Shown here one piece after another: positions 1-64,000 of a stretch of 64,000 nucleotides of DNA; the first letter of the stretch is position 1, and every line of letters starts with the position of its first letter. Both the position numbers and the translations under genes were made by a program. Source of the DNA: Anas platyrhynchos (lineage: Eukaryota; Chordata; Aves; Anseriformes; Anatidae); assembly GCF_047663525.1 (NCBI RefSeq), contig NC_092612.1, forward strand, positions 715,501-779,500, read 5' to 3'. Under the pieces are notes generated by a model. It worked only from the letters and a program-made list of their open reading frames with translations, was not told where the DNA came from and ran no database searches.

Positions 1-232
1 GAATGGATTCTGTCCCCTGGGGCTGCGTCCTGCCCTGATGTCCCCCCCCCAGGCTGCTCCTCTGGGTCCCTCCCTTTCCACCCCCATCCCCTTCTCCCCC
101 ACATCCTCCCCATCCCCTCCACCCCCGAGTCCCCCCCCCGGTGTCCCCTCTTGTCCCCGCATCCCCCCACCCAGGTCACCCCATCTCTTGTCCCCCCCCG
201 TCCCCGAGACCCCCGGGGGGGGCCACACTCAC
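1..232. other. NR1I3 intron at the left edge
   Basis: C-rich intronic sequence following the GTGAGT donor of the second zinc-module exon (minus strand, donor at 231-232). I see no further NR1I3 exon here. Confidence 0.6.
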
Positions 233-1003
233 TGTCCTTCCTCATGCCCACGTCGAGGCACTTCTGGAGGCGGCACGCCTGGCACTGCCGCCGCTTGGCC
301 TTGGTGACCGGGCAGCTCCGGGCGAAGGGACAGGTGAAGTGGACGCCCTTATTGATGGACCTCCTGGGGGGACAGGGGACACGGGGACAGGGCTGGCACC
401 GTGCCCCCAGGGTGGCAGGCAAGGCTCAGGAGCCCCCCGCAGGGGCCACCCCTCCATGGGGTCACCGTCACCGCCGTGTCCTGGAGAAGCCGGGTGGCTC
501 CAGCACGGGGGGGGAGCATCCAACATCTGTCCCCTCCTGTCCCACCCCATCCCCGGCTGTCCCCTCCTGTCCCATTTGTCCCCATGCGCCCTGACCTGTC
601 CCATACACTCCCCTCCTGTCCTGTCCCCAATGTCCCATCCCATCCTGTCCCACCTCGTGCCCTCCTGTCCCTTCCTATCCGGACTCATCCCATATTCTCC
701 ATCCCCCTTTTGTCCTGCCCCAATGTCCCCTCCTGTCCTGCCCCGCTGTCCCACCCTGTCCCCCTCCTGCCCTGCCCCTCATCCCACCCCGTCCCCTCCC
801 GCGCCCCCCCCGCGGTGGCAGCACCTGAAGAAGCCCTTGCAGCCCTCGCAGGTCATGACGTGGAAGTGGTAGCCGGTGGCACGGTCCCCACACACGGCGC
901 ACACCTTCTCCTCCTCGGGCTCCCCGTCCTCCCTCTCGGTGACCTGGGGACCCCGCTGCGTGCCGGGGCTGCTCTCCGGGTCCGAGGGGCTCGACACGGA
1001 CAT
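233..1003 (-). CDS. NR1I3: NR1I3 (CAR/CXR) nuclear receptor, first two coding exons only
   Basis: Xenobiotic-sensing nuclear receptor that binds DNA in the nucleus and induces detoxification genes. Two coding exons are visible: 825-1003 (59 codons plus 2 nt) and 233-363. The chosen start (1003) gives [12 protein letters not shown] and an acidic N-terminus, then the first zinc module [20 protein letters not shown] with the P-box CEGCKGFFR. The second exon continues [19 protein letters not shown] and the second zinc module ending [14 protein letters not shown]. The splice phase joins FFR|RSIN exactly. The YHF variant and the KGVHF loop fit CAR/PXR rather than VDR, and the PCP4L1-MPZ-SDHC neighbourhood is that of human NR1I3. 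Birds are known to carry one CAR/PXR-like receptor (CXR). The hinge and ligand-binding exons lie beyond the left edge. The N-terminal start is less certain than the DNA-binding domain. Confidence 0.88.
545..790. repeat. CT-rich minisatellite in NR1I3 intron
   Basis: Degenerate tandem repeats of a TGTCCC/CATCCC theme fill most of the intron between the two zinc-module exons (364-824). Long overlapping open frames here on both strands are repeat artefacts. Confidence 0.75.
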
Positions 1004-1909
1004 GGCCGGGGGCGCAGGACGGGGCCACCGAGGGACGAGGGCACCGTGGCGGGGACAGAGCCTGTGGGACGACGGAGTGACGCTCGAGCAGCCCTGGCAC
1101 TTGTCCCCTCCGTGTCCCTTGGGAGCCACCGTGTCCCCACTCGCTGCCGCAGCTTCCCTGTCTGGCACCACCAAAACGCCCCCGGGATGGTTTCCGGTGC
1201 CCACTGGTACCTGGGGCCCGGTGGCTGGTGGCCGGTGTCCCGCGGTGGCCACGGTGCACGAGGGGGCTGCCCGGTCCCCGCCGGAGCCCCGTGGAGTTTG
1301 AACCTTGAACTTGAGCGAGGCTGCGGCGGGCGGGGACGGGCGGCACGCGGGGGGCAGGCGGGGACTGGGGGCACGTGAGGGACAGGCGGGGACGGGTGGC
1401 ACGTGGGGACACGGGTGGGGACGGGTGGCGCGTGGGGACTGGTGGCACTGGGGACAAGCGTGGGGACAGGTTGGGGATGGGCTGGTATGGAGGGGACACG
1501 GGGGGGACAAAAATGGGGTCAGGCTGGCATGGGGACAAGAATGGGGACAATGCTGGGGACAGGCTGGCATGGAGGGGACAGGGAGGGGACAGCCACAGGG
1601 ACAGGGACCCAGGCAGGGAGCACCCATGGGTGCCGGGGGTGGCCCTGCTGCCACCGGTGACCCCCACGGACGGGTCCCCAGCACGGGGCGGGGGGGGGCA
1701 GCGGTGTCCCCATCCCCATCCCTGTCCCCGTCCCCCCCCCCGGTGTCGAGACACGGGTTGGGGGGGGGGGTGAGGACATGGGGGGGGGGGCAGAGCCCGC
1801 CCCCGCGCCCCCATTGGCTGCCCGGGGCTGTCACTCAGCCGCGCCCCGGTAAAAGCGGCGGTGGAGCGCGGGGGGGGCGCGCACCGGGAGCGGCGGCGGC
1901 GGAACGGCA
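1004..1909. other. Divergent interval between NR1I3 and PCP4L1
   Basis: Head-to-head intergenic region. About 1316-1600 is a GGGGAC-type minisatellite. The right end is a CpG-rich PCP4L1 promoter with a weak TATA-like GTAAAAG near 1849-1855, roughly 55 bases before the PCP4L1 start codon. No open frame with family similarity was found. Confidence 0.6.
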
Positions 1910-2924
<1,015 letters not shown>

Positions 2925-3416
2925 GGGGCTGCGGGGGGGGCCCCCGGGACCCCCTACCCGTTTTGGGCCCCCGGTTGTGCCCGCGGGCACGGCCCCGTCC
3001 TGCCCTGTGCCGGGGCTGCCCTGTCCTCAGCGAGCGGTGCTGGGGGGGGGGCTCGGCCCCTCCCCACCCCTCGCCCACCCTGGAGCTGTGGGGTCAGTTT
3101 GGGGGGGGGGACACGAGGGGGTGGTGTGGAAATGTCCCTTTTCCCCGGGGCAGCCCCAGTTTCCCCAGTCCGTGGTGGCGCTGGCTGCTGGGATGCGCTG
3201 GGGCCACGTCCCCTGAGCGAGGGACCCCCCCCGGGTTTTTTTTTTGGGGGGGGACGGGTCTTGTTGAAGGCCACCAGGGGAAAATTTGGGGCTCCCCCCG
3301 CACTCGGGGGGCTCCCTGTCCCTGCACTGCCCCCTCCCTGTGCTCTGTCACCGTCCCCTGTCCTGTGTCCCCCCCCCCACCGTGTCACCGGGGGGGGGCT
3401 CGGAGCATCTGTAAAG

Positions 3417-3422
3417 AATAAA
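3417..3422 (+). terminator. PCP4L1: PCP4L1 polyadenylation signal
   Basis: AATAAA about 490 bases after the PCP4L1 stop. The 3' UTR is G/C-homopolymer rich. Confidence 0.75.
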
Positions 3423-3439
3423 GCAGTGGGAGAAGAGGA

Positions 3440-4414
3440 ACGGGTGCGTGGTTTTTTGGGGGTTGAATTGGGGATGTGCCTCTGCCTGGGGGGGCCCAGG
3501 TGCCTGTTTTTTTCTGGGGGGGACCCCAAAAAGCCCCCCCCTTATCCACCCATGTCCCTGGGCTGCCCCCACCCTGGAGTTTGCCAGGCAGGGACTGGAA
3601 AGGTGCCCCCAGGATTTGGGGGGGCTCCTTGGGGGGGGACTTAAAATCCTTCCCAAGCCCCGGGGGGGGGCGATTTCTGCAGTCCCAGTCCCTTTGGTGC
3701 CCAGTGCCGGGGGGGCCGGGGGGGGCCAGGGGAGCAGAAATAGCTCTGGAAAGAAAAATACCGGCGGTGGCCAAGCGCAGGGGACGCCCCAAGGGGCTGG
3801 GGGCCGGCCCCCGCTCGCTCTGCAGACTTATTAGGGCAAAGCCAATTATAGACCCGCCGGGGAGGGGGGGGGGGGCACTCGGTTCTTCGGGCTGGGGGGG
3901 TCAGATCCGGGCATGGGGCAGCCGAGGCCCCCGGCACCGTGCCCAAATGTGGGGCTTTGGTGGGGGGCTGGCACCGAGCCCCCCCAGCAGTGGGGGGTGA
4001 TGACAATCCCTGCTGGGTCACCCATAGACAGGGAGGGAGACCCCTCCCCAGTGGCCCCCCCCCACCCCACAGTGACCCCCCCCTCACCCCACAGCGACCC
4101 CCCCTCACCCGAGTGCCCCCAAGTTTGGCCGCTTCATTAGGGGTGGGCTTTAATTAACGCACCCACGATGGGTGGAAGCCCTTGGGGACAGCCCCCCCAG
4201 CCGATTTTTGGGGCGGGGGGGGGGGGGGGGGGACAACACCCATGGGTGCCATCGCTTTGCACTTGGGGAAACTGAGGCACGGCGGCGGCGGTGCCCTATA
4301 GGAGCTGGGGGGGCTCCGTGCGATGAGTTTGCGAGTCCTCAGCCCCCCCCAACAACACCCCTGACCCCCCCAAAACCCCCCCCAGCCCCCCCAACTTCGA
4401 GGTGACGCCGGGCT
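3440..4414. other. Convergent PCP4L1-MPZ intergenic gap
   Basis: About 1 kb between the 3' ends of the two genes. It holds homopolymer G and C runs (for example near 4213-4232) and a short AT-richer patch around 3830-3850. No gene or recognisable repeat family seen. Confidence 0.6.
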
Positions 4415-4429
4415 CCAGGAGATGTGAGT

Positions 4430-4435
4430 TTTATT
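4430..4435 (-). terminator. MPZ: MPZ polyadenylation signal
   Basis: AATAAA on the minus strand (TTTATT on plus), about 600 bases after the second, read-through stop of MPZ. Confidence 0.65.
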
Positions 4436-5032
4436 AACGGCGCCGTGGGGACGGGAACGGGGACGGGGCATAGAAAAACCCAAAAGTGCACCGGCGGCTC
4501 CTCCGGCCCTGGCTGCCGCCTCTCCTCCTCCCCGAGGCTTCGGCCGGCACCGGGGGGGGGCCGGGGGGGTTACGGGGCGGGAGGGTTAATGGGGTGCGGG
4601 GACGGAGGGGACGGGGCGGGGGCCACCCCACGACGTCATTTGGGCTCGGTCGTGGGGAGAGACGAGAAAACGGCCAAAAAAGGGGCAACGGCGGGGATGG
4701 AGAAACCCTCCCGGGGGCTGTTTGGTGTTGTTTGGGGTTTTTTGGGGTGGAGGATGGGGAAGGGGTGGCAGGTCCCCAAGGAGGAGGAGGAGGGGGGTGG
4801 GGACCGAGCCAGCCCGGGTGGGGACCCAAAAAATTGCGTGATTCCAAAAAAAAAAAAATTACATCGGAGCCCGGGGTCGGGCGAGGGCAGCGGTTGCGCA
4901 GAGGAAGGTGCCGATGGAGGGGGCTTCGGGGCTGGGGGGGGGGAGGCCGCGGGGGCGTCCCCGAAACGGGGGGACCCGGGACGAGGCCACCACACCCCGC
5001 TCCTCGCCGGGTCCCCGGCCCCTTGTTGGGTG

Positions 5033-5227
5033 TCACTTGTCCGAGTTGGGCTTGAGGATGCTCCGCAGGGCGCTGCCGAGACCCCCCCTGCTCGGCGAGG
5101 GGGTGGCCTCGGGGGTCTCCCCCCGCAGCTCCATCTCGATGGTCATCACCACTTTGGGGGCGCGGGGGGCCCCGGTGTCACCCCCCGCTGCCACCGCGGC
5201 GGCGGCACCTTCCCTGCCCGCTAACCG
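5033..5227 (-). CDS. MPZ: L-MPZ read-through extension of MPZ
   Basis: Directly after the MPZ stop (TAG then CGG) the same frame stays open for 64 codons (5036-5227) and ends at TGA (5033-5035). The translated tail starts RLAGREG, contains PKVVMTIEMELR and a SPSR element, and ends KPNSDK. Mammalian P0 is known to make a minor L-MPZ isoform by translational read-through, with an extension of about the same length. As I remember it, that tail also starts RLAGR, contains an IEMELR block and SPSR, and ends NSDK. An Ala-rich run near the start is the least conserved part. I read this as a true coding extension, not 3' UTR, because similarity in chance sequence would not be expected. Confidence 0.82.
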   Translation of the reverse strand, partial: RLAGREGAAAAVAAGGDTGAPRAPKVVMTIEMELRGETPEATPSPSRGGLGSALRSILKPNSDK

Positions 5228-7546
5228 CTATTTCTTGTCCTTGCGGGACTCGCCCGCGGCTCCCTTGGCTTTCTTCTCGCTCGCCGCCTTGGTGCTGCGG
5301 CTGTGGTCCAGCATCGCGTAGAGCACGGGGGCCTGCGGGGAGGGGGGGGTGTCATCGTCGCCCCCTTTTTGCTCCCCAGCACCCCAAAAAGTTGGAAATC
5401 CCCAAATCGCTGCCTTGGGTTTAACATCCCCCTCCCTTGGGTGCTCACCTGGCGGCTGCGCTTGGAGGCGTCCTTGGCCGATCGCTGCAGCTTCCCCTTC
5501 TCCATGGCACTGAAACGGGGCAGGAAAGGGAGAAAATAAAATAAAATAATAAAATAAAATAAAATAAAATAAAATAAATAAAATAAAATAAATAAAAATA
5601 ATAAAGTAAAGTAAAATAAAATAAAATAAAGTAAAATAAAGTAAAGTAAAATAAAATAAAATAAAATAAAATAAAATAAAATAAAATAAAATAAAATAAA
5701 ATAAAATAAAATAAAATAAAATAAAATAAAATAAAATAAAATAAAGTAAAATAATAAAATAAAATAAAAAATAAATAAATAAAATAAAATTTAAAAAAGG
5801 CAGCTCTGACGGGACAGCAGCCCCCACAGAGCCGTTTTGGGGTTTTTTTACCCCAAATCGGGGTGGGGTCTCACCTGAGCCGCCGCTGCAGCACCGCCTG
5901 CCTGCGCAGCCAGCAGTAGCGCACGAGGTAGACGAGGGCGACCACCAGGAGCACCAGCAGCAGGGCACCGCCGATGATGGAGCCCAGCACCACGCCGTAC
6001 CGGGTGGGCACTGCGGGGGCACCCCGTCAGCGTCCCCCCCCCAAAGGGGGGGGTCAGTACAGGGCGTAAGGGGGGGGACACCGGGGGTCAGGGCAGGGCA
6101 TAAGGGGGAGGAGGGGGGACCCCGTGCGCCCCGTACCTTTCTCGAGGACGTAGAGCGTGACCTGGGAGGATTTGCCCACGATGTCGGGGGGGTTCTTGAC
6201 GTCGCAGGTGAAGGTGCCGTTGTCGGTGTAGTCCAGGTTGTGGATGACGATGGAGCCGTCCTTGCGCCGGGGGTTGCCCACCCACTCCATGCGCTCCTTG
6301 AAGGTGCCCACGTCATCGATGTAGGGCTGCCCCTTGGCGAAGTGAAATATCTGGGGGGGGGGGAGAAAAAAGGAGGATGGGGGACATGCAAAGGGTCGTG
6401 GGGGGGCTCTGGGCGCAGCGGGAACCCCCCCGGGGACCCGTCCCGGAGGGGGGGGCTTACGGAGATGCTGTCGCGGGAGCCCTCGGCCTGGAAGTGCCAG
6501 GTGATGGAGATGTCCTCGGAGATCCACTCGCTGGACCAGAAGCTGCAGGACAGGGTGACGTGGGAGCCCACGGTGCCGTACACCTCCCGCGGCGTGTACA
6601 CGTGGATGGCCCACGTGGGAGACAGCCCTGGGGGGGGGCACAGAGCCCTCAGCACCGCGGGGACACCGGCACGGTGCCGGTACCCGTCCCCGGGGCTAGG
6701 AGGAGGTGACAACGGTGGCTTCTCTGCACCCCCGTGCCAAATCCCTGGGTGCCACCAAAGGGCTTTTGTTGGCCACGGAGGGTGCACAAGGGTTGGTGGG
6801 GGGCTCTGGGGGGGGCTGGACCCCCTCTGCCCATGCCCATTTCTCATCCCCGTGGAGGCGACCAGGGCGGTGACGGTGACCGGAGGATGGTGGCACCCCC
6901 GTGGACACGGCCACCAGTGCTGGGGCTGTCCTACCAGCACCGTGACGGTGACCGGGGGATGGTGGCACCCCGGTGGCACCCCCATGGACACGGCCACCAG
7001 TGCTGGGGCTGTCCCCACAGCACCGTGAGGGTGACCAGGGGACGGTGGCACCCCGGTGGCACCCCGGTGGCACCCCCATGGACACAGCCACCAGTGCTGG
7101 GGTTGTCCTCACCACAGCACCATGATGGTGACCAGGGGATGGTGGCACCCCGGTGGCACCCCCGTGGCCACCGGTGCTGGGGCTGGGGCTGTCCTCACAG
7201 AGCTGTGATGGCAACCGGGGGACAGTGGCACCCCAGTGGCACCCTGGTGGCACCCCCGTGGCCACGGCCACCGGTGTTGGGGCTGTCCTCACAGCACCAT
7301 GACGGCAACTGGGGGACAGTGGCATCCCGGTGGCACCCCCATGGACACGGCCACCGGTGCTGGAGTTGTCCTCACCACAGCACCATGATGGTGACCAGGG
7401 GACGGTGGCACCCCCATGGACACGGTCACCGGCGACACCAAAGCACCGGCCGCGTCCCCCCCCCCTGCCCGTCCCGGCTTACCCAGCCCGGCGAGGAGCC
7501 CAGCGAGGACCAGGAGGCTCCGGTTGTCCCCGGCACCTTGCGACAT
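5228..7546 (-). CDS. MPZ: MPZ, myelin protein P0
   Basis: Single-pass adhesion protein that compacts peripheral nerve myelin in Schwann cells. Six exons: 7483-7546, 6461-6627, 6137-6350, 5875-6010, 5449-5509, 5228-5332; 248 residues, exactly the human length. Residues 1-29 are a signal peptide; then one V-type Ig domain (IHVYTPREVYG start, core Cys in VTLSCSFWSSEW and NGTFTCDVKN). The NGTF sequon is the conserved P0 glycosylation site. A transmembrane helix follows PTRYGVVLG, then the basic tail with WLRRQAVLQRRLSAMEKGKL and PVLYAMLDHSRSTKAASEKK, ending KDKK. The canonical stop is TAG at 5228-5230; an open extension follows (separate entry). Introns hold a large pentanucleotide repeat and a minisatellite. 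It is head-to-head with SDHC. Confidence 0.97.
5530..5795. repeat. (AAAAT)n microsatellite in MPZ intron 4
   Basis: About 260 bases of nearly pure TAAAA/AAAAT pentanucleotide, with a few AAAGT and tetranucleotide interruptions, lying about 80 bases downstream of the exon 4 donor and ending about 20 bases before the exon 5 acceptor. It is the strongest AT-rich block in the window. Confidence 0.97.
6880..7440. repeat. 80-100 bp minisatellite in MPZ intron 1
   Basis: At least six tandem copies. The marker CCACCRGTGCTGGGG recurs near 6911, 6994, 7088, 7168, 7268 and 7351, so the period is about 80-100 bases. Each copy also contains a short GGTGGCACCCC sub-repeat that varies in number and accounts for the length differences. 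Confidence 0.9.
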
Positions 7547-8923
7547 GGTGGCGGCTGCTGTCACCGGCCTGCTCCGAGCCTCATGGAGGGCTGGCGGGGC
7601 GCGGGGCCGGAGGGTGCCGGGCGGGCGGGTGCCGAGGTTTAAGAGCCAGCGGCGGCGAACGGTGGCACCGGCGGGCCCAATGGGCGCCGGGCAGCCGGGG
7701 CGGCGGGGTGCGGGACACGGCGGGAGGGGGGGGGGGGACACACAGGGGACATTTTGTTCGGCGTTGGGCGAGGAGGGGAAGGCACGCGGCGGGCGGGGGG
7801 CCGGGCACACTGCGGCCTTTGTGCCGCCGCATTCTCGGCCTGTGGCGGAGGCGGCCGGGCAGGAATGTGGCTGGGGACGGAGGGGACGCACGGACGGGGG
7901 GACAGGGGGACGGACGGGGTTGGTGGGGGTCTGGGGACGGGGACAGGGGCTGTGTGCCCTCCTGTGTGCCCTCCCGTGTCCCATCCATGTCCCATCCATG
8001 TCCCATCCATGTCCCCTCCTGTCCCGTGGTGGCCCCAGGCCTCCAGGTCCCCATGGGATGGGCGGTGTGGGGACAGACACACGGACAGGATTTTTGGGGC
8101 TGGGACCAGGAATTGGGGATGGCGCTGGGGGTCGTGTCCCCTCCCGTGTCCCCTCCCGTGTCCCCTCCCGTGTCCCACTCATGTCCCCTCCTGTCCCACC
8201 ACCACAGCTGGCTCTGGGCCTCCCGGTCCCTGTGGGGACAGACACACGGACAAGAGGGGATTTGGGGCCAGGACGCGGGGCCAGCAATGGGGGCTGTGTC
8301 CCATGTCCCCCCCCCGTGTCCCCCCCTGTCCTGTCCCCGTGTCCCCCCCCCACCCCACGGCCACATCTGACTGAGCCTGGTCCCCGCAGGACGGACAGCG
8401 CAGGGACAGACACACGGATGAGCTTTTGGGGTGCAGGGACCGGGGTGTGGGGGTGGTGCTGGGGCCGTGTCCCCCCCCCGTGTCCCCTCCTGTGTCCCCC
8501 CCGTGTCCCCATGTCCCCCCCTTGTCCCCCCCATGTCCCCTCCCGTGTCCCTGTCCCCCCCACCCCCCCTTGTGTCCCTCCCTGTGTGTCCCCATGTCCC
8601 CCCCTCATGTCTCCCCCCGTGTCCCCCCCGTGTCCCCATGTCCCCCTCTGTGTCCTCGTGTCCCCCCCATATCCCCCCCCGTGTCCCCGTGTCCCCCGTG
8701 TCCCCCCCGGCCCCGTAGCCCCCGGGGACCCCCCCCCCCTCCATCAGGGCTTCATTTTGGGGCGAGAACAGCGCTTTGCGAGACTTTGGGTGCCTCGTGG
8801 GGGGGACACCGCCGGGACCGGGCCCAGCCCCGGGGACACCGGGGGGGGGGGAACGGGAGGGGGGGGCACCGGGAGGGGGGCGGAAGTGCGTCACCGCCGC
8901 TTCCGCTTTGCGGACGCTTCAAG
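7547..8923. other. MPZ-SDHC head-to-head intergenic region
   Basis: About 1.4 kb between two start codons. The MPZ side (7547-7900) is CpG-rich and contains two SOX-like motifs read on the minus strand (AACAAAAT near 7751-7758, ACAAAGG near 7816-7822); MPZ is a known SOX10 target, but these are weak matches. The SDHC side is a CpG island. The middle is tandem repeats. Confidence 0.55.
7920..8720. repeat. 167 bp tandem repeat plus GTGTCCCC minisatellite
   Basis: A longer unit containing GGACAGACACACGGA recurs near 8070, 8236 and 8403 (spacing about 167 bases, three copies). It is embedded in and followed by (GTGTCCCCTCCC)-type short repeats up to about 8715. Long open frames across this interval are repeat artefacts. 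Confidence 0.88.
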
Positions 8924-11900
8924 ATGGCGGCGCTGGCGTTGAGGTGACTCCCGCCTCCCGGTGCCCCCCCCCCGGGCCCCCCCAGACCCCCCCCGGTGTC
9001 CCCCCATGGCCCCCCGGTGCCCCCATGCCCTCCCCAAGCCCCCCCCCGTGCCCGTTGAGGGCGGCCCCGGGCCTGGTCCCAGCCCGGTGCGGGCGGGGGC
9101 TGAGAGGCGGCACCGGGGGGGGGCTCCGGTACCCGGGGGGGGGTGCCCGGTGGGGGGGGGGGGGGAGGGGAGGTCACGGAGCCCCGGGAGCGCTTGGAAG
9201 CCCCTCGTGGAGGGGGGAGGGGAGGATATGAGGGGGGGAACTGGGACCAGTGGGACGCAGGCACTGGGAGGCGGTGGGAAACGGGGCACGGGGCTGCGGG
9301 CAGGGGGCTTGGGGCCGGGGTTTGCCTGGCCGAGAGAAACCCAAATATTGGTAAAATTGGTCAAATCGGCCGGTTTTGCTGCAGAAAAGGCTTTGCTGAC
9401 GCCGTTCTGCTCCCCTTCACCTTCGCTCCTCTGAAGTTTTATTTCTGTCACCGGTTGCGGACGTTTGGCTCCGTGGTGGCACCTTTGGAGCTGGATTTGG
9501 GGCATTTTGTCCTGTTATCATGGGCTTTTTGTGGCCGTTGGGCTTTTAGGGGAAGCTTTTTGGGGCGGATTGCTGAAAAGCGGAGCTCCCGGCGTGATCA
9601 CAGCCCGGGCTCGGGGCGCGAGGCCAAAGCCGCTCCCTGCTTTGAAGCCTTCCCCTGCTGCCTGCGTGTGCCCGGCAGACAAAAAAAGCAGCTTTGATCA
9701 CCTCTTGTTTGCCTCTTTTGTGGCAAAATCCGAGCGATTTTTATGGAGAAATCCTGACGGCGTCCGCTGATGTGGTGTGGAGCTGCTGTTCCTTGAGAGC
9801 CGAGGTTTTGAGGGAGAAAACCCTGAAATTTTGGGGTCCCCGATGGCTCCCGGTGTCCCCTCCCGTCCCCTCCTGCCGGTGTGGGCGACCCCAGGTCTGT
9901 GGGTGGCCGCTTGAGGGCTCGTGGGTTTATTTTTTTTAGGGAAACCCGCGTTTCTCAGCGATCTGGAAGGAAATGAGGCTTCAAATCTTAAAAAAAAAGA
10001 AACAAACAAACAAAAAAAAACACATGGAAATGGTGCAGAGAGGATGGGGAAGCTCCTGGGGGGGCATGGGGCTGGGAGGGGACGGGGGCGTCGTGGTTTG
10101 GGGCCTGAGCTCCGCCAGCACCGCGGCGCTGAGCGGCTCCTGAGGCCGCAGAGGGCGTGAGAAGCACCTCAGTAATTAATAGCCTGCGGGCACGGATTAA
10201 TTAATCACCTCCTTTCCCCTGCCTGGGAGTGGGGAGGGGCTCGGGGCTGCTCCCCCCTGGCCTGGCTGAGCTGTGCGGGGAGGTGGCGGGGGGATTTTGG
10301 GGAGAAACAGCACCAGTTTGCTACAGAGCCACACCCTGTTTGCCCTGGGGAGCAGCCGGGGGGGCTCCTGGAGCTTTCTGAGTTTTTATTTTTTATTTTT
10401 TTATTTTCCAGGGGTCTCCTGGGGGTGATGAGGGGCTGGGGGGGGGGGCTCGGATTTGCTCAGCTGCCGCCGCTTCTTCCCCCTGCAGCGAGGTTTTGGG
10501 GGGGGGTTTCGATGAACTCGGGGCTGTGCCCAGGAAGGTTTTCAGTGGGTATTGGTGTGGGGCTGTACCGAGGCCGTTCCTGCAACAAAAACTCATGGGA
10601 TTTGGGTTTTCCCAGGGTGGCTAAATTCATCCAGGGGGAAACTTGGACGCGAGGGGCCCGGCGGCGGCGCGACGAGCTCGGGCTGGGCTCTGTGCCACGC
10701 ACGTCCCGAGCTGCGCCGCCGTCCTGCAGACCTGGGGAGCCTCAAACCCTGCGTGAGGAGGAAATTTCTGAAGGGAAGCAGCCCCCAGGCCCCCAGCGCC
10801 GGAACTCGCAGCGCTTCGGGACCGGGACTGGGACTGGGCTTTGTTTTCTGCTCCCACCTGGCCGGGAGCTGCCCCCAGCTGTTCTCGGGAGCTTCGTTAA
10901 CCCCTGGCTGCTAACGAAGCACTGCGAGATGCTGCTCTGGCCTGGGAGGTTAATTAATTAATTAATTAACCAGGGAGATTAATTAATTAAGCTGGGAGGT
11001 TAATTAAGGGCCTCGAGTGGCCCTTCCTGTGGACCCCCTGGGTGGGTTTCCAGGGCTGTGTGCCCCCCTCCCCGCCCTGCTGATTGCTGGAGGGAGAGCG
11101 AGCACCGGGCTGAGATCAGAGCAGACAAATGAGCTGGTGAGGCTAATTACCCTGAGGCTAATTACAGGGTGTCATAAAGAACGAACCCGCAGGCAGGGTC
11201 TGGAGGCTCTGAGAGCTCAGAGTAAGGGCTCAGAGGTTGAGGAACAGCCCAGATCTCGTGCCTTGGGGCTGATTTTAAGGCACAACCCCCCCAAAGTGGT
11301 GAATTCCCTCCCCAGCCCCACATTGCTGCCGTTCCCAGGCGTTGTTTGGGCTCTCCCAAACCCTCCCCTCCTCTCCTACAGGTGCGTCGGGCGGCGGTGC
11401 CTGCTGGCTCGGCTCGGCCCCGGCTTCCCCGTGCGACAGTGAGTGCGAGGGTTTAACGGGGGGGCTGGGGGGGTAACAGGATTAAATTCTGCTCCGAGGG
11501 ATCGTGGCTGAAGCGCGGGGGCACGTGTGCTTTCTATCCTCTTAATAACTGCCCGATCCCTGCTGTGTGGCAGCCGGGCACTTAGCACATCACACCGGCA
11601 GCAGGCGGCCTCCTTAGGGGGGTAAATAAAGGGTGGGGGTGCCCCCGCTGCTGTTCGGTCCCCCCCCTCACCGCCTGTCCCCTCTTCTCTTCGCAGTGTT
11701 GTCCCGATGGCCACGACAGCCAAGGAGGAGATGGCTCGCTTCTGGGAGAAGAACACCAAGTCCAGCCGGCCCCTGTCCCCTCACGTCACCATCTACAAGT
11801 AAGGGCCACGCGTGGGGACACCCCCGGGCTCTGATTTTGGGGGCAGCCCCGGCCCCTGCGTGCGTTTCCTCTGGCACTTCAGCCAGCTGGGGGGGCAGCA

Positions 11901-14900
11901 CACCCTCAGGTGCCCTGCGGGGTTGTTAAAACTCAATTTTATTCACATGGGGTATTGAGGATGGGTTTTCCCTCCCCCCCCCAGAGCTGTGCCTCTCCCT
12001 CGCTGGAGGGAGGATGTTTATTTGGGGCCGTTGTTGTCACTTTTCCACATTCCCTTGCTTAGCTCTGGGTCTGGGTGCCCACCCCATGCCCCGCTGTCCC
12101 CAAAGTCCTTCTCAGCCTCCTGTTCCACCCCCTTGGAGCTCTCCTCGAGCCCTTCCCCAGGCCGTGCCAGCGCCCTTTGCCATTCCCAAGCTGCCTCTGC
12201 AAATTCCCCCGGCTCCCCCCCTCTCGCTGGGGCCGGATTCCTGGAATAGCTCCGAGTGCAGGCCCGCCCTGAGCTCTCTAGGAACGGGCAGGCCCCGCTT
12301 CCTCCCTGCTCCTCTCGCCCCCCTGGTGCCCCGTTCTGCTGATGAGCTGGATTTGTTTTTATTTTTTACAGGTGGTCCCTGCCCATGGCGATGTCCATCA
12401 CCCACCGCGGCACCGGCGTCGCGCTCAGCTTAGGTGTGTGCATCCCCAACCCGCCCCCAGCACGAGGGCAGATCCCTCTGGGTTTTTGGGACTCGTGCTG
12501 TGGGTTTCTCCCCCTCATCTCCAGTTCCATCTCTGGCTCCAGCACCGGTTTTTCTCCCCGTTTATCCCTGCCTGGATCTCCTCGTGCTGCGCTGCCTCCA
12601 GCCCTGATGCTCCCCGGTGTTTAAAACCCCTCAGAGCCTTCGTGGTGCCGTGGCCTGGGTGCCCCCATCCCTGATCTTCCTTCCCGAGCTCCCCCAGGCT
12701 GCAAAAGCTGCTCCAGATCTCAGCCCCTCTCTTCAGGGACACGTGTGGGTGCCGAAGCCTCCATCCAAGGCACAGGGTTTGGGGTTTTGTCCCCGGGAGC
12801 TGGGGACATGCCTGGCCCCGTGGCACAAGTCCCTGGCAGCAGCCCGAGCTGCTGCTGCCCTTTCTGGTGCCGCACAAAGGGGCCTTTTGTCAGCCCCTGC
12901 CGGGGTGGGAAGCCATCGCTTTCCACGCCGATGGAGCACGGAGGAGAATTGCTTTCTGCTGAGGAGGGGGAAGCTTTCAGCTCCTCTCTCGAGGGCTGTA
13001 ATTACGGGAGGGCTGCCTTCCTGAGGAGGGAAGCAGCTGCTTGCCTCGCGCCGGCCTCAGCCGAGGCGCCCGAGCGGCGCTGCAATCAGCAGCTATTGAG
13101 CTCGCTGCCATCGCTGCAGCACCTGCAGCAAACCCTCCTGGCCTGGAAATGAGGAGGGGGAGGCGCCGCGGGTCCTGCAGCCAGCACGGCCCCTCGCAGC
13201 ACGCTGTCTGTTCAGTATCTGCCCCTCCTGCCCCCCACCTCGTGCTGATGGTTTCATTCAGGCCCTGTCCCCAAACCAGGGACATCGAGGTCGTGTGTGA
13301 CCAGCAGGAGCATCCCTTGCTGCATGGGGTTTGTGGCCGGGCAGATTTGGCTGGAGCTGCTCTTAAGTGTAGGAAAAAAATGGGTGCAGAGCTGCTCCCG
13401 AGCACAGCTCCTGAGCCTGGGGCTCCTCTTTTGGGGTCTCAGGGTTCCACCAAGGTTTTTGCTGCGTGCCTGGCTCTGTCTGAGGGCTCACTGGCTCACC
13501 CGCGGGCTTTGTCTCCTGCAGGCGTCTCCCTCTTCAGCCTGGCTGCCCTGCTGCTCCCGGAGCAGTTTCCGCACTACCTGGCCATGGTGAAGTCGCTCAG
13601 CCTGGGCCCTGCTCTCATCTACTCCGCGAAATTCGCCCTGGCTTTCCCCCTCTCCTACCACACCTGGAACGGGATCCGGCACCTGGTGAGTGGGCTCCCG
13701 GGGACCGAGGGAGGGGAAGCTGCTGCTGCTGCGGGAGCTCCGGGTGTGCAGGCTGGGAAAGGTGCCCTTGGGAACGAGAATTAATCACCTCTGAGCTATT
13801 TTGGGGTCCATTTAAATCGCAAAGAGCAGCGCCACGCTGATGCTTCACGGGGCGGCGCAGCCAGCTGCAGCATCCCCTGCTCCGCGGGGCCGTGCGGGCA
13901 GAAGCGCCCCCCCCTTTGCTCATTATCCTCCCCCTCCTCCTACTCCTAAATAACGCTGAGCTATTTAACGAGCCCAGAAGACACAACACAGAGGACTGGT
14001 GACGGAAAGTAACCCGTGGTGTCTGCCCCGGGCTGCAGTGCAACCGGCAGCTCCGCTCAGCCGAGCTTCCTGTGTTTGATGAAGGAGAGGGAGCTGCAGA
14101 GCCGAGGGTTCCTTGCTGGGAAGAGCAGCAGACGTGCTGCTTTGTGTTCCTGCACAATCCTGTGTTTCTGCAGCTCCGACTCGCTCTGGTTTTAGGGGAG
14201 CAAATTGCCAAAGCAGCTGGCCCGGAGCAGGACGCGAGCCTCCTGCAAACGGAGCAGTCGTGAGCAGCTCCGGGCTCGGAGCGTCGAGAGCTGAAGGCGT
14301 GCTGAGGCCCCTGACAGCACAATTAAATGAGGCTGCCAATTAAAGCAGCAGGGAACGAACCCAGCAGCGTTAGCCCCCGGCTGAGCTCAGGAGTAAACAG
14401 GGAGCGGGGTCGGGCTGGCGGCTCCACGGCTCCGCTCAGCCACCCAGCAGCCAAAATCAGGTGGGAGATGGGAACCCGCCTGCAGCACCTGGGGGCTGCC
14501 AGCTCCGGGGGGCCTTTTGGGGTCCCCCAGAGGTGCTCATGGGGGTCTGAGGGTGGCCCCCAAATGCTTGGCTCTGCCCTGGGGACGTCAGCGTGGCCTC
14601 GGCTCTGCGCCGTGCTCTGTAACCTATTTCTGTCAGCAGCAGAGCAGCGAGTGTGGAGCAGCTGCTGCTTCTGGAGCAAACCTGGCGTGCTGCAGCTGGG
14701 GGGGATTAGGGACAGCTCCTGGGCAGCTTTGCTGCTGGGTGGGGGGATCTGGGGAGGGATCAGCTTCCTCTGGCACAGCCCAGAGACCCCTGCCTGGTTC
14801 CTGGCAGTGACGGCTGCTTGTGCCTGTTCATCACCCATCATCTCCAGGCAGGTTTTTGGGGTGGTTTTGCTAGTTTTTACCAGGGCGGTGCCTCTCCACC

Positions 14901-15061
14901 TGGGTCTGTCCGTGTCCCCCTGCCTTAACTCTGCTCTGTTTCTTCTCTCCCTGCAGGCGTGGGACCTGGGGAAGGGCTTCAAGCTCAGCCAGGTGCAGCA
15001 GTCCGGGGTGCTGGTCCTGATCTTGACCCTGCTCTCCTCGGCGGGCCTCGCGGCCCTGTGA
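8924..15061 (+). CDS. SDHC: SDHC, succinate dehydrogenase cytochrome b560 subunit
   Basis: Membrane anchor of mitochondrial complex II: with SDHD it holds heme b and the ubiquinone site and passes electrons from succinate. Six exons: 8924-8943, 11382-11438, 11697-11798, 12372-12433, 13522-13685, 14957-15061; 169 residues, equal to human. The first exon is only 20 nt (MAALAL then split R). A targeting presequence is followed by [16 protein letters not shown]. Family signatures are intact: [19 protein letters not shown] with HRGTG, and [16 protein letters not shown], which includes the heme-ligand histidine region. Three transmembrane segments are visible: [33 protein letters not shown] and [19 protein letters not shown]. 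No anomaly in any splice site. Confidence 0.97.
8944..11381 (+). other. SDHC intron 1
   Basis: 2.4 kb intron with more balanced base composition than the flanks. It contains a short A-rich tract (9990-10020) and a (TTAA)n cluster at 10950-11008. Short open frames have no recognisable similarity. Confidence 0.7.
10950..11008. repeat. (TTAA)n cluster in SDHC intron 1
   Basis: Three runs of TTAATTAA separated by near-identical spacers (CCAGGGAGA, GCTGGGAGG). The spacers suggest a local duplication of a roughly 25-base unit. Confidence 0.85.
12434..14956 (+). other. SDHC introns 4 and 5
   Basis: Introns 12434-13521 and 13686-14956. Ordinary unique-looking sequence; several open frames, none with codon pattern or similarity I can support. 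No RNA gene or repeat family recognised. Confidence 0.6.
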
Positions 15062-15743
15062 AGGCTCCTCCTGCTCGACGCCTCCCCCTTTTTGGAAGCT
15101 TTGTTCCGTCCTGGCCCACCGGGGGATGCACGAGGAGAGGGAGGCGGGGAGGGGGGACAGAACTAGAAGCCTTTGGGGGCAGGGGGGGGCTTCCCCTGCT
15201 CACGAATCTCGTGGATGGATAATCAGAGTTGCTTTTTCTTAGCCCAGACCAAGCGCTGCGCCCAGCTGCCTGCCTCGTTGTGACGGGGTGATGGGGACAC
15301 AGGAGGAGGGGGCTCGGGGCCTGAGAGCTGCCCGACTTCACCCGAGCAAACTCCAGGGCGTTTCTTTTCTCTGCCCTGTCCCCAAGCTCGGGACAATGCG
15401 GGATCTGTGTCCCTGTGGCTCCGAGTGGGCTCGGGGAGGCCGGCAGCTCGCGTGTAGGCTCGGCGCAGGACAACCGGCCGCATTGAGGGCAGCCCCGTGC
15501 CAGGGGAGGGAGAGCGGGCACCGCTGCCAACGCCAGCACCCTGCGCTGCCCGGCTGCCACCGTCCCAACTCCTTGCCGTTGAAATTGTCCCAATCCAGCC
15601 AGATTTGGGGCTCTGGAGCCCCTGCCACGTCCAGTTTTCCCCTGGGGAAGTTGCTCCGTCAGCGGCGCACCTGGCAGGGCTCTGATTTTCCCGGCGCGTC
15701 GCCGGCGGCCGTGGGCTCAGCGCTTCTTCCTTGCCCACCTTGC

Positions 15744-15749
15744 AATAAA
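15744..15749 (+). terminator. SDHC: SDHC polyadenylation signal
   Basis: AATAAA in the context TTGCAATAAAGCAGCC, about 680 bases after the stop. Confidence 0.8.
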
Positions 15750-15769
15750 GCAGCCTTGATCCTTCACAC

Positions 15770-16428
15770 GGGCTCTGCAGCGAGGAGTCAGACGAGCAGG
15801 GGGGGGGTTTGCTCTGAGGCTCCAGAGGAGCCGGGATGGAAAAAACAAGCCCTTGGCTGTGTTTGCCGAGCCAGGTGCAGCGCCTGAACTTTGGAGTTTG
15901 GCTGAGGGGTTGCGGTGCGGCGCGCTGCCAGCCCAGCAGGGAGGAATTTCCTACCTGGGGCCGTGTCTGTTTGGGACACCCGCACGCAGAACACGGCTTT
16001 TTTGCTCCCATCTGTCCCTTTTCAAGGTTTGCCTTAAAAGAGGACGGCACAGCGGGGAGCTCTGCCCCGTTTTCTGTCCCAGCGAGGGTCTCGGCCTCCT
16101 TCCCGTGCGCAGCATTTGGCCAGACGCCAAATTTAGGGGGAACATCTGCGCTGATAAGGAGCCACCACCCCTTAATTAGCAGGAGGCAGCCGAGGAGCAG
16201 CTGAGAAACCTCTGCTGTCACTGCCGCATGGCTCTCGGCACAGCTCCCTGCCCCAGCAGGAGCGATTTTCTGGGTGAAAACGGCTGCGTTTTAGCTTTCA
16301 ACCAATTCTTTCCTGCAGTTGCCAAAGCGGCTTTGATTTTGTGGCCACTTGTGCTCGCTGATGAGCTGCTCTGTCGGTGAGCCAGCTGCTAACGAAGCTC
16401 AGCCCTCGCCGGGCTGCGCTTCACAGAC
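15770..16428. other. Convergent SDHC-CFAP126 gap
   Basis: About 660 bases between two converging 3' ends. No gene, repeat family or motif recognised. Confidence 0.6.
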
Positions 16429-16434
16429 TTTATT
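16429..16434 (-). terminator. CFAP126: CFAP126 polyadenylation signal
   Basis: AATAAA on minus (TTTATT on plus), about 370 bases after the proposed CFAP126 stop. Confidence 0.6.
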
Positions 16435-16799
16435 TCCCTCCTGCCAGCGGCGCAGGATCCGTCCCCGCTGCCCCCCCAGTTCCCTGCTGGTGGGCACTGG
16501 GTGAAACCCGAGGGTAATGGGGTTCGTGGTGCTGAGCAGGTGGAACACCAGGGGACGAGGCGCCAATAAAGGGGCTGAGCAGAGACACAGCACGGGGGGG
16601 GGGCACGGCCCCCGAAACCAAACAGTGGGAGTTTTATGGTGTTTTTTTTTTAAACCTCTATTTTTCTACTTGCTGTCAAAACACAACCGCTCGGCACCGG
16701 CCTCGCTCGGTGCTCTCTGAAGCGCTCTCCTGCCCCCCCCCGGGGGCTTTTTGGATCTCTGCTGGGCTCACTGGAGCTGCAGGATTGGGGCTGAGGAGC

Positions 16800-18498
16800 T
16801 CAAATCCCCCGGTGTGGCGATCCCGATCCCTTTCCCTGCGGCGTGGCCTCCCTCGCAGTGACCGAGGCTGGGGTTTGGGGTGCAGCGACACCCCCGGGAT
16901 CCCCCAGGCCAGGTTGGGGGGAGCTCCGGGGACCCCCGCCGGACCCCCGGCCGGTCCTCGAGGGCTCCTTGGAGGCCTCTTCATCCGGCCAAGGCTCTTG
17001 GGGCTGCGTGAGGGGGATTTGGGTCACATTTACAAGGATTTGGGGTGGCGGAGAGGGGTGAGGGGAGCAGAGGGGAGGAGCGGAGGGTTTTGGGGTGCTG
17101 CAGCTGCTGGAAAAAGGGGGGGCTGTGAGAGCAGCTCGGCAGCAGCTCCGCTGCCGGTTTTCTCCGGGCTGGGAGCTCCTCCTGCTGGCACCGCCACCAG
17201 CCCGGCTTCGGGGGGACACGGGGAGCCCCCACGAGGAGCGAGGGGAGCTGGTGGGACCGGGGGGGGAGCACCCCACGGGAGCAGAGGGCCCCCCCCCACA
17301 TCTCCATCCCTGCTCCCACCTCCCTCCCCACCCAGACTGCGCAAAACACCCCCAAAATCAGCTCCTGGGCTGGAAAACCCTCTCCCAGCCCCCCAAAATG
17401 AGGGGTCCCGGTGTGTGTCACCCGGTGACCAGGCCCCCCCATACCGAGGGGCACCCACCTTGCCGGTGACCTCGGCCCGGAGCCCGTTGCAGGCTCCGGT
17501 GAGGGCGGTGGAGGCGCGGAGGCAGGCGGTGAGGCGGGCGGCGGCGGGGGCTGAGCGCGCCGTGAGGTTCAGCTTGGCGGGGGGAATCCTCGACGGCATG
17601 TCCCATGTCCCCAAAAATGAGCCCCAGGGGGAGGCCTGGAAGGGAAAATCGGGGGGGGGGCGGAGGGGATGGGGTGGGGATGGGGACATGGGATGGGGAT
17701 ATGGGATGGGAATGGGATAGGGATGGGATGGGGAGGGGATGGGGTGGGATGGGGATGGGGATGGGGATGGGGTTTTGGGGGTGCGGGGTGCTGTGCCCGG
17801 GGGGGGCAGAGGCTGTGGCACTCACCTGGGAGCGGGGCACGGAGGGCAGGAGGTGGCCGCGGTCATTGACCAGGATCTGCGTGGAGCCGTCCCGCGGAGT
17901 GGGGCGCTGGGGGGAGCGGGCAGAGGGGTTTTGGGGGGGCTGAGGGGGTCGGGAGGGGAACCAAGGACACCGGGAGGGGCCATGGGGGGGGTGCGGGGGC
18001 CCCCCTTGGCCAGGGTTGGGGTAGGGGGGTCCCAGGAGGGGCCAGGGTTGGGGTGGGGGGGTCCCGGTACCCCCGGGAGAGGCCGGGGTTGGGGTGGGAG
18101 GGTGGAGAGGGGGTACGGGGGGGGTATGGGGGTTGTCCCAGTGCCCCCAGTTACCTGCCCACCGGGCTGCGGCACCTCCCAGTTCTGCAGGCGGGCGGCG
18201 CTGAAGGCGTCCTCGTACTGGGGGGGGAGCGGGGCCGCTGAGAGACCCCCCCATTACCCCCCCTTTACCCCCATTACCCCCCGTTACCCCCCCTTGACCC
18301 TCTATTACCCCTCTTTTACCCCCATTACCCCCCCTTTCCCCCCTTTCCCCCCCCGATTACCTCCCCTTGACCCCCTATTACCCTCCCTTTACCCCCATTA
18401 CCCCCCTTTTACCCCCCTTTCCCCCCCTTTTCCCCGTTTTTTCCCCAATTCCCCCTTTCCCCCCCCCCCACCTGCCCCGCCCCGTAGCGGGCCGCCAT
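16800..18498 (-). CDS. CFAP126: CFAP126 (Flattop), ciliary/basal-body protein
   Basis: Flattop acts in basal body docking and positioning in multiciliated cells and is an axonemal microtubule inner protein. Exons: 18472-18498 (MAARYGAGQ), 18155-18217 (YEDAFSAARLQNWEVPQPGGQ region), 17826-17906 (RDGSTQILVNDRGHLLPSVP), 17459-17635 (ASPWGSFLGTWDMPSRIPPA and a conserved NGLRAEVTGK end), and a proposed last exon 16800-17003 (PQEPWPDEEASKEP to SPHRGI). All splice in phase 0, giving 183 residues (human 177). The blocks YTQI-NDRGHLLPSVPRS-NPWGSF-GTW-MP-IPPA of human Flattop are clear. The Pro-rich last exon is supported by a good acceptor and frame only; the human tail is also low-complexity. The start codon lies 15 bases from an RFX X-box motif. 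Confidence 0.88.
17655..17780. repeat. (GGGATG)n microsatellite in CFAP126 intron
   Basis: Tandem GGGATG/GGGGATGGG units between coding exons 3 and 4 of CFAP126. Confidence 0.9.
18240..18470. repeat. (TTACCCCC)n repeat in CFAP126 intron 1
   Basis: Degenerate tandem array of CCCCTTTACCCCCATTACC type between the first two coding exons. The units resemble but do not match the telomeric hexamer. Confidence 0.88.
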
Positions 18499-18512
18499 GC
18501 GCCGCGTCCCCC

Positions 18513-18525
18513 GTTTCCTAGCAAC
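18513..18525. promoter_or_regulatory. CFAP126: RFX X-box motif at the CFAP126 promoter
   Basis: GTTTCC-T-AGCAAC, 15-27 bases upstream of the CFAP126 start codon. It fits the relaxed X-box rule RYYNYY-N(1-3)-RRNRAC with a perfect RGYAAC right half-site. RFX factors drive many cilium genes. An E-box CACGTG follows at 18529-18534. Confidence 0.7.
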
Positions 18526-18759
18526 CACCACGTGACCAACCCCCCCCCCCCCCCCCCCCCCGGGCCGCGCGCTCCCCCTGGCGGCCGCGGGGAACCAAAA
18601 CCCGATGGGGGCGGGGCCAATGAATGAGGGGGCGGGGCCATTGATGGAGGGGGCGTGGTCAATGAGGGAGGGGCGGGGCCTCAGCACTGCCCCTGGGGAC
18701 ACTGCCGCTGGGTGGGGGGGGCCAGGGGTGCTGTGGGGTGGGGGGGGTGGGTGCTGGTG

Positions 18760-18815
18760 GGGTGGGTGCCATGGGTGCCATGGGTGCCATGGGTGCCATG
18801 GGTACTGGTGCCATG
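18760..18815. repeat. (CCATGGGTG)n microsatellite
   Basis: About five tandem copies of a 9-base unit, GGTGCCATG, ahead of the larger repeats of this junction. Confidence 0.85.
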
Positions 18816-18889
18816 GATCCCCTTGGGGAGCTCAGGGCTGGGTCTTGGGGACCTTGGGGGGGGGTGTAAATGGCCAGGGGGGGCTGGAC

Positions 18890-19250
18890 CAGGACCATGC
18901 CAAGCTGTGCCATGGCGTGCCACACTGTGCCGTGCCATACCATGCTGTGCCATGCCCTGCCGTGGCATTTGGTGCCATGTCATGCTGTGCCATGCTGTGC
19001 CATACTGTGCCATGCCGTGCCATTCGGTGCTGTGCCATGCTGTGCCATGTCATGCTGTGTCATGCCGTGCCATTTGGTGCCATGTCATGCCGTGCCATGC
19101 CGTGCCATTTAGTGCTGTGCCATGCGGTGCCATGCTCTACCACGCTGTGCCACACCGTGCCATGCCATATACCATGCTGTGCCATGCCGTGCCATTCGGT
19201 GCCGTGCCGTGCCATACTGTGCCGTGCCGCACCACGGTGCCACATGAAGC
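18890..19250. repeat. GTGCCATGC-type minisatellite
   Basis: About 350 bases of 10-15 base units built from TGTGCCATG and CCGTGCCAT, with longer units CCATTTGGTGCCATG recurring near 18965, 19071 and 19107. All three frames stay open and give spurious Cys/His-rich peptides. Confidence 0.92.
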
Positions 19251-19559
19251 CCAAGGTCCCCAGTCAGGGCTGTCCCCCCCCAAACCCTGGGACCCCCCAG
19301 ACCCGGCTGTGGCCGAGGGGCTTGGAGCCGGGCACCGAGCCGGGCACAGTGCCCACCCGGCTGCCTTCGGTGCACCGGCAGCGGGTGAGGGTGATGCAAG
19401 GAACCCGGTGGCCTCCAGAACGGGGCCACCGCCGCGGGCAGCCCGGCCACGAAGCAGCCGCGGCCGCCTTTGTTCCTCCCGGCTTTTATGGCCACCGCCG
19501 CCTGCCCCGGCCTTTGTCCGGGACCGGACTTTCTGCCCCTGCCCCATGACACCGCGGTG

Positions 19560-19757
19560 GGGCCGGTCTGACCTGCCCGTCCCGTCCCGTCCCGTCTGTC
19601 CCCTCTGGTCCTGTCCTGTCCCAGCCTCTCCCATTCCATCCCATCCCATCCCGTCCTGTCCTGTCCTGTCTTGTCCTGTCCTGTCCCCTCTGGTCCTGTC
19701 CCATCCCATCCCGTCCCGTCCCGTCCTGTCCTTTCCCATCCTGTCCTGTCCCATCCC
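19560..19757. repeat. (TCCYG)n/(CCATCC)n minisatellite
   Basis: Tandem CCCGTCC, CCTGTCC and CATCC units immediately left of the telomere-like array. Confidence 0.9.
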
Positions 19758-19769
19758 CAATCCTGGGAC

Positions 19770-19982
19770 AGGATTAGGGTTAGAGTCAGGATTGGGGTTA
19801 GATTCAGGGTTAGGGTTAGGGTCGGGGTGTCAGGGTTAGGGTCAGGGTTAGGGTCAGGGTTAGGGTCAGGGTTAGGGTTAGGGTTAGGGTTAGGGTTAGG
19901 GTTAGGGTTAGGGTTAGGGTTGGGGTTGGGGTTGAGGTTCGGGTTGGGGTTGGGGTTAGGGCAGGGTTAGGGTTAGGGGGTT
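19770..19982 (+). repeat. Interstitial telomeric (TTAGGG)n array
   Basis: About 210 bases of GGGTTA hexamers, TTAGGG on the plus strand. The centre (about 19869-19921) is a run of roughly nine perfect copies; the flanks degrade to GGGTCA and GGGTTG. Unique genes lie on both sides, so it is an internal site, not a chromosome end. Confidence 0.95.
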
Positions 19983-20376
19983 ATTGTTACACGGGGGGGG
20001 GGCAGCCCTAGGGGCAGGCTGGGGTTTAAGGTGAGGCTTACAGGGTTTAGGGTTGGGGCATCCCCCCTGCAGGCCCTCTGAGGCCACCCCACTCCCTGTC
20101 CGAAGCTGTCCCTGAGCTGTCACCGTCCCCTGCCCCACCCCGCCCCGGTGTGGGGCACCCCAGAGAGCACCCATGGGTGCTGCGGGGTTGCATCAGCAGC
20201 AGCCACACCGGGGCACCGGGACGGGCACTGCCAGGTCCCCTGGCACCAACCACGGCAGCTTCCCACCTCCCATCCCATAATGAGCTCGTGCCACCAGTCC
20301 CACACTGGAAAATCACCAGCACCCCATAACCCCCCCACTGGGAAAACGCGACGGGGCCGCACTTGGTTCACTTTGG

Positions 20377-20382
20377 TTTATT
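20377..20382 (-). terminator. VSIG8: VSIG8 polyadenylation signal
   Basis: AATAAA on minus (TTTATT on plus), about 580 bases after the VSIG8 stop. The intervening 3' UTR contains a long pyrimidine tract (20396-20475, T-runs on plus). Confidence 0.6.
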
Positions 20383-20962
20383 TCTTTTCACGATTCCTTT
20401 TTTCCTTTTTTTTTTTTTCCTTTTTTTTTTTTTTCCTTTCTTTCTTTCTTTCTTTCCTTTTTTTTTTTTTTTTGGTTCGTTTCCCCAAAACTTCAAATCC
20501 TGGTGCCAACAGCGGCGTCTCGTCTCGAATAAAGGCAAAATTGCTGAAGCCAATCCTGGGGCGCCCGCGGCGCCGGGCCAGAGGCGATTTTTTTTTTGGG
20601 GGGTGAGGGGGGAGCTGGTGCGTGGCTGCCCCGCACCGAGCAGGCACAAAATAAATATCGCTGGGGCTTGGGAGGGGGAGATACAAAAAAAATGGCCAAA
20701 AAAAATGAAATAAAACAAAAAAATATTCAACCCCAAGGGGAGAACGATGAACACAAACGGCGACTTTTGCTCGGAGGTCGTGGCTGTTTCGGGACGGGGG
20801 GGGGGACAGGAGCCGGGGTCCCCGCGGCGAGCTCCGGCAGCGCAGCCCCGCGCCGGGGCTGGCGGGGGCTCCCCCCCCCCCCCCCCGGTACACACACATT
20901 GAGCCGAATCGGGGGCGCGTGGGGGGCCGGTGGCGTGGGGTGGGGGGGTTTGGGGGGGGGGG

Positions 20963-23900
20963 TTACAGAGCCGGGCAGGCGACCTGGTGCCGGATGCCGT
21001 CGTTGCACATGAGGGCAGCCGCCCGCTCGTCGCCGTCGCCGTGCTGGCACTGCATGTAGCTGATGCCGTGGGGCGAGTAGCTGTGGTGGGCGCACACGTT
21101 GCAGGCGCGGGTCATGGTGCCCCCCGTGCTGCTCCTGCGGATGGTGGCAGAGGGGAGCCCCCCCCCGCCGGGCACCCATCAGCACCCGCTGCTGCTCGCC
21201 AGGGCTGGTGCCACCCCTTGGTGCCCCCCCATGATCCCCCCCAGCACCCTGCTGGCTGCCACCAGTGCCACCCAAAAGCACCCTTTGGTGCTCGTCGGTG
21301 CCTGTTAGCACCCATCCGAGCCTGCTGGCACCCACCCGTGCCCCTCAGCCCCCCCCCGTGTCTGGTGGCACCCACAGGTGACCCGTGGTGGCCATCGGTG
21401 CCTGGTGGCACCAGCGATGTCCACGGGTCCCCAGATGCACCCATGGTTCCCAGCCGTCCCCAGCACTTCCCAGTGGCACCCATGGGACCCTGCTGGCGCC
21501 CACCCTTGTCCCCGCGCCCCCTCACCTGCAGTCGCTGCAGGTCCGCTGGCACTCCTTGCGGCGGTAGCGGCAGATGAGGGCCCAGATGAGGAGCCCCAGG
21601 AGGCTGAGGAGCAGCAGCGAGCCCAGGATGGAGCCCACGATGATGCCCGCCTGCCTTCCGCCTCCTGCCGCAGGAGCACAGCCTGTCACCGCCGGCCTCT
21701 CCACCGGCTGTCCCCACGGCACCGCACCGCCGGTGGCATCCCGGTGCATGGAACCAGCCCCCCCCCCCCCCGGCAGAGCCCCCTCCCCATGTTTCCCCCC
21801 CCCCATGGTGGCACTTACTTTGTGAGAGGCCGAGGTTGATCTGGCACACGGCGTAGCCCACGCGGTTGGTGACGCGGCACTGGTAGACGCCAGCGTGCAC
21901 CTCGGACAGGCTACGGATCAGAAGGTCGCCAGGAGCACGTCCTGCGGGGGAGACAGGGACATGGGGACATGGGGACATGGGGACGCAGGGACACACACAG
22001 CCATGGGTGCACACAGACACGTGCAGACACGTGTGTACATGGATGTGCACGGCTGCAGCCAGATATGGGCAGGGTGCACACGGACACAGGCACACAGGGA
22101 CAGGGAGCACAGGGACATGGGGACACGGGGACACAGGGACACGGCTGCACATGGATGTGGGCACCTGAGGACACAGACACGCATGGACACGGAGCCTCGG
22201 GGACATGGGCGCACACAGACATGGGCACACGGGTGTTGGAGCACACGGGAGTGGGAGCACACGGATGTGGGGGCACACGGATGGGGGCGAACACAGGCGC
22301 ACATGGACACGGCAGCCATGCACACGGGCACCCAGACAATCACGTATGTGCGTGGACACCCATGGACATGCGTGCACCCGGACACGGGATCACACAAACT
22401 CAGGTGTGCATGCGGCCATGGATGCACACGCACATGGACACGGACACGGATGCACACGCACACGGATGGACACGGACACGGGAACACACAGCCATGAGCA
22501 CCCATGGATGCAGACCCCCAGCCAGACACCCCCTCCCCAACTCACTCAGGACCCCCCCCTCCCCACTCAGAGCCCCCAGCACCCACCTTGGAGGGTCCCA
22601 TGGGGCAGGCGGCCCCCGCCGTATCCATCAGCCAGCTTGGCCCACTGGTAGGCGAGCGGCGAGGCCCCCCCTCGGCTGTAGCAGCGCAGCAGGACGCTGC
22701 TCCCCTCGATCAGCTCCCCCTCGGTCCAACACTGCGGGGTGGCCGGCTTCTCTGCGGGGCAAGGGACACCGTCACCGCCGGGAGCACCGGGAGCACCGGG
22801 GGGGTCAGGGCTCCCGCCACCGTCGGGGAAGGGTCCGGGGGGCTCACCTTGCACGGTGACGATGACCTCGTGCACCGCCACGGTGTTTTTCTTCACCCGG
22901 CACTGGTAGGTGCCGGTGTCGGAGACCTGCAGGTCGGCCAGGCGGATGGAGGCGTCGTGCTGCCCCGGGTCGTTCTGCACGAAGGCCACCCTGTCCTGCA
23001 GCCCCGAGCCGCTGCCGTAGTTGACGTGGTGGTCGTGGTAGGACAGGAACTGGGGGGGGGGACACGCAGAGGTGAGGACGGGCAGGGGGAACCCCCTGAG
23101 GGGGTAGAAAAGGGGAGGGAACGGCGCTGCCTGCTCCTGCCCTGCCTGCTCCTGCCCTGCCTGCTCCTCGCACGATGCAGCTGCAGCCCTGCCTGTCCTG
23201 CCTGGTCCTCCCCTGCTCTGCCAGACCCTGCCTGCCCTGCCTGTCCTGCTTGTCCCTGCCTTTCCTGCTCGTCCCCGAATGTCCTGGATCTTCCTGAATG
23301 CCTGCTCCATCCCTCCATCTTTTTCCATCTTTCCTACCCCATCTCGCTTTATCCATCTCTCCAGCTCCATCCTTCCTCCTCCAGCTCTCCTCCACCCCTC
23401 CTGCCCCATCCCTCTTCCATCCCTCCTGCCCCAGCTCTCCTCCATCCCTCCATCTCCATCCCTTCTCCTCCCCTCCTGCTCCATCCCTCCAGCTCCATCC
23501 TTCCTCCTCCAGCTCTCCTCCACCCCTCCTGCTCCATCCCTCCTGCTCCATCCCTCCTTCCCCAGCTCTCCTCCATCCCTCCATCTCCATCCCTTCTCCT
23601 CCCCTCCTGCCCCATCCCTCCTGCCCTCCGCACCCCCGTGGGATGGGGGCAGCAGCCGAACATCCCCACCCGGAGCCGGAGCCCTCCGTGGCCGGGGGTC
23701 ACTCACCACATTCTCTGGGCCGGTCCGCTCGGGCGTGATCTGGATCCACTCGATCCCCACGCCCTGGGGACCGTTGTCTTCAGGCTCGAGGACGTAGGGG
23801 CAGCCCAGCTTCACGGAGTCACCCTTGGCCAGGTACAGAACCTCCCGGCCCTTGCTGTTGATCCTTACGGCCAGGAGGAGAGCTGGGGAGAGAAAGGCAC

Positions 23901-24359
23901 CGTGGCACCGGGTGGGCAGCGCCTGGGCACCGTGCTCCGGCACCCCACGGCACCCCACGGCACCCCATGGCACCCCACGGCACCCCACAGCACCCGACCC
24001 ATGGGGGCACAGACCCATCTGCTGGGGTTTTAACACCCACAGGGGCTTGGGTGTCCCGGTGGTGGGACTGAGCACCCATGGGTGCTGGCAGCCTTTGGGG
24101 ACAAAGTGCCACGGTGGGCTCCGTGCCACCCGCCTGCCTTCGGACACGGCGTGGCCAAAGGGTGTCAGGACGCATCCGGCTCCAGATGCTGGCGCTCTGC
24201 TGCCCGCGGGGTGCACCCGCCCTGGCACCCTTGGGTGCCCCGTGGCCAGGCATCCTCCCCTCCATCCTGGGTGGCATCTCCGCAGGAGCGCAGGGAGCGG
24301 CGGCGCCTACCTGGCATGAGACCCAGGAGCAGGAGCAGGCCGGCGCCGTGCCCTGCCAT
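20963..24359 (-). CDS. VSIG8: VSIG8, V-set and Ig domain membrane protein
   Basis: Type I membrane protein with two Ig domains; in mammals linked to epithelium/hair and reported as an inhibitory partner of VISTA. Seven exons: 24311-24359, 23707-23882, 22848-23049, 22587-22751, 21819-21941, 21526-21664, 20963-21134; phases close, 341 residues (human 414). Signal peptide MAGHGAGLLLLLGLMPG, then AVRINSKGREVLYLAKGDSV and LGCPYVLEPEDNGPQGVGIEW, close to human VSIG8, with YQCRVKKNTVAVHEVIVTVQ ending the V-set. The second Ig has CWTEGELIEGSSVLLRCYS and VYQCRVTNRVGYAVCQI. Transmembrane GIIVGSILGSLLLLSLLGLL. The tail is short and Cys-rich (ECQRTCSDC, ACNVCAHH) and does not resemble the human tail. It heads a block with CFAP45-TAGLN2-IGSF9, as in human. 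Confidence 0.92.
21950..22510. repeat. CACACGGACACGG minisatellite in VSIG8 intron 4
   Basis: More than 500 bases of degenerate 6-12 base units (GGACACGG, CACACGGA, GGGCACAC) filling the intron between the two second-Ig exons. Confidence 0.92.
23110..23640. repeat. CTCCATCCCTCC minisatellite in VSIG8 intron 2
   Basis: Pyrimidine-rich array with at least two levels: a short CTCCATCCCTCC theme and a longer block of roughly 110 bases (CTCCATCCTTCCTCCTCCAG) that recurs near 23360 and 23490. Confidence 0.9.
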
Positions 24360-26916
24360 GACGCTGCAGCCGTGCCGGGCGGTGAGGAGGAGCAGAGGGA
24401 GCAGAGGAGGCTCCGAGGCGACGAAGCAGCCCGGCCGTGCGGGGCCGCTTTTACATGCTGGGCCGGGGCGCTCCTCCCTGTGGGGCGGATGCCTTTGGGA
24501 TGACTGAGTGGCTCCAAGCTGTGCGTGAGCGATGCCGCCCTGCTCCACTCCCTACCTGCTAATTAAGCGCTGCCATGCTACGGGCTCCCATCCAGCCAGA
24601 ATTGGGCTGGGGGCTGCAGCATCGGGGGGCTGGGGGCACCGGGATGCTCCAGGGCACCCATTTGGAGGAATCGGGCAGGGTTTGGGGGCTGCAGACCCAC
24701 GGTGGCCGGCACCCTGGGGTGGGCGGCTCTGGGATGAGCGTGGGCAGTGGGAAAAATCCACCTGGGACCCTTCGGGAGCATCCCGAGCGTGGCCGAGCAC
24801 CGCGACTCCATGGCGATGCCGCCTTGGCCCCACGCCGGTCCCAAAAGGCTTTTGGTGCTGGAGCAGGACTCAGGGCAATTGCAGGAGCTTAAAGGTGTGG
24901 TTTGACCATGGGCTTAAAGCTCCTGCAGATCCCTCCTCCAGTCCTGCCCCCTCGGTGAGCGGGCACGGGGACGCCGCGGGCACGCGGGGACCGTGGTGCC
25001 CACCGAGACCCCCACCGGTGCTGGTGGCACTGGGGGGATGCGGTGTCCCAGGTCACAGATGGGAACATGGGGACATCGGGGCACGGGGACAGCACGGCCA
25101 GGCCATGCTCTGAGCGGGGTGACTTGGGGAGCTGGAGGGGAGGAAGAGAGGGGATGAAGGCTGCTGGGGTCCGAGGACAGGAGCTGGGGACAAGGATGCG
25201 CTGCAGGAGGACGGGGGATTTGGGGACAGGGACGCGCTGCAGTGGGGATGGAGGATTGGGGACAGGGATGCTCGGAGGTGGCCAAAGGAGCTGGGGGCAG
25301 GGATGCTCTTGAGCAGGAGACAGAGACAGGGACCGGGCTGCTCCGCACTGGGCGCAGGACCTGGGGACTGGGATGCTCCGGAGGTGGCAGAAGCCCCTCG
25401 GGGGCTGCTCGGCCCTTTGGGACCCCCAAATTGGGACCACTCTGCACGACGTCCCCATCCCCTGGTGGGGCTGCTCCGGTCAGTGCCCAGCGCTGCCCCG
25501 CGGCACAGCTCGGCCTCCGCCGGTGCTTTCCACCCCGCCACTGCCCGAGCCGGCCTGGCAGCACCTCCCAGCCGGTCCCAAACGCTCCCCGAGGCCACGA
25601 GCTGCTCCATTTACTGGCCCCAAACCCGGCTCCCCGCTGCCAGTTAACCCTTGGTGGCCTCGCGCCGGGAATTGCGGGCACGTGCTGTGCCGCGTCTGTG
25701 ATTTGGGGGCCGTGGCCAAGCCCCGGGGCGACACCGAGGGGGCGAGGGGTTGGGTCCCCGTCCCCCCCCCCCTTACTGCCGGGGCCGTCCCCGCTGTGAC
25801 GGGGCCGTGGCTCACCCGGCTCGGGGCTCGGTGCCGGCGCGGCGCTGGCTCCCCAGCCGGTGACTCCCGCATTCCTCGCAGCCCCGCTCGTGCAGGAAGG
25901 GTGGGGAGCCTGCTCCACCCCAGCTGGCCCCCGCCGGTGGTCACGGTCCCCTCGGCGTGGTGGCTTGGAAACCCTTGGGGCTGAGCCTGGCCTAGAACAA
26001 GGCTGTGACTCCTTGGCCGAGGCAATGACCGGGAGTGACATGGCCAGAGGTGGCCACCGGGGACGGCGGCGTGGCCAGGAGAGCCTGGTGGTGAGCACCG
26101 CGGGTCCTCTCCGTGCCAAAACCCCACGGAACTGGGGGCTTGGTGGCCAGGTCCTGGGGCTGCCCAACCGTCCCCAAAGGGTCTCAGAGCCTGACTCTGT
26201 CCCCACCTGGGGACACGGCTGCTGGAAGAGATGGGGAAGGGAGAAGAAGAGGCCACGGCCCCTTCCTGCTCCCTCTTTACCCAGCCCCGGTGCTGGTAAG
26301 GGGTGGCACTGGTGTCCCGTGCCATCTCCCTGCCCTGGGCAGTCTCGCCTGTGCCAGCTCTCCTTATTTTTTTCGGCTGCTCGGACAATTAATCAGAGCC
26401 ACTCCTATGGGATCCCAGCCCTCTGAAGCTGCCAGTCCCTGTCCAAATGTTTTTTTTTTTTTGGTTGTTTGTTTTTTTTTTAACGTTTGCATCACGCTCC
26501 GGTCTCTTTGCTGTGTCCCTGCAGAAGGCCACTGCCACAGGGCCTCGCGGTGACACCTCGGTGAGGCAGTGCCACTTCCAGGGCGGATGCAGCAGCGGTG
26601 ACCGGGATGGCCCTGCACCCACGGGCAGCCAGGGCTGGGCTGCGTGCCGAGAACAAGGCACACGGGGACCCCCCTGAGCCCCCCAGGAAGAGCCCAGGGG
26701 CTGGGGACGCTCCTGTCCCCCCCAAGGACATGGTCCAACTCCTGCATCCCCCAGCAGGGGTGGGGAGGTGGGCGAGGGGCGATCTCCATCCCGGGGAGGG
26801 GACAAATCAGCCAAGGGGCATTTGAACCACCCCAGCCCCTGGCCTGCACGTGCGAAGCAAGAGAAGGACGGACGATGCTGGCTGCTCCACAAACACCTTT
26901 TTGTAAAAAACTCTGC
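24360..26916. other. VSIG8-CFAP45 intergenic region
   Basis: About 2.5 kb. The left part is the VSIG8 promoter side. About 25080-25390 is a GGGGACAGGGATGC-type minisatellite. Two T-runs lie at 26449-26480. Human has no gene at this point, and I find none here. No canonical polyadenylation signal for CFAP45 was seen at the right end. Confidence 0.6.
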
Positions 26917-29900
26917 CTAAGCAGACCCCAGCTCTCCCACTGCCGGCGGGGCAGCGCTCTGCTCCTTGCTCTGCTCCTCGCTCTGCTCCCCGTGGGGCTG
27001 AGCCTGCCCGGGGGCTGCGCCTGCCCGGTTCAAGGCCCTCCGCTCCACCTGGGCGCAGTACTTCTCGGGGATGCCGGCGGCTCTGCGGAGGAAAGAAAAC
27101 CTCAGGCACCCTGTGCCACGCCAGGACCACGGCCTCGGAGCAGGGTCCGTTTGGAGGGGACGGAGAGGATCCAGCGGGGTGGTGGTTCAGGGGGTCGGGG
27201 CACGGTGGGAAGTGGGGACGGGATTTGGGGACGTGTGGGGAAGCGGGGAGCGAGCAGGCGCTGATGGAGCAGCACCTGAGCTCCTGCATCTTCTTCTCCT
27301 TGAGCTCGGTGATGCGCTGGCTGCGCCGCCGGGCCTCCTCCTGCAGCCGCTGGAACTCCTCGAAGGCGGCCGCCCGCTCCTGCGCCCGCCGCTGCCGCCA
27401 CTCCTGCATCTGGCGCCGGACGTCGCCGGCGTGGGCGCGCTGCAGGGCCGCCTTCCGCGCCGCCTCTGCCTTCTCCTTCTCCATCTGCTCCTGCTGGGCC
27501 CTGCGGGCGAGAAGCCCCCTTCCTCCTGTGCTCCGCTCACCCACCCGCGTGGGCTTTTTGGCACCCCCGCGCCCCCTTGCCATCACCACCTGAGGATGCG
27601 CTCGAACTCGTCGCGGTCCTGCTGCACCTGCACGCCCATGCGGTGCTCCCGCGCGGCGATCTGATCCAGGCGGCTCCGCTTCAGCTGCTCCTCCAGCTCG
27701 GCTTTCCGCCGCGCCGCCTCCTGCTCCTTGCGCCTCCACTCCCGCTCGGCCGCCTCCTGGCTGCGCTTGGCCCGCAGCGCGTCCTGCCCGGGGGGACAGC
27801 GGTGACATTGGGGGGACCGAAAGGGTTGGGAGGACTCCACCGTGGTTCTGTTGTTCGCTCCAGGAGCTGCAGGGACCCTGTAGAGCCCCCACCTCCATCT
27901 CCAACCTCGCTGTGGTGGTGTCGGGGAGGGGAGGCAGCGCGGTGGCACCCCACACAGCGGCTCACCTGCTCTGCCCGGTGGTCCTGGGCCCTTTCTTGCA
28001 TGGCCCTCAAGCGCGCCGTCTCCTTCTCCTTCTCCTGACGGATCCTCTCCTGCTCAGCTTCAAATTCGGCCTCCCGCTCCTACTTGGGACACAGCCTCGG
28101 GGCAGCTCCTGGGGTGCCCCTACCGAGCCCCTGCCCGTGCCGTGTCCCACTACCATCTTCTGCTTCTGGTACTCGAGTATCTTCTCGTCTGCCAGCCTCT
28201 CCTGCCGCAGCTGCTCCTCCTTGTACCTCTGGTTCTCGTCATTGATGCGTTTGATCTCTGCCTGGATTTTCTTCTGTTGCTCCTGCCTCCGCTCCAAGTC
28301 CTGCGAGCGGGGCCGAGGGGCTGAGGGGCGGTGGGACCAGAGCCTCCCCTTGGGGGGAGGAGGGCTCCATGGCTTGGGGTTATTTTTGAGGATGTTTCAG
28401 CCTCTCCAAGAGACCAGGGCCTTAATTCTGCCGCCTGTTGTCTCCCCACCCCGGGTCTCAACACCCTTCCAGCAAGGTGAGGGATCTCCCTCCAGCCCCC
28501 CGTGCCCCCCCAGATGTTTTCTGCCCGCTGACCTTCTGGTCCTCCAGCTTCAGCTGCTCCAGGTGCTGCAGCATCTCCCGCGTCTCCTGGTCCCGCTGCT
28601 CGGCTCGCAGCGCCCGCTCCTCCGCGTTCTTCTCTATCTGCTTTACCAGCTCCTGCCTCCCCCTGCAAGGAGAGGTCCCCCCCCGGCTCAGCCCTGTGCC
28701 CTGGAGCGGTGACACCGGTGTGGATGGCAGGAGGGGGGCCTGGGGGTGCTGAGCTGCAGTGTGGGGCTGGTGGACAGCACAGAAACACCAAATTGTAGGG
28801 GTTGGAAGGAACCTCGAGGTCCAAACCCCTGCCAAAGCGGGTTCCCTAGAGCAGGTTGCCCAGGGAGGCGTCCAGACGGGTCTCAAATATCTCCAGAGGA
28901 GACCCCACAACCTCCCTGGGCAGCCTGTCCCAGTGCTCCATCACCCTTACTGGGAAGAAGTTGGTGAGGAACTCCCTGGGCCCCATTTTGTGGCCATTGC
29001 CCCTTGTCCTGTCCCCACAGAGCACTGAAAGAGGTTGGCCAAACCCCTCTGCCTCCCACCCCTCAGGTATTTTTACGCATTGAGGAGATCCCCTCTCAGT
29101 CTCCTCTTCCCCAGGCTGACCAGACCCAGGTCCCTCAGCCTCTCCTCACAGGGGATGCTCCAGGCTCCGGATCACCTTTGTGGCCTCTTCCCCCAATCCT
29201 TTTTGCTCCAGGTGAGGAGCTCCCGGTGCCGGCACGAGGTGAGGGCCCCCCCTGCTCGCCTGATCAGCTCCTGCTTCCTCCGGCGCTCCAGCTCCTCCTG
29301 CATCTCGTTGGCCTTCTGCCTCTCCACCTCCATCATCTCGGCCAGCCGCCTCTCCTCCTCCTCCAGCTCCTTCGCCACCAGCTGCTTCTCCAGGATCTGC
29401 GTGTCGCGCACCATGTGGCACTTGGCCCCGAGGATCAGCTGCGGGGACAACAGCTCTGCGTGGGACAGACGGACGGAGGGACAGACAGACAGACAGATGG
29501 ACAAAAATGGACATGGAAGAGGGAAGGAGGGGACGACCCCGGGCGGCACCACGCGGAGCAGGGCGCAGGGCTCGTCCTGGCCGTGCCGTGGGGTGGTTGG
29601 GGAGGGTCTGGGGGCACCCCCGTTGCCTCTCCACATTGGGTGCGTGCGGTGCTGGGGGCGGACGGGCAGCTCGCGGCCGCACCTCGCTGAACTCCTTGAT
29701 CTCGTCCTCCTGCTCCATGCGCATCCTGCTCGCCCGCTGCAGCAGGTGCTGGGCCCGCTCCTTCGCCTCCTCCTCCAGGTCGCTCAGTTTGCCCTTCTGC
29801 TGCTGCAGCGCGGCTCGCTGCTTCGCCGCCGCCTTGCGCTCGCTCACCGCCTCCTGCGGGGGACAGGGGGGCGAGCTGAGACCCTCCCGTGCCCCTCTGG

Positions 29901-32900
29901 AGGGGGGCACCCCCTGACTGGGGTGGGATTGCTTCCCCAGCCATGGAGCGGGCAACGCTGGGGACCCCACTCCTGGGCTGGGGGGGTCGGGGAGAGCTGA
30001 GGTTTGCCCCCCTGTGTGCCAAGACGTTGGTGGCACGGGGTGAGGGTGGTGGTCCCCAAGTGGCTCAGGCTGGGTGCACCCCCCTCTGCCCGCAGCCCTG
30101 CCTGCAAGATGGGGAATGCCTACGAGAACGGCTTCCTTCTCCGCCTTGAGGGCCAGCAGCTTGGCCTCGCGCTCCTCCTTGCTCAGGACTCGGGACGCTT
30201 CTTTGATCCGCTGGAAATCCTCCTGGCTGATGATGAGGGATGCTGCCGGGTTCTCCACGGGGACGCTGGTGGAGAAGGGCACGGAAAGGGGGTGTCACTG
30301 GCACCGAGCATCCTTCAGCCCCCTCCGTGCCCTCCCGGCCTGGCAGTGGGAGCTGCTCGGGCTGTGCGGGGGCAGGAGTCACCCCCGAGCAATGCAGGAA
30401 GCACTCGGGCTGTGGCTTCCCCAGTGGCCCCAGTTCTCCCGGTCAGGGGGGGGAAAGAGAGGAACAGAAAGTGCAGTGAAAGCTGCGGCCGTGCGCGGGG
30501 AACAGGATGTGCAGCAGGGCAGGGTCCACCCGGGAAAACACCCAAACCTTCAGCACGTGCCCGGCCAGTCCCCACCAAACAACGCCAGGAATATTTCAGG
30601 CCGAGCCGACCAGGCTGTCATTTGGGGAAAGTGTCACCGCTGCCCCGACCCCTTTTTTCCAGTGGGGCGTCCTGCTCATCCCTGACCGTCGCTGGTCCCG
30701 AGCGCTGGCTCGAAGCCTCCGCTTTGGGGAGCAGCAGCTGCCTTTTGGCTGTGTTTGATGACACTCGGCACAGCCTGGGCTTGGCTCCTCTGCCCCAGGA
30801 ATTCGCTCGGCACGAGAGGAGGAAGCGCCGGGGCCGGGTCCCCTCCCAGCGCTGCCAGGTGCCCCTCCAGCTGCGGAGCAGCCTCACGCAGCGAGCCACG
30901 AACCCTGCCCGTGACTCAGGCTGTGGCTTAGAGGAAATCGCCGAAGCTCCGGGTGCCCCCATTTCCCCGTGTGTAAAAATGTGGATAATAACACGGGGCT
31001 GCTTTCCACGCGAGGGGTAAGGAGTTAATTACGCCGCGCATTACTCAGGTACCATGGTGACGCGTGCGGTGTGGGAGCGTGCATTACCCAAATGCAGGCA
31101 GCACTTTGAAGATGCTCAGGACTAAGAATTTAGTCATTATTATTATGTGTCACCTTTCATCCACCCAGGTGAATATGAACAGATACCTGCATAATAATCG
31201 CTCGGGAGCTGCATCACAACATCGGATTCCAGGACGCTTGAAAGAATGGGTAATGGCCACAACGGCCCTAATAAATGTAATGACACAGTGACCACTGCTT
31301 GAGCTGTCTCACTGTTTGGGTGACCGACCTGAGATGTCTAGGGCCTGATTTTCAGGAATGAAACTGGCACAAAGAGTTTCCAGCAGCTTTGGCTGGAGCT
31401 GTGGCCGTGCCACACATCTGGAAACTGGCCCTCGGCTTTGTCAGGTCGGCCATAAAAGAACCCGAGCGTGTAAAATTGGGCACCAGCCCCGAGAGCCTGA
31501 ACCGGTGCCTCTGCACCATCGCAAGCTCCATAAAACCCAAGCCCAAACCGTCTGTGGGGCTGCTGTCACGTTTTATAGGGTGCAAGAGCATTACGCACTG
31601 GTTCAAAACAGGAAGCAAAGGCGAGCGGCGGAGCCAGCTCCAACTGCAGGGGAAATTTCGGAAGGTCAAAATTAGGCTAAATTAGATTTGGCTGGGATAA
31701 TGGCACTATTCTTGTCCGTGCGCTGCAGGCTTTTAACAAGGCGTAGTAATTAAGGCCGGGGTTCTTACAGTTCAGCCTCGCTTATAAAACATCCCTGTGG
31801 AGAAACGCACGGCTCCGCGCCGCGCACGGCCAGCGGGCGACACCGCCTCCGTCACGGGGATTTTGGGCACGGGGTGGGGGGGAGCGTTTGGTGGGTGCGG
31901 GGGGGTGGGTGTCTCACCAAGGGCAGCCCAGGGGACTTACACGAGGTCACGGATGAAGTCCTTGGTGATGAGGCGGATGGTCTCGGGTTTGTGCTCGCCA
32001 GCTGGCACCGTTTTTGGGGCGCTCTGCACATCCCGGAGGATGACGATGGGGGTGCTGGGGTGCGACTGCCGCAGGTTCTGCAAGGAAGGACGGCGTTCCC
32101 CCCCCTGCCTGCCACCAGCCCCTACCCGTCTCCGTCCCCAGCTCCTGGACATGTCCCAACCCCGAGCCAGCACATCGGGGAGCGCCCCTGATGCTCCCTG
32201 ACAAAGCCCAGCCCCACCGCCGAGATTTTGGGCAAGGGAGATGCTTCTGTGCCACGGGGAGAGGTGAAAACACGTGGGGTGGCTGAGGTTGGAAGGCACC
32301 GGGGGGGCCACCTGGTCCCAGCACTGCCCAGCACCGCGTCCGGATGGCTCCTGGAGCAGCCACTGGGTACCGGTGCCAAGGCTCCATCACCCACCCGGCC
32401 CCCCCAGTGCTTCCCGCTGCCCCAGCAGAGCCTCCTGGGCTCTGGGTTTTGCCCGGGGCCTCGTGTCCTGCCTCTGGGCACCGCTGGCAGGAGCCCGATG
32501 TCCTCTGTACCACCCCACAGGGTCCATCGGACACGGGTGGGAGCCCCCCGAGCCTCCTCTCCCCCTGGCCGAGCAGCCCCAGCCCGCAGCCCCTGCCCCT
32601 GGGCAGCTCAGGTAGCCCAGGGCACGGCCCTGCTCCGCCGTCCTGCCAAGCACCGTGGGTGATGGCAGGAGCAGGAGGGGCAGAAATGCCCCCAAATTGA
32701 CCCAAACTCGCAGCAGGGTCCCAGAGGGGCCAACTCAAGGTCTGGCTCCGCAGCGTGACTGGAACCGGTGCCGGCTCCTGGCCACAAAGCAGCCCGAGTG
32801 GCACAGGTCCCTTTGCTCGAGCTGACAGTGCCACCTAGTGAGGTGTCACCCATCGCTGGGGTGCCGGGGACCCCGCTCCACCCTTCCCTGAGCACGGGTG

Positions 32901-34468
32901 GGTGCAGAAGCACCCCCGGAGTTGGGCACACGAAGCCCCTCTCCCCGTGCACCACCTCTGGCTGGGGAGGGATGCGGGTACCCGCAGCACGCATGGGTCT
33001 GCACGACCTTAAACCCCCCCCATGGGGGCTCGACCCCAATTTTCGGAGCAGGAGATGCCTCCTGGAGTGACACAGTGGGACATACCCCGGGGAGGGGATG
33101 GGTGCAAGGTCCAGGATCCCAAAACCAGACCCGCTCCTGGGAGCACAACCGCGGGCACGGGCTCTGTGCCCAAATCCCCCCCAGGTGGCATCTCACTGCC
33201 AACATTTATAAAACACCAAAATTCCCATTTTATGGCTCTGATTGCCCCAAATCCTGGCTCTGCTGCTGCTGGCGAGTGGGGGCACCCCCCCCGGGTGGGC
33301 TCAGCCCCGGAGGGGGGGGGGTCAGCAGCACCCTGACTGCGTGCGCTCAGGTTCCCAGCGGCACCAAGCAGCCTCCCATCGGGGAGCTGTTGAATTACGG
33401 GGTTTGGCCCTGAAACGCCCGTGCCAAAAACGATAACGGCGTCAATCAGCGCCACCGGCCCTCTTAGCCTTGGGGCCAGGAGAACTCCTCGGGCGAGGCC
33501 GGGGTTGGGCTCGGGGAAGCCACCCCGGGAGCCTCACATTTTTATATCGCCACCCCATTTTTATATCGCCACCCCATTTTTATATCGCCCTGAAGCCGCC
33601 CGGGGGGGCCGCAGCGCTGCCGTCCTGCCCCACGCCAGCTCCCCCCACGTCACAGCGCGTTTCCTTCCTCTCCCCCGAAAAGCCCCAGGAGTTTTGGCAG
33701 CCGCGCGGGCTCCGCAGATAAGAGCGGGGCCGGGAAGGAGCGCGGGGCACAAGGCGTGGGCGCAATAAACCCCGGCTGATAAACAACGGGGGAGAGGAGG
33801 GGAGGGCGAAGGACGCCCCGAAAGGTGCCCCCAGCCCCCCCCCGGTGCAGATGGGGGTGGGTGAGGGGAGTTTTGCTCCCCAGTGGGGGAAGGGCCCCTG
33901 CTTGGGCGTGTTTCCAGACTGGGGTTTTGTCCCCAAAGCAGGGGTTGTGTCCCCAAACCAGTGTTTGTGCCCCCAGCCCCAGGATTTGTGTCCCCAGGGG
34001 CTTTGTGTCCCCAACCCCAGGTTGTGCCCCCAGCCCCAGGTTGTGTCCCCAAAGTAAGGGTTGTGTCCCCAAAATAGGGTTTGTGTCCCCAAGGGCTGTG
34101 TCCCCAAACCCGGAGCTGTGCCCCCAGCCTCCCAGGGTTGTGCCCCCCCCCCCATTTACCCGGCTCTCCCCGAACAGCGTCTCATCCACCTCCGTGCTCC
34201 GGGCCCGACACCGGTACCGGCTGCGGGGCTGGGGGGGGGAGTGGGGTTACCGGGGAGGTTGGGGGGGGCTACCGGTGGGGGGGTCACCGGAGAGGAGTTT
34301 ACCGGGAGGGAATTACCGGGAGGGGGTAACCGAAAAAGGGGATACCAAGGGCGGGGTTTACTGGGGTTGGGGGTACCAGGAGGGGGTTATGAGGGGGGGT
34401 TACCGGGGGGGTTTTACCGGGGGGGGATGTTACCGGGGGGGTCCCGGCGCCCCACCCGCGCTCACCAT
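26917..34468 (-). CDS. CFAP45: CFAP45 (CCDC19), ciliary microtubule inner protein
   Basis: Coiled-coil axonemal protein inside doublet microtubules, involved in cilium and sperm motility. Twelve exons: 34466-34468 (ATG only), 34160-34228, 31941-32077, 30124-30265, 29683-29853, 29260-29438, 28533-28662, 28154-28300, 27966-28079, 27590-27783, 27276-27500, 26917-27082. All phases close, 558 residues (human 551). Clear blocks: STEVDETLFGES, STPIVILRD, KPETIRLITKDFIRDL, LIISQEDFQRIK, KLSDLEEEAKERAQHLLQRA, MMEVERQKAN, QAEIKRINDENQ, EREAEFEAEQERIR and PEKYCAQVERRA. Almost the whole protein is charged helix with E/R/Q runs. Exon 6 ends at a GC donor (AG|GCGAGC), needed to read ELIRGRQELV. A CR1 LINE piece sits in that same intron. 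RFX motifs lie just upstream. Confidence 0.95.
28776..29195 (-). mobile_element. CR1 LINE 3' fragment in CFAP45 intron 6
   Basis: About 420 bases matching the 3' end of avian CR1 elements as seen in reverse complement: GGGGTTGGAAGGAACCTCGA, then CAACCTCCCTGGGCAGCCTG, CCATTGCCCCTTGTCCTGTC and CTCAGCCTCTCCTCACAGG. The 3' tail faces left, so the element runs on the minus strand, the same direction as CFAP45. It is 5'-truncated, as is usual for CR1, and moderately diverged. It ends only about 65 bases from the GC donor of exon 6. Confidence 0.92.
30266..31940 (-). other. CFAP45 intron 3 with an AT-richer block
   Basis: The part from about 30960 to 31790 is clearly less GC-rich than the surroundings and free of minisatellites. 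The stretch near 31330-31360 (ACCTGAGATGTCTAGGGCCT then GATTTTCAGG) resembles old interspersed amniote repeats, but I cannot name a family. Confidence 0.5.
32078..34159 (-). other. CFAP45 intron 2
   Basis: 2.1 kb. It contains a short GGTTGGAAGGCACC-type piece near 32284-32310 that may be a CR1 tail remnant, three copies of a roughly 20-base CACCCCATTTTTATATCGC unit (33537-33590), and the CCCCAAA minisatellite listed separately. No exon found. Confidence 0.6.
33915..34145. repeat. TTGTGTCCCCAAA minisatellite in CFAP45 intron 2
   Basis: About ten degenerate copies of a 20-24 base unit GGTTGTGTCCCCAAAGCAGG, ending just before exon 2 of CFAP45. Confidence 0.9.
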
Positions 34469-34491
34469 CGCGCTCCGCTCGGCGGCCGCCG

Positions 34492-34505
34492 GTCGCCCCG
34501 GTAAC
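34492..34505. promoter_or_regulatory. CFAP45: RFX X-box motif 1 at the CFAP45 promoter
   Basis: GTCGCC-CC-GGTAAC, a full match to the mammalian X-box rule GTNRCC-N(0-3)-RGYAAC, 24-37 bases upstream of the CFAP45 start codon. Confidence 0.78.
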
Positions 34506-34527
34506 GGCCCCCCCCGCCCCCCCCCGC

Positions 34528-34541
34528 GTTCTCCCGGTAAC
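34528..34541. promoter_or_regulatory. CFAP45: RFX X-box-like motif 2 at the CFAP45 promoter
   Basis: GTTCTC-CC-GGTAAC, second copy 36 bases from the first in the same orientation. The right half-site GGTAAC is perfect and the left half is a relaxed match. Confidence 0.6.
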
Positions 34542-34789
34542 GCCGCGCGGGCGGGGCCGAAGCCGGAGCAAGGGGGGGGGGGGCGGGAGGGGGGGGCGCT
34601 CCGGGCATCGGGAGCAGCCTCTGTGTTTTTTTTTGGGGGGGGGGGGGGGGTAAACTCACACCCACGCGCGCTCGTGGGTCGCCGTGTCCCCGCGTGTCCC
34701 CCTCCCCACTCGTGCCCCCCCCCGTGTCCCCTCACGCCCCCCCCCCGTGTGTCCCTGCCCCACGTCCACGCGGCCCCGCCGCGCCAGAA

Positions 34790-34797
34790 TGACGTCA
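34790..34797. promoter_or_regulatory. Consensus CRE (TGACGTCA)
   Basis: Palindromic TGACGTCA, the full CREB/ATF site, in the CpG island about 320 bases upstream of the CFAP45 start. It could also serve an unseen upstream exon. Confidence 0.6.
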
Positions 34798-34869
34798 GCG
34801 GCGCTTGCCCCGCCCCTCGCCGCTAGCCCCGCCCCCCCGCCCGTGGCCCCGCCCCTCCACGTGGGTTGG

Positions 34870-35110
34870 CACCGCCACGTGCTGCGAGGTTTGGGGGGGG
34901 GGCACCGACCCCCGGGCTGGGGTCCCCTCTGCTGTCCCCCCCCCCCGGGTTGGGGTTCCCCCCCCCAGCCACCTCCCAGGCTGGGGTCTCCCCCCCCGCC
35001 ACCCCCTGGGGTTGGGGACCCCCCCCACTAATTTCTGGGCTGGGGTCCCCTCTGCTGCCCCCCCCCCATACATTGGGGACCCCTCTGCTGCCCCCCCGAT
35101 AGGGGCACAC
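34870..35110. repeat. GGTTGGGGTCCCC minisatellite between CFAP45 and TAGLN2
   Basis: Five or more copies of a unit of about 40-50 bases (GGCTGGGGTCCCCTCTGCTG then C-run). Together with C-rich filler it occupies most of the 34800-35270 gap. Confidence 0.88.
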
Positions 35111-35274
35111 AGGGTGAGCCCCCCCCCGGGTGTTCCCCCCATGCAGGGTCCACCCCCAGACCCCTGGGGTCTCCCCTCCCCTTCAGTTTTGGCCTCGTGC
35201 CCCCCCCCAAAAAAAGACCCCCCCCCAGGTCCCCAACCACACTGACCCACACACTGGAAACAAGAGGGGGGCCG

Positions 35275-35280
35275 TTTATT
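35275..35280 (-). terminator. TAGLN2: TAGLN2 polyadenylation signal
   Basis: AATAAA on minus (TTTATT on plus), about 330 bases after the TAGLN2 stop. Confidence 0.75.
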
Positions 35281-35609
35281 GGGGCGAGCTGGGGGGGGGG
35301 GGCTCTCCCCAGCACGGCCCCCAAGGCACAGCGGTGGGGGGCAGGGGGCCAGCGCGGCCGCCCCCCCCTTGCCCCCCGGGAGCGAAATAATAATTATAAA
35401 AACTCGAAACTTTGGTCCTGGAAATACTGGCAGGCGGGCGAGCCGTGACCCCGGGCGTTGGGGAGGGCGGGGGGGGGGGGGGCACGGCCCCAGTAGCCGG
35501 TTGTTGGTCCACGGGGAGGGGCGAGGCGGGTTGGGGACCCCCCCCCCAGCACCGGGAGACCCTTTTGGGTGGCTGGGGGGGGGGCAGGATGCTGCGGGGG
35601 GGGGGGGTC

Positions 35610-38811
<3,202 letters not shown>

Positions 38812-38813
38812 AC

Positions 38814-38880
38814 CTGCGGTGCCGATCCCGCGGTCCCGGTGCGGCAGTGGCGGATGCCGCCGCCCGCGCCCTTTTCACGG
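38814..38880 (-). promoter_or_regulatory. TAGLN2: Proposed non-coding first exon and promoter of TAGLN2
   Basis: A good minus-strand donor CAG|GTAGGG occurs at 38812-38814 in a CpG island 2.3 kb upstream of the coding start. Just upstream, read on minus, are TGACATCA (38881-38888) and TGAAAAGGGC, a possible weak core promoter. The right end of the exon is a guess. Confidence 0.5.
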
Positions 38881-38989
38881 CTGATGTCAGCGCGGCCGGG
38901 GGCGGCCCGGGACCGCCCGCTCCCGGGGCGGGTCCGCAGGGCCGGGAACGGGGCAGCGCCGCCACCGAGCCCCGGGCAGAGCCGCCCCG

Positions 38990-39660
38990 CCCCGGGGGCA
39001 CCGGCACCGGCACCGGCACCGGCAAAGGGACCGGCACCGGCACCGGGAACGGGACCGGGACCGGGGTGGCCACGGGGTGGCCGTGGGGGGGTTGTATTGG
39101 GGTCAGGGGGGCTGTAATGGGGTCGGGGGGGTGTAATGGGGGTGGGGGGCTGTAATGGGGTCAGGGGGGGTGTAATGGGGACAGGGGGGGTGTAATGGGG
39201 ATGGGGGGGGTGTATTAGGGACATGGGGACCGTGGTGGCAGGGACACGGGGGTCGTGGCGGTGGGCACGGGGCCGTGGCACGGACACGGTGGCCAAGGTG
39301 GGGACAGGGTGGGGATGGGGTGAGGGGACAGAGCTGCGGTGGCAGGGGACACAGGGGCTGCGGTGGCCGAGGTGGGGACAGCGTGGCCATGGGGTGGCCG
39401 TAGTGGGGACAAAGTGGCCGTGGTGGGGACAAGGTGGCCGTGGGGTGGCCGTGGTGGGGACAGGGTGGCCGTGGGGGGGCCGTGGTGGCAGAGGACACGG
39501 AGCTTGTGGTGGGGAAGACGGTGGCCGTGGTAAGCTGTGACACGGCTGCGGTGGGGACGGGGTGGCCGTGGTGGCTCAGGGTGACAGTGGCCGTGGTGGG
39601 GACACGGTGGGGACATAGGGGCCGTGGTGGGGACGAGGTGGCCACGATGGCACAGGGCCA
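38990..39660. repeat. Composite minisatellites upstream of TAGLN2
   Basis: Successive arrays: (CACCGG)n at about 39000-39065, (GTAATGGGGTCGGGGG)n of 20-25 bases at 39090-39230, and GTGGCCGTGGTGGGGACA units at 39240-39660. Confidence 0.9.
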
Positions 39661-40229
39661 CGCGTGCAGCCAGGGCGCAAGCCAACCGCGGTGGCACGGG
39701 GGGGACCGTGGTGGTGGTCACGGTGGTGGTGACACATCCTGGCTACGGTGGCAAGGGGACAACATTGGGGGGGGGCCCGCAGCCCCCGCAGGGACACGGT
39801 GGCCCCGTGGTGGCCCCGGCGGGGCGGGGAGGGCCGGTGGCTGGCGCCTGCCCCCGTCCCGTCTCCTTGGAGGCTCCACCAAAACAACAAACAAACCTCG
39901 GCCCCGCGCCACCGCCTGCCTCCGGAACGGGTGGCAGGGCCACCGCCAAAACGTCCCCGTGTCCCCAACCCCCCCCCCCCGCCAGCACCCAAAACCCAAA
40001 ACCCAGCCCCCCCCCCAAAAGCGAGGTGCCACCCTCCTCGGTACCCCCGTGGCGAGGACGTTGGCGTGGTGGGGACCCCAGCCCCACCGTGTCCCCCACC
40101 CCGTGGTGGCCACGGCTCCTGCTGCACCCATGGGTGCCACATGGTTGGGTTCCCCCCTCGTGTGTCCCCCCCCCCCCCATCATGGGTGGCCCCTGGGGAT
40201 TCCCCGGGGGGTTCCCAGGGGGGGTCCCC

Positions 40230-40970
40230 AGGGGACGGCTGCGGGGACAGGGGCACGTGGCAGGGGGGGACATGGGGGTGAGGGGACAAGGTGGGACATG
40301 GTGAGCCATGGGACAAGGGTGACACTGGGGGGGTGGGGACAAGGGTGGGGGTGCAAGAAGGGGGGCAGGGGTGGGGTGACGGGGTGGGGGTGACAGCGGC
40401 AGGACCCTGGGGGTGACACAGGGGGGCAGGACCCATGGAGGGGGGGGACAAAAGTGACAGAGGAGTGACACAGAGAGCAGGAGGGAGGTGGTGCAGGGGG
40501 GGGGACAAAGCACATGGGGGGGGGGACAGGCCTGGGGTGACATGGGGGGGGCACAGAGAAGGGGACAGGGGTGACGCAGGGGCAGGATGCTGGAGGGACA
40601 GGGGTGGGGTGGCAGGGGGGTGACGCAGGGTGACACGGGGACAGGACCCTGGGGCTGGAGGGGGGGGGACCTGAAACAGACCCCCCTGGGGGGAAAAGGG
40701 GGGGGGGCAGGACCCCTGGGGGGACACAGGGTGACAGGGGGTGACACTGGGGGACAGGGGGACACCCCAGGGGGACAAGGCTGGGGACACGGGGTGACAG
40801 CGGGGGGGGTGGGGGTGACACCGGGGGGGGGCACGGGGGACAGGCAGGGGGGACGTGGGGGGGGGGGGGCGTGCAGGGGTGACACCGGAGTGACACTGGA
40901 GTGACCGGGGGGTGACGCCCGGGGGGTGACCCGCGGTGACCGGGGGGTCACAGCCCCGGGTGCCCCCCGC
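40230..40970. repeat. GGGGACAGGGGTGACAC minisatellite
   Basis: Over 700 bases of degenerate GGGGACA/GGGTGACA units in the TAGLN2-IGSF9 interval. Long open frames on both strands are repeat artefacts. Confidence 0.9.
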
Positions 40971-41053
40971 TGCCGCCCCCCCAAGCTCCGTGGGGGGGGG
41001 GGGGTGACGTATTCCCCGGCCCCGCCCCCCGATGACGCGATCCCACGACATGG

Positions 41054-41063
41054 CCATATAAGG
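41054..41063. promoter_or_regulatory. Perfect CArG box (SRF site)
   Basis: CCATATAAGG fits CC(A/T)6GG exactly. It lies about 2.2 kb upstream of the proposed TAGLN2 first exon, inside a GC-rich promoter-like patch with TGACGCGAT at 41032-41040. Transgelin genes are classic SRF targets, but the distance makes this only a candidate. Confidence 0.5.
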
Positions 41064-41536
41064 GAACGCGGCACGCAGGCCCCGCCCCCCCCGCGAAGAG
41101 GCCCCGCCCCCAGCCCCCGCCCATCCCGGGGGGGGGGGGGACGGGACAGGACGGGGAGGGGGGGGGGCAGCATCCGGAGCACCGGGAGCGGGATGGGGGC
41201 AGCGGGAGGGGGGTGGGGGGGGTTACAGGGAACCCCCCCCGGGGGAGGCACAGCAGGACCAGGAAAATGGGGGGGTAATGGGAATTTAGGGGGGAAATGG
41301 GGATGGGGGGGGCACCAGGATTTGGGGAGGGGTAACGGGGATGGGGGGGGGATAACAGGGAGTTGGGGGGGGGGCACCAAGATTTGGGGAGGATGCTGTA
41401 GGATCCAGGCTGGGGGGGGGGGGGCACAGCCCCCTAGGGAGCCCAGGGGCTGGGGGCTGCATAGGGTGGGGGGGGTCCCTGTGCTGGAGGGGGGGCCACA
41501 GTGGGTGCACGAGCCCGTGGGGTGCGCTCACATCTC

Positions 41537-41542
41537 TTTATT
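41537..41542 (-). terminator. IGSF9: IGSF9 polyadenylation signal
   Basis: AATAAA on minus (TTTATT on plus), only about 95 bases after the IGSF9 stop. Confidence 0.7.
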
Positions 41543-41635
41543 CCCCCCCCCAATCCCAAACAAGGGGACACCGTGGGGACACCGTGGGGACACCGTGGGG
41601 ACGGGGGGGGGGGCCACACGCCCCTCCACCCCCCC

Positions 41636-43607
41636 TTAGAGCAGCGTGGCCAGCTCGCAGCCCTCACCGCAGCCCCCGCGCCCCCCCGGCCTCTGCCGCC
41701 GCCGCTGCTGGGCCCCCTCCCTGCGCCGCCCGTGCTGGGGGGGGCCACCTGCCCCCCCCAGCGCCTCCGCCGACACCGAGGTCACCGGCGAGGAGCCGCC
41801 GCCACCGGGCTCTGCGGGGAGAGAGGCAGCGTCCGGCCCCCGAGCGACACCCCCAGGGTGCCCCCCCCCCCCAAAAAACCCTACCGGGGGCACCGCGGTG
41901 CCTCGAGGCCCCCCCTGTCCCCAAAAGGTGGCCGGGGGGGGATGCGATAATAGGGGGGGGGTCGCACTCACGCTGCTGCTGCCGCTCGAGGTCCCGGAGG
42001 GCGATGGTGGAGAGGGGCCGGGGGGGGGCTCCGGCGCGGTAGAGCTGGAGGGCGGCCAGGAGGTCGGAGGCCAGCGTCACCTCCGCGTCCCACTCGTAGC
42101 TCTCGTCCACCGAGGTGTCCCTCCTGGGGGGGTTACAAGCGTTAAGGGGGGGGTCCCATCACCCGCCACCCCCCCCCCCATGGCACGCTGTCACCCCCCC
42201 GTGTCCCCAAGGAGCGCATCCTCACCTCTTCCCCGCGCCGCTCAGGGCTGGCTCCGTGCTCACCTTGCCCTCCTGCCAGCTGCCCCCCTCCCCCGGGGGG
42301 GTACCGGGGCCGGGCCCCCCCAGGGATGGTGCCAAGGAGGGGGGGCGCAGGAAGGAAGCGCTGCCCCGGCCGCTGCTCTGGCTGGTCAAGCTGCCCCGTG
42401 GCAACTTCTCCGGGGGGGGCACATCCCCAGTTTCAGTCCTGCTGCCGGGGGGGGCACCACGGTGGGTCGGTTCCTGGGGGGGCGGCCAGGTGGGGGGGCC
42501 AGGCAGCGAGGCTTTGGAAGGGCCCAGGGGCAGCTTGGGGGGCTGCAGGAGGGTGGCAGCGGGGGGGGCCGCGGCCTTGGCACATGGGTCCGTGCAGTCC
42601 GGCCCCCCCCCGGGGTGCTGGGGGGGAGCGGGGGGCTGCTGCGGGGGGTCCTCGGGGGGGGGCCAGTCTCCGTCCACGCACATCTCCTTAAAGAAGGGCA
42701 GGCTCAGGTACTGCAGGATGCCGCTCGGGGCCGGGGGGGCCGCGGCAGGCTGGGGGCTGGCGGCGGCGGCCGGGGTGGGGGGGCCCTGGAGGGGCAGCGA
42801 GTCCCAGCGGGTGCTGGGGGGGCCGGGGCTGTAAGGCAGAGTGGCGGCGGAGGCCACGGGGCTGACGTCGACGATGCACAGGGCGGCCGCTTCGGGCACG
42901 GGGCTGCTGCTGCCGTAGCCGAAATAACGGCCCCGGCGGCGGCCGGAGGGTGCGGGGGGGTCCCCGGGGGGCCGGGGCCGTAACGCCACCCCCTGGTGCC
43001 AAACGGGCTCCTTCTCCTCTTCCTCCTCCTCCTCCTCTTCCTCCTCCTCCGGTTGGGGTCCCCTGGGTGTCGGGGGGTCCCGGGGCGGGGGGGCGAAGGC
43101 GCTCTCCTTCTGGGTGGTCTCCACCACGAAGCGGCCGTCGGGGCCGCGGCGGATGCGCTCCAGGGGGCCGGGGTCCCCCCCGTGCTCCCCGAGGTGGCTC
43201 TCGTAGACGGCGTAGCCGGATCCGGCCCCGGCGATGCTGAGCCCCAGGCTGGTGCCGGCTTTTTCGCCCCAAAGCAGCGCCCGGCGCAGGCTGGGGCAGG
43301 GGGAGGGCTGCAGCTTCAGCTTGGTCGCCACACCGGCCGGGCTACCAGCGCCGTGAGAAGGGCTGGAAGGAAACGGGCAACGGCTGTGGGATCCCCGTAG
43401 CGGCTCGTTTGGACCCCCCCCATAATTAGGGGGCTCACATTGGGCAGCCCCCGGGCGGTGCCGTGCCCTGCGGGACGTGGCAGCACTGCTCTGGGTGCTC
43501 CCTGCTTGCTTGCTTTGGCCACGAGCCCCCCCCCCGAGGGGAAAGCAGAGCACCCATGGGTGCCCCGAGCCCGGCCCCGCTCCCAGCTCCTGCCCCAAGC
43601 CAGCGGA

Positions 43608-43640
<33 letters not shown>

Positions 43641-46600
43641 GGGGGGGCGGGAGTGTGGGGTGGCGCGACTTACTGCGGAGCAGGGAGCTTCTGGCTGGGG
43701 GAGAAGACGAGCGGTGGATCTGGAAGGTGATGAGAACACACGGGGGTCGCACGGCGAGCGACGCATGGCGATGAGGAGGAGACGAGAGGAGAGGAAGGAG
43801 ATGGCAGCCCCCCCCCTGCAGCCCCCCTGGCTCGAGCCCCCCCCGGGAGGCGCTGGCTCCTACCTTGCCTTCGCTTCTGGATGCGCGCGGCGCGCCGGCG
43901 GTTCATGATGCAGGCAGCCACGGTGCTGAAGATGACGGCCACGCTGAGGAAGCAGATCCCACCGATGACCCCGGCCAGCACCGGCTGCGGGAGCAGCTCG
44001 GGGAGCTGGGTGCGGGATGGGTACACCTCCATGCCTGCGCCGGATGGGAGACGGAGCTGGGGCACCCGCTCAGCACCCCAGAGCAGCCTCCAGCGCCTTG
44101 AGGGCACCACAAACGGGATGGCAAAGCCTCGGGGGGCTGCAGGGGGACCTGCCCCCCAGGGTGCTGGCAGTGGGGACACCAGGCAAGGCTCCCCTGCCAC
44201 CCAAAACCAAAGCCACACAAGAGATGTGCATGGGGATGAGCGCTCCCGCAGTGCCTGATTCTCAGGATGCAGTCCCCGGTCTAGTTTTGGGGCTGGAACC
44301 CCAAAAAGGGGATTTTCATTTAGGGCAAACTCCCTCCCTCCCTCGGTTCCTGCCTCCCAGCTGGAGGAGCGGGCGGGCGCAGCGCAGCCCCTACCTGCCG
44401 TGGAGACGTTCACCGTGTTGCTGGGGTCGCTGATGTAGCTGCCCGCGAAGGCCACCAGGCGGAACTCATAGAAGGCGTCCTGGGGGGGGCGAGCACAGCA
44501 CCATCAGCCTCACCCCCTCCTCCCTGCGTCCCCGCAGAGACCCCCAACCCCTCCCCGACCACGCAGCACCGCACCTTGATGAGCCCTGGCACCAGCACCT
44601 GGCTCTCCGTGCCGGGGATGGAGCGCTCCAGCACCTCCCAGCCGCCCTTGTCCTGCCGCAGCTCCAGGGCGTAGCCGCTCAGCGCCACCGAGAGCTGGGC
44701 CGGGGGCTCCCAGCGCAGCAGGACCCCCCGCGACGTCTCGTTGGCGCTCAGGGCCTGCGGCGGGGACAGGAAGACGTGCACGGTCATGGCCGGTGGCTCC
44801 GGAGGCACTGTGGTCACTGGGAAGCCTGGGGAGAAAGGGGACGCTGGCACGGGCGGCTGGGGAGGGAGAGCGGGGTGGAAACCGGAGCTTTGGGGGAGTT
44901 TTGGGGGGCTTCGAGGCACCCTGCTCTTACCCCTGGGCACGGAGGTGACGATCTGGCTGAAGGGACCGCTGCCCAGTTTGTTCTGGGCCAGGACACTGAA
45001 CTGGTAGCTGGTGTCCGGCTGCAGGTTCTCCACCAAGAGGTGCTGAGCCCCCGGCGGCACCGAGAGGGACACCCAGTCGTGGTGGGCGCGGGGCGGGTGC
45101 TTCGCCCTGTGGGGACGGGGGGGAGCCCTGAGCCTGCGGCCGAGGGACGCCGAGGGGCTGGGGGCCACCCGGTGCCACCCCTCCAACCCCCAGGGGGGGA
45201 CTCACAGCGGCGTGTACCAGACGCTGAACCTCTGGAAGTAGCCCCCATCAAAGCCGGGCTCCCAGGAGATGTTGGCCGCCAGCAGCAGCGGCAGCACCGA
45301 GACGTTGGTGACAGCGTGGGGACTGGTCCCTGGCACCCAAAGAGGAGAGAAACCACATGGGACGGGGGCAGCTCGGATAACCAAACCCCGGGAGCGTTTC
45401 CAAACCTTCCCCCCCCCCCAATTTTCAGGGCTCGGCACCCACCGCCGCCGCCCCCACCACTCACCCAGGACGTGGACCGAGGTGGCGGTGCTGACGCTGG
45501 CCACCGGGTTGGTGGCCGTGCACTCCCAGCGCCCGTGCTGCTCCTTGACGAGGGGGCGGAAAACCAGGCTGCCGTTCCCATCCACCTGGGCACCAATCTG
45601 CCCTGCGCTGCCCACCTGTGGGGCAGGGAGACCCTGATCGTGCTGATACCCCCATCCCAATCCCTTGTCCCCTTCCCCATCCCAATCCCTTGTCCCCATC
45701 CCAATCCCTTGTCCCCATCCCCATCCCCGGTCCCCATCCCAATCCCCTGTCCCCATCCCAATCCTCTGTCCCCATCCCCAGCGCCTCCGCAGTGACCCCA
45801 CAGCCCCCAGACCCTCGCAGGACCTTGATCCACCCCCCCGGGGCCGATTTGGACACAGAGGGGCAGGATTTTGTCCTCGTTTCCTAAAAAAACAAAGGTG
45901 ACACGAGCAAAACTCCCCTCCTGTGGGACCCCAGGGCTTCCTGCGGGGACAAGGACCCGGGGACTACCCACGCGATGATGTCCCAGGACACCCAGTGTGC
46001 TCCTCACCTTCCCCCAGGTGATGGTGGGTGGGGGGTCCCCGTGGGCCGCGCAGGGGACCACCAGCTCCCGGCCCACCTCCTGGAAGTATTCCTCCTTGGG
46101 GCGCACGGTGAAGGCGGGGGGGTCCTGCAAGAGCCACGCACGGTGCTGGGGACGGTGGCGGGGACACGGGACACCGGAGTGTTGTGTCCCCTGTCCCCCC
46201 CCCAGTCTGTCCCCACCTTGAGCAGGACACGGGTGGGCCGGGAGGCGCCGGCGGTGCCGTAGCTGTTGTAGGGGGTGCACGTGTACACCCCCAGCGCGTC
46301 GTCGTTCCCCGTGGCGATGACGATGGAGCCATCGGGTCGCGCCGACCAGCCGGGGAGCTGGTGGGAAGGGCGTGGGGGTGATTTCGGGGGGCTGTGGGGT
46401 GCAGGTGAGGGGGTGGGGGGGCTGTGGGTGGTCGTACCTTGCCCAGCTCCAGCGGGCGCCCGTCCCGCGTCCAGCTGACGGAGAGCAGGGGGGGGTTGGC
46501 CCTGGTGGGGCACCGGATCACGCCCCGCATCCCCTTGGGCAAATGGGTCTCCGGGAGCATGGTGGTCACCTGCGCCGGATCTGGGGGGGACACGTGGGGT

Positions 46601-49600
46601 GCTGGGAGGGCTCTGGGGACCCCACGGAGACCGATGGGGGCACCCCCGGGCTCTTACACAGCACCGTGACGAAGGCTGAGGCTGAAGGTGGCTTCCAGAG
46701 CCCGTTGCTGGCGACGCAGGTGTATTTGCCGGCGTCGTCCGGGGTGGCTCGCTGCAGCAGGAGGCTCCCGTCCACCAGGATGCGCACCCGGGCCTGGAGG
46801 TGGCTGCGAGGGGAGGAGAGGGTGGGAGTGAGGGTGGCAGCAGGCACCCGGGACGGGTGAAGCTCTCCGGCACGCACCGTGCTCCAACGCAGCCGTTGGG
46901 GATTTGGTGAGGTCCCCGCGCCTCCGACGGCCACCAGGAGCCTGCAGCCACCTCGGTGCCACCCCCAGCACCACGTCCCCAACCGTACCTGAGGTGGAAG
47001 ACGTTGCTGCTGCCCTGGAACCAGGTGTAGGTGAGGTTCCCCGGGTACGCCTCGGCCTGGCACGCCAGAAAGGCATCCTGAGAGATGTTAACGGTGACGT
47101 TCTGCGGCGGCACCACGATGACGGGCGGCCCTGCAGCAGGGGGGGGACGCAGGGGACAGTGAGGGGCCTGGGGACCGTGCCACGGACCCCGTGACGCCGC
47201 CAGGGCTCGGCGAGCGGCCCCACTCCTACCCTGCACGAGCACGCGGGTGGTGTGGGTGATGGTGCCCTCCTTGCTGGAAGCGTGGCACGTGTAGGTGCCC
47301 GCGCTGGCGCGCTCCACCACGGCGATGCTCAGCGTCCCGTTCCTCACCTGCAACGTCACCGGTGGCCACCGAGGCTCTCAGGACCGTGGCCCTGTAGCCA
47401 GGGCTCGCTCTCCAGCCACGTGGAGAGCGTCGCTGTGCCCCCTGAGACTCGCCCCCCAACCCCAAAGTCCCCCCCCGGGGGGACGCTGAGCATCGCCGTG
47501 CTCACCTGCACCGCGTCCCCGCTCTGCACGGCCAGGTCGCTCCGCTTCCAGATGACCACGGGCTGGGGGTTGCCGACGGCCGTGCAGGTGAGGCTCAGCG
47601 CCTCCCGGTCCCGCACCTCCACGAAGGCTGGGGGGGTCTCCAGGAAGGTGGGGGGTGCTGTGAAGGCAAACACAGACCCTCAGTCCTGGGAACGAGCGGA
47701 TCCAGCCCCAGCCCCAGCTCCTCCTGCACCGGGGGGACGACGAAATCCTCCCCCCATCCTCATTTCACAAAGCCAAGCGGAGAAGGTGCGGGCACGGGGT
47801 GCACCACGACCGCTCCCCCACCCCAAATCCAGCCCTCAGACCGGGCTCAGCACCCCGAGAGCAGCACAGGGCAGGGCAGGCAGCAGCCTGGGCTCGTGCT
47901 GGCGGCTCCAACCCGTACCGTTGACGGTGAGGTGGATCCAGGTGCCGTTCTGGAAGTCGGCGTCGGCGCTGGGCCGGTCGAGGAAGAGCACGCGGCACTC
48001 GTACCAGCCCTGGTCCTCGGCACGCAGCAGGTCGATGCGCAGCGAGGCGCCTTCCTCGATCCGCACGCGACCTGCCGAGCCAGAAACGTTTGCCCCAAGC
48101 GGCTCGGGGACATCCCCGTCCCCGGGGCCACCACCTCCGCAGAGCACCCGCCCATGCAGGGGCCTCCCTGCTCCCCTAAAGCCCTCGGGCTGGCACCAAA
48201 ACCCCTCCCCGGTGCCTTTTGGCACCCGCAGCCTCGGCTCGGATCTCCCCCGGGGCTCCCCCCTCAGGAACCCTGCTCAGCCCCGACCACGCCGTGCACC
48301 CCTGCACCTTCCTGCTCCTGGTGGTGCTGCGGGGTCTGGATGAGCCCCTTGCCCACTCTGGGGGCACCAGGGGGCTGCCTGATGGTGGGGTGCTCGCCCC
48401 GAGCCGGCCCCTCTGATGATGATGATGAGGAGGAGGAGGATAAGGACCTCAAGCAAGAGCGAGCGCAGCCCCCTAATCCCCCAGGCTATTATCAGAGCCT
48501 TAATCGGCTCAGGCATGCAGCAGGCAATAGGCTCAGCACCACCGGGGTGCGCTCAGCACCGCGGCACCCCCAGACCCAGCTGCACCCCCGCCTCAGCCCT
48601 CTGCGTGCCCTCACCCGAGGTGGCCCCTTGGGACCGCGGGGCAGGGCCACGGTGGTGACCAGCACCCAAAGGTGCCCGGGAGCAGCACCTTTGCCAGGGG
48701 TTTCCCTCAAATCAAGTTTTTTTGGAACACCCCCAACAGCCCCAGCCGGAGCTGGGTGTCCCCACAGGTCCCCACATGGGTGCTGCACCCGGCCAGACAA
48801 GCCCAGCGAGGAGGAGGAGGAGGAAAAGGAGGAGGAAGAGCGGCAGGACCCGGCAGGCTGGTCGGGCAGGGCGGTTTGGGGACGGGATCGGCGCGGAGAC
48901 GCGTTGTGCGGACGCAGCACAGCAACACGTGCTCCCCAAGTTTCTTCCACCCCCCCAAAAAAATCTGCTTCTCTGTGGGGGCTGATGGACGTAGCCGGGT
49001 GCCTTCGGCCTCATCCTGCACCCGCAGCGCCAAGCGGCAGCGCGAGGGCCGGGAGCCCTGGGCCCCGCAGGCTGCTGAACAAAGGTCCCTTTGGCAGGGC
49101 TCTGAGAGCCCTGGGGACGCCCCCAGCCTCTCCCTAATCCCCCCCTCGCCGGCCCCAACCCCTCCTCCTCCTCGCCCAGCGCCCGGCCGATAACAAAACC
49201 CCAGAAAAAAAACAACAAAACCGCCGCTGCCCTCCCGCCCCGCATCCCCCAGCGCCTGGCAACCGCCATTCAAAAGGGGACACAAAGGGGACGCGGTGGC
49301 TGGGGACCACCAGCACCAGTTGATGGCAGGGGGGGGGGGAGAAACGGCCCCGTCACCCCCCAGGGACACAGGGGCTTTGAGGGGCGCAGCCCACCCTCGT
49401 CCCCGAGGTGTCCCCAAAGTGCCTGGGTGACACAGGTGGCGGTCAGGGGCTTGCTGGGTGACACCTGAGCCGCTTTGCCTGCTCCGAGCTCTCGGCTGCG
49501 GGGCTGAGCCTGGGGGCCCCTTGCCTGACCCCACGTCCCCCCCCGGGGAGGATCGAGGGCCAGCTGCCACCCTGCAGCCCCCCTCTGTAGGGTCCCCGTC

Positions 49601-50676
49601 CCCTCCGTCCCCACCACTGAGCCTGGTGGCAGCGCCCTGGGGTGCTGGTGGCACCGTCGGGGACACGGCTGGGGGCTGGCGGGACGCGGGGAGGGCGCAG
49701 CAGGATGGGGCCGAGCCCTTTGTGCCGGGGGGAAACCTGAGATCCCGCAGGTAACGGGAGCCGGGGGGCCCCCGGGAGGCAGGTGCCGAGGGTTTGGTGT
49801 CACCGTGAGGTTTGGTGTCACCGCCGATCCCACGGAGCCACCCGGAAAGGTGCTGGCAGTGGGGAGCACCCCAAAATTGCTCCTGCCCCGTGCTGGCGGC
49901 TCCTTCCTCACCCCTACCTGTGGCCGGGCTCCACCTGCGGCACATTTTTTGGGCAGTTTCGGCCGCCGAGGCCGGATCCCGTCAGACCGGGCCCCCCCCC
50001 AATTTGGCCCCGAGCACCCGGTGGGGGCGAGGAGCGGCCTCCCACGCCGCGGCCCCGCTTGGCCCCGAATCCCGGCCCCACCGAGTGGCTTCACCCAAAT
50101 CCCTTCCCCGAGCACGGCTCGCTCGGCCGAGGGGTGCAGGGTGGGGGATCCATCCCGAGCGGGGTGCCCGGTGCTCCCGGTGCTCCCGGTGCCACTCACC
50201 GAGGTACTCGGGGTCGACGCGGGGCGAGTAGAGGCCGAACTTGATGAAGATGGGGAGGACGAAGCCGACGCGCACCCACTCGATGACGTAGAGCGGCGGG
50301 CGGCTCTGGCGGGCACCCAGCAGGTCGCAGCCCAGCACCGCGCTGTCCCCGACGCGGCCCACCACGGCCCCGCTCGGCCCGCTGCCTGCACGGGGCACCG
50401 GGAGCACCGGGAACACCAGTAACACCAGTAACACCAGTGGCACCGGTAACACCGGTGGCACTGGGAGCACGGGTGGCACCGCGCCCCCTCCTCCCATCCC
50501 ATCCCGTCCATCCCATCCCTTCCCATCCCATCCATCCCATCCCGTCTCACCCTGTCTGGTCCCATCCCAGTCCCCGGTTCCCATTCCGGTTCCCGGTCCC
50601 GGTTCCCGGTGCCCTTACCCTCAGCCCCGGTGCCGGCGAGCAGGCTGAGGAAGGCCGCACGTAGCCACCACCGCAT
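41636..50676 (-). CDS. IGSF9: IGSF9 (Dasm1/Turtle homolog), neural adhesion protein
   Basis: Type I membrane Ig/fibronectin adhesion protein acting in dendrites and inhibitory synapses. Twenty exons: 50619-50676, 50200-50385, 47919-48071, 47506-47657, 47230-47347, 46989-47130, 46658-46803, 46438-46580, 46217-46357, 46008-46124, 45465-45615, 45206-45329, 44931-45106, 44575-44825, 44395-44479, 43864-44034, 43674-43719, 42226-43362, 41972-42123, 41636-41811. All phases close; 1274 residues (human 1179). Signal peptide MRWWLRAAFLSLLAG, five Ig domains (CDLLGARQSRPPLYVIEWVR; WYECRVLFLD; TYTCHASS; YTCVASN; YTCTPYNS; WECTATN), two FN3 domains (GFDGGYFQRFSVWYTP; LVPGLIKDAFYEFRLVAF), transmembrane LAGVIGGICFLSVAVIFS, and a Pro-rich tail with LQYLSLPFFKEM and RGSLTSQSSGRGSASFLRPP. 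It ends ATLL, the same C-terminus as human, a likely PDZ ligand. Exon 18 encodes a long Glu run. Confidence 0.95.
43018..43062. repeat. IGSF9: Coding GAG/GAA microsatellite in IGSF9 exon 18
   Basis: Tandem CTC/TTC on plus, encoding about a dozen consecutive Glu in the cytoplasmic tail. It is absent from human IGSF9 as I recall it, and likely to vary in length. Confidence 0.9.
43609..43640. repeat. (ATG)n microsatellite in IGSF9 intron 17
   Basis: About ten perfect GAT/ATG trinucleotides, 35 bases from the exon 17 donor. Confidence 0.95.
45655..45790. repeat. CCCATCCCAATCCCTTGTCC minisatellite in IGSF9 intron 10
   Basis: About seven copies of a roughly 18-20 base unit. Confidence 0.92.
48072..50199 (-). 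other. IGSF9 intron 2
   Basis: The largest IGSF9 intron, 2.1 kb. It contains a short GATGAGGAGGA tract at 48415-48440 and otherwise unique GC-rich sequence. No exon with Ig similarity seen. Confidence 0.65.
50395..50600. repeat. Two microsatellite-like arrays in IGSF9 intron 1
   Basis: (CACCGGTAACACCAGTAA)-type units at 50395-50475 are followed by CCATCCCATCCCGTC units at 50490-50600. Confidence 0.88.
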
Positions 50677-53214
50677 AGCCCAGCTCCCCGGCCCGCTGCT
50701 CCCGGTGGCGGCGGGGGACAGGCGGCCACCGAGGGGCGGGCGGGGAGATCACCGGGCACCGGCGACCGGTTACCGGCTGCCACCGGGGGGTCAAGGCCGG
50801 AGCTCGGCAGGGCTCGGCCGGGCTGCCCGCGGCGCTCTGGCCCCGGCCGGGGGGCGCTGGGGGCTCCTCATGCCCGCCCCGGGCCCCGCGGCTCCGCTCC
50901 GCGCCCCGCGCCGCCGCCACCGGGCGGCCGCCGCCAAAGCCACGGTGGTGGGCGGGGCTTGGGCAGGCCCCGCCCCGCCGCGCTGCCGATTGGCTGCTGG
51001 CTCGGCAGCGGGCGGCCAATAGCGGGGAGGGGAGGGGAGGAGGGGACGCGGGGGGTGATGGGAGGTGTAGTTCTGGGGGGTGGGGATGGGGGTGGAGGGG
51101 ACACGGGTGGGTGACACGGGGTGGGACACGGGTGGGGGACACGGGTGGGTGATAGGTGGGTGATACGGGTGTGGACACCAGTATAGGACATGGGTGTGAC
51201 ACACTGGGGGGTGACACCAGTGGGTGGCACTGGTGTGGGACACTGATGGGTGACACTGGTGGGTGACACTGGTGTGTGACTGGTGGGTGACACTGGTGTG
51301 GGACACGAGTGGGTGACATTGGTGGGTGATAGGTGGGTGACACAGATGTGGGACACCAGTGTAGGAAATGGGTGTGGGACACTGGTGTGTGGCACCAGTG
51401 GGTGACACTGGTGGGTGATGGGTGACGCTGGTGTGTGACTGGTGTGGGACACTGGTGTGGGACACAGGTGGGTGACATGGGTGTGTGACACTGGTGGGTG
51501 ACAGGTGTGTGACACAGGTATGGGACATGGCTGAGTGATACTGGTGTAGGACCCTGGGGGGTGACACTGGTGGGTGACGTGGGTGAGTGATACTGGTGGG
51601 TGACACTGGTATGTGGTGGGTGACACTGGTGTGGGACTGGTGTGGGACACAGGTGTGTGACATGGGTGTAGGACCCTGGTGGGTGACACTGGTGTGTGCC
51701 ATGCCGTGCCACACCATGTCCAGCCCTGTGCTGGGGACACCCCACCCGTGCCACCCTATGGCACACCCGTGACCGCCACCAACCCCCGGCCGCCCCCCGT
51801 GACCGCCCCCACCCCGGGGCTCTCCCCGTGCCCTCTCGCACCCCGGCCGTCACCCCTCTAATCCCCTCCTCACCCCGTCCCCTACGGCCACCGGAGCCGT
51901 GTCCCCAGCCCGCGGGGCTGAGCCGGAGCTGGGCCGCCCGCCAGCCCCGGGGGCTCTGCTACTGGGGGCACTGGTGTGGGGTCACCCCTCTGTGTCCCGG
52001 CCCCCCCGGTGCTGCCCGGCCACGCGTGGCCGTGCCGGGTCCCTCTTGGCATCACCACTCGGGGACGTTGGTGCTGAGCCCCCCGTCCCGACCCCATCCC
52101 CAGGACGGGGGTCCTCCCGTGCCCCCCTTTTGGCCAGTCCCGGTGTGGCCCCCAGCGCACGGGAGCCTATTAAGGCCAGAGCTAAAGTGAGATTTGTTCA
52201 AGGCAGTAATTCTGTGGGTAAGCTGCTTTCCGGCACCTCGCAGCCCCATGGGAGTCCTGCGGCTCCCTGGGCTTAGGCGCCGTGGTTGGACCTCGCTGCC
52301 CCGTCCCCGTCCCCTTTCGTGTCCCCAAATCCTCCACGCGGGGCCTTTCCCCCCCCCTCACCCCAGCCGCTCGTGTCCCGGGATGGGGCCAGGCAGATGG
52401 GTGACCCCAAATGTCCCTTGTCCCCACATGGGGCCATGGTGTCACCCATGGGGGACGGACACGGACAGTCCCCAAGACCCCAACCCGGGGTGCAGGGTGG
52501 CACCGAGGGCAGCTCTGTGTCACTTTGGGGTGCCCACGTCCCCACAGCCACCCTCCTCCCATCCCTGCTGGCTCCCAACCACCCCAAGCCACCACCCTCG
52601 CGTGTCATTTCTGAGGGACGATGATGGCATTTTGGGGTCTCAGGGGGATGTCTGGGGACACTGGGGCTGCCTGGTGGAGGTGACAGCCCCCCAGAGCCCC
52701 CCCAACCTTCCCAGCGGGGGCCGTGCTGGTACCCGGCGCGTGCTGGATGCTCCCGGCCATGTGCCCCGCGCACGGGAACGGGGACGGTGACGCTTCTGGC
52801 ACTCCGGATTTAAGTGCCACCAAGGTTAGGAGCAGCTGAGAAGAGATTTTCAGGATTGGGCTTTTGGACGGAGATGCCTAAATTCCAGCTTAGCTCCCGT
52901 TTAAGCGTCCACGTCCCGGGCCGGCCCTGGGGCGCTGACGTGGCCGCACGGCATCGCCGCTTTGGCGAGCGACCAGCTCTGGGGCTCGCGGGGTTGAGAC
53001 CCGGGACGGGGTCCCCGCAGCACCTCAGGGTGCAGCCGCAGGGCGTCCCCAACCCTGGGGCGCCCCGAGGAGGCTGTCGGGGGATGCCTGGGGACGGAGG
53101 TTTGGTGCCATGGCGTTAGGGGATGGCACCAGGTCGCCTGGATAGCTGGCGCAGGGGGGTTGCAGCAGGGGTTGTGTTTGAACCACGAGGTGGAAAGAAG
53201 CCACCGAAAAGTCC
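50677..53214. other. IGSF9-DUSP23 intergenic region
   Basis: CpG-island promoter of IGSF9, the minisatellite listed separately, then 51720-53210 of unique-looking sequence. The patch 52800-52910 is AT-richer than its surroundings and may be an old repeat remnant, family unknown. No gene found. Confidence 0.6.
51060..51720. repeat. GGGTGACACTGGTG minisatellite upstream of IGSF9
   Basis: About 600 bases of degenerate 14-base units (GGGTGACACTGGTG, GTGGGACACGGGTG), starting about 390 bases upstream of the IGSF9 start, beyond its CpG island (50680-51050). Confidence 0.92.
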
Positions 53215-53220
53215 TTTAAT
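53215..53220 (-). terminator. DUSP23: DUSP23 polyadenylation signal (ATTAAA)
   Basis: Minus-strand ATTAAA about 250 bases after the DUSP23 stop. Confidence 0.6.
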
Positions 53221-53471
53221 AGGGGGGGACACGGGGTGGATGGTGGCACCGCAGGGCTGGGCAAGGCTCCCCCAGGACATCAGGGCGAGCATCTCCTTCC
53301 ACCTCCATCCGGCACACGCTGCTCGGGGAGAAACTCCAGCTCACGCCTCCTCGGGGTCCCTTCCAGCGCTGTGCGGCGAGGCAGATCCATGTGGGATTTG
53401 GGCTTTCAGACCCCACAGCCGTGGCTCTGCGGCACAGGAACCCCCCCGGGGGGGTGAGGGGGGGGCTGCAC

Positions 53472-54472
53472 CTACCTGAGGTGCTGGTGGAACTGGATGA
53501 CGGCTTCCTCCTGCTCCCGCGTCTCGATGGAGCCCGGCCGCAGCCTGCGGATCTCCCGGATGGCGGCGGCGCCGCTCAGCGCCCGCGCCTTCACCAGGTA
53601 GCAGGCCAGCAGCGTGCCCGTGCGCCCGTGGCCCAGCAGACAGTGCACCGCCACCGCCTGGCCGGCACAGCCGTGAGGGCCTCGCCTGCCACTCGGTGTC
53701 ACCTCCACCCTGGTGTCACCTCTGCATTGATGTCACCTTCACCCTGGTGTCACCTCTACCCTGGTGTCACCTCCCGTTCGGTGTCACCTTCACCTTGGTG
53801 TCACCTCCACCTTGGTGTCACTTCACTCTTGGTGTCACCTCACTCTTGGTGTCACCTCTGCATTGGTGTCACCTCCACCTTGGTTTCACCTCCACCTTGG
53901 TGTCACTTCACTCTTGGTGTCACCTACACCTTGGTGCCACCTCGCTCCTGGTGTCACCTCGCTGTTGGTGTCACCTCCTGCTTGGTGCCACCTCCACCTT
54001 AGTGTCACCTCCACCTTGGTACCACCTCCTTCTTGGTGCCACTCACCTTGGCATCACCACCCCATACCACTGCCACCTGCATCACCCCTTTGGCATCACC
54101 CCCTGGGCATCACCCCCTGGGCATCACCTCCCCCTCAGTGCCACCTCCCCCCCGGTGTCACCTCCCTCCTGGTGCCACCCCCTTGCTGTCACCCCCTTCG
54201 GGCCGTACCTCCCCGCGCCCGTTGGCCTCCTCCACCAGCTGCAGGAAGCTCTGGATCTGCCCGGGGGTCGGGGGGGTGAAGTCGGGCACGCGGATCCGAT
54301 GGAGCTGCACCGCGGGGCAGCAGCCGTGGTGGGGGGGGGGCCGCTCCGACAGGGACACCAGGTGCCGAACGCCCTGGCCCAGCAGGAACCGGTAATGCCC
54401 CGGTTCCCGCGGCATCGCCAGCCCCGCCAGCCGCCCCTCCGCCACCCACGAGAAGTTGGGGGGCTCCACCAT
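53472..54472 (-). CDS. DUSP23: DUSP23 (VHZ), small dual-specificity phosphatase
   Basis: Cytosolic atypical dual-specificity protein phosphatase, essentially a bare catalytic domain. Two coding exons, 54209-54472 and 53472-53657, phase 0, 149 residues (human 150). Start MVEPPNFSWVAEGRLAGLAM matches human closely; GVRHLVSLSERPPPH and RIRVPDFTPPTPGQI (general-acid Asp in VPDF) follow. The catalytic loop HCLLGHGRTGTLLACYLVK has the HCX5RT signature, then EIRRLRPGSIETREQEEAV. The stop TAG falls within AGGTAGGT, which also looks like a donor; ending here fits the human length. The intron between the exons is a 17-base minisatellite. An upstream non-coding exon is implied by the acceptor at 54476-54478, three bases before the ATG. 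Confidence 0.94.
53697..54190. repeat. 17 bp minisatellite in DUSP23 intron
   Basis: About 25-30 copies of CTTGGTGTCACCTCCAC fill almost the whole intron. Because 17 is not a multiple of 3, all frames cycle and stay open. Confidence 0.96.
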
Positions 54473-54478
54473 CACCTG

Positions 54479-55760
54479 CGGGGACCGGCACCAGGGGCCA
54501 GAGCTGCCACGTGCCCTGGGGAGGGGGCTGGGATGGGGAACCCTGGTCAAAATCTGGGGACCCCCCTGGCCATGACCCCCAGCACAACAGGGAGGGGACC
54601 CCCAGGTTATGCCCCCTAGGACCCTCCAGACAGACCCCAAGATCCCAAGCCAGGAGCCCAGAGCAGGGCCCCCCAGGACCCCCCAGACCCCAATCAGGCT
54701 CCCTAGGACCCCCCAGCCATGACCCCCCAGCACCACAGGGCTGGGACCCCCAGGCTGTGCCCCCTAGGACCCCCCAGACAGACCCCAAAATCCCAGGCCA
54801 GGCCCCCCAGGCCCCCAACCAAGATCCCTAGGACCCCCCCCAACCCATGACCCCCAACACCCCTAACCCAGACCCCCCCAGGACCCCCAGCCGGGCCCCT
54901 CAGACCCCCCTGACCATGCTCTCTGGGCCCCCCCAGCCCCCCAAAACCCTGCAAAACCCCCCCCCAAACCCCCAGGCCAACCTCCGCCAGCCCCCCCGCC
55001 ACCCCCCGCAGCCCCCCGGGCCGGCTCCCCCCGAACCCCCCGGACCCCCCCACCCGGGCCCAGCCCCCCCAGCCCCCCCGGACCCCCTCCCGGACCCCTT
55101 TTTGTTTATTCCGGCCCCAAAAGGGCCCGTGCCCCCCTCCCCCCCCCCGCCACGCACAGGCCCGCCCCCGCCGCAGGCCCGGCCCCGCGGCCTGCTCCGA
55201 CCGGGGGCCCCCGCACCGGGCCCGGCCCCCTCCGGAACGGCCCCGGGACCCCCCCAGCGCCCCCCCCCGGGCTCCGCCGTACCGGGGAGGCCGCTCGGGG
55301 GGGGGTGGCGGAGCCGGGGCCCGGAAGCGGCTGCAGGGAGCGGAGCCGCCACCGGGAGGCGGCGGCGGCGGTGCCGGGGCTGCAGTGACCGGGGGGGGGG
55401 CACCGGAGCTGCCCCCCCCAGGGTCACCGGGACACCGGGGCTGCTCCCCCCGGGATGTCAGGACACCGGGGCTGCCCCCCCCAGGACACCGGGACACCGG
55501 GGCTGCTTCCCCCCTGGTTGCCCCCTCCCGGTGCTTTGCCCCCACCCTGCTGCCATCTCCGTGTCCCCCCCCCCCTCCCATCCCCTTTGTCCCCAACCTC
55601 GGTGGCCCCCCCAGGTTGGGAAGCCCCCACTCAGCCCTGCTCCATTTGTACTCATGGAGGGGATACAGGGGGGTTGTCCCCAGGGTGGGACAAGGGGGAC
55701 ACCTCTCCTGTGCCCCCCCCCCCAGGGATAAAATCCTCCATGGCCACTGCTTTTCAACCC
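54479..55760. other. DUSP23 upstream region
   Basis: CCCCCAGGACC-type degenerate repeats at 54540-54960, an extremely GC-rich CpG island at 55100-55400 (likely DUSP23 promoter and first exon), then GGGACACCGGGGCTGC repeats at 55400-55510. No other gene seen. Confidence 0.6.
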
Positions 55761-55770
55761 CGTTTCTTCA

Positions 55771-55776
55771 TTTATT
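55771..55776 (-). terminator. Pentraxin A polyadenylation signal
   Basis: AATAAA on minus (TTTATT on plus), about 340 bases after the pentraxin A stop. Confidence 0.65.
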
Positions 55777-55804
55777 TGGTGCTGGGCGGTTACACGGTGG
55801 TGAT

Positions 55805-56055
55805 GGGGAGGGGGACATGGGGACATGGGGATGGGGACATTGGGATGGGGACATTGGGATAGGGACATGGGGACATTGGGATGGGGACATTGGGATAGGG
55901 ACATGGGGACATTGGGATGGGGTTATTGGGATGGGGACACTGAGATAGGGACATGGGGATGGGGACACTGAGATAGGGACATGGGGATGGGGACATTGGG
56001 ATAGGGACGGGGATATTGGGGTGGGGATATTGGGATGGGGACACGGGGACATGGG
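55805..56055. repeat. GGGACATTGGGATGGGGACAT minisatellite in pentraxin A 3' UTR
   Basis: About fourteen 12-24 base units between the stop codon and the polyadenylation signal, so probably part of the mature transcript. Confidence 0.92.
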
Positions 56056-56115
56056 GACACACGACCCCGGTGGCAATCGCAGCCCGTTCGGGGCAGGGCA
56101 GGGCTGGCCCTGGGG

Positions 56116-57106
56116 TCACCCCTTGAGGTACACCTTGCCGTGGATCTTGTAGGGCAAATTCCTCCAGCCGAAGATGGGGGCGGGCAAGGGGCTGTTGTAC
56201 ATGGCGGCCCCCACCTCCCCGGTGGTCAGCTCCCTGTCCCACATGTAGACGTCCGAGATCTCCCCCACGAAGGAGTGACGGGCTTTGAAACCCCCCCCGA
56301 AGGCGTCCTGCTCCTGCCCCAGCAGGATCACGGCCTCGGCACCCACCACGTAGTCCTTCTGCAGCCCCTTGCGGGGCCAGGCCTTCCCGTTGAGCCAGAA
56401 GCGCACGATGCCGGTGGGGGACTCCCAGCTGGCGCAGACGTGCTCGCTCCCCAAAAAGCTCTCGGGGACGCGGAAGGTGACGGACTTGCCCCCCACGTGG
56501 AAGCGGTACTCGGTGGGCTTGGGCTTGAAGAGGAGGATCTCGTCGTCCTGCGTCTCGGTGGCGTAGGAGAAGAGGCTGTGGGGCCGCGTGAGGTCCGTGT
56601 AGGAGCGCAGGCACACGGTGAAGTTGAGCAGCGGCTGCTCCGGCTTCGCCCGCAGCACCACGTAGGAGTCCTTGGTCTCCCACGGGAACACGAACACTTG
56701 GTTCACCAGGTCTGGGAGAGGGGACAAAGAGGGGGCTGCTCCTGGCACCAGGATGGCATCCGGCCAGATCCCCCTGGGGGGAACGGGGTCGTGAAGTGCC
56801 AGCAAGGAGGGCACCGCCAGACCCCGGGGTGGCCTCCACCACCAGAAAAAGGGCGACGTCCACCACCAAACCCAAGGGTGGCCTCCACCACCAGATCTAG
56901 AGGTGGCCTCTGCCATCAGACCTCAGGGTGGCCTCCACCGGCGTTGCATCCCCGCTGCCTTCCCCCCCTGCTGCACCCTCCACCCCTTCCCCTCTCCCCG
57001 TGGGACCCGGGGGGGCTCCTGATGCAGCCCCTCTACCCCTACCTTCCAGGGCAGCGAGGCCGAAGAGCCCTACAAGGACGAGGAGGCAGAGCTGCGGTGT
57101 CCCCAT
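56116..57106 (-). CDS. Short pentraxin A (CRP/SAP type)
   Basis: Secreted calcium-dependent pattern-recognition protein that normally forms pentamers. Two exons, 57043-57106 and 56116-56711, phase 1 junction as in CRP/APCS; 219 residues. Signal peptide MGTPQLCLLVLVGLFGLAAL, then NQVFVFPWETKDSYVVL. The pentraxin signature HxCxSWxS is present (HVCASWES), as are FTVCLRSYTDL and GQEQDAFGGGF. By CRP numbering the calcium ligands Asp60, Glu138, Gln139 and Asp140 are kept, but 61 is Asp, 147 is Lys and 150 is His, so the second calcium site looks lost. The C-terminus IHGKVYLKG is shorter than CRP. FVGEISDVYMWD is closer to SAP, but a one-to-one name is not safe. Tandem with pentraxin B. Confidence 0.93.
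56810..56945. repeat. GGTGGCCTCCACCACCAGA repeat in pentraxin A intron
   Basis: Four or five diverged copies of a unit of about 33-35 bases. Confidence 0.85.
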
Positions 57107-57646
57107 GTCCCCACGCACCCCCCGAACCCAGGCACCGGCACCGCTGTGGGGGACGAGGGGGACCCGGGAGCCACCGTGCCGCGTCCCCGGGGGCCGAAAC
57201 CCTCCCTGGGTGGGAAGCAGAGCGCTGTGGTGTGATGTCTGCCCCCAACCTTTGTCACCAAGTGCTTGGGGACGTTGACCGCTGCGGGGATGTTTGCTGA
57301 ACGCCTTTGGGGACGGGTTTGCTTCAGGGGCCGTGGCCCCGGCGAGCTGGCGGGGAGCCTGGGGACATGCGTGGGGACAGGGGACGTGGCCCTGGGGGCT
57401 TGCCCTGAGCCCCGTGTGCCCATCCCAAATCATTCCTGCTATTCCAGGTGTGTGCCGGCCCCATGGATCCGTGCCCTTCGGTTACTGCTACAGCCTCCCC
57501 GACACGTCCTGCAGCCCTGGGGAGCTGCCCAAAGCCCCCCCCCAGCCCCCCTTTAACCCCCCACATCCCCAGAAATTTATTTCTGCTCACGCCCATCCCG
57601 TCAGCCTTGCACGGAGAAGCTCTCGTGTTGCTGCTGGTGTATTTGA
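57107..57646. other. Interval between the two pentraxins
   Basis: About 540 bases between the start codon of A and the polyadenylation signal of B. No gene or repeat recognised. Confidence 0.6.
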
Positions 57647-57652
57647 TTTATT
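57647..57652 (-). terminator. Pentraxin B polyadenylation signal
   Basis: AATAAA on minus (TTTATT on plus), about 145 bases after the stop of pentraxin B. Confidence 0.75.
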
Positions 57653-57796
57653 TATAATGCTGGAAGGGGATGAAATTGGGTGTCAGTGGCCCCACTGACA
57701 GCACGAGGGGGGCGTCGGGCAGGGAAGGGGCACCCCTGGGTGACTCTGCCAGGCACAAGGGGACAGCGAGGGGACAGCGGGGGCTGAGGTGGGCTC

Positions 57797-58763
57797 TCAG
57801 CGCCCCAGAACCTCCCGGAGCCGCGGTTTCACCACCACGTCCCCCTTGGTTTCGTAGCTCAAGCTCCTCCAGGCCAGCAGGGCGGGCGGCAGGCGCAGGG
57901 ACTGGTAGGCGGCTCGCATCTTGTCTGGGGACAGCCCCGTGTCCCACAGGTGGACGTCGGCCAGCTCGCCCGTGAAGGAGTTGTAGACGTCGAAGCCCCC
58001 CCCGAAGGCGTCCTGCTCCTGCCCCAGCATGATCACGGCCTCGGCGCCCACCGCGTAGCCCCGCTGCAGCCCCTTGCGGGGCCAGGGCTTCCCGTTGAGC
58101 CAAAATTCGGCGATGCCGGTGGCCGACTCCCAGCTGGCGCAGACGTGCTCCCAGTCCCCGCGGCTCTCGGGGACGCGGAAGGTGACGGACTTGCCCCCCA
58201 CGTAGAAGCGGTACTCGGTGGGTTTGGGCTTGAAGAGGAGGATCTCATTGTCCTGCGCCTTGGTGGCGTAGGAGAAGAGGCTGTGGGGCCGCGTGAGGTC
58301 CGTGTAGGAGCGCAGGCACACGGTGAAGTTGAGCAGCGGCTGCTCCAGCTTCGCCCGCAGCACCACGTAGGCATCGCTGGGGTCGGTCCGAAAAACGAAC
58401 ACCTTTCGGTAGAGGTCTGGGGGGAGGGTGACAGAAGGGATGCGGTGGTCTCAGAGCCTACCCCCCCTGGGGGATGTCCCCGCTGTGCCTTTGGTGCTCC
58501 AGCATCCCCCAAAAGGCTCCCAGAGCTGGCTGGGGGCATCGGACGGGGCTGAGCCACCGTGGTGTCCCCAGGGATGGGGATCTGGATGGGACCCCCCTTG
58601 GCTGCCCCCCCCCCCCCCGCCATGCTCCCACACCCCAGGGCTCTTCGCTCCCTGCTCCTCACCCCGCTGCCAGCCCTGGTCCCCCCGCTGTCCCCCTACC
58701 TTCCTGGGCGGTGACACCACTGAGGCCAGCGAGGACGGCGAGCCACAGCCGCAGGCTGCCCAT
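57797..58763 (-). CDS. Short pentraxin B (CRP/SAP type)
   Basis: Second secreted short pentraxin, same orientation as A and 0.7 kb away. Exons 58700-58763 and 57797-58416, phase 1; 227 residues. Signal peptide MGSLRLWLAVLAGLSGVTAQ, then YRKVFVFRTDPSDAYVVL. Signature HVCASWES and GQEQDAFGGGF are present. Calcium ligands by CRP numbering: Asp60, Asn61, Glu138, Gln139, Asp140 kept; 147 is Asp (conservative) and 150 is Asn, so calcium binding is plausible. QDNEILLF keeps the CRP phosphocholine-pocket Phe66. The C-terminal part (GELADVHLWDTGLSPDKM to KPRLREVLGR) differs strongly from A, whereas the central part is almost identical at the DNA level. Of the two, this is the better CRP-function candidate. 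Confidence 0.93.
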
Positions 58764-60130
58764 GGTGCTGGGTGTGGTGGTGGCTGCTGGCACCCAGGGG
58801 TTTATCGGCTGCCCTGGGTGGGAGGGAAGCGGCGTCCCCCAATCCCAGCAGCCTGGCACAGCCCGGAGGGGGTGATTTCACGCTGTCATGGGGCCACGAG
58901 GCCCTGCGTCACCACCGGCACGGGGCTCCCCTGGAGCCGTGCCCTGGGCGCGTGCCCCGGTGCAGCTTCGGGCCACCGCAACCCCGGGGAAAACTTCCCA
59001 AATTTGAGCCCAAAGGCGCCCGTTGTCCCTCGTCTGTGGCTCTTGGCCACGTCCCTGGGCTCTGCTGGCCCCATCCCTGCATCGAGACCAAAGGGACGGA
59101 GGCTGGGACCGGAGCCGTGGGCAGCAGGTGGCAGAAGAAACCGCGGCAAACCCGAGAGGCTGAGGGTCTGCTGCAGCCTTGGTGTCCTCCCAGGGTGTCT
59201 GAGCATCCTCCGAGGGGCTGAGCACCCTCCAAGGGTGTCCGTGTGTCCTCCCAGGGCGTCCTTGTGTCCTCCCAAGGTGTCCGTGTGTCCTCCTCAGAGG
59301 GTGGTTGAGGCTGGGGGGCGGGCTGATTGGGGAGCGGGGGGATTTCAGTGCTGTGGGGATGGCCGGAGGGATGCACGAGGATCCAAACCCGTCCCTGACC
59401 ACCCCTGGGGCAGCCTGAGACATGGCATGAAGGCACTGGAGGAGCTGGGGGGGCTGCGTGGGGGCAAATTGGGCTCGGCAATGAAGGTGCAGGGCTGGGG
59501 GGTGGAGGTCTGGGCTTGGGGAGCGAAACCGGGCTGCACCTGGCTGCGGGCGCCCAACCCCTTTTTGGGCTCAATCTCCCTTATTTTAACAGGGACACCC
59601 CCAGCCCCTCGGGGGTCAGATGCTGGGTGCTGGTCCCTGGGGGTGGCTGGGGCCCCCCGGTGCCTTTCCCTGCTCTCCCCCCGCCCCGAGCTGCTCCAGC
59701 TCCTTGCCAGGCTCTTTGGCATCCGCGCGCCTCGTGACCGTGGCCATCCCTAATGGGAATGGATGAGCCCCAGCCAAATGCCTCCAGGGCCAGACATAAA
59801 TCACCCGGCTTCCTGCTAATGACCCGGGGAGAGCGGCTCCAGCCTCGTTAACGTCTCCCCCTAATTTGAAGGCACGAGGAGCGGCCGGAGGTGATGGATG
59901 TCGCTGCAAAGCCGGCGCTCACCGGGGCCGGGCATCCTCAGGAAGCGCTGCCCTGTCCTGCCCCGTCCCCCAGGGCCTCATCCCGGCCACCTCCGTGCCC
60001 AGCAGCTTTCACTGGAAGCCGACGGCGTGGGCAGCAGCAGGGGAGGGTGAGGATGGGTGTGGAGCACGGGTTTTGGGGACCCCCCCTCACCCCATTAAAG
60101 CAGGCCCCGTGTGCGGCTCTGGCAGACTCA
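58764..60130. other. Pentraxin B-ACKR1 intergenic region
   Basis: About 1.4 kb. 59185-59295 is a GTGTCCTCCCAAGGTGTCC repeat of about 20 bases. The rest is unique-looking; no gene found. No liver-type promoter motif can be claimed by eye. Confidence 0.6.
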
Positions 60131-60136
60131 TTTATT
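60131..60136 (-). terminator. ACKR1: ACKR1 polyadenylation signal
   Basis: AATAAA on minus (TTTATT on plus), about 450 bases after the ACKR1 stop. Confidence 0.6.
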
Positions 60137-60586
60137 GCAGATAATCTCCCCCGGGTGATCACAGACGGGGCGTTCATCTCGGCTTGTGGGGAGAGAGCCA
60201 ATAACCCCCCGTCGGTGCGCCCGTGGGGATAAATAAAACCCCGCTGCTGCTGCCCTGTCTGCTGGGGCTGACCCCTCCCGAGGGGCTGCGGGCACCCCGG
60301 GGACACGGCCATTGTGCAAATTGGGGTGTCTGGCCCCAAACGGGGTGGCTGTGGGTGCTGAGAGCACAGTGATGACCCCCAAAAAGGAGCACGATGGAGC
60401 TGGTGGCCACGCTGAGGCTTTCTCTTGGCTCTGCTGGTGGTCACAGGTCAGGAGGGGAGGGTGCTGGGGGGACAATGCCACCCATGGGGGGCGGAGGACC
60501 AACGTCACACACGGAGAACTGGGCTCCGCCGGCCCCCTGGGGATGGTGCCGGGGTCCAGCTGCTGGTTTTGGGGTGCCGGGGGTGC

Positions 60587-62085
60587 TCAGAAGCCGCCGT
60601 CAGCGTCCACCTTGCGGTGGCAGAGCCCGGTGGCCAGCAGCACGGCGGGCGCCAGGCAGCAGTGCAGCACCCCCAGCGCCTCGCACAGCCCCAGGGCGTA
60701 ATCAAACCTCTCGAAGATGCTGCAGGTGTACCGCAGCACCTCGGCGTACAGGAGGAAATCCACGGCCAGCCCCACGCCGTAGGGCACCCAGAGCACGAAG
60801 AAAAGCCAACTCGCTCCAAGCCCGGACCCCCAGCCCCCTCCTCGCCCTGCGCGGACCAGTGTGGCCACCAGCAGCGTGGCCGGCAGCAGCAGGAAGACGC
60901 AGAGGCACGAAGCCAGGTGCAGCAGGTAGACGGGCGAGAAGACGTCGACGTTTCGGTGGATGCAGCTCGCCTCCGGAGCCGCCACCGTGCCGCCGGCGAG
61001 CGCGGCCGGCACGGCCAGCAGCAGCGCCCCGAGCCAGATGCATGCAGCCAGGCGCTGGCTGCGGGGCTCCCAGTGGCTCCAGATGCCGCTGCAGCACCCG
61101 CTGGCCACCAGCAGCCCCTGGGCGAAGACGCTGCAGTGCCACAGCAGCTGGGTGACCTTGCAAGCCCCCGCGCCCAGCCGCCAGCCCTGCACGATGCCTG
61201 CCGCCACCGCCGGCAGCAGCGCGGCGAAGAGCCCGGTCGCCACCGCCAGCTGGGCCACCAGGGCTCGGTGGCACGGCCACGCGTGGGGACGCTTGGCCAA
61301 GGCCACCAGCAGCGCGCCGGTGGCCAGGGCGGCGGCGACGCAGGTGGTGGCCAGGAAAGCGGGGGCTGCGCGCTGGAAGAAGGGGCAGTAGGCGTTGTGG
61401 CAGGGCTCGGAGGAGGAGTAGTCCATCAGGTAGTCCTCGTCGGTGGTGAAGTTGCCCAGGAGGTCCATCAGGTCCACGAAGGTTTCGTTCTGCAGGACTT
61501 TGGGGCTCTGAGGAGGAGATCGGGGGGGTGTCAGGTGCCCCCACGGCTGAGGGATGGCACCTGAAATGTCCCCTCTGATGGCCGGGGGGGGTTTGTCCTG
61601 CTCTGGAGCTGCCACCCAAGTGTGTGTGGCGACGGCTGGCGCATCCGCCTGCGGCATTTATCGGGGAGGGACACCCTGGGTGCAGGGGTCTGCCCAGTGC
61701 TGATACCTCGGGGCTGTGGGCTTGGCCACAAGGTGCAGGAAAACCCAAATTTCCTTACAGCCTCCGAGGTTGGTGCAAAGCCAATGGTGCTGTCTGTAAG
61801 TGAGCATTTCCCAGCTCCGAGACTCAGCACCCGGCACCCACCAGGGCTGGGGGAGATGGGCAGGGGCACTGGGGGTGCTGGGAGGTGCTGGGGCAGTGCA
61901 GGAAGGGAAAAGCTCAGCAGACGTGGGGAAAAGCTGGAAGCGGGCTCACCTCGAGATGCTTCTCTTTGAAATTCAGAGAAAACCACCCGCTCCGAGCACC
62001 CGGCAGGATGGGAAAGGGGTGGAAGGGGGGCGGGGGAAGCAGCGGGGCAGGGAGAAGCACTCACCACTGGGATGCAGTTGCCCAT
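60587..62085 (-). CDS. ACKR1: ACKR1 (Duffy antigen/DARC), atypical chemokine receptor
   Basis: Seven-transmembrane chemokine scavenger of red cells and venular endothelium that does not signal through G proteins. Two exons: 62065-62085 (MGNCIPV, matching the short human first exon MGNC...) and 60587-61507; 313 residues (human 336). The acidic N-terminus has an NETF sequon, DLLGNFTTDEDYLMDY (possible sulfotyrosines) and CHNAYCPFF. Seven hydrophobic helices can be followed to VLHCCLAPAVLLATG. The DRY motif is missing after TM3 (region ASGCCSGIWSHW), which is the hallmark of ACKR1. A longer open frame running through the intron to 61657 is not the start. Its place next to the pentraxins and the presumed CADM3 fits human 1q23. 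Confidence 0.93.
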
Positions 62086-62298
62086 GATGTGTCCCCCGGG
62101 CTGTTAACTGCTCCTCCAGGCGCTGCGAGGGGTGGCTCAGCTCGGCCACGCGTGCTCGCCGGTGGGCACCGTGCGCCCTTGCACGCCGGTGCACGCTCAC
62201 CCACGCGCGCTCTCCAGTGGGTGCTGCGCACGCTGGCGCACGCGTTCCTGCTCGCTCCTGCTCCTCCGGCTCCACGGGGATGAAGGACTGCGGGGCCG

Positions 62299-62305
62299 AG
62301 ATAAG
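62299..62305 (-). promoter_or_regulatory. ACKR1: GATA site upstream of ACKR1
   Basis: AGATAAG on plus, CTTATCT on the coding strand, about 215 bases upstream of the ACKR1 start. It is the same heptamer and orientation as the human erythroid GATA1 element whose loss causes Duffy-null red cells. Confidence 0.62.
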
Positions 62306-62314
62306 GGCTGCCTC

Positions 62315-62320
62315 TGATAA
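62315..62320 (-). promoter_or_regulatory. ACKR1: Second GATA site upstream of ACKR1
   Basis: TGATAA on plus (TTATCA on the coding strand), 10 bases upstream of the first GATA element. Confidence 0.5.
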
Positions 62321-62920
62321 CTGCTCCCTCCCCACCTTGGCTGGGGAGGCCGGGGTGAATGTTCAGGACGCCAGGAGCGAAGGAAACGGGCGGCCACCGC
62401 TGCCGGTAAAACCCATGAGCTGCCAGCGTGATCATTTCTCGAGCAGGAAATGATAATTTCTTGGCAGAACGACTCAGGTTCATTTAGGAATTTTGTTTAC
62501 CGGTGCCCCGTGCGGATGCTCCCGTTGCTGGGTGGAAAACTCCCACCCCAGGGTCACCAGCCCCGTGCTGGGGTGCAGGATGCAGGGGATGCCAGATCCT
62601 GCGGGGGACCTGGGGTCACCCTGTGGCACCAGGGGCTGTCACCAACCCCTGTGCCGGGCTCTGGTGGCACCGGGTGGCCCTGGGGACCTTGGTGGGAGCA
62701 TCCTTAGGGGGGGCTGAGGAGGTGGGCTGGGGGTGGGGGCTGAGGGGGTCTCCATGGGGTGTGCAATGAGCTGAGATGTCCCCCTCACACCATGCGCTGG
62801 GGTGAGCTGTGTCCCCCCCCCTTGTCCCCTCCTGTCCCCCCTCTCACCCTGCACCCCAGGTGGGGGGGCACGGCCGTGGCTCACGCGGGCAGACGCAGAG
62901 ACGAGCAGCCAGGTTAAGGT

Positions 62921-63965
62921 GTGTAATCCAGATATATTTATAGGATTATTTTCCGAGATTAGCACAGGATATTAGAAAGGTTATAAAGTAACATCGACGT
63001 TCGTTGTCTCCCTTTTATGTACATACAAGAACACAGCACAACAACACAGCCCGTCCTCTGCCCTGCCCCACGGCCACCCCACGGCGTGCTCAGAGCTCCG
63101 CACAAATATGGCTTTCGTGGTCTATTGAGAGTTCAGTGCCCGTGCCCCAAACCCTGGCCCGCTTCAGATGCCCTGGTGGCACGTGGTGGACGCGGGGCCG
63201 GGGGTCCCCTGTCCGCGCGGCCAACGGGGCCCCTGTGCTCCAGGAGGGGACACCGGGGCTTGGGGAGGTGGCTCGTGCCCCACCGTGCCGTGATGCTGCC
63301 CGGCCTCCCCGGGTGCCAGCAGCTTGGGACAGGAGCCTGGTGTCCGCTCCCCTGTGACCACAAGTCCCTCACGTCCCCGTGCTGGTGCCACGGCGCGCCC
63401 CATCGCTCCTTCGTCCCCATCATCAGCCACGCTAGTGCCACGGCACATCCCACTGGTGACACAGGTGTCCCACTGGTGACACCCCGTGTCCTGCTGCCAT
63501 CCGTCCTGGGAGCACCTCTCCAGCTGTGACCCCGTCACCTCTCGTCCCCGTGGCCCCCTTGGCACCGTGCAGAGCGCAGCGCGCACCACCCCTCGCTCCC
63601 CAGCCGTGCTGAGCCCGATGTGGGGCTGTTAAACGGTGCCCCCAGCCACCGGACCCCCCCGGTGACCCCGGGACGTGGTGTGGGTGATCGCCCCAGCACC
63701 CGGCGTCACCATCCATGTGCAGACCATGGCCCCAATGCGATGAGGGCTGCGCCTCCCCATTGCCCCCCGTGTCCCCCACCCAACCTCAGACCTGGTGCAC
63801 ATCCCCCTGGCACGGGGGCCTCTCTCCTGTCCTGCCCCGCTCCCCACAACGCGGCACCTCCTCGCGATGCCCTAATCCTGGCTCCTCTCACCTGCCCGAC
63901 CCCAAATCCCCACGTCCTTTCATCCTGGGGACCCCTCCCGGACCCTCAGGGCATCTCCTTCGTAA
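62921..63965 (-). other. Probable 3' UTR of the next minus-strand gene (CADM3 by synteny)
   Basis: The left end (62925-63030) is AT-rich with minus-strand TATAAA (62936-62941) and ACATAAAAG, typical of a transcript end. The rest has no coding pattern. In human CADM3 lies directly upstream of ACKR1 in the same direction, so this is probably its long 3' UTR. No CADM3 coding end (EYFI-stop) was found inside the window. Confidence 0.4.
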
Positions 63966-63985
63966 TGATCTGCGCCATGGAAACC
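63951..63985 (-). CDS. Possible last coding exon at the right edge
   Basis: Minus strand: an acceptor-like CTCGCTCCAG is followed by a short frame VSMAQIITKEMP and TGA (63951-63953). It could be the end of a gene entering from the right, but it matches nothing I recognise and is very short. Confidence 0.2.
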
Positions 63986-64000
63986 TGGAGCGAGAGCGAC

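What the first reader, a model, noticed from the sequence alone, without database searches (positions are those of the whole stretch)
5033..5230. Avian MPZ keeps the L-MPZ stop-codon read-through tail
Seen: after the MPZ TAG the same frame is open for exactly 64 codons to TGA, beginning RLAGREG, with PKVVMTIEMELR, SPSR and a terminal NSDK. Known: mammalian P0 makes a minor longer isoform by translational read-through, with a tail of about this length. Inference: the tail is under protein-level selection and read-through is at least as old as the bird-mammal ancestor. The nucleotide after the stop is C (TAG CGG), and the start of the tail is the best conserved part.
Basis: partly seen in the sequence, partly recalled or inferred. 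Interest (0 to 1): 0.85.

Follow-up and report, generated by a model that had tools for sequence, protein, structure and literature searches.

The report
Bird myelin P0 stop-codon read-through tail
Just past its stop codon, the main nerve-myelin gene in this (probably bird) genome carries the extra protein tail already reported as the L-MPZ read-through form from frogs to humans, so this looks like another copy of a known feature.

Summary
MPZ lies on the minus strand; its TAG is at 5230-5228 and the same frame runs 64 codons to TGA at 5035-5033. The open length alone means little: 627 of 1913 stop-to-stop runs in the window are as long, and four simulations give P 0.44-0.61. Two other results support a coding tail. 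It resembles the mammalian L-MPZ tail, which I recalled and did not fetch (local score 98; best of 5000 shuffles 63). Codons 23-64 also show the third-position G+C bias of MPZ, fading after the TGA. Codons 1-22 lack that bias, and only codons 1-5 among them match the recalled tail well, so 'the start is the best conserved part' fails beyond five codons. The likeliest mechanism is UAG read-through making an L-MPZ form; read-through itself was not shown here. The age claim is not new: papers report conservation from frog to human. An open point: the tail lacks two of three minimal PKC motifs of the recalled mammalian tail. No relatives were reachable, so dN/dS was not computed. New member of a known kind.

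The parts
5228..7546 (-). MPZ (myelin protein P0) coding exons, 248 aa: 7546-7483, 6627-6461, 6350-6137, 6010-5875, 5509-5449, 5332-5228 (last codon TAG)
   Evidence: GT donors and AG acceptors at the junctions; Pfam Myelin-PO_C 65 of 65 positions, V-set 2-109 of 109; myelin P0 chains are the best PDB sequence hits, E 1.7e-68
5228..5230 (-). MPZ stop codon TAG, followed by CGG
   Evidence: the mouse canonical stop is also TAG (PMC7070019 passage)
5213..5227 (-). Tail codons 1-5, RLAGR: likely stop-codon context
   Evidence: 5 of 5 identical to the recalled mammalian tail; role as recoding context is inferred
5162..5212 (-). Tail codons 6-22, Ala/Gly-rich linker, diverged
   Evidence: 2 of 17 identical to the recalled tail; codons 1-22 lack coding periodicity, D -0.07, permutation P 0.87
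5036..5161 (-). Tail codons 23-64, core APKVVMTIEMELR...SPSR...NSDK
   Evidence: 25 of 42 identical to the recalled tail; G+C at codon positions 0.595/0.548/0.952, 0 of 20000 within-codon permutations as periodic
5033..5035 (-). TGA that ends the tail
4430..4435 (-). AATAAA, candidate MPZ poly(A) signal about 600 bases past the tail
   Evidence: Only AATAAA on the minus strand in 5227-3300; a pattern match, not tested

Best explanation
This is the L-MPZ C-terminal extension in another vertebrate, most likely a bird. A minor share of ribosomes most likely decodes the leaky UAG-C stop of MPZ with a near-cognate tRNA and adds one residue at the UAG plus 64 more to P0. Selection appears to have kept the 42-residue C-terminal core and the five codons after the stop, while the Ala/Gly-rich linker between them drifted. 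Shown here: the sequence, the gene model, the codon signature of the core, and likeness to a recalled mammalian tail. Inferred from published mammalian and frog work: that read-through happens in this animal and that the product goes to peripheral myelin.
For: MPZ identity. Same stop (TAG) as mouse. Tail of 64 codons, pI 9.7, 6.4 kDa against 63 residues, pI about 10, about 6.7 kDa in PMC7070019. Local score 98 to the recalled tail; 5000 shuffles mean 25.4, sd 4.8, maximum 63; the five other frames of the same DNA 21-32; best score elsewhere in a 7980-window scan 47. Core periodicity 0 of 20000 permutations. A C after a stop marks a weak stop (PMC4132726 passage). [quoted passage not shown]
Against: The mammalian comparison rests on a sequence from memory. 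No dN/dS, no expression data. The whole tail is only at the 5.4% level among stop-free windows, and 168 of 9808 windows elsewhere match the core's periodicity. Codons 1-22 show no coding signature. No significant RNA structure after the stop. Two minimal PKC motifs of the recalled tail are missing.
Confidence: 0.85

Rival explanations
1. The tail is a fossil: the ancestor read through, but this lineage no longer does and the tail is decaying.
For: The linker has diverged (2 of 17) and lacks coding periodicity; two minimal PKC motifs of the recalled tail are absent.
Against: The frame is intact to the NSDK end although the alignment to the recalled tail needs four gaps, and the core's codon signature is about as strong as that of canonical MPZ.
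Confidence: 0.06
2. The tail is translated, but through splicing that removes the stop rather than by read-through.
For: Exon 5 ends on a whole codon, and the AG of the TAG itself is in phase with the tail; in-phase AGs also lie inside the core.
Against: The 20 bases before the AG at the TAG are only 30% pyrimidine; the four AGs between the stop and the core are out of phase for an exon 5 donor. Splicing to the TAG would remove the conserved end of P0. Donors inside exon 6 were not scored.
Confidence: 0.03
3. The UAG is edited to UGG (adenosine to inosine), so a Trp codon replaces the stop.
For: UAG is, from recall, a favoured triplet for ADAR enzymes; nothing in the calls points to editing.
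Against: The A of the stop is predicted unpaired (probability 0.0) in three local folds of different size; published work attributes the mammalian product to read-through.
Confidence: 0.02
4. The open frame is chance in a G+C-rich 3' UTR and its likeness to L-MPZ reflects RNA-level constraint.
For: An open run of 64 codons is expected with P 0.33-0.61; one of four folded segments (5033-5182) is mildly more stable than shuffles, z -1.72, 9 of 200.
Against: Third-position bias of the core and frame-specific likeness to the recalled protein tail (98 against 21-32 in the other frames).
Confidence: 0.04

Closest known systems
L-MPZ, the read-through isoform of myelin protein zero in mammals and frog (PMC7070019, PMC4973966, passages read; Yamaguchi 2012 and Yamaguchi and Baba 2018 not held)
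   Same: Same gene, same TAG stop as mouse, in-frame extension of about the same length, basic character, and the same core motifs as in the recalled mammalian tail.
   Different: 64 rather than 63 residues; a divergent Ala/Gly-rich linker; lacks two of three minimal PKC motifs found in the recalled tail. Read-through not shown here.
UGA-CUAG read-through genes OPRK1, OPRL1, MAPK10, AQP4 (PMC4132726, passages read)
   Same: Vertebrate gene with a C after the stop and a conserved in-frame extension.
   Different: The stop context is UAG-CGG here and UGA-CUAG there.

Membership tests
L-MPZ (read-through isoform of MPZ) | The gene is MPZ, with an Ig V-set domain and the P0 cytoplasmic domain | tested here: met
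L-MPZ (read-through isoform of MPZ) | Canonical stop TAG with an in-frame extension of about 63 residues | tested here: met
   TAG at 5230-5228 and 64 codons; 63 residues and TAG in mouse. An open run of this length is itself common here
L-MPZ (read-through isoform of MPZ) | Extension similar in sequence to the mammalian one | tested here: met
   Local score 98 against at most 63 in 5000 shuffles, but against a mammalian sequence recalled from memory
L-MPZ (read-through isoform of MPZ) | Extension under protein-level constraint | tested here: inconclusive
   Codon periodicity in codons 23-64, none in 1-22; whole tail at 5.4% of 4780 windows; no relatives for dN/dS
L-MPZ (read-through isoform of MPZ) | PKC phosphorylation site in the extension (reported for mammals) | tested here: inconclusive
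   Only one [ST]x[RK] motif, the terminal SDK; the serine used in mouse was not in the passages read
L-MPZ (read-through isoform of MPZ) | The extended protein is made in peripheral nerve | not testable with these tools
   Needs protein or ribosome data
UGA-CUAG read-through class | UGA stop followed by CUAG | tested here: not met
   The context is TAG CGG

The most novel reading that the evidence does not exclude
The L-MPZ tail is a two-part device: a five-codon recoding context at the stop and a selected 42-residue effector core, joined by a free linker; and in this lineage the core works without the PKC site to which the mammalian function has been tied.
Probability: 0.25. Interest if true: 0.4.

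Novelty: new member of a known kind. Interest (0 to 1): 0.25.

Why it matters
It adds a probable bird sequence to a known vertebrate read-through gene; mice made to produce only L-MPZ show a Charcot-Marie-Tooth-like neuropathy (PMC7070019 abstract), and a 2020 review calls the isoform's function unknown (PMC7465998 passage). The split of the tail into a stop context, a free linker and a coding core says where to look for function and gives a definite prediction for dN/dS along the tail.

Tried and rejected
Relatives of the tail: Pfam 0 families, PDB sequences 0, own genome 1 match, itself, prokaryote genomes 592 pattern matches and 0 confirmed, viral contigs 262 and 0. So dN/dS was not possible. 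I did not search the phage, plasmid or E. coli collections.

RNA structure as a stimulator: four segments folded, z -1.43, 0.17, -0.75 and -1.72; not supported. Splicing around the stop and editing: disfavoured, not excluded. Open length as evidence: rejected. Whole-tail periodicity as evidence: weak, 5.4% of 4780 windows; the division at codon 22/23 was set where the recalled alignment's conserved core begins, before its G+C was seen.

Literature: all 10 searches used. MPZ + 'stop codon readthrough' + chicken gave 3 papers; in PMC7070019 'chicken' occurs only as antibodies, in PMC4359377 MPZ occurs only in a reference, and PMC5868278 was not opened. 'myelin protein zero' + readthrough + birds: 0 papers. 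Tail peptides: 0 papers. 'UAG CGG' with readthrough and stem-loop: 0 papers. One search was too broad to tell anything. Yamaguchi and Baba 2018, Yamaguchi 2012 and Rajput 2019 are not held, nor PMC113845; whether birds were among the species tested in 2018 is unknown to me. Structure prediction was not run.

Full report
Observation. MPZ lies on the minus strand at 7546-5228, in six coding exons with GT donors and AG acceptors, and encodes 248 residues. The protein matches Pfam Myelin-PO_C over 65 of 65 profile positions and V-set over 2-109 of 109; myelin P0 chains are the best PDB sequence hits (E 1.7e-68). The stop is TAG at 5230-5228. The frame then reads CGG TTA GCG and stays open for 64 codons to TGA at 5035-5033.

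Is it more than chance? The length is not: 627 of 1913 stop-to-stop runs in the window reach 64 codons, and Markov sequences modelled on four local stretches stay open that long with P 0.44, 0.61, 0.58 and 0.49. Two other lines were tested.

First, likeness. I aligned the tail with the mammalian L-MPZ extension as I remember it; no call supplied that sequence, and a text search for four of its fragments found 0 papers. As a partial check, the recalled tail has 63 residues, pI 10.1 and 6.85 kDa, while PMC7070019 gives 63 residues, pI about 10 and about 6.7 kDa (passages). The local score is 98. Shuffles of the tail (5000) average 25.4, sd 4.8, maximum 63; the five other frames of the same DNA score 21 to 32; in a scan of 7980 windows the five best scores (91 to 51) lie at this place and the next is 47. 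Identical residues are 5 of 5 in codons 1-5, 2 of 17 in codons 6-22 and 25 of 42 in codons 23-64.

Second, a coding signature that needs no relatives. Canonical MPZ has G+C 0.594/0.448/0.940 at codon positions 1/2/3. Over the whole tail the third-position excess is 0.23; 0.015% of within-codon permutations reach it, but 5.4% of 4780 stop-free 64-codon windows of like G+C elsewhere in the 64 kb do so too, real exons included. Divided where the recalled alignment's core begins, codons 23-64 have 0.595/0.548/0.952 (excess 0.38; 0 of 20000 permutations) and codons 1-22 have 0.864/0.818/0.773 (no excess; P 0.87). In 20-codon steps the excess is high in exon 6, falls away after the TAG, returns over the core and fades after the TGA. 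Among 9808 stop-free 42-codon windows of like G+C outside MPZ, 168 reach the core's value; they fall in 26 clusters. I scanned against Pfam all 21 minus-strand open frames of those clusters and 4 of the 10 plus-strand ones; the 4 plus-strand frames had no match. By my own reading of coordinates, a listed Pfam stretch overlaps 17 of the 26 clusters; four of these (at 44935, 47225, 47890 and 60605) rest on weak matches. Nine clusters have no such support. So about 1.7% of windows reach this value, and more than half of the clusters lie on recognisable exons.

Reading. The tail looks like a mosaic: a five-codon start that may serve as stop context, a free Ala/Gly-rich linker, and a coding-like 42-residue core ending in NSDK. 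The statement that the start is the best conserved part holds for five codons only.

Mechanism. The likeliest is ribosomal read-through of UAG, as published for L-MPZ (PMC7070019; PMC4973966; passages read). PMC4132726 says that a stop followed by C is weak (passage). No significant downstream RNA structure was found in four folded segments, the strongest being z -1.72 with 9 of 200 shuffles as stable. For splicing from exon 5, the AG at the TAG is in phase but follows purine-rich sequence, and the four AGs between the stop and the core are out of phase; in-phase AGs inside the core exist, and donors inside exon 6 were not scored. Editing of UAG to UGG is not excluded; the A is predicted unpaired in three folds.

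What is known. [quoted passage not shown] its abstract says 'in tetrapods'. [quoted passage not shown] The inference 'at least as old as the bird-mammal ancestor' is therefore covered in print. I could not see whether birds themselves were tested, because the 2012 and 2018 papers are not held.

Possible difference. The mammalian extension is reported to carry a PKC site. The recalled mammalian tail has three [ST]x[RK] motifs, SAK, SLK and SDK; this tail has only the terminal SDK. The motif is loose, the mammalian half is recalled, and the serine used in mouse was not named in the passages read: a lead only.

Not done: dN/dS, since no other vertebrate sequence was reachable; any test of expression or of read-through.

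Noticed in passing
5533-5790: An AAAAT pentanucleotide array (about 53 copies, 88% matches) lies in the MPZ intron between coding exons 4 and 5; on the MPZ strand it reads ATTTT.
   Followed up: no
6889-7414: A minisatellite with units of about 83 or 180 bases fills part of the first MPZ intron.
   Followed up: no
237-365 and 821-904, minus strand: Two exons of a nuclear-receptor zinc finger (zf-C4) lie next to MPZ; NR1I3, its neighbour in mammals, is a name from recall and was not tested.
   Followed up: partly
56119-56922 and 57800-58450, minus strand: Two pentraxin-domain open frames side by side (E 4.6e-70 and 2.8e-76).
   Followed up: no
14935-15105, 20975-21175, 21525-21665, 29665-29836, 43095-43220, 46205-46330, 50165-50365, 61070-61196, 61325-61465: Nine clusters as codon-periodic as the tail core, without an overlapping Pfam stretch; some may be exons without a Pfam domain.
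   Followed up: partly
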